The notes under the pieces were generated by a model. It made no database searches and was not told where the DNA came from. It saw nothing but the letters and a program-made list of their open reading frames with translations. The translations under genes were made by a program, and so were the position numbers. From a virus: a stretch of DNA of 32,881 nt. Positions 1-32,881 of this stretch are shown here, in pieces. The stretch lies in IMG/VR virus record IMGVR_UViG_3300044998_000247, positions 1 through 32,881 of that record. One strand, 5' to 3'. The number at the start of each line of letters is the position of its first letter. Position 1 is the stretch's first letter.

Positions 1-3000
1 ACTGATGCACGAACTTGGAGAGCACTTCGGCATCATTCGCCTGCTGGGCGAGGAGCGATACGCCAAGCTGCTGGAAGATCTGCGCGGCATGCGCGACGAC
101 CCAGAAGTGACCAAAGTTTGGGAGCGGGTGGCAAGGAACTACCGCACACAGGACGGCAAGCCCATGTTCAAGGAGGGGGACGAGCGCTTCATGCGTGAAG
201 TGGCCGCCCACCTGGTTGAGGACGCTCCAAACCTGCCATGGGTTCGCAAGCTCATCAACGCTATCCGTGCCGCCCTGTACGAAATTGGGTTGCCTGCTGG
301 CAAGGTGGACGCAAACCTTCTGCGAGGTCTTGCAGCGTCTGCGCTTCGCAAGGCGTCTCAGGGTGACCTCATGGCCATGCGCGAGCCAGTGTGGCAGCGG
401 CAAATGGCCGGGATGGACGATTATTCCATGACCGGTGCAAACGGCCCGCGCGTGTTGGACGAAGAGACGACGGCCGAGTTGCTGACCCGCAAGTTCCTGG
501 ACCGATTCAACCGCGTTGTGAAGGCCCAGGAATTGGCTGGAGACGTGGCAAGCGAGGCGGACATTGTGCAGGCCGACCGTCTGTACCACGGGCGCGTGCA
601 GTACCTGGGTGAGAAACTGAACAGGGATTTCATTGAGCCGCTTGGGGAGTTGCTGAGCAAGGCCAAAGAGTTGGGAGTTTCGGTTAAGGATGCCGATGAT
701 TTTCTGATGGCCCTGCACGCACCGGAGCGAAACCGCGTGATTGCTGCGCGCAACCCAAAAATGCCTGATGGAGGGTCCGGTCTGACCAACCAGCAGGCCC
801 GCGAGATCATTGAGAGCTTTGAGCCGGAGCAGCGCCGCGTGCTTGATCAAGTGGCAAAGCTCGTGCACAAGATGAACCGCGAGAAGCTGGATTTGATGGT
901 GGACGGCGGCCTCATCACGCCAGAGACCCGCGACACACTCAACAGGCAGTATCGTTACTACGTGCCGCTGAAAAGCCTGGATGAGGAGGATGCAGCGCGA
1001 GGGATTGGCCGAGGCTACGAACTGCGCGCAACCGACATCACGACGGCCATGGGGCGCAAGACCAAGGCCGGATCTCCGATTGCCGCCAGTGTGATGGATG
1101 CCAGCCGCGCGATCATGCGCGCAGAAAAAGCGCGCGTGGATCGGGCAATCTGGAACTTTGCCAACAGCGAAGGGGGTAGCGCGTTCATGCGCCCCTACGA
1201 TCCCGAAAACCCGCCGCGCCAAGTCATGGGGCGAAAAATCGGGCCAGACGGAAAGGTCAAGGATGTTGTAGATCCGGTCAAGGTTCAAGAAATGACCATC
1301 AACCTGATGGTGGATGGCGAGACGCGCCGTGTGTTCGTGCCGGACAAACTTTTGCGAGACCAGATCCGCAAGGTGGCCACGGCCGATGACCCCGGCCCAG
1401 TGCTGCGCGCCATTGGCAAAGCCACCGGGATGGTTGGGCGACTCCTGACCGAGTTCAATCCGAACTTCACAATCCCCAACGCTACCCGTGATGCCATCAC
1501 GGTAGCCATTCGCGCCAAGGCTCATGGGGTCAATCCAGGAGAAGTGACGGCCCAGATTCCTGTGGCATGGAAAGCCATCGCCGATTACAAGCGCGGAGCC
1601 GATACTGAACTGGCCAGGCAGTACGAGGAGTTTTTGCGAGAAGGCGGAAAGACGGGCGCCTATGGCATCCGTGGCGTGATCGATACCATGGCCGACCTGG
1701 AGAAGGCTGGCGCCGAACTGGGTTACGACCAATACAAAGCGCCATCGTGGCGCAAGGTGGCCCGCCATCTTGGCAAGGTGGCCAATGCGGTGAGTTCGGC
1801 CAACGAGGTTGTTGAATACGGTGCCCGATTTGCGCTGTATCGCAAGCTGCGCGAGAACGGTGTGAGCGCAAAAGAGGCGGCCGCTGCGGCAAAAGAGGTC
1901 ACTGTCAACTTCAACCGATCTGGCGAATACGGGCGCGCGATGAATTCGCTCTTGGTGTTCGCCAACGCCGCCCTTCAAGGGCTGTACGGGACCATCAAGT
2001 ACATGAAGAACCCCAGCGTGCGACGTGGCATGATGGGATTGGTAGCGTTAGGTGCGGCCACCCAAATGTTCAACGAGTTGCTGGGTGGCGAGAACGAAGA
2101 GACTGGCGAAGCCAATATCAACTCCCAGTCGGATGCGGTTGCAGACAAAAACTTGGTGCTGCTGCTCCCTGGGACCCGTTCCGGCGTGAAGATCCCGCTC
2201 CCGCCCGAGTATTCCTTCCTGTACGGCATTGGCCGCCGCCTGTGGCGACTCTTCAGCCAGGGCGATGTCGAACGGGAGGCCGCAGGGATCGTAGCCAACA
2301 TCCTGGATTCGACGCTGCCTGTGCGAATCCCAGATGCCGATAGCGCCCCCCTGGCAGCGGCCAAGGCCGTAACGCCAACGCTGGCCGCACCATTCGTTGA
2401 CATCTGGACAAATCAAAACTACTTCGGCTCCCCAATCGTGCCTGAGCGCGGATTCGACCAAAGCCCGCCGCCGTACTTCACGATCAGCCGACAGCAGACC
2501 AGCGAACTTGCCAAGGCAGTCAGTGAGTTGCTCAATACCGCAACAGGCGGGGATGAGATCGAGCCTGGCAAGAGCCAGAAATGGCTTGGGCCGCTGGTCT
2601 CTCCAGAGGGGATTGAGCACTTGGTGTCGTTCTACACCGGTGGGCTCGGGCAATTCACGATGCAAATGACCAACTTGGCCAAGCCAGAGAAGCGTGAATT
2701 GAACCGCACGCCAATCGTGAGCCGCTTCGTGTTCACAGAGCCGCAGGGGTACATTGGTCGGCGCTACCGTGAGATCACGCCAGAACTCCAGTACGCCAAA
2801 GACCGCCTGCGCGTTGGCCAAGAGATCCCTGAAAAGCTGGACCGCGCGCTTCCAGAGTTTGAAGCAGCGGAGCGAGAACTGCGAAGGCTCTACCGTGAGA
2901 TGAGGGAGCGCGCCCAGGAAGGGGACACTGTAGGCGTGGAGCAAGCGCGGGCAGAGATCAAGGCGGCACAATCACGGGTGATCAGGGCCTACAACGGCCA

Positions 3001-3013
3001 GCCATTGCAGTGA
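1..3013 (+). CDS. Large polyvalent protein with LPD38-type domain, C-terminal 1002 residues (5' end outside window)
   Basis: The frame is open to the window edge. The first in-window Met is directly preceded by a Leu codon (CTG, bases 2-4), and the first residues read MHELGEHFG, an HExxH metallopeptidase-like motif that normally sits inside a domain, so the true start lies upstream. About residues 640-770 match my recollection of LPD38: an NFNR-GEYGRAMNSLLVFANAALQG segment, then a helix-rich hydrophobic stretch, then KNLVLLLPG and IPLPPEYSFLYGIGR. The C-terminal 120 residues are charged and helical. Proteins of this kind occur in phages and conjugative elements and are thought to be ejected into the host with the DNA. 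That role here is inference. The downstream gene starts within 10 bases of the stop, so it is co-transcribed with the lysis genes. Confidence 0.8.
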   Translation, partial: LMHELGEHFGIIRLLGEERYAKLLEDLRGMRDDPEVTKVWERVARNYRTQDGKPMFKEGDERFMREVAAHLVEDAPNLPWVRKLINAIRAALYEIGLPAGKVDANLLRGLAASALRKASQGDLMAMREPVWQRQMAGMDDYSMTGANGPRVLDEETTAELLTRKFLDRFNRVVKAQELAGDVASEADIVQADRLYHGRVQYLGEKLNRDFIEPLGELLSKAKELGVSVKDADDFLMALHAPERNRVIAARNPKMPDGGSGLTNQQAREIIESFEPEQRRVLDQVAKLVHKMNREKLDLMVDGGLITPETRDTLNRQYRYYVPLKSLDEEDAARGIGRGYELRATDITTAMGRKTKAGSPIAASVMDASRAIMRAEKARVDRAIWNFANSEGGSAFMRPYDPENPPRQVMGRKIGPDGKVKDVVDPVKVQEMTINLMVDGETRRVFVPDKLLRDQIRKVATADDPGPVLRAIGKATGMVGRLLTEFNPNFTIPNATRDAITVAIRAKAHGVNPGEVTAQIPVAWKAIADYKRGADTELARQYEEFLREGGKTGAYGIRGVIDTMADLEKAGAELGYDQYKAPSWRKVARHLGKVANAVSSANEVVEYGARFALYRKLRENGVSAKEAAAAAKEVTVNFNRSGEYGRAMNSLLVFANAALQGLYGTIKYMKNPSVRRGMMGLVALGAATQMFNELLGGENEETGEANINSQSDAVADKNLVLLLPGTRSGVKIPLPPEYSFLYGIGRRLWRLFSQGDVEREAAGIVANILDSTLPVRIPDADSAPLAAAKAVTPTLAAPFVDIWTNQNYFGSPIVPERGFDQSPPPYFTISRQQTSELAKAVSELLNTATGGDEIEPGKSQKWLGPLVSPEGIEHLVSFYTGGLGQFTMQMTNLAKPEKRELNRTPIVSRFVFTEPQGYIGRRYREITPELQYAKDRLRVGQEIPEKLDRALPEFEAAERELRRLYREMRERAQEGDTVGVEQARAEIKAAQSRVIRAYNGQPLQ

Positions 3014-3021
3014 GGTTCAAA

Positions 3022-3327
3022 ATGGGGAACGACACGAAACCAGGGGAGATGTACACGATGCACCGATCCAGCGATCCACCCATCAAGGTCACGCGAGAGA
3101 TCCCCCTATGGGGAATTCTGTCGGTAGCTGCTGCGATTTGTGGACAGGCGGCCATCGTCTGGTTCACCCAGAAGGAACAGGGCCGATTACTCGGGGAGGC
3201 CATTGCGCAAATCCAGCAGATGCGCGCAGAGATGTCTGCCTTGACACTCAAAAACGTTGAGTACCGCTACGAGATCACCGACTTGCAGCGGCGTGTTTCC
3301 AATTTGGAAAAAGGTAGAAGCCAATGA
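3022..3327 (+). CDS. Small membrane-anchored coiled-coil protein of the lysis cassette
   Basis: About 101 residues: a short charged N-terminus, one transmembrane segment (IPLWGILSVAAAICGQAAIV), then a heptad-like helical tail rich in Gln, Glu and Leu. This one-span plus coiled-coil plan is common in phage lysis cassettes (holin-accessory or XhlA-like proteins), but I cannot name a family. The ATG at 3022 follows a GAGG with 6-base spacing. A GTG at 3010 overlaps the upstream stop. An ATG at 3058 sits behind AGGGGAG and would remove the hydrophilic leader, so the start is uncertain. The stop overlaps the next start. Confidence 0.7.
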   Translation: MGNDTKPGEMYTMHRSSDPPIKVTREIPLWGILSVAAAICGQAAIVWFTQKEQGRLLGEAIAQIQQMRAEMSALTLKNVEYRYEITDLQRRVSNLEKGRSQ

Positions 3328-3614
3328 AGCTCAGCGATCTTGTCACAAGCCGCGCTGACGGCAGCCTGTCTTTGACAAAGCTGGCCGCATCCACGGCGCA
3401 TTTCCTGTTCGCATGTGCCTTCGCAAAGCTGCAACTGCTGGACCCCTCAGCAACATTTGACGTTACGCTGTGGGCCACCTATGGTGGATTTGCGATTGCT
3501 CACGCTACTTACGACAAGACCATGGCAGTGGTCAAAGACCTGAAGGACCGACAACATGAAGCGCTTTCTTCTGACCCTCGCCCTGCTGTTTCCCCTCGCA
3601 GCCCAGGCGTTTGA
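3324..3614 (+). CDS. Putative holin (two membrane spans)
   Basis: This 96-residue protein has two hydrophobic stretches: about residues 15-35 (a TKLAASTAHFLFACAFAKL region) and 45-63 (a TLWATYGGFAIAHATY region). They are joined by a short polar turn and followed by a charged tail. Size, topology and position just before the endolysin suggest a holin that permeabilises the inner membrane at lysis. The family match is not certain. The ATG overlaps the upstream stop (ATGA). The last 59 bases overlap the start of the next gene in another frame, so the tail beyond the second span is probably unconstrained. Confidence 0.6.
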   Translation: MKLSDLVTSRADGSLSLTKLAASTAHFLFACAFAKLQLLDPSATFDVTLWATYGGFAIAHATYDKTMAVVKDLKDRQHEALSSDPRPAVSPRSPGV

Positions 3615-4116
3615 CTGCTGGCCCCGGCCGGTGGGCACGGGCACGCCCTTCCACGTCTCGCAGCGCGATGGGATGCTCGCCGCCGTCTGGTGGTGCGACC
3701 GCGTAACGCACTGGCGGCCTCAGATCCTGGTGGGCACAATGACGCACGCCGAAGCCTACCGGGCAGCGGCTCAGTTGTCCGCCGCCCAGGACTTCGACCA
3801 AGCCGCTCGTGCTCTGCTGGCAGCCAACGCCAGGCCGCTGACCGAAGAACTGGATGCTTTCCGCATCGAAGCCTACTGGGACCACGCGCAGCACAAACCA
3901 GCAGACCCGGTGTTTGTGGTGGCTCCCAACACGGGTGTGATGACGCGGCCTGCATATCCGATGGTGAACGGGGTTCGGCAGACGCGCCAGGATGGAACCG
4001 CACCGGTGGGGGCGATATGCAACAGGCGACTCGAAAGCATCGAGGGAACCACGCGAACGGTGGTTTACATGGCATTCGACAACACGCAACGGGTGGCCCT
4101 GTGCTCCCGCCGATGA
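3556..4116 (+). CDS. Secreted or periplasmic protein of unknown function
   Basis: This 186-residue protein has a clear Sec signal peptide: MKR, a hydrophobic core of about 14 residues (FLLTLALLFPLAA), and a probable AQA cleavage site around residue 18. The mature part is rich in Trp and Cys, with CWP near the new N-terminus, a WWCDR segment, and C-terminal ICNRR and ALCSRR cysteines that could form disulphides in the periplasm. I do not recognise a domain. Its place between the putative holin and the endolysin suggests a role in lysis, host envelope contact or superinfection exclusion, but that is only context. The start overlaps the 3' end of the preceding gene. Confidence 0.65.
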   Translation: MKRFLLTLALLFPLAAQAFDCWPRPVGTGTPFHVSQRDGMLAAVWWCDRVTHWRPQILVGTMTHAEAYRAAAQLSAAQDFDQAARALLAANARPLTEELDAFRIEAYWDHAQHKPADPVFVVAPNTGVMTRPAYPMVNGVRQTRQDGTAPVGAICNRRLESIEGTTRTVVYMAFDNTQRVALCSRR

Positions 4117-4304
4117 TTCGCAAAGTGGACATGGCCGCCCGGGTGAGCGCTCGGGTGGCCGCATGCTCAGCGGTTGTCGAGACTGATCCATTGATCTACG
4201 GCCTGGAGCCTGCTGTTTTGCAATCCATGCGCCAGCGCATCAAAGCCGAACTGGAACGAGGCGCGCAGATGTACCAAGAGGCTACAAGCCGGAGACCATC
4301 ATGA
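4113..4304 (+). CDS. Small hypothetical protein of the lysis cassette
   Basis: This 63-residue soluble protein (MIRKVDMAARVSARVAACSA...) ends in a basic helix (LQSMRQRIKAELERGAQMYQEA). The ATG at 4113 overlaps the upstream stop (ATGA), and the stop overlaps the endolysin ATG, so it looks like a coupled gene and not a shadow. No domain recognised. An internal ATG at 4131 would shorten it by six residues. Confidence 0.55.
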   Translation: MIRKVDMAARVSARVAACSAVVETDPLIYGLEPAVLQSMRQRIKAELERGAQMYQEATSRRPS

Positions 4305-4843
4305 AGAACGTTGAGCAGTACATTGATGACCTGATCCGCCGCGAAGGCGGCTACGTCAACCACCCAGCAGACCGTGGAGGCCCAACGAACTGGGGTATCA
4401 CGGAGCAAGTTGCGCGAGCCTTTGGCTACGGCGGCCGCATGCAGGACATGCCTCAGTCAGTTGCCCGCCAGATCTACCTGGAGCGGTACTGGGTGCAGCC
4501 GCGTTTCAATCTGGTCAACGACCACAGTGCAGCGATTGCCGAGGAATTGCTGGACACTGGCGTGAACATGGGAACCGGTGTTGCTGTGCGATTCCTCCAG
4601 CGAGCGCTGAACGTTCTCAACCTCGAGGGGCGAATCTACCCGGACATTGCGGTGGACGGATCTATCGGCCGCATGACGTTGGCCGCCCTGCAAGCCTATC
4701 TGTCCCACCGGGGCCGTGATGGTCATGTGGTTCTCCTGCGGGCGCTGAATGCTCAACAAGCTGTGAGATACATTGAAATTGCCGAGGCCAGGCCAAGCCA
4801 AGAGGCGTTTGTGCATGGCTGGCTTTTGCATCGGGTGGTTTGA
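4301..4843 (+). CDS. Endolysin, glycoside hydrolase family 108 type with PG_3 C-terminus
   Basis: This 180-residue muramidase is expected to cut the peptidoglycan glycan backbone at lysis. The N-terminus carries the GH108 signature: REGGYVNHPADRGG around residues 14-27, with Glu15 the likely catalytic acid, followed by PTNWGIT. The C-terminal half (VDGSIGRMTLAAL and the following helices) matches the PG_3 peptidoglycan-binding region of the same family. The length is typical. No signal peptide or anchor is visible, so release should depend on the upstream holin. The start overlaps the preceding stop, and Rz and Rz1 follow, the normal order in Gram-negative phages. Confidence 0.93.
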   Translation: MKNVEQYIDDLIRREGGYVNHPADRGGPTNWGITEQVARAFGYGGRMQDMPQSVARQIYLERYWVQPRFNLVNDHSAAIAEELLDTGVNMGTGVAVRFLQRALNVLNLEGRIYPDIAVDGSIGRMTLAALQAYLSHRGRDGHVVLLRALNAQQAVRYIEIAEARPSQEAFVHGWLLHRVV

Positions 4844-4885
4844 CCACGCCCGCAACACACCCACCAAGACCGCAGAGGTGATCCG

Positions 4886-5299
4886 ATGCCGTGGCTACTC
4901 TCTTTCCTGCGCAGTGACCTTGGAGCCTTGGCCGTGCGCGGGCTTGGCATTGTGCTGGCTGTTGTTGTGGTTTGGGCGCACGGCTACTCGACCGGAAAAG
5001 CGGGAGAGCAGCGGGCGCGGTCTGAGGCGGAGCTTGCTGAGGCCCGCGCCATGATGGACGCGCAGATTGAAAACCAACGCTTTGCAAGCAAGGCCCTGAC
5101 AAGATACCAGGCGGCTCATGCCAGCATTCAAGCCCAACTCGAACGCACGAGAGGAGAGGCCCGTGAAGCCCTCAACCGACCAACGCTTACCTGCCCGCCG
5201 ACCCTTGGCGATGCTGTTGTGCCTGGCGATCTTGGCCGGATGCTCAACGCCATCGATCAAGCTGGTGAAGCCTCCCCCACCGGACAGCGCGCTCCTTGA
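4886..5299 (+). CDS. Rz: Rz-like i-spanin
   Basis: This 137-residue protein has one N-terminal transmembrane segment (LGALAVRGLGIVLAVVVVW, about residues 12-30) followed by a long Ala/Glu/Arg-rich helix. That is the plan of an inner-membrane spanin subunit, which joins Rz1 across the periplasm and disrupts the outer membrane in the last step of lysis. It sits right after the endolysin, and an Rz1 gene is nested in its 3' part in the +1 frame, the classic arrangement. Two Pro/Cys-containing stretches near the C-terminus may reflect compromise with the overlapping frame. Confidence 0.85.
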   Translation: MPWLLSFLRSDLGALAVRGLGIVLAVVVVWAHGYSTGKAGEQRARSEAELAEARAMMDAQIENQRFASKALTRYQAAHASIQAQLERTRGEAREALNRPTLTCPPTLGDAVVPGDLGRMLNAIDQAGEASPTGQRAP

Positions 5300-5450
5300 G
5301 CCCTGCCCGTCGCCGCCCAGGCTGCCCGAGAAGGACGCCCCACTCAGGGAGTGGGAGGCGATCCTTGCGAAACGGGCTGCCGCTGCGGCAACCTGCCGGG
5401 CAAGGCATCGTGAATTGGCAGATTACGTGCGCCGGGTGGTGGCTGAGTAA
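5163..5450 (+). CDS. Rz1: Rz1-like o-spanin lipoprotein
   Basis: The gene lies in the +1 frame relative to Rz and overlaps its 3' 137 bases. I chose the GTG at 5163 because GAGAGGAG lies just upstream and it gives a short basic leader followed by a hydrophobic core and an LAGC lipobox (LAMLLCLAILAGC). The lipid-modified Cys would anchor the mature protein to the outer membrane. A proline-rich segment (KPPPPDS, PCPSPPRLP) follows, as is usual for Rz1. The 95-residue length is larger than lambda Rz1 but normal for phages of beta- and gammaproteobacteria. Confidence 0.85.
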   Translation: MKPSTDQRLPARRPLAMLLCLAILAGCSTPSIKLVKPPPPDSALLEPCPSPPRLPEKDAPLREWEAILAKRAAAAATCRARHRELADYVRRVVAE

Positions 5451-5456
5451 ATGAGC

Positions 5457-5475
5457 GACCTGAAGCGGTCAGGTC
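5457..5475. terminator. Hairpin between converging operons, candidate bidirectional terminator
   Basis: GACCTGA (5457-5463) and TCAGGTC (5469-5475) form a perfect 7-bp stem with a 5-base loop, just after the Rz1 stop and at the stop of the converging leftward gene. No clear T-run follows on either strand, so intrinsic termination is only possible. Confidence 0.4.
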
Positions 5476-5737
5476 ATTGCGGCAAGGCTCCCGCCTGGAA
5501 TTGCTCTCGCTGGTCCAGGGCTTTGTGTATCGTCACACCGTCGTCCTGAACCGCACCGCACCAGCAGTCTGTTTCGTGGTGCGGCCTCAGGTCATCAATC
5601 GGGATGACGTGTGGGCCGTCGCCAAGATGAATCACGACCCAGTCAATGCACCCCTCTCGGACGATGCTTTCGTCGTCGGGGTCTCGGTCTGGCTGGGCTT
5701 CGTGGTGGTCAGCGATAGCGGCGCGGTGCATGAGCAT
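5474..5737 (-). CDS. Small acidic phage protein, unknown function
   Basis: 87 residues, last gene of the leftward early operon. The central stretch HVIPIDDLRPHHETDCWC followed by DDGVTIHKALDQREQF resembles small uncharacterised phage proteins I recall, which share an HVIPVDDLREH...CWC core. No function is known to me. The start is uncertain: the ATG at 5737 has only a GGGG upstream, and a GTG about 35 codons further in would give a protein beginning close to the conserved core. The stop lies in the hairpin that faces the Rz1 gene. Confidence 0.6.
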   Translation of the reverse strand: MLMHRAAIADHHEAQPDRDPDDESIVREGCIDWVVIHLGDGPHVIPIDDLRPHHETDCWCGAVQDDGVTIHKALDQREQFQAGALPQ

Positions 5738-5749
5738 ACCCCAAGAGTA

Positions 5750-5929
5750 TCACGGCATCCACCTGGACAGGCCCATGAGAACCAGCACGAACACAAAGAC
5801 GCCAACGGAGAATGTCACCCCATCTGAGTCGAGTTCACCCTCGTCGTACATGCGCCACGTCACGTAGCCCCACAGGACGAACCAGAACATGGGGATGACA
5901 AGCCACCAGCCAATGACAGGGGGGTTCAT
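5750..5929 (-). CDS. Small two-span membrane protein
   Basis: This 59-residue protein begins MNPPVIGWWLVIPMFWFV and has two hydrophobic helices (about residues 5-22 and 38-55) separated by an acidic loop (YDEGELDSDG). The ATG overlaps the stop of the upstream acyl carrier protein gene (ATGA), and GGAGG lies 7 bases before it, so it is a real coupled gene and not a shadow. It could be a small inner-membrane regulator or anti-host protein. No family recognised. Confidence 0.7.
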   Translation of the reverse strand: MNPPVIGWWLVIPMFWFVLWGYVTWRMYDEGELDSDGVTFSVGVFVFVLVLMGLSRWMP

Positions 5930-6180
5930 GGATTGGCCTCCAATTCACACTGAATCAACGCAATGATATCGCCCACCGTGACGCAGGACTTCACCTTAAT
6001 GTCAGCTAGAAACATCAGGCAGAACTCGTCTTCAAGTGCCATGGCAAGTGCAACCATGTCCAGAGAATCAGCGCCCAGGTCGTGAACAAGACGACTATCC
6101 ATCTTCACGTCGGCCGGGTCTTTTGAGAAATAATCGCCCAGCAATTTCAACACCTGACAATGGATCTGATCATTGTTCAC
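5926..6180 (-). CDS. Acyl carrier protein
   Basis: 84 residues when started at the GTG at 6180, which has GAGGAG six bases upstream. Upstream in-frame Met codons lie inside the preceding gene. The protein has the four-helix ACP pattern and the phosphopantetheine motif LGADSLD. Ser39 is the expected attachment site for the 4'-phosphopantetheine arm, as with Ser36 of E. coli ACP. The sequence is acidic and helical, of family-typical length, and has extra cysteines (Cys8, Cys54, Cys66, Cys78) unusual for ACPs. It lies in an operon with recombination genes, and no partner acyltransferase or synthase is visible in the window. It may use host acyl chains or modify another phage or host protein, but this is inference. 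Confidence 0.88.
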   Translation of the reverse strand: MNNDQIHCQVLKLLGDYFSKDPADVKMDSRLVHDLGADSLDMVALAMALEDEFCLMFLADIKVKSCVTVGDIIALIQCELEANP

Positions 6181-6190
6181 TGCTTGCTCC

Positions 6191-6430
6191 TCAAGATCCT
6201 GATGCGCCAAGAGCTTGATAGGCATAAGCGCCAAGGTGGTTTTTTTTGCGCACCACGTATCCGCGTTGAACCATAGCTTGCAGAAGCCCATAAAGGCTGC
6301 GCCGTGAGGTTTTCATGGACGGATGACGTTTGGCGTAGAACCACAATTCTGCCTGCGTGAGGGGGCGCCCCTGGCGCTTGAGGATGCGCAAGAGCAGTTC
6401 AGTTTTGGTGATGGGTTTGCGCGCTGTCAT
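6191..6430 (-). CDS. Small winged-helix DNA-binding protein
   Basis: 79 residues, very basic, beginning MTARKPITKTELLLRILKRQGRPLTQAELW. The helix pattern, the SLYGLLQAMVQRGYVVRKKN recognition-helix and wing region, and a short C-terminal tail fit a winged helix-turn-helix fold. Its ATG overlaps the stop of the KTSC gene and it ends 10 bases before the ACP start. It may be a local regulator. No closer family can be named. Confidence 0.65.
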   Translation of the reverse strand: MTARKPITKTELLLRILKRQGRPLTQAELWFYAKRHPSMKTSRRSLYGLLQAMVQRGYVVRKKNHLGAYAYQALGASGS

Positions 6431-6651
6431 TCGTCAACCTCAATTTTTTCGCTTTCGTACTTGCCACGAATGGCCTTGGAGAAGAAAGAGCCCTTGGACT
6501 CAGACTCTTTCATGGCCTCAATCACATCGGCTGGCACATCCTTGAAGTGGTAAACGGTTCCGTTGGAGAACTTCACGGCCAAGACTTGATTGGCCGTGTC
6601 ATACCCCACTGCGGCAATGTTGCTTGACTGCACTGGTTCAAGAGGAATCAT
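6427..6651 (-). CDS. KTSC domain protein
   Basis: 74 residues. It fits the KTSC domain: SSNIAAVGYDTANQVLAVKFSNGTVYHFKDVP, then a short helix and SKGSFFSKAIRGKYESEKI. The C-terminal G-[ST]-[FY]-F-x-x-x-I-R-x-Y pattern is diagnostic. KTSC domains are found alone or fused to lysyl-tRNA synthetase or nucleases and are thought to bind nucleic acid. The ATG at 6651 overlaps the exonuclease stop and the stop overlaps the next ATG, so the gene is translationally coupled within the recombination operon. Confidence 0.88.
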   Translation of the reverse strand: MIPLEPVQSSNIAAVGYDTANQVLAVKFSNGTVYHFKDVPADVIEAMKESESKGSFFSKAIRGKYESEKIEVDE

Positions 6652-8252
6652 GCGTACTCCTTGGCAACTTTCGTGATGTGGCTGATGAGTGACGAGCAGA
6701 TGCGGCCGAAGTCGCTGGCCCGGTAGAGTACGGCGCGGCGGTTGGTGCCGGCCGGCTGAATGCCCATCCGATTCATCAGATCCTGGGTCACGGCAAACCC
6801 GAGACGGGCGCTGATTTCTCCGAGTGTCAGGCGGGCGCCATCATCCTCAGATGGCGCGGCGGCGAATTGGGCTTCCCTCGTGGCATCAACGGCAGGGGCG
6901 AGATCTTGAGCAGGGACCTCCTCGCTGCGCTGAGCCTGGGCAGCTTCGCGTGCTTTGCGGGCTTCTTCATCCTGCCGGATGCGCAACTCAAGCAGGGCTT
7001 GGAAGTCTTCCTTGGGCTTGGCCCCGACAAGGCCGAAGTCGGGAAACAAGCTGGCGTGCGGCTCTGCCAGGGCCCAGTTTGAGGCGTATGCCTGGGCCAA
7101 CTGAGAGGCGGTGAGCTTCGCTGCAACCAGTGCGGCGTCAACCTTCTCCCGGCACGATGCCACGGTCTTAAGCCCCTTCATGGCGCCCAAGAAATCGACG
7201 CTCGTCGCTGTCACCCAGGGCTTCGGAAGTGAAGAGTTGAGTTCGGCAACGTGGGCGGCGAGTTGCCTGGATGCTTCTGCTGCAATCTCTGCGCGGATCT
7301 GGTCCTTGCGTTGCTGAACCAGCTTCGTCAGGGTCAGCCTCTTCTGGCGCAATTGCTCCTTAATGTGGTCAATGGTCCGGAAAAGTTCGTCAATCGTCGC
7401 AGTCTGCGCCAAGACCTGGGACTTCACAAGCTCAAGTTTCTCCTCACCGTCTGCGCAAAACTTGACCGTCTGATCTGCATCGGCAAAGTCTTGATCGGTG
7501 ACAAGATCAGTCTTGATAGAGGCGATGAACTGCTCTGCTGCCTCCTTGAAAGCCCCCAAATTCGCCTGGACGACACGCCCCTCCACCTGCACCACCAAGG
7601 CGGGCAGGGCCTGGATAGCGTTTCCGACAACTTCTGCCTTGGCTTCGGCCAGTTCATGGGTCTCCAAGTCACGCTCGAACTGTTCCCAGGCCAAGACGAT
7701 GCGCTCGCGCAGTTCTGGGTCGGATTGGTACATGCAGTGACGGGCTTCGATCAGCTTGTCGCCCTCCCACTTGCTGGCCGTGAAGAGGCAGGTCTTGCCG
7801 CCACACACCATAAGCTGGTGCTCCATCTGCGCACGGTAGTGGATCGGCAGGCAGGCGCCGACCTCCGGCCCCCCGACAACACCGAACGGCAGGACTGCTC
7901 GAAGATCATCGTTCAGGGTCTTGTGTTCCCAGGGTAGATCTTCCGCGAGGTTCAGGCCGTCAAATGACGCAGACCAAGGCCCATTAACCCCCGTGACGGG
8001 ATAGAGGTCTTCGCCGATGATTTCTTCGGCGATTGCCCGTGCCTTGGCTTCGAAAGCGTGGCCGTCATCAAACCGTCGCTGCTGGCTGGCCGAAATTTCG
8101 GGTTTGATGCCGAACTTGCGTTCGTCCAGCAGTTGAGCCCGCGTGCGGTAGGGAGAGACGCCAAGAACCACAGGCGTGTCTGATGCGTTGCGCGCGGTCG
8201 CCCGGTGGGCGTGCCATTCGGGGGAGCCTTGAATAAGGTTGAGGGTTTCCAT
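6648..8252 (-). CDS. YqaJ-type phage recombination exonuclease with long C-terminal extension
   Basis: 534 residues. The first ~230 are a lambda-exonuclease-like YqaJ domain: GSPEWHAHRATARNASD at the start, then Glu68 (HAFEAKAR), Asp98 (SASFDGL) and the Glu109-x-Lys111 pair (WEHKT), the PD-(D/E)XK metal-binding set. It should resect double-strand ends 5' to 3' so the adjacent annealing protein can load. About residues 230-350 are predicted coiled coil. The last ~60 residues (LTLGEISARLGFAVTQDLMNRMGI...) look like a helix-turn-helix with a trailing DNA-contact region. Most YqaJ proteins are shorter, so the extension is notable. It starts 6 bases after the stop of the annealing gene. Confidence 0.9.
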   Translation of the reverse strand: METLNLIQGSPEWHAHRATARNASDTPVVLGVSPYRTRAQLLDERKFGIKPEISASQQRRFDDGHAFEAKARAIAEEIIGEDLYPVTGVNGPWSASFDGLNLAEDLPWEHKTLNDDLRAVLPFGVVGGPEVGACLPIHYRAQMEHQLMVCGGKTCLFTASKWEGDKLIEARHCMYQSDPELRERIVLAWEQFERDLETHELAEAKAEVVGNAIQALPALVVQVEGRVVQANLGAFKEAAEQFIASIKTDLVTDQDFADADQTVKFCADGEEKLELVKSQVLAQTATIDELFRTIDHIKEQLRQKRLTLTKLVQQRKDQIRAEIAAEASRQLAAHVAELNSSLPKPWVTATSVDFLGAMKGLKTVASCREKVDAALVAAKLTASQLAQAYASNWALAEPHASLFPDFGLVGAKPKEDFQALLELRIRQDEEARKAREAAQAQRSEEVPAQDLAPAVDATREAQFAAAPSEDDGARLTLGEISARLGFAVTQDLMNRMGIQPAGTNRRAVLYRASDFGRICSSLISHITKVAKEYA

Positions 8253-8258
8253 TGATGA

Positions 8259-8990
8259 TCAGTCTTTCTTGTCCAAATCGAGCAGTTGCTTTTGCTGCTC
8301 AGGCGTGAATGTGTTTTTGGTCTGAAACTTGGCCAGAAGCCCGGCTCCGGTCTGCTTGCCGCTTTCCACCAGGGCGCGCCACGCCGGGAGGTTGGCGTCG
8401 AATTTGTCCTGTGGGTAGGGCTCTGGCGCTGGCCTGTGTGCCTCGTTTCGATCCTGCGCCGATTGATCTTCATCGTCGCTGGACTCGCGTTCGCGGTGCA
8501 GATCAGCCTTGCTCCAAAGTTCCAGGGCCAAGCCGAACCGCATGGCGGCATTTCGGATGGCGTCTCCAATGACTTCTTTTTCCCGGTCACCCGGAGAACT
8601 TGCCGAATTAGACTTCGGCGCCGCGTTTCCGTACCCGAGGCGGGTCACGCCACACACGGTCAGCCTGATCCACAGGCCCCCTTGCTCATCAAACCGTGGG
8701 AGCCCCTCCGGCGTGAATGCCAGCGGTTCCCAGTTCCAGAAGGGATCAGCTTCCAACAGCAGATGAGTTGCTGCCGCGTGGCCGACGTAGGCCAGGTGGA
8801 CCACATTCGGGTGGTGAAAGCCGCCGCACACATCGCAGCGGATTTTCTGCTCACGTGGGCACTCACTTTGAGCCTTTGTGGGCTTCGGTAGCGGGCTGAT
8901 GAGGTGCTCTGGAACTCGCTCGCGCAGCTTGGCCAGGCCAGGCGGAATCGCAGGCGTCTGCGGATTGGCCGCAGCTTGATGGTCTGACAT
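8259..8990 (-). CDS. Rad52/Sak-like single-strand annealing protein
   Basis: 243 residues, first gene of the leftward operon, started at an ATG with AGGAG 8 bases upstream. The core GLWIRLTVCGVTRLGYGNA, followed by GDREKEVIGDAIRNAAMRFGLALELW, is the pattern of Rad52-superfamily phage annealing proteins (Sak/DUF1071/Erf-like). An N-terminal segment KIRCDVCGGFHHPNVVH could bind zinc. The C-terminal 90 residues are acidic and disordered, then helical, as expected of a tail that recruits partners such as SSB. It would anneal complementary strands after resection by the YqaJ nuclease encoded next. Confidence 0.82.
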   Translation of the reverse strand: MSDHQAAANPQTPAIPPGLAKLRERVPEHLISPLPKPTKAQSECPREQKIRCDVCGGFHHPNVVHLAYVGHAAATHLLLEADPFWNWEPLAFTPEGLPRFDEQGGLWIRLTVCGVTRLGYGNAAPKSNSASSPGDREKEVIGDAIRNAAMRFGLALELWSKADLHRERESSDDEDQSAQDRNEAHRPAPEPYPQDKFDANLPAWRALVESGKQTGAGLLAKFQTKNTFTPEQQKQLLDLDKKD

Positions 8991-9027
8991 CAGGGTGCTC
9001 CTGGGTTGTCGATTGTTCGGTAGCGCA

Positions 9028-9055
9028 AGTTTAGCATCGTCAAACAGGAATGCAA
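9028..9055 (-). promoter_or_regulatory. Candidate leftward early promoter with 17-bp imperfect palindromic operator
   Basis: On the minus strand TTGCAT (9050-9055) and TAAACT (9028-9033) lie 16 bases apart, upstream of the annealing protein gene. The segment GTTTAGC-ATC-GTCAAAC (9029-9045) is an imperfect dyad covering the -10 and spacer. A closely similar block occurs at 22691-22719, which supports a shared phage promoter or operator. Confidence 0.5.
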
Positions 9056-9059
9056 GAGG

Positions 9060-9087
9060 TTGCGTTCTGCTGAGGTTGTGCTACGAT
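9060..9087 (+). promoter_or_regulatory. Candidate rightward early promoter
   Basis: TTGCGT (9060-9065), a 16-base spacer ending in TGC, and TACGAT (9082-9087) form a weak sigma-70 site with an extended -10 (TGCTACGAT). It would start a leader of about 140 bases in front of the replication gene. Confidence 0.35.
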
Positions 9088-9102
9088 TCTTTCTCCATCG
9101 CA

Positions 9103-9220
9103 CCACTGGCCTGACAAGCCAGTGGATCATGCAACGGTAGAGCGTTCAGGGTGGAGGGCTGCAACCGTAAGGCCAGCGCCCCCATCTACCGGGGGGTTGT
9201 CAGCTCCACACCCTGAGCGC
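9103..9220 (+). promoter_or_regulatory. Strongly structured 5' leader of the replication operon
   Basis: Two elements are visible. The first is a perfect 8-bp hairpin, CCACTGGC (9103-9110) with GCCAGTGG (9118-9125). The second is a long nested stem: GCGTTCAGGG (9142-9151) pairs with CCCTGAGCGC (9211-9220) with a single G-U, TGGAG (9152-9156) with CTCCA (9204-9208), GCTGCAACC (9158-9166) with GGTTGTCAGC (9195-9204), and CCCCC (9179-9183) with GGGGG (9191-9195). The outer stem ends exactly where the AGGAG ribosome site begins (9221-9225). This suggests translational or attenuation control. No known riboswitch class is recognised. Confidence 0.6.
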
Positions 9221-9230
9221 AGGAGATCCT

Positions 9231-9692
9231 ATGAACCCTGCACTTCTGGCGAGCATCAACGGCTCGCGACTCTCGAAGTCTCACAAGGCCGTTCTGCGCG
9301 AACTGGCCCGCCTCCACGAGAAACACGGCGGAGCCCCCCTCAACCCATCCATCTACAGGCTGGCATCTAAGCTGGACCTGAGCGACAGCACTGTCCGACT
9401 GGCGTTCCGAAAACTCACAGAGCTTGGGGTGCTCAAGTTGGTCGGGCAACTGTCCACCGGAAACCATCCGAGTGTCTATCGATTCTGTGAGCAAGCTGTG
9501 GATAAGCTGTGGAAAAGTAACCATGCCTCCCAGCGAAATCGCTGTGTAAAACGTTCTCCAGCGAAATCGCTGGGTGGCGACCCAGTGAAATCACTGGGGA
9601 ATATATATAAGGAACGCACTGCCACATGTAAAAGAGCCATGGCCAAGGAAAGAATGAATGTTGTGGTCTTGCCTGTGGATAAGTCAGCATGA
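9231..9692 (+). CDS. Winged-helix replication initiator (O-like)
   Basis: 153 residues, started at an ATG with AGGAG five bases upstream. The N-terminal ~80 residues form a winged helix: KSHKAVLRELARLHEKHGG, then YRLASKLDLSDSTVRLAFRK as helix-turn-helix, and LGVLKLVGQ as strand and wing. The C-terminal half is basic and low in complexity. The DNA encoding it carries two perfect DnaA boxes, one relaxed box and three dyad repeats, as in phages where the origin lies inside the initiator gene. It should bind the origin and recruit the helicase encoded next. The helicase ATG overlaps its stop. Confidence 0.75.
   Translation: MNPALLASINGSRLSKSHKAVLRELARLHEKHGGAPLNPSIYRLASKLDLSDSTVRLAFRKLTELGVLKLVGQLSTGNHPSVYRFCEQAVDKLWKSNHASQRNRCVKRSPAKSLGGDPVKSLGNIYKERTATCKRAMAKERMNVVVLPVDKSA
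9497..9682. other. Candidate replication origin inside the initiator gene
   Basis: TGTGGATAA, the exact complement of the DnaA box TTATCCACA, occurs at 9497-9505 and 9674-9682. TGTGGAAAA at 9508-9516 fits the relaxed box. Between them lie three dyads CAG(C/T)GA-AA-TC(G/A)CTG at 9531-9544, 9559-9572 and 9583-9596, followed at once by an 11-base A/T-only stretch (9600-9610) suited to unwinding. Confidence 0.7.
9531..9598. repeat. Three dyad-symmetric iterons
   Basis: Each copy is a 14-bp dyad with 6-bp arms around AA. Copies two and three have arms extended to 7 and 8 bp. In copy three both arms change together (CAGCGA to CAGTGA, TCGCTG to TCACTG), preserving symmetry. Spacings are 28 and 24 bases, so copy one is read in a different codon phase. 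The conservation is therefore in DNA and not in protein. Confidence 0.8.
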
Positions 9693-12289
9693 TTGAACTC
9701 AGAGAACACCAGAAAACCGCCGTGGCAATGATGAGAGAGCGGATCAAGGATGGGGTGAAGCGATTGGTTCTGATGGCGCCTTGTTCTTTCGGCAAGTGCC
9801 ACGCCAAAGGAACCAGGGTTGTGATGGCCGATGGGACAACCAAGGCCGTTGAAGATGTAAAGGTGGGCGATCAACTCCTTGGCCCTGATGGGGGCGTGCG
9901 CAACGTGCTGTCGCTTGGGCGAGGTAGGGAAGAGATGTTCAGGGTTGTGCAGCGGCGCGGCGATTCCTACGTCGTGAACAAGTCGCACATCCTCTCACTG
10001 GTGGCGACCGGGAGGGATGCGATCGTCTTGCCTGATGGGCGTCGCGTTATGGACGGAGACATCGTGGCCATGCCGCTGGTGGACTTCATGGCCGGCGGCA
10101 AGACTTTGCGCGCCGGCATGAAGGGCTGGCGGCCATCTGAGCCCATTGAGTTCCCGATGGCGAAGAGGCAAGCCCTTCCCGTTCCGCCGTACATCATGGG
10201 GGCGTGGATTGGAGATGGTTTGCGTGGTCTTGCTGCGATCAGCAAGCCCCCGTGCAAGTTGATCGACGAATGGCGTGAGTGGGGCCGCTTGCTTGGGTGT
10301 GGTAGCCGCGTCAACGACTCCAACGGCACACGCTGTCAGACGGTATTCCTCACCACGGGGCGATCTGGAGCCAGTAATCCCTGCGTGGACGCAATCAGGG
10401 CGACGGGGGCATTGGAAAGCAAGGCCATTCCTCGCGCCTACCTTGAGGCATCTGTGCGCGATAGGATGGAGTTGCTTGCTGGATTGCTTGATTCGGATGG
10501 GCACTGCCGTTCCGTGGGTTACGAGTTCTCCCAGAAAGACGAGGCAGTCATCCGAGACTTCGCTTTTCTGGCCAGGTCGCTTGGCTTTGCGTGCACGATA
10601 CGCAGAGAGCGCAAAGGGGTTGCCGGTTCTGGGAGAACGGATTGGTACTGGCGTGCGATCTTGGGGGGAGACTGCCACAAGATCCCGTGCAGGGACAAGA
10701 TTGCACAGCCACGAGCCAGCACGCGCAGGCATTGGGTTGACGGCATTCGAGAGATTGTGCCGCTTGGCGTGGACGACTACTATGGATTCACGCTCGACGC
10801 AGATCACCTCTACCTGCTGGAAGATTTCACGGTGGCGCACAACACCCTCACGGCAGCCTTCATGGCCAAGTCTGCTTCTGGCCGTGGTAAGCGGTTCATG
10901 TTCATCTGCGACCGCATTGAACTGATCGACCAAGCCAGCCGCGCTTTTGATGCCATGGGGATTGATCACGGCATCATTCAGGCGAGCCATCCGCGCGAGA
11001 ACCAAGCCAAGCCAGTACAGATTGCCAGCATCCAGACCCTGGCCGCGCGACGCCGCAGAGCAGAGCGGATCGCCAAGAAGGAGGAGGAGGGGAGAACCAT
11101 AGGGCTGAACGAATCCATGCTTGCGATGGTTCCACAGGCGGATGTGTACGTGGTGGACGAGTGCCACACCGTGTTTTCTGAGCATGTGGAACTCATCAAG
11201 CAGAATCCCGAAGCCGTGTTCATTGGCCTGAGCGCTACCCCATGGACCAAGGGGCTTGGCAAGCTCTACCAAGAGGTTGTCATGCCCATCACCGTGCCAG
11301 AATTGATTGATCAGGGATGGCTTATCGAGCCCGTGGTGTACGGCCCACAATCCCCCGACTTGTCCGGCGTGCGCGTGGTGGCAGGTGAGTATCACGAGGA
11401 TGACCTAGAGAAGGCCGTCAACAAACCCCACATCGTAGGCGGCATTGTGGAGCACTGGCTGAGGCTTGCGGCCGGAGAGCCAACCATCTGCTTTGCGGTG
11501 AACGTCGCCCACAGCAAGGCCATTGTGGAGGCGTTTCAGAGGGTTGGTGTTGCGGCCGAGCACATTGACGGCTACGAACGTGATGCAGAGGCCAGGCGAG
11601 ACAAGATCAACCGATTCCGCAGGGGTGAAATCACGATCCTGTCATCGGTCGATATCCTGTCCAAAGGGTTTGATTACCCCGGTGTTCGATGCGAGATCAT
11701 GGCACGGCCCACCAAATCAAAGATGCTGTTCATCCAGCAGGTGGGAAGGGTCATGCGGATCGACCCGGAATCAGGGAAGGACAGGGCCTTAATCCTGGAT
11801 CATGCTGGCAACCACGAGCGCCTGGGCTTTGTCACTGACCCCATGTGCACCACACTGGACGATGGCAAGAAAGCCAAGGCCAGCGTGCGCAAGGAAAAAG
11901 AGAAGCCCGAGCAGCTACCCAAACCATGCCCAAGCTGCACGTTCATGAAACCGGCCGGTGTTCACAAATGCCCGGAATGCGGGTTCGAGCCGGTCAAGCC
12001 GCACGGGGTAGTGGAGACAGACGGAGAACTCAAGCAGCTTACAAAGAAGGCCAGGGCAAAGGCCACCATGGACGACAAGCAATCGGTCTACAGCCAACTT
12101 ATTCATGTGCGCAGAGAGAAGGGATACGCGCCAGGGTGGGCAGCGCACGCTTACCGAGAATTGTTCGGCGTGTGGCCGAGGGGTTTGTCTGAAGTACCAA
12201 AGTCACCCGAGCCTGCGGTGATAAGTTGGCTGAAGGCCAGAAACATCCGCAGAGCAAAGGCAAAGAGCAGGCAGCAGCATGCGCAGTAA
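9689..12289 (+). CDS. DEAD/DEAH-box (SF2) replicative helicase containing an intein
   Basis: 866 residues before splicing, 517 after. Residues 1-36 and 386-866 join to restore the ATP-binding motif APCSFGK-T. Later motifs are DECH (490-493), SATPW, and the helicase C-terminal block SVDILSKGFDYP...QQVGRVMRID. Near residues 747-766 two CxxC pairs (CPSC, CPEC) form a likely zinc ribbon. The family is the Res/type III-like helicases used by many phages in replication. It follows the initiator by ATGA overlap and its 3' end overlaps the primase start, so the three form a replication set. The internal segment is a complete intein, described separately. Confidence 0.92.
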   Translation: MIELREHQKTAVAMMRERIKDGVKRLVLMAPCSFGKCHAKGTRVVMADGTTKAVEDVKVGDQLLGPDGGVRNVLSLGRGREEMFRVVQRRGDSYVVNKSHILSLVATGRDAIVLPDGRRVMDGDIVAMPLVDFMAGGKTLRAGMKGWRPSEPIEFPMAKRQALPVPPYIMGAWIGDGLRGLAAISKPPCKLIDEWREWGRLLGCGSRVNDSNGTRCQTVFLTTGRSGASNPCVDAIRATGALESKAIPRAYLEASVRDRMELLAGLLDSDGHCRSVGYEFSQKDEAVIRDFAFLARSLGFACTIRRERKGVAGSGRTDWYWRAILGGDCHKIPCRDKIAQPRASTRRHWVDGIREIVPLGVDDYYGFTLDADHLYLLEDFTVAHNTLTAAFMAKSASGRGKRFMFICDRIELIDQASRAFDAMGIDHGIIQASHPRENQAKPVQIASIQTLAARRRRAERIAKKEEEGRTIGLNESMLAMVPQADVYVVDECHTVFSEHVELIKQNPEAVFIGLSATPWTKGLGKLYQEVVMPITVPELIDQGWLIEPVVYGPQSPDLSGVRVVAGEYHEDDLEKAVNKPHIVGGIVEHWLRLAAGEPTICFAVNVAHSKAIVEAFQRVGVAAEHIDGYERDAEARRDKINRFRRGEITILSSVDILSKGFDYPGVRCEIMARPTKSKMLFIQQVGRVMRIDPESGKDRALILDHAGNHERLGFVTDPMCTTLDDGKKAKASVRKEKEKPEQLPKPCPSCTFMKPAGVHKCPECGFEPVKPHGVVETDGELKQLTKKARAKATMDDKQSVYSQLIHVRREKGYAPGWAAHAYRELFGVWPRGLSEVPKSPEPAVISWLKARNIRRAKAKSRQQHAQ
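9797..10843 (+). mobile_element. Intein with LAGLIDADG homing endonuclease, inserted in the helicase Walker A motif
   Basis: 349 residues from Cys37 to Asn385 of the precursor. Block A is CHAKGTRVVMADGTTKAVED, a Hint-type start with nucleophile Cys1. Block F/G is YGFTLDADHLYLLEDF then TVAHN, ending in the expected His-Asn, with Thr as the +1 residue. Two LAGLIDADG motifs are visible, IMGAWIGDGL and LLAGLLDSDG, with the spacing of a single-chain homing endonuclease. All splicing residues are present, so it should be active. It sits between Lys and Thr of the P-loop, a position where inactivating losses are purged. Confidence 0.93.
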
Positions 12290-13202
12290 AACGGCAGAAC
12301 TGGCACACGGCAAGTGGCCGCAAATCCTCCATCACTTGGCGGGCCTGGACGAGAAGCAACTGAGCGGCAAGCACGCGCATTGCCCGATGTGCACAGGCAA
12401 GCGAAGTTTTCGCTTTGACGACAAAGGAGGAGAAGGCGGGTGGATATGCTCGCACTGCGGAGCAGGCAAGGGCTTCAAGTTGCTTCAGGCTGTCACCGGA
12501 TGGGACTTTGCAAAAGCTGCCAGCGAAGTAGACAAGATCCTTGGCAATCTTCCCGCCAAACCAGAACGAACCGGCCCGAGCGACGAGGAGATTGTCCAAG
12601 CCCTACGCAAAGTGCAGAACCTTCGCCGACCAATCGCCGAGGGAGGTCCGGTGGATTTGTACCTGAGAAGCAGAGGATTGGCACCGAATCCGGCATTGTC
12701 CCAGGCTATCCTCTACGAGCAAGAGAGTGGGATGAAATGGCCCACCATGGTGGCGAAGTTCGTCAATGCCGAAGGCAAGCCGGTAACTTGGCATCGCACC
12801 TACCTGACCCAAGACGGAAAGAAGGCCCCTATTGAGTCGCCGCGCAAGGTCATGACATGCCTTGGCGAGATGAACGGCGGCGCGGTCAGACTGGCTCCAG
12901 CCGCCCAACTCATGGGGGTAGCTGAGGGCATTGAGACAGCCATGTCAGCGTCAATCCTGTTTGGCATCCCGGTTTGGGCTTGCCTGAATGCAGGAATGAT
13001 GGAGTGCTGGAATCCTCCCGAGGTGTGCACTGAGGTGGTGGTGTTTGGGGATAACGATGAGAACTACACCGGGCAGGCTGCGGCATTTGCTCTTGCAAAA
13101 CGGCTGTCTGTGCGCAAGAATCCCCTCAAGGTCCAAGTCGAGATCCCGACAGAGGTGGGTGCCGATTGGAACGATGTCTTGATGAACAAGCTTAAGAAGT
13201 AG
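12279..13202 (+). CDS. Zinc-finger and Toprim DNA primase
   Basis: 307 residues. The N-terminus has a zinc-binding domain with Cys35-x2-Cys38 (HCPMC) and Cys57-x2-Cys60 (ICSHC), as in P4-alpha/T7-like primases. The C-terminal part is a Toprim domain with Glu216 (VAEGIET) and Asp258-Asn-Asp260 (VVVFGDNDEN), the metal-binding acidic residues. No helicase domain is fused, so it probably works with the separate helicase upstream. The ATG at 12279 lies inside the last codons of the helicase gene. It ends 20 bases before the next small gene. Confidence 0.9.
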   Translation: MRSKTAELAHGKWPQILHHLAGLDEKQLSGKHAHCPMCTGKRSFRFDDKGGEGGWICSHCGAGKGFKLLQAVTGWDFAKAASEVDKILGNLPAKPERTGPSDEEIVQALRKVQNLRRPIAEGGPVDLYLRSRGLAPNPALSQAILYEQESGMKWPTMVAKFVNAEGKPVTWHRTYLTQDGKKAPIESPRKVMTCLGEMNGGAVRLAPAAQLMGVAEGIETAMSASILFGIPVWACLNAGMMECWNPPEVCTEVVVFGDNDENYTGQAAAFALAKRLSVRKNPLKVQVEIPTEVGADWNDVLMNKLKK

Positions 13203-13222
13203 GCAATACGCCCGGAGGATTC

Positions 13223-13516
13223 ATGAGCGCCTGGAAGATCGCTATTCGCCGCCTGTACGAACTGGATGGCTTGGCCACGACTGAGCAGGTGTGCGGGAAT
13301 ATTCCTGGGCTGGCCAACATCTATGAGCCCATCAAGCGATTGCGGGATCTTGGGCTGGTTGAGCCTGCGACGGGTGTAGGCAGAAACCAAGTCTGCCGCA
13401 TCACGCCGTTGGGCCGTGCATTCGTAGAGGGCCGGGCCGAGTTGGAAAAGCGTCCAGCGAATTTTCGTCGCGGTCGGCCTCATGATGTCATTCGTATGCT
13501 GGACGAGGCGAAATGA
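13223..13516 (+). CDS. Small winged-helix regulator-like protein
   Basis: 97 residues. IAIRRLYELDGLATTEQVCGNIPGLANIYEPIKRLRDLGLVEPA reads as a winged helix in which the second and third helices would contact DNA and a short wing follows (VCRITPLGRAFVEG). The C-terminal tail is basic. GGAGG lies 6 bases before the ATG, and the stop overlaps the ninB ATG. No named family. Confidence 0.65.
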   Translation: MSAWKIAIRRLYELDGLATTEQVCGNIPGLANIYEPIKRLRDLGLVEPATGVGRNQVCRITPLGRAFVEGRAELEKRPANFRRGRPHDVIRMLDEAK

Positions 13517-13974
13517 GCGACCACCAAACCCTGGTGCTTGGCACCGTACAGCAAGCCGCTCAGCAACTGCCGCAGGTGTGGGCCTGGATCAAAGCCATGC
13601 TGATGGCAGGTCACAGGCTGGTGCTTGAGGTACGCCAGGAAACGCGCAGCCATGCACAGAACCGACTGCTGCACTCCCGCATCGGCGACATCGCCCGTCA
13701 GGTGGAGTGGTGCGGCAAGAAGCGCGACATCGACACCTGGAAGCGACTGCTTACTGCGGCCTGGCTTCGCTCCCGTGGAGAGTCTGTGGAGTTGCTCCCG
13801 GCTATTGATGGGCACGGGGTTGACGTGGTTTTTCGCCACACGTCCAAGCTGACGCGGGCCGAGTGCGCGGAATTGTCGGAGTACATCCTGGCCTGGGGCG
13901 ACGAGCGTGGCGTCGAGTGGCGGCCTGCCAGCCTTGGCCCCGAATGGGCCGGTCTGATGGAGGAGGCAGCGTGA
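13513..13974 (+). CDS. ninB: NinB-like recombination protein
   Basis: 153 residues matching the NinB family of lambdoid nin regions. Landmarks are KAMLMAGHRLVLEVRQETRSHAQNRLLHSRIGDIARQVEWCGKKRDIDTWKRLLTAAW, split here only by low-similarity positions, and the C-terminal ECAELSEYILAWGDERGVEW. NinB (Orf) binds single-stranded DNA and acts with SSB as a mediator in recombination, standing in for RecFOR. The gene is coupled by ATGA to the upstream regulator and by GTGA to the zinc-ribbon frame that follows. NinG is encoded further downstream, separated by the accessory block. Confidence 0.9.
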   Translation: MSDHQTLVLGTVQQAAQQLPQVWAWIKAMLMAGHRLVLEVRQETRSHAQNRLLHSRIGDIARQVEWCGKKRDIDTWKRLLTAAWLRSRGESVELLPAIDGHGVDVVFRHTSKLTRAECAELSEYILAWGDERGVEWRPASLGPEWAGLMEEAA

Positions 13975-14194
13975 CTCGATGTGTTCGCTGCAACAAGCCA
14001 CTAACCAGGCCCGCGATTTCAATCCCGGTGCGAGGTGGTCCCAACATTGGGGGCCAAAGTGCGCCAGGAGTGCCGGACTCCTGAAGCCCGGCGTCAGAAC
14101 CAAAAAACCTCAGCCCCAGAATCAGGAACCAGACCCGCGTCAGATGACGCTTGAACTGGCTTTGGGATCTAGTGATGGGGCCCCGTCAACATGA
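13971..14194 (+). pseudogene. Small zinc-ribbon protein with an interrupted reading frame
   Basis: Read from the GTG at 13971, overlapping the ninB stop, the product starts MTRCVRCNKPLTRPAISIPV and ends at 14084. From about 14050 the -1 frame continues with GPKCARSAGLLKPG, which is the expected second half of such phage zinc ribbons, and runs to 14194. One extra G in the G5 run at about 14049-14053 would restore a single protein of about 75 residues with Cys pairs on both sides. It may be a true frameshift, a sequencing error in the G-run, or programmed slippage. The 3' end overlaps the converging repressor gene. Confidence 0.6.
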
Positions 14195-14406
14195 CGCAAC
14201 TCCGGCCACAAGACCCACCAGTCTTGCGGCCGCAGATCCCATCTTCGCACCGCTCCACCAGTGGCAGCCTCAATCGCCACCGCCCTGTGAGGCGGTACAG
14301 CACGAACCCCCGCCGCCCACTGCCACACAAGCTGCGGCTGCGCTCCTATCGCACGGGCAAGCTCTGACTTTGCGCCGTGCTTGTTGACGTATTCAGACAG
14401 TTTCAT
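14140..14406 (-). CDS. YdaS/Cro-type repressor
   Basis: 88 residues from MKLSEYVNKHG. The sequence KSELARAIGAQPQLVWQWAAGVRAVP is a helix-turn-helix of the YdaS/Cro family, and HRAVAIEAATGGAVRRWDLRP follows as in those proteins. It diverges from the next gene across three related operators. The chosen ATG has no ribosome site, but a TATCAT -10 ends 7 bases before it, so the transcript is probably leaderless, as known for lambda cI. The upstream ATG at 14439 would run through an operator and is less likely. It should repress the rightward promoter and perhaps its own. Confidence 0.82.
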   Translation of the reverse strand: MKLSEYVNKHGAKSELARAIGAQPQLVWQWAAGVRAVPPHRAVAIEAATGGAVRRWDLRPQDWWVLWPELRHVDGAPSLDPKASSSVI

Positions 14407-14413
14407 AGCTCGC

Positions 14414-14442
14414 ATGATAAGCGACGCGCTAAAGACCATGCA
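14414..14442 (-). promoter_or_regulatory. Candidate leaderless promoter of the repressor gene
   Basis: On the minus strand TATCAT (complement of 14414-14419) is a 5/6 match to the -10 consensus, with a weak TTGCAT about 18 bases upstream. The predicted start of transcription coincides with the repressor ATG. Operator 1 lies between the two hexamers. Confidence 0.45.
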
Positions 14443-14493
14443 AGCTGCTCAACAATTTAAGCGTAGCGCTTGACAGCATGAAGCGATGCGCTT
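14419..14493. promoter_or_regulatory. Three operators of the form AAGCG-N3-CGCTT
   Basis: Copies are at 14419-14431 (AAGCG-ACG-CGCTA, one mismatch), 14459-14471 (AAGCG-TAG-CGCTT) and 14481-14493 (AAGCG-ATG-CGCTT). Centre spacings are 40 and 22 bases, near whole helical turns. They flank or cover both divergent promoters, so they are the probable sites of the YdaS/Cro-type repressor. Confidence 0.7.
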
Positions 14494-14498
14494 AAAGT
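14470..14498 (+). promoter_or_regulatory. Rightward promoter of the accessory block
   Basis: A perfect TTGACA (14470-14475), a 17-base spacer and TAAAGT (14493-14498, 4/6). Operator 2 overlaps the start of the -35 and operator 3 fills the spacer up to the -10, the expected layout for repression. AAGGAG at 14512-14517 then serves the ATG at 14525. Confidence 0.65.
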
Positions 14499-14524
14499 GT
14501 GGCCATCAAGCAAGGAGAACTGCC

Positions 14525-15121
14525 ATGAACACCGCCGTCGCTACCATCGCCGCACCCGCCGCCCCCGCCGCTGCCGCTGTGGCCGCACGCGCCGCTGAGG
14601 CGGTGCGCGCCATCTACGCAGGCGCCACCAAGACGCACGCGCTGCTCCGCGCGGCGCGGAAGTTTCACGTGCTGGCCATGACCGCCGCGCAGAACGGCGG
14701 ATTCTGGGTGTCTGCGGGCGGTGGTACCGCCCGCGTGGCGGCCCGGTGGGCCAAGACCCACCCGGCCGACCCGGCCCCTGCCCCTGCCGCGCCGGTCAGC
14801 GAATTCTCGCCGACCGAGTTCGCCATTGGCGAACTGCGCCGGCTCTGCCCGGCAGGCGAGACGTTGTACGTCGCCGCCGCCGACGACAACGCTGGCCGTC
14901 CCGGCCGGGAGTGGCACGGCAGTGTCATGGCCTTCAAAGACGGACACGTCCACCACCTTAACTGGTTGGTGGAAGACGCGGGCATCGCCCCGCGCGGCCG
15001 CTTGGGGCGGCTCGTCATCCGCCCCCGGGCGGGCGAAGACGTGGGCGAGCGCATCGCCCGCATCATCGCCCGGGCCCTGTACCCGGGACAAGAGGCCGCT
15101 CTGCGGCATGCGTGGGTATGA
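14525..15121 (+). CDS. Alanine-rich protein of unknown function
   Basis: 198 residues, started at the ATG with AAGGAG 7 bases upstream, not at the ATG further up that lies inside the promoter. The N-terminus is very Ala-rich (TIAAPAAPAAAAVAARAAEA). A middle part RAARKFHVLAMTAAQNGGFWVSAGGG and a Pro/Ala linker follow. The C-terminal ~95 residues (ELRRLCPAGETLYVAAADDNAGRP...LVIRPRAGEDVGERIARIIARALYPGQ) look folded. I recognise no domain. It is the first gene under the repressor-controlled promoter, so it is presumably an early or lysogeny-related function. Confidence 0.75.
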   Translation: MNTAVATIAAPAAPAAAAVAARAAEAVRAIYAGATKTHALLRAARKFHVLAMTAAQNGGFWVSAGGGTARVAARWAKTHPADPAPAPAAPVSEFSPTEFAIGELRRLCPAGETLYVAAADDNAGRPGREWHGSVMAFKDGHVHHLNWLVEDAGIAPRGRLGRLVIRPRAGEDVGERIARIIARALYPGQEAALRHAWV

Positions 15122-15144
15122 TGCCCACGCTCACCCCCAATCGG

Positions 15145-15166
15145 TGCGGGGGACATGTCCCCCGCA
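15145..15166. promoter_or_regulatory. Perfect 22-bp palindrome before the repeat-protein gene
   Basis: TGCGGGGGACA is followed directly by its exact reverse complement. As RNA it would give a very stable GC hairpin, but no T-run follows, so it is either an operator, a stabilising hairpin or an attenuator. The AAAGGAG of the next gene starts 7 bases after it. Confidence 0.55.
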
Positions 15167-15186
15167 AATCTGAAAGGAGATAGACC

Positions 15187-16275
15187 ATGGAGACCATTCC
15201 TCTGTGCGAGCAGATCAGGGCGTCACGAGCGCTCTACAAGGCTGCGGCCGAGCGCTTGGACGAGTTGTCTGACGCGGAGCTGGCGCGCTTGTTAGCTGTG
15301 GCAGACGACGCCACGCTGACGCACGCGCTAGCCAGCGCCAATGGCGACACGAAGGTGCGTGCGTTGTCTGCCGCCGACGATCGCGCGCTGACGCGTGTGC
15401 TGACTATCCTCGCCGCCAGCGCGCTGGCGCACGTGCTGCGCACCGCCGACGACCGCACGCTGACGCGCGTGCTGCGCATCGCCGACGACCGTACGCTGGC
15501 GCGTGTGTTGGATGTCGCGTACGACTGCACGCTGACACGCGTGCTGTCCGCCGCAGACGACCGCACGTTGGCGCGTGTGCTGAATGCTGCGGACGCCGCC
15601 ACGCTGATGCGTGTGCTGAATGTTGCAGACGCCGCTACGCTGGCGCGCGTACTGTCTGCCGCCGACGATCGCGCGCTGGCGCGTGTGTTGGATGTCGCGT
15701 ACGACTGCACGCTGACGCGCGTGCTGACTATCCTCGCCGCCAGCACGCTGACGCGCGTGCTGTCTGCCGCCGACGACAGCACGCTGGCGCGCGTTCTGCG
15801 CATCGCTGACGACCGTACGCTGACGCGCGTGCTGTCTGCCGCCGACGACAGCACGCTGGCGCGTGTGCTATCCATTGTGTACGACCGCACGCTAGCGCGC
15901 GTACTGTTCGCCGCTGATGATTGCACGTTGACGCGCGCGCTGAATGTTGCAGACGACGCCACGCTGGTGCGCATTGCGCGCTTCCAATCCCTCGCCATCC
16001 CCATCGTGCTCGACTTGGATAAGAAAGTGGCTGAAGCCGTCGAGCAGCACGGGCTCAATATGGGCCGCTGGCACTGCGGCAGTACCCACTGCCGTTATGG
16101 GTGGGCCATTACGCTTGCGGGTGAAGCGGGCAAAGCGCTAGAGGATGCCGTTGGTCCCGAAATGGCCGGGAGGCTGATTTATGAGGCCAGCACCGGGAGA
16201 GTTGCCCCTGATCCGTATATGCCCAACGAAGAAGCGCTCGCCGACATTCGGCGCTGCGCGCAAGGAGCACATTAA
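15187..16275 (+). CDS. Protein of twenty 12-residue tandem repeats plus a His/Cys C-terminal domain
   Basis: 362 residues. Residues 27-266 are twenty consecutive 12-mers with consensus ADDxTLxRVLxx, alternating LTRVL and LARVL. A few units read LAAS or AYDC at the start. The regular Leu/Val spacing suggests a helical solenoid. Residues 267-362 form a separate domain with MGRWHCGSTHCRYGWAITLAGEAGKALE, LIYEAST and a final ALADIRRCA. I recall this C-terminal module at the end of other phage repeat proteins, including pentapeptide-repeat ones, but know no function. AAAGGAG precedes the ATG. Its stop overlaps the next start (TAATG). Confidence 0.85.
   Translation: METIPLCEQIRASRALYKAAAERLDELSDAELARLLAVADDATLTHALASANGDTKVRALSAADDRALTRVLTILAASALAHVLRTADDRTLTRVLRIADDRTLARVLDVAYDCTLTRVLSAADDRTLARVLNAADAATLMRVLNVADAATLARVLSAADDRALARVLDVAYDCTLTRVLTILAASTLTRVLSAADDSTLARVLRIADDRTLTRVLSAADDSTLARVLSIVYDRTLARVLFAADDCTLTRALNVADDATLVRIARFQSLAIPIVLDLDKKVAEAVEQHGLNMGRWHCGSTHCRYGWAITLAGEAGKALEDAVGPEMAGRLIYEASTGRVAPDPYMPNEEALADIRRCAQGAH
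15265..15984 (+). repeat. 36-bp coding tandem repeat, twenty units
   Basis: Each unit encodes one 12-residue repeat. Nucleotide identity between units is high, for example the DVAYDCTLTRVL unit occurs near 15517 and again near 15697 with almost identical bases, and the TILAAS unit also recurs. This indicates recent duplication of single and multi-unit blocks. Confidence 0.85.
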
Positions 16276-16574
16276 TGGGAACTCAACTCGACCTTGATGA
16301 CGTAGCCGCTACCAGCCCGCTTGCACAGCGCGAGCTTGCCGAACTGCGGCGAGAGCGCGACGCACTTCAACAAGCCGCCGCGATCGCTTGGGGCTGGTTG
16401 TGGCATGTGAACACATCTGACGATCGCGTGATGACCGCCCGAGATTTGCTCGGGCAATATCTCGACCAAGGCTTGAAACGTTACGGCATTCAGACGGCGA
16501 AAGCTGAAGGCGCGCAAGTTGATGTGCACGAGATTGAAGCGGCCATGATGCGAGGGTATTTTGGTGACGATTAG
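16275..16574 (+). CDS. Small helical protein, unknown function
   Basis: 99 residues. An N-terminal coiled-coil segment (AQRELAELRRERDALQQAAAIAWGWLWHV) is followed by a helical C-terminal part. The start ATG overlaps the stop of the repeat-protein gene, so the two are translationally coupled and may act together. No domain recognised. Base composition becomes less GC-rich from here to about 17340. Confidence 0.65.
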   Translation: MGTQLDLDDVAATSPLAQRELAELRRERDALQQAAAIAWGWLWHVNTSDDRVMTARDLLGQYLDQGLKRYGIQTAKAEGAQVDVHEIEAAMMRGYFGDD

Positions 16575-16587
16575 AGCGAGGTAAATC

Positions 16588-16833
16588 ATGAATGTAACTT
16601 TTCGCTGGGAAGGTGTAGTCAGCGACGAACAAGGCAGGGCTGTATACGAGCTTGGGGATGATCAGACGCTCGTGCTGTGCCTCCCTTCTTTGCAAGTCGC
16701 GAGGCAAGTGCACCAAGCCCTAGAGTTTGCACACGACTATGGCGTAGCACGCGGCTTGTCACGGCTCGCACGAGTTGTGCGCTCTGCTGTAGAACGCGAG
16801 GTCGTTGAATCAACGAAAGGAGTTAGCTTATGA
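16588..16833 (+). CDS. Small hypothetical protein
   Basis: 81 residues beginning MNVTFRWEGVVSDEQGRAVYELGDDQTLVL, with a short beta-rich start and helical C-terminus (LQVARQVHQALEFAHDYGVARGLSRLARVVRSAVE). GAGG lies 8 bases before the ATG, and the stop overlaps the next ATG. Unrecognised. Confidence 0.6.
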   Translation: MNVTFRWEGVVSDEQGRAVYELGDDQTLVLCLPSLQVARQVHQALEFAHDYGVARGLSRLARVVRSAVEREVVESTKGVSL

Positions 16834-17048
16834 ACGACATACCCAACTTTGAATCCGGAAAGCTGTGCCAATCGCATAACAATGCAAAGCGATTCGTCAG
16901 GGTTCCAGCTTTCGACAGACGTATTGCCCGCGGAGATGACTTTGCAGGCGATGCTTGGCTTGATAAAGCCAGCGGCCAGGTTGTTTATTCTGCTGTCGGC
17001 CGTGACCGCAACGTATCAATTGATAGTGACCAATCTCAAGGTGAATAG
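16830..17048 (+). CDS. Small hypothetical protein
   Basis: 72 residues, coupled by ATGA to the gene before it. Polar sequence with KRFVRVPAFDRRIARGDDFAGDAWLDKASGQVVYS, ending in a negatively charged tail. Nothing recognisable. Less GC-rich than the flanking replication genes. Confidence 0.55.
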   Translation: MNDIPNFESGKLCQSHNNAKRFVRVPAFDRRIARGDDFAGDAWLDKASGQVVYSAVGRDRNVSIDSDQSQGE

Positions 17049-17050
17049 AC

Positions 17051-17338
17051 ATGTGTGACATCGTGTTGATTAACGGAACGCTGTGCTCTATCCAGATGGA
17101 ATTAATGGATGAGCTTGGTTCTGCTGAGTTAGTCCCGGCGCGTCAATTTGGCTACACAGACGAAGACATAAAGCAGAGTTTATGCCTCTGCCCTGTAGAT
17201 ATTGAGGCCACCGCAAAAAAGCATGGCTATAAATCTATCAAGGTGTTTGATTCAACACACGATTGGAATTTGATTCATGATCCAACTCATCTCCAGCCTA
17301 GCCAAGCTGAAGCTGGCCATGGGGGAAGAGGTGGGTGA
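17051..17338 (+). CDS. Small hypothetical protein
   Basis: 95 residues: MCDIVLINGTLCSIQMELMD, then EDIKQSLCLCPVDIEATAKKHGYKSIKVFD, and a polar C-terminus. GGTGA lies just upstream of the ATG. The stop overlaps the GTG that begins the longest methyltransferase frame. No family recognised. It is the most AT-rich gene of the window. Confidence 0.6.
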   Translation: MCDIVLINGTLCSIQMELMDELGSAELVPARQFGYTDEDIKQSLCLCPVDIEATAKKHGYKSIKVFDSTHDWNLIHDPTHLQPSQAEAGHGGRGG

Positions 17339-18276
17339 CGCTAGCAAAGGCGTTGTGTTCAAGGACTACAAAGTTTGACATGACGGCCTACTACAACGAG
17401 ATCAACCCGTTCGCAGCTCAGTGGCTGCGTAACTTGATTGCTGCCGGTCATATTGCGCCGGGAGACGTGGACGAAAGGAGCATTGAAGATGTCAAACCAG
17501 ATGACCTGCGCGGTTACACCCAGTGCCACTTCTTTGCAGGTATCGGGGTCTGGAGCTACGCCATGCGCCGCGCAGGATGGCACGATGACAGGCCTGTGTG
17601 GACGGGCTCATGCCCGTGCCAACCTTTCTCCGCGGCAGGCAAAAGAAAAGGAACTGCTGACGAGCGGCACCTATGGCCTGCATGGTTCCACCTCATCAAG
17701 CAGTGCCGCCCTGACACGATCTTTGGCGAGCAAGTTGAAACAGCAATCAGGGACGGGTGGCTCGACCTTGTTCAATCTGACTTGGAAGGAAGCGGTTACG
17801 CCGTCGGGGCGGCCGTATTGCCTGCTGCGGGCTTCGGCGCGCCGCACATCCGCCACAGACTGTACTTCGTGGCCGACGCCGACCAGCAGCAATACCACGG
17901 GAGCGGGCAACAGTGGCCGCGAGGGCGGATTGAATTTGCAAACAGCGGCTCAACTGGCAACGTGGCCGACGCCGGTATTGAACGATGCGACCGGCAGCAC
18001 GCACTGCTATGGCAAGAAGAACCCGGACGGAACGAGAGAGAGACTGCTGAAGCTACCGGGCGCGGCGAAACTTGCAGGCCCGGCCCGGTTAACGGCTTCT
18101 GGCGAGATGCTGATTGGATCGGATGCCGTGACGGTAAATGGCGGGCTGTTGAACCCGGCACATTCCCGCTGGTTGATGGGGCTCCCGCAAGAGTGGGACG
18201 CCTGCGCGCCTACGGGAATGCCATCGTCGCGCCTGTCGCGGGAGCGTTCGTGAGGGCTTATCTTCAGGCGCAATAA
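17335..18276 (+). CDS. Cytosine-C5 DNA methyltransferase
   Basis: Up to 313 residues. It should transfer a methyl group from SAM to C5 of cytosine in a specific duplex sequence, protecting phage DNA from host restriction. Motif I is FFAGIG (66-71), motif [11 protein letters not shown] with nucleophile Cys95, motif VI GEQV (131-134; Gln replaces the usual Asn of ENV), motif [16 protein letters not shown], and motifs [23 protein letters not shown]. The target recognition part between VIII and IX is short and unusual in composition because a second reading frame overlaps it. The GTG at 17335 couples to the upstream stop. An ATG at 17380 ([11 protein letters not shown]) better fits the N-termini I remember. 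Confidence 0.9.
17489..18253 (+). CDS. Overprinted protein in the +1 frame of the methyltransferase gene
   Basis: 254 residues read entirely within the methyltransferase gene. The ATG at 17489 has AAAGGAG at 17474-17480, an ideal ribosome site in the middle of another coding sequence, and the frame then stays open for 765 bases. The product is rich in Ser, Thr, Ala and Pro. It contains [29 protein letters not shown], repeated SWPTP/TWPTP units, [11 protein letters not shown], and [17 protein letters not shown] near the C-terminus. I recall phage proteins with the same order of signatures, mostly labelled hypothetical or methyltransferase. This supports a true gene. Function unknown, perhaps connected with the methyltransferase. 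Confidence 0.65.
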
Positions 18277-18288
18277 TGGAAGACGAAC

Positions 18289-18867
18289 GTGAAAAAATCA
18301 CGCAAGTGCAAGATCTGCCGGACCGAGTTTGCCCCGAGGAACTCAATGCAAACGATTTGCGGCAACATTGCTTGCGCGGTGGCAATGGCACAAAGAGCCA
18401 AGGCCAAACGAGAGGCGGCGCAGGCCAGGGCCGCGAAGAAGGCCGACAAGTCGAAGCGTGAGGCCCTGAAGACGTGGAGCGACTGGAATCGAGAGGCCCA
18501 AGCGTGGTTCAACCGATGGGTGAGAGAGCGCGACCACGGGAAGCCCTGCATCTGCTGCGGGGGGATGCCGGAGCGAGGCTGGCTCACAGGTGGCGAATGG
18601 GATGCAGGGCACTATCGTTCCAGGGGATCGGCACCACACCTTCGGTTTGACCCGAGGAACTGCCACGCTCAACTGAAGCGATGCAACCGGCGCACATGGG
18701 ACGTGGCCGGTTACCGCAGGAACCTCATTGAGCGGATCGGCCTGGCCGAGGTTGAGGCGCTGGAAGCAGACCAGACACCGAGGAAATACACTATTCAGGA
18801 TCTGAAAGAGTTGCGAGACTACTACCGGGCCGAGGCACAGCGTTTGAAGAAGGAGCGGTCTGGATGA
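18289..18867 (+). CDS. ninG: NinG/Rap-like recombination nuclease
   Basis: 192 residues. The N-terminus has the NinG zinc motif KSRKCKICRTEFAPRNSMQ with a further Cys-rich turn (TICGNIACA). A long basic Ala-rich helix follows, then ERDHGKPCICCGGMP and WDAGHYRSRGSAPHLRFDPRNCHAQLKRCN, the conserved core. In lambda, NinG (Rap) cleaves Holliday junctions and D-loops in Red recombination. The start is a GTG at 18289, 12 bases after the methyltransferase stop, and the stop overlaps the next ATG. Confidence 0.92.
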   Translation: MKKSRKCKICRTEFAPRNSMQTICGNIACAVAMAQRAKAKREAAQARAAKKADKSKREALKTWSDWNREAQAWFNRWVRERDHGKPCICCGGMPERGWLTGGEWDAGHYRSRGSAPHLRFDPRNCHAQLKRCNRRTWDVAGYRRNLIERIGLAEVEALEADQTPRKYTIQDLKELRDYYRAEAQRLKKERSG

Positions 18868-19067
18868 CATACGATGAGCACATAGAGGACGTGTGCCAGC
18901 GCGCCATTCAGGCGAGAGGCCAATCGCCCCTTGGCATTTACACCAGAACCGGACACAAGAAGGTGATGGTCGGCCTCGCCAGGCCCGATCACGCATGGGT
19001 GATGGAGATTGACATCACTGAGTACGACGGGCGGCGCTTGCTGGAATTGGCCGGGGTGAGCTTGTGA
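18864..19067 (+). CDS. Small hypothetical protein
   Basis: 67 residues (MTYDEHIEDVCQRAIQARGQSPLGIYTRTGHKKVMVGLAR...), with an N-terminal helix and a likely small beta sheet. Coupled by ATGA to ninG and by GTGA to the next gene. No family recognised. Confidence 0.6.
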   Translation: MTYDEHIEDVCQRAIQARGQSPLGIYTRTGHKKVMVGLARPDHAWVMEIDITEYDGRRLLELAGVSL

Positions 19068-19663
19068 AGAACTCCCCGAACTGGCAATGGGAGACCGTGG
19101 CCGTTATCGCCACCGGCCCAAGCCTGACAAGAGAGCAGTGCGAGATCGTCAGGGATAAGGGATGGAAGATCCTTGCCGTATCAAACGCCTACCGCATGGC
19201 CCCGTGGTGTGATGTGATCTATGCGGGAGACCTGAACTGGTGGAAAACCTATGAGCGCGAGGCGCGAGAAACCTCGCCGCAAGCTGCATTGTGGACATGC
19301 TCAAACACGGCGGCTGCCAGGTTCAATCTGAACTTCGTCCAGGGCAACAACAGCAAGGGTCTTGGGCACGCCATCATTCACACCAATGGGAACTCCGGTT
19401 CCCAGGCGATCAATCTGGCTTACCTGTGGGGGGCCAAGAAGATGAGGCTCCTTGGTTTCGACATGAAGCCCGGTGAGGATGGGGCAAAGCATTTCTTTGG
19501 GAACCATCCCCCCAGGCTGGTGCAGCAGATGCTTTTCGCCGAGTGGATCAAGCGATTGAAGCCCGTGGCCGAGGATCTTGCCAAGCGAGGTGTGGAAGTG
19601 ATCAACTGCACACCAGGCAGCGCGCTGCCGTGGTTTCCGATGACTGACGTGAGGGACCTATGA
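19064..19663 (+). CDS. MptE/DUF115-like phage protein, copy 1
   Basis: 199 residues. VAVIATGPSLTREQCEIV near the start, the ILAVSNAYRMAPWCDVIYAGDLNWW segment, and SGSQAINLAYLWGAKKMRLLGFDMK are the pattern of phage proteins related to DUF115 (MptE-like). In archaea that family includes 6-hydroxymethylpterin diphosphokinase. In bacteria, members sit in glycan and flagellin-modification loci. The phage role is unknown, and I infer a nucleotide- or sugar-linked modification. The GTG start overlaps the previous stop. The next gene is a clear paralogue. Confidence 0.75.
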   Translation: MKNSPNWQWETVAVIATGPSLTREQCEIVRDKGWKILAVSNAYRMAPWCDVIYAGDLNWWKTYEREARETSPQAALWTCSNTAAARFNLNFVQGNNSKGLGHAIIHTNGNSGSQAINLAYLWGAKKMRLLGFDMKPGEDGAKHFFGNHPPRLVQQMLFAEWIKRLKPVAEDLAKRGVEVINCTPGSALPWFPMTDVRDL

Positions 19664-20256
19664 GAGAGTGGGAAGGCCAAACCGTGGCAATCCTGGCATC
19701 AGGGCCAAGCATGTGCCAGGAAGACGCAGACTATGTGCGTGGGAAGGCCCGGGTGATCGTGGTGAACACTACATTCCGGCTCGCACTGTGGTCAGACAAG
19801 CTCTACACCAACGATCATGATTGGCTGGCCGCTCACAAGGCAGAACTCGACGCCACGTTTCAGGGGCAGATCGTGTGCGGACATTCGGCATGGTCGGGGG
19901 TGGATGAGGTTTACCACTGGCCTTTCGACAAAAACGCCAAGGGCCTATGGGCAAAGCCTGGGCACATTGCCTGGGGGATGAATTCCGGCGCGGCCGCTCT
20001 CAGCCTTGCACACCAGCTTGGTGCGAGCAAGATCATCTTGCTTGGCTACGATCAGCAGTGGCGAGGAGATCAGCCAAGGTGGCACGGCTGGCACCCGGAA
20101 GGATTGCAGAACCAGAAGCCTGGATTCCACCGCTGGGCCAAGTGGTTCCATGCCGCTGCCAAGGATTTTCGACTGCTAGGGATCCCGGTCATCAATTGCA
20201 GCCGGGAAACCAGTCTGACGTGCTTCTCGCGCCGCCCACTGAGGGAGGCTCTTTGA
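19660..20256 (+). CDS. MptE/DUF115-like phage protein, copy 2
   Basis: 198 residues, the same architecture as its upstream neighbour: VAILASGPSMCQEDADYV, IVVNTTFRLALWSDKLYTNDHDWL, WGMNSGAAALSLAHQLGASKIILLGYDQQW, then a C-terminal helix and IPVINCSRETSLTCF matching VEVINCTPGSALPWF in copy 1. The pair arose by tandem duplication but has diverged greatly in the middle. It may form heterodimers or act on a different substrate. The ATG overlaps the stop of copy 1, and its own stop overlaps the glycosyltransferase start. Confidence 0.75.
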   Translation: MREWEGQTVAILASGPSMCQEDADYVRGKARVIVVNTTFRLALWSDKLYTNDHDWLAAHKAELDATFQGQIVCGHSAWSGVDEVYHWPFDKNAKGLWAKPGHIAWGMNSGAAALSLAHQLGASKIILLGYDQQWRGDQPRWHGWHPEGLQNQKPGFHRWAKWFHAAAKDFRLLGIPVINCSRETSLTCFSRRPLREAL

Positions 20257-20936
20257 TTCTCCAACTGATCACCCCAACGGGAGATCGCCCCGAGGCTTGG
20301 CACCTGGCGCAGCGTTACGTTGAGCGGCAGACCATTGACGCCAAGATCATCTGGCATGTGGTCGACGATGGAATTCATCCAATGGTCATGGATTTCAACC
20401 GTCCGGGATCAATCATGCACACCTACCGGTTGCCACCAATGCAGGGGAACTCCCAACACCGCAATCTGAAGTTCCTGCTTGGTGTTGTAGACCACGATTA
20501 CCCCGTGGTTTTCTGGGAGGACGACGATTGGTATGCACCGACCTACCTGGAAGCCCTCGCGCCACATCTGAAGGATCATGAAATTGTCGGGCACCAGGTC
20601 TGCCGCAAATACAATCTGGCCACGCATCGATGGCTGGAACTACTGAACCCGCCCCACGCCAGCCTGTGCGCTACGATGGTTCGAGGTCAGGCATTGCAGC
20701 AAGCGTGTTTGCTTGTCGAGCGAACGCACATGTTCATCGACCTCTCGTTATGGAGGCGTATCCGTGGCGGGATGCTCGTCAAGGGACATCACATAGTTGG
20801 CATCAAGCGCATGCCAGGACGCAGAGGGATTGATTCCGGCCACCGCGATACCATGGGCCAACCGGACACATCGGATTGCAGCGTACTGCGCAGATGGCTT
20901 GGCGACGATTTCAACCTGTACGAGAGGTTTCTATGA
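20253..20936 (+). CDS. Family 2-like (GT-A) glycosyltransferase
   Basis: 227 residues from the TTG at 20253, which overlaps the previous stop (TTGA) and follows GGGAGG. The start LILQLITPTGDRPEAWHLAQ fits a GT-A N-terminal strand, and DHDYPVVFWEDDDWYAPTYLE holds the DxD-type motif that binds the metal and the sugar-nucleotide donor. The C-terminal part (FIDLSLWRRI...GDDFNLYERF) is shorter than in bacterial enzymes. The acceptor is unknown. Phage DNA, a virion protein or a host surface glycan are the options. Confidence 0.75.
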   Translation: MILQLITPTGDRPEAWHLAQRYVERQTIDAKIIWHVVDDGIHPMVMDFNRPGSIMHTYRLPPMQGNSQHRNLKFLLGVVDHDYPVVFWEDDDWYAPTYLEALAPHLKDHEIVGHQVCRKYNLATHRWLELLNPPHASLCATMVRGQALQQACLLVERTHMFIDLSLWRRIRGGMLVKGHHIVGIKRMPGRRGIDSGHRDTMGQPDTSDCSVLRRWLGDDFNLYERFL

Positions 20937-21499
20937 GGACGACAACGACCCGCGAGGAAGAGATCCAGGTCTACGAAAAAGCCTACCAGTCACGCAGTTA
21001 CCGCATGGGCGGCCGGCGCATGGCGCACGTGCAGGACATCCTGAGGGATCTAGTCACGCGGCACGGAGAGGGAAAGTCGTTGCTGGATGTTGGAACAGGG
21101 CGGCACGAAACCCTGACATTCGCTGGCGTGTACGGGATGAAGGGCTGCATGGGGACCGAGGTTGTGCGCAGCTTGCTCGTGGATGGCTTGGTTGTGTATG
21201 CCGAGGCCCATCACCTGCCGTTTGAGGATGGGTCGTTTGATCACGTGACGTGCTTCGATGTGCTGGAGCACCTGATTGAGGACGACATTCGACCGGCGCT
21301 GCGCGAGATGTACCGGGTGGCCAGAATCACTTGCACGGTGTCTGCCAGTGAGCAATCAAGCATCCATAACGGCCGCGAGTTGCACATCAGCAGGCGACCG
21401 AAAGCACAATGGCTGACCTTGATTCAAGAGTGCTGGCCGGGCGCTGTGTGCATTGGAAACGCAGGAGCAAGCCCGGCCTTCCAGGTCATAAAGGGATGA
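20933..21499 (+). CDS. SAM-dependent methyltransferase (class I)
   Basis: 188 residues. LLDVGTGRHETLTF is a divergent motif I for SAM binding. FEDGSFDHVTCFDVLEHLIEDD is the typical motif IV/post-motif region of the Methyltransf_11 group, and REMYRVARITCTVS follows. The substrate is unknown. Location directly after a glycosyltransferase and two DUF115-like genes suggests methylation of the same modified molecule. The start overlaps the upstream stop. The 3' end overlaps by 14 bases the end of a converging gene. Confidence 0.8.
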   Translation: MRTTTTREEEIQVYEKAYQSRSYRMGGRRMAHVQDILRDLVTRHGEGKSLLDVGTGRHETLTFAGVYGMKGCMGTEVVRSLLVDGLVVYAEAHHLPFEDGSFDHVTCFDVLEHLIEDDIRPALREMYRVARITCTVSASEQSSIHNGRELHISRRPKAQWLTLIQECWPGAVCIGNAGASPAFQVIKG

Positions 21500-21686
21500 C
21501 TCCGTCAGGGTCAGGACGTGGCCGCAGCATGCCGGCCTCGTCCAACTGTTTCAGGCATGCATAGAGCACGTTCTCCTGCTTTTCGGTCAGCGTTGCCCCA
21601 CCAAATGTCATCATGTCACTGATCGTCTGAATGAGCGCCAGGCGTTGCTCGACAGACATGGTTTTGTGTTCATCGGTTCGGTTCAT
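21486..21686 (-). CDS. Small hypothetical protein
   Basis: 66 residues, MNRTDEHKTMSVEQRLALIQTISDMMTFG followed by helical LTEKQENVLYACLKQLDEAGMLRP. An AGAGG lies 6 bases before the ATG. It is the last gene of the short leftward block. An all-helical small protein without a recognisable family. Confidence 0.6.
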   Translation of the reverse strand: MNRTDEHKTMSVEQRLALIQTISDMMTFGGATLTEKQENVLYACLKQLDEAGMLRPRPDPDGVIPL

Positions 21687-21695
21687 GGTTGCCTC

Positions 21696-21857
21696 TCATT
21701 GCAGTTTCTCAAGCTCGCGCTCAAGCCTTGAAAGCCGAAGCGCGGTGTGAATGACAAACGCCGGTGGGCATCGAACAATGTCGTAGTAGTCCAGGGCTTG
21801 CCTGGCCAAGCGGATTTCCATCCGCAGCCACACGCGGCGAATCATGTTGCAGATCAT
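21696..21857 (-). CDS. Small basic protein
   Basis: 53 residues (MICNMIRRVWLRMEIRLARQALDYY...), a basic amphipathic N-terminal helix and a C-terminal Leu/Glu/Arg helix (TALRLSRLERELEKLQ). The ATG overlaps the HNH endonuclease stop (ATGA), and AGGAGG lies five bases upstream, a strong ribosome site, so it is likely real despite its size. Confidence 0.65.
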   Translation of the reverse strand: MICNMIRRVWLRMEIRLARQALDYYDIVRCPPAFVIHTALRLSRLERELEKLQ

Positions 21858-22351
21858 CGACCCCTCCTGATGATGGCTTCAACATGCATCCTGATCTTCT
21901 CGGGTGCAGACAGGTTGCCCGCCTGCTCGTTGCACTTCTTGTGGGTCAAGAATAGATTGCTGATGTGGTTGGGACCGCCGCAAGTCACGCTGACGAGGTG
22001 TTCGACGGTCATGTCATCGTCGCCCAACTCATTGCGGCAGTAAAAGCACAAGGAGCCGTCACGCTCCAACAGGGTGGCAACCACATCCGACAGACGGGCA
22101 CGGCGCCGGATCTTCGGCGAGGCTCGCCAGGGTTGGCCGGATGTGTAGGCCTGCCATGCCGCATGAGCGGCAGACTGGAGATTTATCCGCCCCCTGGCAT
22201 TGCGGTAGACAATGCCTATGTCGGTTCCAGCGCGGAACTTCAGGAGTTCCCATTCATACGCTGGCGCAAGGATTTCGGCGCCCGCGTCGCGCAGCCAAGA
22301 CTCGAATTTGCGGCGCGCCCCCGGTTGCAAGAGAGATGTCACCGCAACCAT
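21854..22351 (-). CDS. HNH endonuclease
   Basis: 165 residues from MVAVTSLLQPGARRKF (an ATG at 22426 would add 25 Cys-rich residues but overlaps the upstream small gene completely). The HNH core is near the C-terminus: CFYCRNELGDDDMTVEHLVSVTCGGPNHISNLFLTHKKCNEQ, with a CxxC...CN zinc frame, His of EHLV as general base and Asn/His of the second half. The N-terminal ~75 residues may bind DNA. HNH enzymes near terminase genes sometimes nick DNA in packaging, but this one is on the opposite strand and 2.7 kb away, so a homing or free-standing role is also possible. Confidence 0.85.
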   Translation of the reverse strand: MVAVTSLLQPGARRKFESWLRDAGAEILAPAYEWELLKFRAGTDIGIVYRNARGRINLQSAAHAAWQAYTSGQPWRASPKIRRRARLSDVVATLLERDGSLCFYCRNELGDDDMTVEHLVSVTCGGPNHISNLFLTHKKCNEQAGNLSAPEKIRMHVEAIIRRGR

Positions 22352-22452
22352 GACGACCACCCTACAAACCAAGCATCTGGGTAGGCGGCACTCAGTGCCG
22401 CAGTGAGCGCACACACCCCCACGCACGCCAAGACGAAAAGCATGCGTTCCAT
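22339..22452 (-). CDS. Single-span membrane microprotein
   Basis: 37 residues, MERMLFVLACVGVCALTAAL followed by SAAYPDAWFVGWSSWLR: one hydrophobic helix with a short Trp-rich tail. GGAG lies six bases upstream of the ATG, which starts one base after the stop of the upstream gene, and the end overlaps the HNH start. The role is unknown. Confidence 0.55.
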   Translation of the reverse strand: MERMLFVLACVGVCALTAALSAAYPDAWFVGWSSWLR

Positions 22453-22453
22453 G

Positions 22454-22663
22454 TCAGTCTCCGGGGTAATACTGACGACCCTCAGCCTTGCACAGGGCGC
22501 GCCAGTAGATCTCGTCGGCAAGAACGGGGTCGTGCGGACGACCATCATCCTTGCAACGCTGGATGTAGGCGTCTCGCTCGCGTCGAGCAATGTCGCGCGG
22601 CGACTGGGGCGGCGGCGCAAAGGGCGCCAACGCCATAGCCATGATCGGGTGGAGGTTTTCCAT
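22454..22663 (-). CDS. Small hypothetical phage protein
   Basis: 69 residues, MENLHPIMAMALAPFAPPPQ then RDIARRERDAYIQRCKDDGRPHDPVLADEIYWRALCKAEGRQYYPGD. AAGGAG precedes the ATG by 5 bases. It is the first gene of the leftward block, downstream of a candidate promoter with the same operator-like dyad as the early operon. No function recognised. Confidence 0.7.
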   Translation of the reverse strand: MENLHPIMAMALAPFAPPPQSPRDIARRERDAYIQRCKDDGRPHDPVLADEIYWRALCKAEGRQYYPGD

Positions 22664-22690
22664 GCCATCTCCTTGTTGGTTGACGGTTTC

Positions 22691-22719
22691 AGTTTGGCAC
22701 AGGCAAACAAAGATTGCAA
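22691..22719 (-). promoter_or_regulatory. Candidate leftward promoter with 17-bp dyad, second copy
   Basis: On the minus strand TTGCAA (22714-22719) and CAAACT (22691-22696) are 17 bases apart. GTTTGGC-ACA-GGCAAAC (22692-22708) is a dyad that aligns with GTTTAGC-ATC-GTCAAAC at 9029-9045, and the flanking CTTGCA and AAACT bases are also shared. Confidence 0.5.
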
Positions 22720-22742
22720 GTCAGGAGTGTTTGGCGTATGCT
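22714..22742 (+). promoter_or_regulatory. Candidate rightward promoter
   Basis: TTGCAA (22714-22719), a 17-base spacer and TATGCT (22737-22742), both 4/6 matches. The same palindromic TTGCAA can serve as -35 for the leftward promoter. A GGAG site and the ATG at 22768 follow at suitable distance. Confidence 0.45.
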
Positions 22743-22767
22743 TGAACCATCAACCACGGAGACCCCT

Positions 22768-23160
22768 ATGGACAAACCATTGCATCCGAGGCACCCTGGC
22801 GTTGGCAGGCCAACGAGCCTGATACGCCTTGAGGCGGACCAGCCCGAAGTGGGAGGAGTCATCTACTTCTTCCCGTCCGGCGCGACCAAGATTTGCCACT
22901 GGAGGGGCGTTCGTCCGATAGACAACACCCTGGAGATGGCGAAGAAGCTGGTCACTGAAGTTTTGGACAGCCTACTCAAGGAAGGGAATAGCGACGACAT
23001 TGAGCGCACGAACGTTCCCAGCCTTGTCGCTGCATCGCAGCGCATCGTCATGGACTGGAACGACAAGCTGAGACAGGCCATCGGAGGCCGCATGACGGCT
23101 GAGTTTGGTGACGGGGCCAGCGTGATAGACGGGCTCGTGAACGGACGGAGGCAGCAATGA
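22768..23160 (+). CDS. Hypothetical phage protein
   Basis: 130 residues started at the ATG with GGAG six bases upstream; in-frame codons before it lie in the promoter. VGGVIYFFPSGATKICHWRGVRP suggests a small beta domain, and EMAKKLVTEVLDSLLKEG...QRIVMDWNDKLRQAI is helical. Unrecognised. It is the first gene of the rightward block and overlaps the next gene by ATGA. Confidence 0.65.
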   Translation: MDKPLHPRHPGVGRPTSLIRLEADQPEVGGVIYFFPSGATKICHWRGVRPIDNTLEMAKKLVTEVLDSLLKEGNSDDIERTNVPSLVAASQRIVMDWNDKLRQAIGGRMTAEFGDGASVIDGLVNGRRQQ

Positions 23161-23480
23161 GTCAGCCCACACTTACGCAACTTCTCGCCCAGATGTCATC
23201 CAAGGGTATTCCCTGGGTTTTGTGGCACAGAGAAATTGGGGGCGACAAGTTCCACGGCGAGGCCATGATGCGAATTGTCGGGCCAGAGGGCCGCACCATC
23301 TGCTTTGCGGTGAACATCTGCAAAGACATCGCGGCCGTGGCCGAGGTTGTCAAGCGCCTGGCCCAGGTGGACCCGGAAAACGGCAAGAGATTGGCCAGCA
23401 CCGAGGTTCAGATCTATCCCAGCCTGGAAGAGCAAGCCCAATGCGCCCGATGCGGCATGGAATGCGGGGGTGATGCATGA
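23157..23480 (+). CDS. Hypothetical protein with C-terminal Cys pair
   Basis: 107 residues. Begins MSQPTLTQLLAQMSSKGIPWVLWHREI, then a DIAAVAEVVKRLAQVDPENG helix and the terminal CARCGMECGGD, which may bind zinc together with a partner. Coupled by ATGA on both sides. Family unknown. Confidence 0.65.
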   Translation: MSQPTLTQLLAQMSSKGIPWVLWHREIGGDKFHGEAMMRIVGPEGRTICFAVNICKDIAAVAEVVKRLAQVDPENGKRLASTEVQIYPSLEEQAQCARCGMECGGDA

Positions 23481-23818
23481 AACACGTACATCTCGCCACA
23501 CCAACGGTTGCCGGCCACGACGAGCAGGATTGGATCTATGCTGCCCTGTTTGTGCATCGCAGAACTGGTGCCTTGCCGCGTTGCGGGATCAACACACTGG
23601 CCGATGCCATTGATGTTCTGAACCGCTGGAAAGCCCACGAATACCGGATTGAGATCGGCGTGACGCCTGGCGAGCTAGTACACGCCCAGCGATGGGTGGC
23701 ACAGGTTTTCGCGGTGGCTGAGCGATTCGCCGACCGACCGCTGCCCATGGTGGAGGTGTTGCCAGGCATCCAGGGCGTGGCCTGGGAAGACACGCAGGGG
23801 GCAATCCGTGTCGCGTAA
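23477..23818 (+). CDS. Hypothetical phage protein
   Basis: 113 residues (MKHVHLATPTVAGHDEQDWIYAALFVHRR...), with an alpha/beta appearance and LPGIQGVAWEDTQGAIRVA at the end. It overlaps the upstream stop (ATGA) and the following gene by 11 bases. Nothing recognised. Confidence 0.65.
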   Translation: MKHVHLATPTVAGHDEQDWIYAALFVHRRTGALPRCGINTLADAIDVLNRWKAHEYRIEIGVTPGELVHAQRWVAQVFAVAERFADRPLPMVEVLPGIQGVAWEDTQGAIRVA

Positions 23819-24302
23819 GCGTTCAAAGTACCGGCCCAGGCCGGTCTATCAAAACCCCGTGCAAGCAGCCATGGCAGGGGCGGCGTTGCTGGACGAGGCA
23901 GACAGGATCAATGTGCGACGCATCCTCGCCCGGGCATTGGAGAGCATGCGCACCACGCAGGGGGCTCTGGAGGGGTGGAGATCCATTGCGGACGCGATGA
24001 ACGTGGCCGAGGCCTTGGCCGACATAGGCATCTGCTCAGATGAGGCGAGCCGATTTTTGATTGCCGAGGCCCAGGCTGTTCTCTCCGGGGTCTTTCAAAG
24101 ACACCAAGCGCGCGGATCTTGGACTCTGTATGCGCCAGAAATCCAAGCCCTGGCGGAAGCTGTGGAGCGGCACCTGCTTCAACTCGAGTTCTGTTCAATG
24201 CGGGAATACCAGCAGGCAGTTCGTACTGTCAAGAACAAGGTGAGCCAGGCCTTAGCCGGGAATGCAGGCCCTGGCGTGCATGTGATTCAGGGGCAGCTAT
24301 GA
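23808..24302 (+). CDS. Hypothetical helical protein
   Basis: 164 residues from a GTG at 23808, with a basic N-terminus MSRKRSKYRPRPVYQ. The rest is helical: RINVRRILARALESMRTTQGALEGWRSIADAMNVAEALADIGI and a C-terminal SMREYQQAVRTVKNKVSQAL. Proteins of this size and basic start recur in phage early-to-late transition regions as far as I recall, but no function is known. Coupled by ATGA to the next small gene. Confidence 0.65.
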   Translation: MSRKRSKYRPRPVYQNPVQAAMAGAALLDEADRINVRRILARALESMRTTQGALEGWRSIADAMNVAEALADIGICSDEASRFLIAEAQAVLSGVFQRHQARGSWTLYAPEIQALAEAVERHLLQLEFCSMREYQQAVRTVKNKVSQALAGNAGPGVHVIQGQL

Positions 24303-24400
24303 AAAAACCGGACAACGATATCAAATTCTGGCGGGCCACCTTCTGGGCGGCGGTGGCCGGTGCGTGCGTGTGGCTGGCCCTGGTGCTTCTGGTGGCGTGA
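24299..24400 (+). CDS. Single-span membrane microprotein
   Basis: 33 residues: MKKPDNDIKFWRATFWAAVAG, then a hydrophobic ACVWLALVLLVA end. The ATG overlaps the preceding stop. A typical phage inner-membrane microprotein; function unknown. Confidence 0.6.
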   Translation: MKKPDNDIKFWRATFWAAVAGACVWLALVLLVA

Positions 24401-24412
24401 CAGGGGAAAAAG

Positions 24413-24664
24413 ATGAGGGATTTCACTAAGCTGGCCCGGTGGCTAGATGAGCAAGCAAACCAGCAGGCCGACCCGCAGTTGTACGATCAGATGATCGATG
24501 CGGCTGAGATCCTGCGCCAGGCAGGCCGTAATTCCAAACTCGCCAAGCGCGAGCCGACACAAACGATGGTGGCCGCTGGGCGATTTGAGATGCAACGCTA
24601 TCAAAATGACCCGGACGCCCCGGCGCGCGTCTGGGTTGCGATGTGGAATGCGCTGCCGAAGTGA
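24413..24664 (+). CDS. Small hypothetical protein
   Basis: 83 residues, MRDFTKLARWLDEQANQQADPQLYDQMIDAAEILRQAG, then a basic linker and FEMQRYQNDPDAPARVWVAMWNALPK. Mostly helical, soluble. The ATG follows AGGGG with a short spacing. The C-terminal VAMW-AL segment is common in small phage proteins of this region, but no function is assigned. Confidence 0.65.
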   Translation: MRDFTKLARWLDEQANQQADPQLYDQMIDAAEILRQAGRNSKLAKREPTQTMVAAGRFEMQRYQNDPDAPARVWVAMWNALPK

Positions 24665-24689
24665 CGTGACGAGAGTAAGGGCTCACATC

Positions 24690-25091
24690 ATGAGCATTGA
24701 ATGGCCGAAATGCATGAATGGATCATGCCCGAAATGCGGGGTTGGCATTCACCGGGCTCATACAGGCTACGGGTTTGCAGCAGGTGTGTACGGTGCCTAC
24801 AGCATCTGCGGGTGCGGCGCGGTGCTTGAGATCGCCCCGGACGAGGAGGGGTTGACGGAAGAGCAGCGTGCGGCGGCCAGGGAGGCGGCAGATCGCATCC
24901 TGGCCCAGACTTGGGGGGAGAAGAAGCTCCAGCCAGGCCCCTACTGGGTAGACTTGCCAGGCGGCTACCGCTATCGCCTGTGGTTCCACGGTGATCGGTG
25001 GACGTACACTACAACCCCGAAGCCTGGCCCTAGGGATCTACCCTGCGAGGTTCACCCGGACCGATTCATCCGGCTGGAGAGGTCGTCTTGA
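24690..25091 (+). CDS. Small zinc-ribbon-like hypothetical protein
   Basis: 133 residues from the ATG at 24690. The N-terminus has CMNGSCPKCGVGIHRAH and, 25 residues on, SICGCGAV, giving a likely four-Cys zinc site. The C-terminal half (GPYWVDLPGGYRYRLWFHGDRWTYTT) looks like a separate beta domain. An upstream in-frame ORF extension to 24498 lies within the preceding gene and is not used. No family recognised. Confidence 0.65.
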   Translation: MSIEWPKCMNGSCPKCGVGIHRAHTGYGFAAGVYGAYSICGCGAVLEIAPDEEGLTEEQRAAAREAADRILAQTWGEKKLQPGPYWVDLPGGYRYRLWFHGDRWTYTTTPKPGPRDLPCEVHPDRFIRLERSS

Positions 25092-25114
25092 AGGCGGCCC
25101 AAACTCGGGTGCGC

Positions 25115-25143
25115 TGAACAAAAGCCATCCAACAAGGCATAAT
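25115..25143 (+). promoter_or_regulatory. Candidate promoter of the packaging genes
   Basis: TGAACA (25115-25120, 4/6 to the -35), a 17-base spacer and CATAAT (25138-25143, 5/6 to the -10), 20 bases before the TerS start. This is the only gap of note in the rightward block. Confidence 0.45.
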
Positions 25144-25163
25144 CTGGGCATTGGAGTAGCACA

Positions 25164-25709
25164 ATGCCCGGCCCACTGAAGAACCAGCGCCATGAGCACT
25201 TTGCCGCCGCCTATGCTGTCAGCAAGAACGCAACCCAGGCGGCAAAGGAGGCAGGGTATTCCCCTAAGACCGCCCATGCTCAAGGATTTCGTCTGCTGAA
25301 ATATGCTGACGTGCAGGCTCGCATCCAGGAATTGATCGGAGAAAGCCTGCAAAGACTGCACATGACCCGTGATGAGGTTCTGGCGCGGGTGGCGATGATC
25401 GGCAGAGCGGATCCCCGGCGATTGTTCGCAGAAGATGGCACGCTGAAGAACCCGGCCGAACTTGATGACATCGGCGCCGCAACCCTGGCAGGGTTCGAGA
25501 TCGTTGAAGAGTTCGCCGGGGATGGTGCGGAGAGGGTGCCGGTCGGGCGGACGAAGAAAGTGAGGCTGCGCGATCCGATTCCGGCGTTGCGCATTCTGGC
25601 TGAGCATCACAAGATCATCGGGGCGGATACCGCTGAGGGCCTGAACAACCTGGCATCAGCGTTGGCGGAGCGTTTCAACCGGGCGCGAGAGCGCAAGAGG
25701 AGCCAATGA
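25164..25709 (+). CDS. terS: Terminase small subunit
   Basis: 181 residues. LKNQRHEHFAAAYAVSKNATQAAKEAGYSPKTAHAQGFRLLKYADVQARIQELI is the helix-turn-helix DNA-binding domain of the Terminase_2 (PF03592) family. RMTRDEVLARVAMIGRADPRRLF-like and ALRILAEHHKIIGADTAEGL segments complete it. TerS recognises the packaging site and regulates TerL in the ring-shaped motor. The C-terminus is basic (ERFNRARERKRSQ). It overlaps the next small gene by ATGA. Confidence 0.9.
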   Translation: MPGPLKNQRHEHFAAAYAVSKNATQAAKEAGYSPKTAHAQGFRLLKYADVQARIQELIGESLQRLHMTRDEVLARVAMIGRADPRRLFAEDGTLKNPAELDDIGAATLAGFEIVEEFAGDGAERVPVGRTKKVRLRDPIPALRILAEHHKIIGADTAEGLNNLASALAERFNRARERKRSQ

Positions 25710-25930
25710 TGCCGTGCATCGACTACACCAAGACGAGCCCCAACGGCTCTATCCCCGACCCTGAGCGCTTCCGCGCCCAGGCTACTGGTATCGGGCAGAC
25801 CGTGAAGCGGTCCAAGATCAGCGGCATGATGCGATCTGAGCGCGTGGCGAGCGAAACCCCTGAGCACGCACGCAAGTTCCTGAAGCCCAACGGCTACCCG
25901 AAACCCCTGGGCGAGATGCCCAAATACTGA
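25706..25930 (+). CDS. Small hypothetical protein between terminase subunits
   Basis: 74 residues, MMPCIDYTKTSPNGSIPDPERFRAQATGIGQTVKRSKISG, polar with a Pro-rich tail (KPNGYPKPLGEMPKY). Two adjacent ATG codons overlap the TerS stop; either could be used. A protein of this type between TerS and TerL may be packaging-linked. No family recognised. Confidence 0.6.
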   Translation: MMPCIDYTKTSPNGSIPDPERFRAQATGIGQTVKRSKISGMMRSERVASETPEHARKFLKPNGYPKPLGEMPKY

Positions 25931-25942
25931 AAGGAGGCAGAC

Positions 25943-26143
25943 ATGCCACGCAACGAACCGAAGATTGGGACGAAAGCACCCCCCAAGCAAGGCACGTCTG
26001 GAGGCGGCCTGAGCAAAGAAGCCGTCATGGAGGCCATCAAGAGGCAGAATGCGCCGAAACAGGCTGCCCCTGCTGACCAGAAGCTGGCCCAGAAACGCGA
26101 GGTCCGGCGCAATGCGGACATGGACAAAAAGTACGGGATCTGA
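25943..26143 (+). CDS. Small basic hypothetical protein
   Basis: 66 residues, MPRNEPKIGTKAPPKQGTSGG, then a helix (SKEAVMEAIKRQNAPKQAA) and a basic end (KLAQKREVRRNADMDKKYGI). AAAGGAGG precedes the ATG with 6 to 7 bases. Strongly basic and disordered, compatible with DNA or RNA binding. Unknown. Confidence 0.65.
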   Translation: MPRNEPKIGTKAPPKQGTSGGGLSKEAVMEAIKRQNAPKQAAPADQKLAQKREVRRNADMDKKYGI

Positions 26144-26269
26144 AAACCGCAGGGATCATTTGCACTTTTCGCACCATCGGGATCCCGAAAATCCGGGCCT
26201 GTAACGAAAACAAGTGGACAATCGGGACATAGCGCCCGATCCGATGGTGCGGGCTGATACCATCCGCAC
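26144..26269 (+). promoter_or_regulatory. Intergenic region with competing inverted repeats before TerL
   Basis: CGCACCATCGG (26170-26180) is complementary to CCGATGGTGCG (26241-26251). A second hairpin, GTGCGG (26247-26252) with CCGCAC (26264-26269), ends at the base before the TerL ATG and uses overlapping bases, so the two folds exclude each other. There is also a CGGGATCCCG palindrome at 26178-26187 and an ATCGGG/CCCGAT hairpin at 26221-26240. It may control TerL translation or be the packaging site. Confidence 0.5.
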
Positions 26270-27754
26270 ATGGTGGAAGCCTCTGCAACTGTCGTTGACG
26301 AACTCATCGATCAACTTGTCGAATTTGAGTTCGACCCCCTTGGCTTTGTCCTGTGGGCCTTCCCGTGGGGCGAGCGCGGGACAATCCTGGCGGATGAAGA
26401 CGGCCCAGAAGAATGGCAGCGCGAGCAGCTAGATAGGATCGGCCGCAAGCTAGCGGAAGGCGGCGATCTCGGGGCCGTCATCGAGGAAGATGTTGCGGCC
26501 GGTCACGGGGTCGGGAAGTCGGCTATCGTGTCATGGCTCATCCTGTGGGCGATCTCGACCAAGGCGGACACCCGGGGCGTGGTCACGGCCAACACAGATA
26601 CTCAGCTACGCACAAAGACCTGGGCCGAACTCGGCAAGTGGCACCAGCTTTTCGTGGCCAGAGACTTGTTCACACTCACAGCGACGGCGATCTACTCTGC
26701 GGATCCCGCAACACACAAGACTTGGCGCATTGACCAGATACCTTGGTCGAAAGAGCGCAGCGAAGCATTCGCCGGGCTCCACAACAAGGGCAATCGCATC
26801 CTGGTTCTGTTCGACGAGGCGTCGGCTATTGATGACGTGATCTGGGATGTGACCGAGGGCGCCCTGACCGACGAAAAGACACAGATCCTGTGGCTGAGGT
26901 ACGGCAACCCGACCCGCACCACCGGCCGGTTTCATCGCAACTTCACTCGCGGCAGACGCAACACCACGCAGCGCGTAGACAGCCGCACCGTGAGATTCAC
27001 GAACAAGGCCCAGATTCAAGCTTGGATTGACGAATACGGCGAGGATTCGGACTTTGTCCGCGTGCGGGTCAAGGGACAGTTCCCGCGCGCAGGGTCGATG
27101 ACGTTCATCCCGTTCGACCTGGTCGAGGCTGCGAGAACCCGGGAACTCTCACGCATGCAGTACGAGAGCCAGCACAAGATCTTGAGCGTGGACCCCGCCA
27201 GGTTCGGGGACGATTCAAGCGTTATCACCCTGCGCCAGGGGCTCAAAGTGCACTGGCAACAGAAAATGTCAGGCTTTGACGGCCCGGAACTTGCCAGCCG
27301 TTGCGTTGAAATCTGCCGGCAGATCGTGGGAATTCAGGCGATCATCTACGATGCAGTCGGCATAGGCGCGGATCTGGATTCAAGCCTGCGCCGTGCGCCA
27401 GGGCTTCCTCTTCTCATCCCGATTGCCTGGGGCATCCCGGCCAAGGACAGTCAGCAATACTTCAACCAGCGGGCAGAAGCCTGGGGGCGGATGAAGGAAT
27501 GGCTGAAGTATGGCGCCATCCCAGACGACGATACCCTCGCCGAGGAACTGACCGGCATAGAATACGGCTACTCCAATGCGTTCCAGATCCAACTGGAGCG
27601 CAAAGACGACTACAAGAAACGCCTGGGGCGGTCGCCGGACTGCGCAGACAGCCTAGCGTTATCTTTCCTTGTCGATGTCTTGGAGAAGCCTGCGGCAGCC
27701 CGGAAAGCCACTGTCCGCCCCACCAACCAGCGCAAAATCGTCTGGTCGAGATGA
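26270..27754 (+). CDS. terL: Terminase large subunit
   Basis: 494 residues. N-terminal ATPase: Walker A GHGVGKS (78-84), Walker B ILVLFDEAS (177-185), with the coupling region LWLRYGNPT. C-terminal RNase H-like nuclease: Asp308 in SVDPARFGDD, Asp361 in IIYDAVGIGAD, and Asp457/Asp460 in RSPDCADSLAL, the metal-binding set. It translocates DNA into the prohead and cuts the concatemer. No Shine-Dalgarno sequence is visible before the ATG, which sits at the end of a hairpin, so translation may be regulated. The portal gene follows after 14 bases. Confidence 0.96.
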   Translation: MVEASATVVDELIDQLVEFEFDPLGFVLWAFPWGERGTILADEDGPEEWQREQLDRIGRKLAEGGDLGAVIEEDVAAGHGVGKSAIVSWLILWAISTKADTRGVVTANTDTQLRTKTWAELGKWHQLFVARDLFTLTATAIYSADPATHKTWRIDQIPWSKERSEAFAGLHNKGNRILVLFDEASAIDDVIWDVTEGALTDEKTQILWLRYGNPTRTTGRFHRNFTRGRRNTTQRVDSRTVRFTNKAQIQAWIDEYGEDSDFVRVRVKGQFPRAGSMTFIPFDLVEAARTRELSRMQYESQHKILSVDPARFGDDSSVITLRQGLKVHWQQKMSGFDGPELASRCVEICRQIVGIQAIIYDAVGIGADLDSSLRRAPGLPLLIPIAWGIPAKDSQQYFNQRAEAWGRMKEWLKYGAIPDDDTLAEELTGIEYGYSNAFQIQLERKDDYKKRLGRSPDCADSLALSFLVDVLEKPAAARKATVRPTNQRKIVWSR

Positions 27755-27768
27755 CGTGAGGTGAATTT

Positions 27769-29943
27769 ATGGCCAATCCATTGGTCCGCCAGCTTGGCCT
27801 GCAAGAAGTCTTGCAGCGCGACGAGGCCACGCCACAAGAAAGCCAGAGCATTGTCGAACAGGTACCGGAACCTGCCTTGATTGGCCACGTGCGCCGTGCG
27901 TGGGAGACCAACAAGCTAGCCAAGACTCGCACCGACATGATCTTGCTGAAGTGCCTGAGGGCCAGGCGCGGGGTCTACTCACCGGATGAACTGGCGGCCA
28001 AACAGCAATCAGGCGGTGTCAATATCGTCTGGGCAGATCTGACAGAGACCAAGTGCCGCGCGGCCAGCGCGTGGATTCGAGAAATCGTGCTGCCCGTTGG
28101 CGAGCCGCCATGGGGCCTTGAGCACACCCCCATCCCGGATCTTCCCCTGCCCATGAAAAAGGCGATTGTCGAGAAGGCAATTGAGGAAGCAAAAGAGGTG
28201 ATGATTCAAATCGCCCAGGCCGGTGGCGGCGTTGTGTCTCAGGATGAGTTTCGTGAAACCGTGCGCGAGATCGGCGAGAAGCTGCGCGCCGAGGCTGAGC
28301 AGAAAATCAAGAAGGCGGCTCGTGTGCGGTGCGAGCGTATGGAGCGACAGATTGCTGATCGTCTGGCCCAGGGCGGATGGGACGAAGCCATGGATGCTTT
28401 CGTCGAGGACTTCGTGACTTACCCGGCCGCCATCCTCAAGGGTCCGTTTTACAAGCGAAAGCAGCGGCTCGAATGGGGTGACGGATGGAAGCCAAAGGCG
28501 GTCAATGAGGTAGTGCAGTCGTTTTGCCGCGTGTCACCCTTCGACTGCTACCCTGCACCTGGGGCCAGCAACCCGCAGCAGGGGGATTTCATCGAGAGAA
28601 TGAGATTCCGCCGAGACGAATTGCACGATCTCAAGGGGATTCCTGGATACCAGGATGACCAGATCGACAAGGCCCTGATGGACTACACCAACGGGCGCAT
28701 GGAGGGATGGCTGTGGACCGAGGCAGAGCGCCAGCGGCTGCAAGACCAATCCCTTTACATGTGGCTGTCTCCCCCGGGCGTCATCGACGCCCTGAACTAC
28801 TGGGGAAATATCCCCGGATGGATGCTCATGTCCTGGGGCGTCAAGGGTATCGACGACCCGACAAAAGACTACCCGGCAAACATCCTGGTGTGCGGCCGCT
28901 ACGTCCTTTATGCCAGCCTGAACCCGAGCCCGACCGGCTCACGCCCGTACCGTAAGGCATGCTACGACGAGATTCCTGGGGCGTTCTGGGGCCGCTCAAT
29001 CCCAGAACTGGCAGAAACAAGCCAGAAGATGTGCAACGCCCTGGCCTGCGCCGTGGCAGACAACGTGAGCATGGCATCCGGCCCCATGGTCTGGGTGCAC
29101 GCTGATCGACTGGCAGACGGAGAGCAGACGCTGGACGTGGTGCCGTGGAAGGTCTGGCAGTTGAAATCAGACCCGTCTCAGGGGGTAAACCCTGGGATCG
29201 GATTTTTCCAGCCCAACATGCACGCCGATCCCCTCATGAGGCTCTACGAGCAGTGGGAGATAAAGGCCGACGACGCAACAGGGGTTCCGCGCTACACCTA
29301 CGGCAACGAGCGGGTGGGTGGAGCAGGTGACACGGCCACCGGCCTATCAATGCTCATGAATGCGGCCGCCAAGGGGATTCGCCGGGCGATTGGCAATATC
29401 GACACATTCGTCATTGCCCCGGCAATCACCGACGTGTTTGTCAACGAGATGGTCTACAACCCAGACCAGTCCATCAAGGGCGACAACATGGTGGTGGCCC
29501 GTGGTGCCTCGGCCATTCTCATCAAAGAGACGGCGCAGAAGCGGCGCATAGAATTCCTGGCCATGACTGCAAACAACATCGACATGCAGATTATTGGAAT
29601 GTCGGGCCGCGCTGCAATCCTGCGCGAAGTGGCCAACATCATGGGGTTGCCTGTTGATGAGGTAGTGCCCACGGCCGAGGAACTGGAAGAGCGCCAGAAG
29701 CAGGAGGCCGAACAGCAGGCCCAGCAAGCCCAGGCCGAGCAGCAGGCCATGCTGCAAGCCAAGCAGATGGAATTGCAAGCAGACGCCGAAAAAATGGCCA
29801 TGCAGGCCCAACTGCGCGAGCGAGAGGGAATCCAAAAGATGATCGGCGACGTGGTGAGACAGGCCCTGGCCGAGCAGTCTAAGCGGCGCGTCAGGATGAT
29901 TGAGGACAAGGCCGGAAGAATCGTGGCCGGTGAACTGGAGTGA
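27769..29943 (+). CDS. Portal protein, P22-like
   Basis: 724 residues, of the long portal type. GAGGTG lies upstream of the ATG. After an N-terminal wing region come long helical segments, the SFCRVSPFDCYPAPGASNPQQGDFIERMRF portion typical of P22-type portals, ATGVPRYTYGNERVGGAGDTATGLSMLMNAAAKGIRRAIGN (stem and clip area), and a C-terminal Gln/Ala-rich helix (EQQAQQAQAEQQAMLQAKQ) like the P22 barrel. It forms the dodecameric DNA channel at one capsid vertex and binds TerL. Long portals are usual in short-tailed phages, consistent with the polyvalent protein at the left end. Its stop overlaps a possible GTG of the following gene. Confidence 0.9.
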   Translation: MANPLVRQLGLQEVLQRDEATPQESQSIVEQVPEPALIGHVRRAWETNKLAKTRTDMILLKCLRARRGVYSPDELAAKQQSGGVNIVWADLTETKCRAASAWIREIVLPVGEPPWGLEHTPIPDLPLPMKKAIVEKAIEEAKEVMIQIAQAGGGVVSQDEFRETVREIGEKLRAEAEQKIKKAARVRCERMERQIADRLAQGGWDEAMDAFVEDFVTYPAAILKGPFYKRKQRLEWGDGWKPKAVNEVVQSFCRVSPFDCYPAPGASNPQQGDFIERMRFRRDELHDLKGIPGYQDDQIDKALMDYTNGRMEGWLWTEAERQRLQDQSLYMWLSPPGVIDALNYWGNIPGWMLMSWGVKGIDDPTKDYPANILVCGRYVLYASLNPSPTGSRPYRKACYDEIPGAFWGRSIPELAETSQKMCNALACAVADNVSMASGPMVWVHADRLADGEQTLDVVPWKVWQLKSDPSQGVNPGIGFFQPNMHADPLMRLYEQWEIKADDATGVPRYTYGNERVGGAGDTATGLSMLMNAAAKGIRRAIGNIDTFVIAPAITDVFVNEMVYNPDQSIKGDNMVVARGASAILIKETAQKRRIEFLAMTANNIDMQIIGMSGRAAILREVANIMGLPVDEVVPTAEELEERQKQEAEQQAQQAQAEQQAMLQAKQMELQADAEKMAMQAQLREREGIQKMIGDVVRQALAEQSKRRVRMIEDKAGRIVAGELE

Positions 29944-29945
29944 GC

Positions 29946-31382
29946 ATGCAAGCCTTCGAAGTGGGCGCCCAAGGGTTCGCACCGATCATCAAAATCCAAC
30001 CAGCCGCTCCAAGGGAAAACCCTGAGCAGGCCAAATACGAAAAGGTCTGGCAGCACGAGGAATATCGCCAGATCGCACCCGGTGAATACTGGGCGGCTGT
30101 GTTCAGACGTCGCGTGCCCACGAAGCCGTGGCAGACCATCATCGACTTTGGCGCCGGCACGGGGCGAGGGGCCTTGATGCTTGCTCTTCTGACCGGGTGC
30201 AAGGTCAAGATGCTGGACTTCGCGGATAACTGCCTGGACGAGGACGTGCGCAACGCCCTGACCACCCAAGCCCACGCCCTGAGTTTCGACCGCGCCGACC
30301 TGACCCAGCCCATTGAGCACAAGGCGGATTTCGGCTACTGCACCGATGTGATGGAGCACATCCAGCCCGAACTGGTGCCCCAGACCCTGCGCAACGTGAT
30401 CCAGGCGGCTGGCAGTGTGTTCTGGGTGATCTCCACGGTTGAGGATCGCATGGGCGCCTTGATTGGAGCCCCCCTGCATCTGACCGTCAAGCCGGGTGCG
30501 TGGTGGGTGCGCGAGATCGAGCGACAGGGCGGGGTGGTGTACTGGTGGGAAGAGATTGAGGGTGCGGTGGTCATCTTTTCCGGCAAAGTCAACGACGTGA
30601 AATTTGCACTCCCGGCCGGAACGGTCAACGTTGACGAGGCTGTTCTGAACGGCCAGATTCAGGCCAACGTGCAGGCCGGGTGGACAAATCTCAGGCCGTA
30701 CAAGGAACAGGACCGCGAAATCATCCTGCTGGCCGGTGGGCCCAGCTTGAATGACCACGTGGAAGAAATCAGGGCCTTGCGACAAGGCGGTGCAGCCTTG
30801 GTCACGATGAACGGCACTTACCACTGGGCGCTGGACAATGCCATGAAAGTCAGCGCCCAGATCATCCTGGACGCAAGAGCCTTCAACGCCAGGTTTGCCG
30901 GTCCAGTAATGCCAGACACCAAATACTTGATTGCATCCCAGTGTGCACCGTGCGTGCTCACCGGACTCCCCAGGGACCGCACAATCCTCTGGCATTCGGG
31001 GATGTCGAATGACATGCGCGAATGGGTGCGCAAGCGAGTTGGCTACTGCTTCCCGGTCCTGGGAGGTAGTACAGTCATGCTCCGAGCCATCCCGCTGATG
31101 CGCATGCTTGGATTCAGGCGCATGCACATCTTTGGGTTTGATTCTTGCGTGCGCGACGGTGAGCATCACGCTTATCGGCAGGTGGAAAACGATGGGGAGC
31201 CCATCATTCCCGTGACGTGTGGTGGTCGCACCTTTGAGTGCACACCGTGGCAAGCTCACCAGGCCGGAGAGTTCCGAGACCTGGTGGCGGCCATGGGGGA
31301 CCACGTTGAACTGGCGGTCTATGGCGACGGCCTGATCGCCCACATGATCCAGACAGGCGCCGAAATGGCGCAAGGGGAATGA
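29946..31382 (+). CDS. Fusion of SAM methyltransferase and DUF115/MptE-like domain
   Basis: 478 residues from the ATG at 29946 (GGAG five bases upstream; a GTG six bases earlier overlaps the portal stop). Residues ~1-230: class I methyltransferase with motif I IIDFGAGTGRGALMLALL and FGYCTDVMEHIQPELVPQTLRNV. Residues ~255-478: DUF115-like domain with EIILLAGGPSLNDH, AALVTMNGTYHWALDN, VLGGSTVMLRAIPLMRMLGFRRMHIFGFDSC. It unites in one chain the two activities that occur as separate genes at 19064-20256 and 20933-21499. It is placed directly after the portal, among late genes, so its product is made with the virion parts. Substrate unknown. Confidence 0.8.
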   Translation: MQAFEVGAQGFAPIIKIQPAAPRENPEQAKYEKVWQHEEYRQIAPGEYWAAVFRRRVPTKPWQTIIDFGAGTGRGALMLALLTGCKVKMLDFADNCLDEDVRNALTTQAHALSFDRADLTQPIEHKADFGYCTDVMEHIQPELVPQTLRNVIQAAGSVFWVISTVEDRMGALIGAPLHLTVKPGAWWVREIERQGGVVYWWEEIEGAVVIFSGKVNDVKFALPAGTVNVDEAVLNGQIQANVQAGWTNLRPYKEQDREIILLAGGPSLNDHVEEIRALRQGGAALVTMNGTYHWALDNAMKVSAQIILDARAFNARFAGPVMPDTKYLIASQCAPCVLTGLPRDRTILWHSGMSNDMREWVRKRVGYCFPVLGGSTVMLRAIPLMRMLGFRRMHIFGFDSCVRDGEHHAYRQVENDGEPIIPVTCGGRTFECTPWQAHQAGEFRDLVAAMGDHVELAVYGDGLIAHMIQTGAEMAQGE

Positions 31383-31385
31383 ACC

Positions 31386-31820
31386 ATGCCAGCAACCGCA
31401 TTTCAGTTTTACAACCAAGGCAAGCGCGCCATCGGCTCTGGCGCCATCCAGTTGGGCACGAGCCAGTTGAAAATGAAACTGGCCACCAGCGCCAGCAACG
31501 CATCCACTCCCAGCCTGGCCACCTTTGCCAGCATTACCAACGAGGTGGCCGGTGGCAACGGTTACACGACGGGCGGTAAAGCCTTGTCCGGCATGACATG
31601 GACGGCAGGCGCTTCGGCAGCCCAGATGCGTTTTGATGCCAATGACCTGGTGTGGACAGCTTCTGGCGGGCCGATCTCGAACGTGAAATTCGGGGTGATT
31701 GGCCTGTCCGGTGGGGCGCCGCTGGTCTGGTCTCGCTTTAGCACCAGTCAGTTCACGATTACGGACGGCAACACGCTCACGGTGCAATTCAACGCAGCCG
31801 GGATTTTCACGCTCGTCTGA
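31386..31820 (+). CDS. Small virion-type protein
   Basis: 144 residues, MPATAFQFYNQGKRAIGSGAIQ, then ASITNEVAGGNGYTTGGKALSGMTWTAGASAAQMRFDANDLVWTASGGPI and FTITDGNTLTVQF. Beta-rich, low in Cys, with a repeated G-N-G-Y / W-T-A pattern that I remember from small phage proteins near tail or receptor-binding genes. A decoration or tail-tip protein is possible, but not shown. It is followed after 21 bases by the glycine-rich gene. Confidence 0.7.
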   Translation: MPATAFQFYNQGKRAIGSGAIQLGTSQLKMKLATSASNASTPSLATFASITNEVAGGNGYTTGGKALSGMTWTAGASAAQMRFDANDLVWTASGGPISNVKFGVIGLSGGAPLVWSRFSTSQFTITDGNTLTVQFNAAGIFTLV

Positions 31821-31841
31821 CCTCAGACCGTGGGGTAGGCC

Positions 31842-32881
31842 GTGCCTCAAGTCAACGAGTCAGCCTCGACCGGCGCCGTATTCTCGACGATCAACGTCGG
31901 GGGGGTTGACTACCGCGTAGCGGTTTTCAGTACCAGCGGCACCCTTGTGGTTGACGCTGGCGGAGACTTTGATGTCTTCGTGCAAGCTGGCGGCGGCAGT
32001 GGTGGCGGCACGAACGGGAACTTTGCTGCTGGCGGTGGCGGCGGTGCAGGTGGGCGCCGGAAGTACGTCGCCGGTGAGTCTGGCAACACCGAGCCTGGCC
32101 CGATCAACCTTAGCGCCGGGACGTACACGATCCAGGTTGGTGAGGGCGGGGCCGTTGCGGGTAATGCCGAAAGCGGCAATGACGGTGAACCCTCTGCCAT
32201 CGTTGGAGTTCTCAGCGCTGACGGCGGCGGCGGTGGCGGCATGTACGACACTGCTGGCCGAGCAGGCGGATGTGGGGGCGGGGCTGGAGGACGTGGGGGC
32301 ACCGGCACGCTTGCTGGCGGCACGGCCACGACTGGGCAGGGGAACAACGGCGGCAGCAACACGGCCCTATTCAACGGGGAAGGCGCCGGCGGTGGCGGCA
32401 CCCAAACCGCTGGCGGAGACTCCACCGGCGCGCCTGATTTTCTGCCAGGCGCCGGTGGTGATGGTGCCGAAACCTCAATCACCGGCACTCCTACCCGGTA
32501 CGGTGCGGGCGGCGGCGGTGGCGCTAGCGGCACCGGTGGCAGTGGAGGTCTAGGCGGCGGCGGCGCTGGCGGAGGATTCGACCAGAACGGCCTTGATGCC
32601 ACCGAAGGAACTGGATCAGGCGGCGGTGGAGCAGGTGCAGGCCCGAATCGAGTGGGGGGCAAGGGTGGCCGTGGTGTGGTCATCCTGCGCTGGCCACTTG
32701 GGGGTGACGCCGGTTCAACGGTCACGCCAGACGAAGGATCGCTCGCACTGACGGGACTCTCCCCGACCGTTGCGGCGACCGAAAATGTGTCGCGTCAACC
32801 TGGGACAGGCAGCCTGAACCTCGCCGGGCAAGCCCCTGCTGCGGTGGTTGGAAATAGTCGAGTGACCCAACCAGGGACTGG
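31842..32881 (+). CDS. Glycine-rich tail or fibre-type protein, 3' end outside window
   Basis: At least 346 residues from a GTG at 31842, which follows GGGGTAGG. The start reads MPQVNESASTGAVFSTINVGG, then VFVQAGGGSGGG. A long Gly-rich region (up to 8 Gly in a row, with AGGGGGAGG-type blocks) is followed by a VVILRWP strand that closes a glycine-rich beta domain of the kind seen in phage tail proteins. After that, GSLALTGLSPTV and GSLNLAGQAPAAVV repeat with PGTG between, the start of a repeat series cut by the window edge. It is probably an adhesin or fibre. The opposite strand shows an open proline-rich frame only because of the GGN codons. Confidence 0.75.
   Translation, partial: MPQVNESASTGAVFSTINVGGVDYRVAVFSTSGTLVVDAGGDFDVFVQAGGGSGGGTNGNFAAGGGGGAGGRRKYVAGESGNTEPGPINLSAGTYTIQVGEGGAVAGNAESGNDGEPSAIVGVLSADGGGGGGMYDTAGRAGGCGGGAGGRGGTGTLAGGTATTGQGNNGGSNTALFNGEGAGGGGTQTAGGDSTGAPDFLPGAGGDGAETSITGTPTRYGAGGGGGASGTGGSGGLGGGGAGGGFDQNGLDATEGTGSGGGGAGAGPNRVGGKGGRGVVILRWPLGGDAGSTVTPDEGSLALTGLSPTVAATENVSRQPGTGSLNLAGQAPAAVVGNSRVTQPGT

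Follow-up and report, generated by a model that had tools for sequence, protein, structure and literature searches.

A second gene lies in the +1 frame of a phage C5-cytosine methyltransferase

The window, meaning the whole 32,881-nucleotide stretch of viral DNA analyzed here, carries a C5-cytosine methyltransferase (MTase) gene at 17335..18276 on the plus strand, whose frame is described here as frame 0 and whose product, the putative alpha subunit, matches PF00145 (5e-18) and phrog_363 (7.5e-93). Its GTG at 17335 overlaps the preceding stop codon, and conserved homology runs from an ATG at 17380 onward. Within this ORF an ATG at 17489, preceded at a distance of 8 nt by the Shine-Dalgarno (SD) sequence AAAGGAG (17474..17480, plus strand), opens the +1 frame for 254 codons as far as a TGA at 18251-18253. 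The resulting product of 254 aa (17489..18253, plus strand), the putative beta subunit, matches phrog_1008 over residues 3-252 and nearly the whole family profile (positions 8-295 of 329, E 2.1e-31). Start, SD sequence and open frame were thus as the original prediction had described them, and all of the peptide segments that it quoted from the +1 product are found in the translation.

Several other features of the window were recorded. Directly downstream of the MTase, within 18289-20256, lies a gene for a NinG recombination protein (PF05766, 2.9e-49), followed at 19064-20256 by two tandem, weakly MptE-like proteins. An LPD38 large polyvalent protein domain (4.3e-32) is present in the 1002-aa protein encoded at 5-3013. 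Upstream, 15187-16275 on the plus strand encodes a protein built on ~17 tandem 36-bp repeats (12 aa, ADDxTLxRVL) with weak matches to MgtE_N and FliG_C; the antisense strand of this repeat gene (15234-16058, minus) is also open, for 274 codons.

Frame 0 encodes the catalytic motifs

The alpha chain features motifs I, IV, VI and VIII in the order characteristic of C5-cytosine MTases: motif I (CHFFAGIG) at 17524..17547 and motif IV with the catalytic Cys (TGSCPCQPF, including PCQ) at 17602..17628, both by sequence and alignment, and motif VIII at 17845..17874, by sequence and hhalign, all in frame 0 of the plus strand. Motif X (GNAIV) follows at 18190..18225 in the same frame, by sequence and the AF2 model. 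When aligned with canonical C5-MTases by hhalign, alpha matches over residues 47-183, ending after motif VIII; likewise, the TIGR00675 match of alphas from sister loci covers positions 25-182 and ends after the same motif. Neither profile matches nor hhalign detected a motif IX in frame 0, and the alpha chain was found to carry no target-recognition domain with motif IX between motifs VIII and X. Of the motifs originally assigned to the MTase, I, IV, VI, VIII and X therefore stand in frame 0, while IX does not; a motif-IX-like segment, identified by profile and hhalign comparison, is instead found in the +1 product (18149..18196, plus strand). The AF2 model of alpha comprises a confident HhaI-like large domain and an ordered motif X helix, with HhaI and HaeIII as best PDB matches, and is structureless at residues ~188-248 (pLDDT 36-43). 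The stretch between motifs VIII and X is thus predicted to be a disordered linker.

The +1 frame is under selection

To establish how general this arrangement is, IMG/VR loci were collected both via the +1 protein (66) and via the MTase (36). Both genes are present and overlapping in every one of them, and except in a few loci with an indel or insertion, the frame of the +1 product leads that of the MTase by one base. The relative phase of alpha and beta is unchanged in a further 86 loci, of which 80 are bacterial and the rest are the window's copy and phage records. As a null model, synonymous codons were permuted within each MTase, which keeps its protein and codon usage. The loci are kin, so P values that assume independence are too small, and contrasts between frames and regions within a locus are unaffected by this kinship. 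Across 26 distinct IMG/VR loci reached via the MTase only, the +1 frame contains 35 stops against 132.5 expected, while the +2 frame of the same loci, serving as control, contains 351 against 352.6. In long members the +1 frame is open across 400-500 codons. Third bases tell the same story from the other side: in 60 dereplicated MTases they are random at conserved residues up to residue ~65, and hardly vary between ~97 and ~291, as for P126 (CCT in 60/60), V134 (GTT in 59/59) and G158 (GGG in 55/55).

The start of the +1 gene was assessed by searching for an SD sequence of at least 4 bases together with a start codon in +1, around MTase residues 38-62. Of 147 distinct loci, 124 have such a pair; synonymous permutation predicts 35.8, which makes the enrichment 3.5-fold. 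The start varies among loci, the ATG lying at the window's position, 12 nt later or 18 nt earlier; some members feature a stop right after the main +1 ATG, so their start must be the one 12 nt later. The SD sequence and start in the +1 frame are under selection.

The +1-frame ORF is real and under strong selection, and an origin by chance or codon bias is rejected. Overprinting had been proposed on the strength of the single sequence, to be checked in homologs by +1 stops, by conservation of the SD sequence and start, and by synonymous variation; on each count the homologs agree with it, since their +1 frame stays open, the SD sequence and start are kept, and synonymous sites show extreme suppression.

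Coding load alternates between the two frames

The third-base test was also reversed. Among conserved +1 residues, randomness of the third base is confined to beta ~129-200, which corresponds to the interval between motifs VIII and X, and frame 0 is therefore unconstrained there. Substitution patterns, analyzed initially in 26 pairs and finally in 36 independent pairs, agree with this. At positions 1/2/3 of frame 0, the number of substitutions per codon is.10/.06/.32 before the overlap. In the VIII-X interval it is.33/.19/.21, and the rate thus peaks where the +1 codon has its third base, which is the mark of +1 coding; the two regions differ with a chi-square P of 3e-49. In the segments flanking this interval substitutions are held down at all codon positions.

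Functional coding load hence alternates between the frames along the gene. Alpha residues 1-96 are constrained in frame 0 only, 97-180 in both frames, 181-250 in +1 only, 251-292 again in both, and the remainder in frame 0 only. The first dual-coding segment spans 17623..17874 on the plus strand (alpha 97-180, beta ~46-128), and contains the beta core L..SLASKL ... LRASARRTS. The gain of a second protein, as the original prediction put it, is probably not how the C-terminal half arose, since the +1 frame there looks like the small domain of the original enzyme.

Beta carries shuffled cassettes and a motif-IX-like segment

Nearly all betas feature in the VIII-X interval between 1 and 9 tandem units, each starting with W-P-T-P or a variant and with a median length of 34 aa. 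In the window this putative target-recognition interval (17870..18076, plus strand) comprises two such cassettes, the first at 17870-17962 and the second from 17963 on, and frame 0 is passive across it. Between loci whose alpha N-terminal (catalytic) parts are at most 70% identical, 263 cassette pairs were found to be at least 60% identical, 157 of them at different positions in the array. Identity across 93 cassette pairs is 0.89 in +1 versus 0.60 in frame 0 of the same DNA, and their substitutions fall mostly on the third +1 codon position (360/219/1115 at positions 1/2/3). The WPTP cassettes are shuffled between distant loci. Target-recognition domains of multispecific C5-MTases have this appearance, being short, shuffled cassettes located between motifs VIII and IX, and by this analogy the WPTP cassettes may be target-recognition units.

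The motif-IX-like segment comes after the cassette array, and its position and residues fit motif IX. A profile of this beta motif returned only 5 matches at E up to 10 among all PDB sequences, one of which is residues 272-287 of M.HhaI (RKLHPRECARVMGYPD), the motif IX of that enzyme, at a non-significant E of 2.2. When beta was compared by hhalign with a small set of canonical MTases, its best place was likewise motif IX, again without significance (E 0.17). Canonical MTases did not stand out among 2,803 ORFs searched with the motif-IX profile.

Beta matches phrog_1008, and the +1 frame has therefore already been called as a gene in other phages; its C-terminal half also matches phrog_31772. 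The label 'DNA methyltransferase' of both families is borrowed, as the +1 product is without a catalytic MTase motif. Searches of beta against Pfam, NCBIfam and PDB sequences gave no match. Modeled alone, beta is predicted poorly (pLDDT 60, pTM 0.28), and Foldseek returned no meaningful PDB match for this model. Phages K1ind2 and fTaEco03 annotate both frames, with the +1 product given as a 'Putative Mte8-like protein' overlapping the MTase; pursuing the name 'Mte8' gave no useful lead on the +1 product. Of the many GenBank phage records with a match, most have a single feature annotated there.

The two-frame layout is widespread and recurs in a distant MTase class

Strict patterns identified 193 phage records and, in bacterial genomes, 195 relatives; the bacteria are mostly Pseudomonadota, and these relatives are probably prophages. 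Moreover, a distant Dcm-like class, found starting from Mycobacterium phage Rhynn, features the same two-frame layout, with more than 600 candidates in IMG/VR. In 80 loci of this class taken by the MTase alone, the +1 frame contains 31 stops against 265.5 expected, and the +2 frame 558 against 483.6. By a strict motif pattern, the motif-IX-like segment is found in +1 in 51/80 of these loci, nearly always 21-23 residues before the frame-0 GN, and in frame 0 in 0/80; 16 of the other 29 were inspected by eye, and nearly all feature a looser form in the same place.

Broken loci occur in two forms. L180, an Arsenophonus pseudogene, has lost both frames alike, whereas in two loci, L106 (Pseudomonas phage PMG1) and L121, alpha is broken and beta intact. 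In PMG1 an extra GATC repeat unit (L106, 2979-3000) frameshifts the MTase near its N terminus and +1 remains open; its annotation has the +1 frame only. Loci of this second form could hint at a separate role of beta or at recent decay.

A few loci show fusions. Beta lacks a stop in L081:2589-3923, where it continues in frame as an endonuclease VII-like HNH protein, and in L096:2610-4085, where it continues as a DPPW-type adenine MTase. An indel in the recognition interval of Krischvirus LF73P4 (L220) fuses the +1 frame to the frame-0 C terminus; the related phage Delraymugoa (L219) is intact.

Comparison with known methyltransferases

The multispecific C5-MTases of Bacillus phages (SPbeta, phi3T) feature, between motifs VIII and IX, a tandem series of several short target-recognition domains. 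Those domains share the chain and frame of the catalytic motifs, whereas the cassettes described here lie in the +1 frame, and no single polypeptide of the window holds both cassettes and catalytic motifs.

The closest likeness is to M.EcoHK31I, in which the gene for the large subunit (~309 aa) contains, in a different frame, that for the small one (~176 aa). M.EcoHK31I (YGGCCR) is reportedly a two-polypeptide C5-MTase, said to go back to Lee, Kam & Shaw in 1995. According to a later article, its large polypeptide carries motifs I-VIII and X, only motif IX resides on the second polypeptide, and the predicted target-recognition domain is placed on the large subunit (PMC3404938). Alpha resembles such a large subunit, with motifs I-VIII and X and without IX, and it too is accompanied by a second polypeptide from an overlapping frame. 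The present system differs in that, on evolutionary evidence, recognition is assigned to the +1 subunit, where it takes the form of an array of shuffled cassettes, and in that it is phage-borne and widespread. We liken the window to M.EcoHK31I rather than filing it as a proven member of the type. Literature searches turned up the arrangement nowhere beyond M.EcoHK31I, relative to which target-recognition cassettes on the second subunit would be new.

M.AquI is likewise one C5-MTase formed from two polypeptides, with motifs IX and X both on the second (PMC3404938). Here, in contrast, motif X (GNAIV) is in frame 0 rather than on the second polypeptide, and the two genes share most of their length. 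Phage ShiLan offers another likeness, a second protein read out of frame inside a phage methylase gene, in that case an HNH protein (PMC11855218). The second frame in ShiLan is an inserted homing endonuclease, whereas here it overlaps the conserved MTase core.

A probable two-subunit enzyme encoded by overlapping frames

Both frames are selected, and the VIII-X interval is encoded in +1. The cassettes and motif-IX-like segment lie in +1 and the alpha profile match ends at motif VIII, which is why we regard alpha as catalytic and beta as the source of cassettes and motif IX. The locus very probably encodes, in two overlapping frames, the two subunits of a C5-cytosine MTase whose mode of action is that of M.EcoHK31I. 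The catalytic alpha, comprising motifs I-VIII, a disordered linker and motif X, would come from frame 0, while the internal SD sequence and ATG would start the +1 frame to yield beta, comprising a dual-coded N-terminal part, the WPTP target-recognition array and the motif-IX-like segment. The two would then assemble in trans to rebuild the usual enzyme of large and small domain, with beta reading the DNA site and alpha flipping and methylating the cytosine. Such an enzyme would most likely shield phage DNA from host restriction.

Three other readings were weighed against this model. The +1 ORF could be no gene at all but a side effect of GC-rich codon usage combined with conservation of the MTase: a GC content of ~60% raises the odds of long chance ORFs, and the window by itself gives only P = 0.004 for an equally long +1 opening under synonymous permutation. 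Yet open +1 frames also occur in phages of 45-51% GC (L219, P 0.0005; L221, P 0.001; L224, P 0.0005), the synonymous permutations and their +2 control speak against it, and this reading is already refuted by stop depletion, third-base invariance, the +1-type substitution pattern and the cassette-pair identities, which leaves it practically no probability. A programmed +1 ribosomal frameshift near motif VIII would reach the same segment, producing besides the frame-0 product a single chain in which motifs I-VIII are followed by the target-recognition region and motif IX. The functional reading does move to +1 around motif VIII, and in some members the usual start lacks a strong SD sequence; nevertheless, a shift at that point needs neither the enriched SD sequence and start nor the ~80 codons of constrained +1 frame upstream of motif VIII, and its product would be without motif X. 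We consider frameshifting very improbable.

The third reading accepts beta as a functional protein and separates it from methylation, with a counter-defense or regulatory role, for example, on top of an ordinary MTase. The intact betas of PMG1 and L121 fit such a role, as does the lack of a recognized database domain in beta. However, alpha has no small domain of its own, beta occurs at the same phase in two MTase classes, its motif resembles IX, and its shuffled cassettes sit where MTases keep their target-recognition domains; an unconnected beta is thus very improbable.

A role for the +1 product as a partner of the MTase, which the original prediction had raised as a possibility, is the best-supported function. 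Extending the two-subunit model, we think it likely that a large part of phage C5-MTases, spread over two or more distant alpha classes, are enzymes of this two-frame kind, in which frame 0 provides catalysis and +1 specificity (~34-aa cassettes and motif IX), such that specificities evolve almost free of the catalytic frame.

Overlapping genes on the same strand are usually isolated oddities for which the evidence is weak. Here, a single architecture is found again and again, in hundreds of phage and prophage loci, and the evidence is very strong; the system therefore offers a test bed for the evolution of dual coding. It also explains families such as phrog_1008, which bear a methyltransferase label without catalytic motifs, and shows that annotation often retains just one frame of the pair. 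Should the cassettes be target-recognition domains, swapping units of ~34 aa could reassign the methylated sequence, and many 'orphan' phage methyltransferases would have a specificity subunit that has been overlooked.
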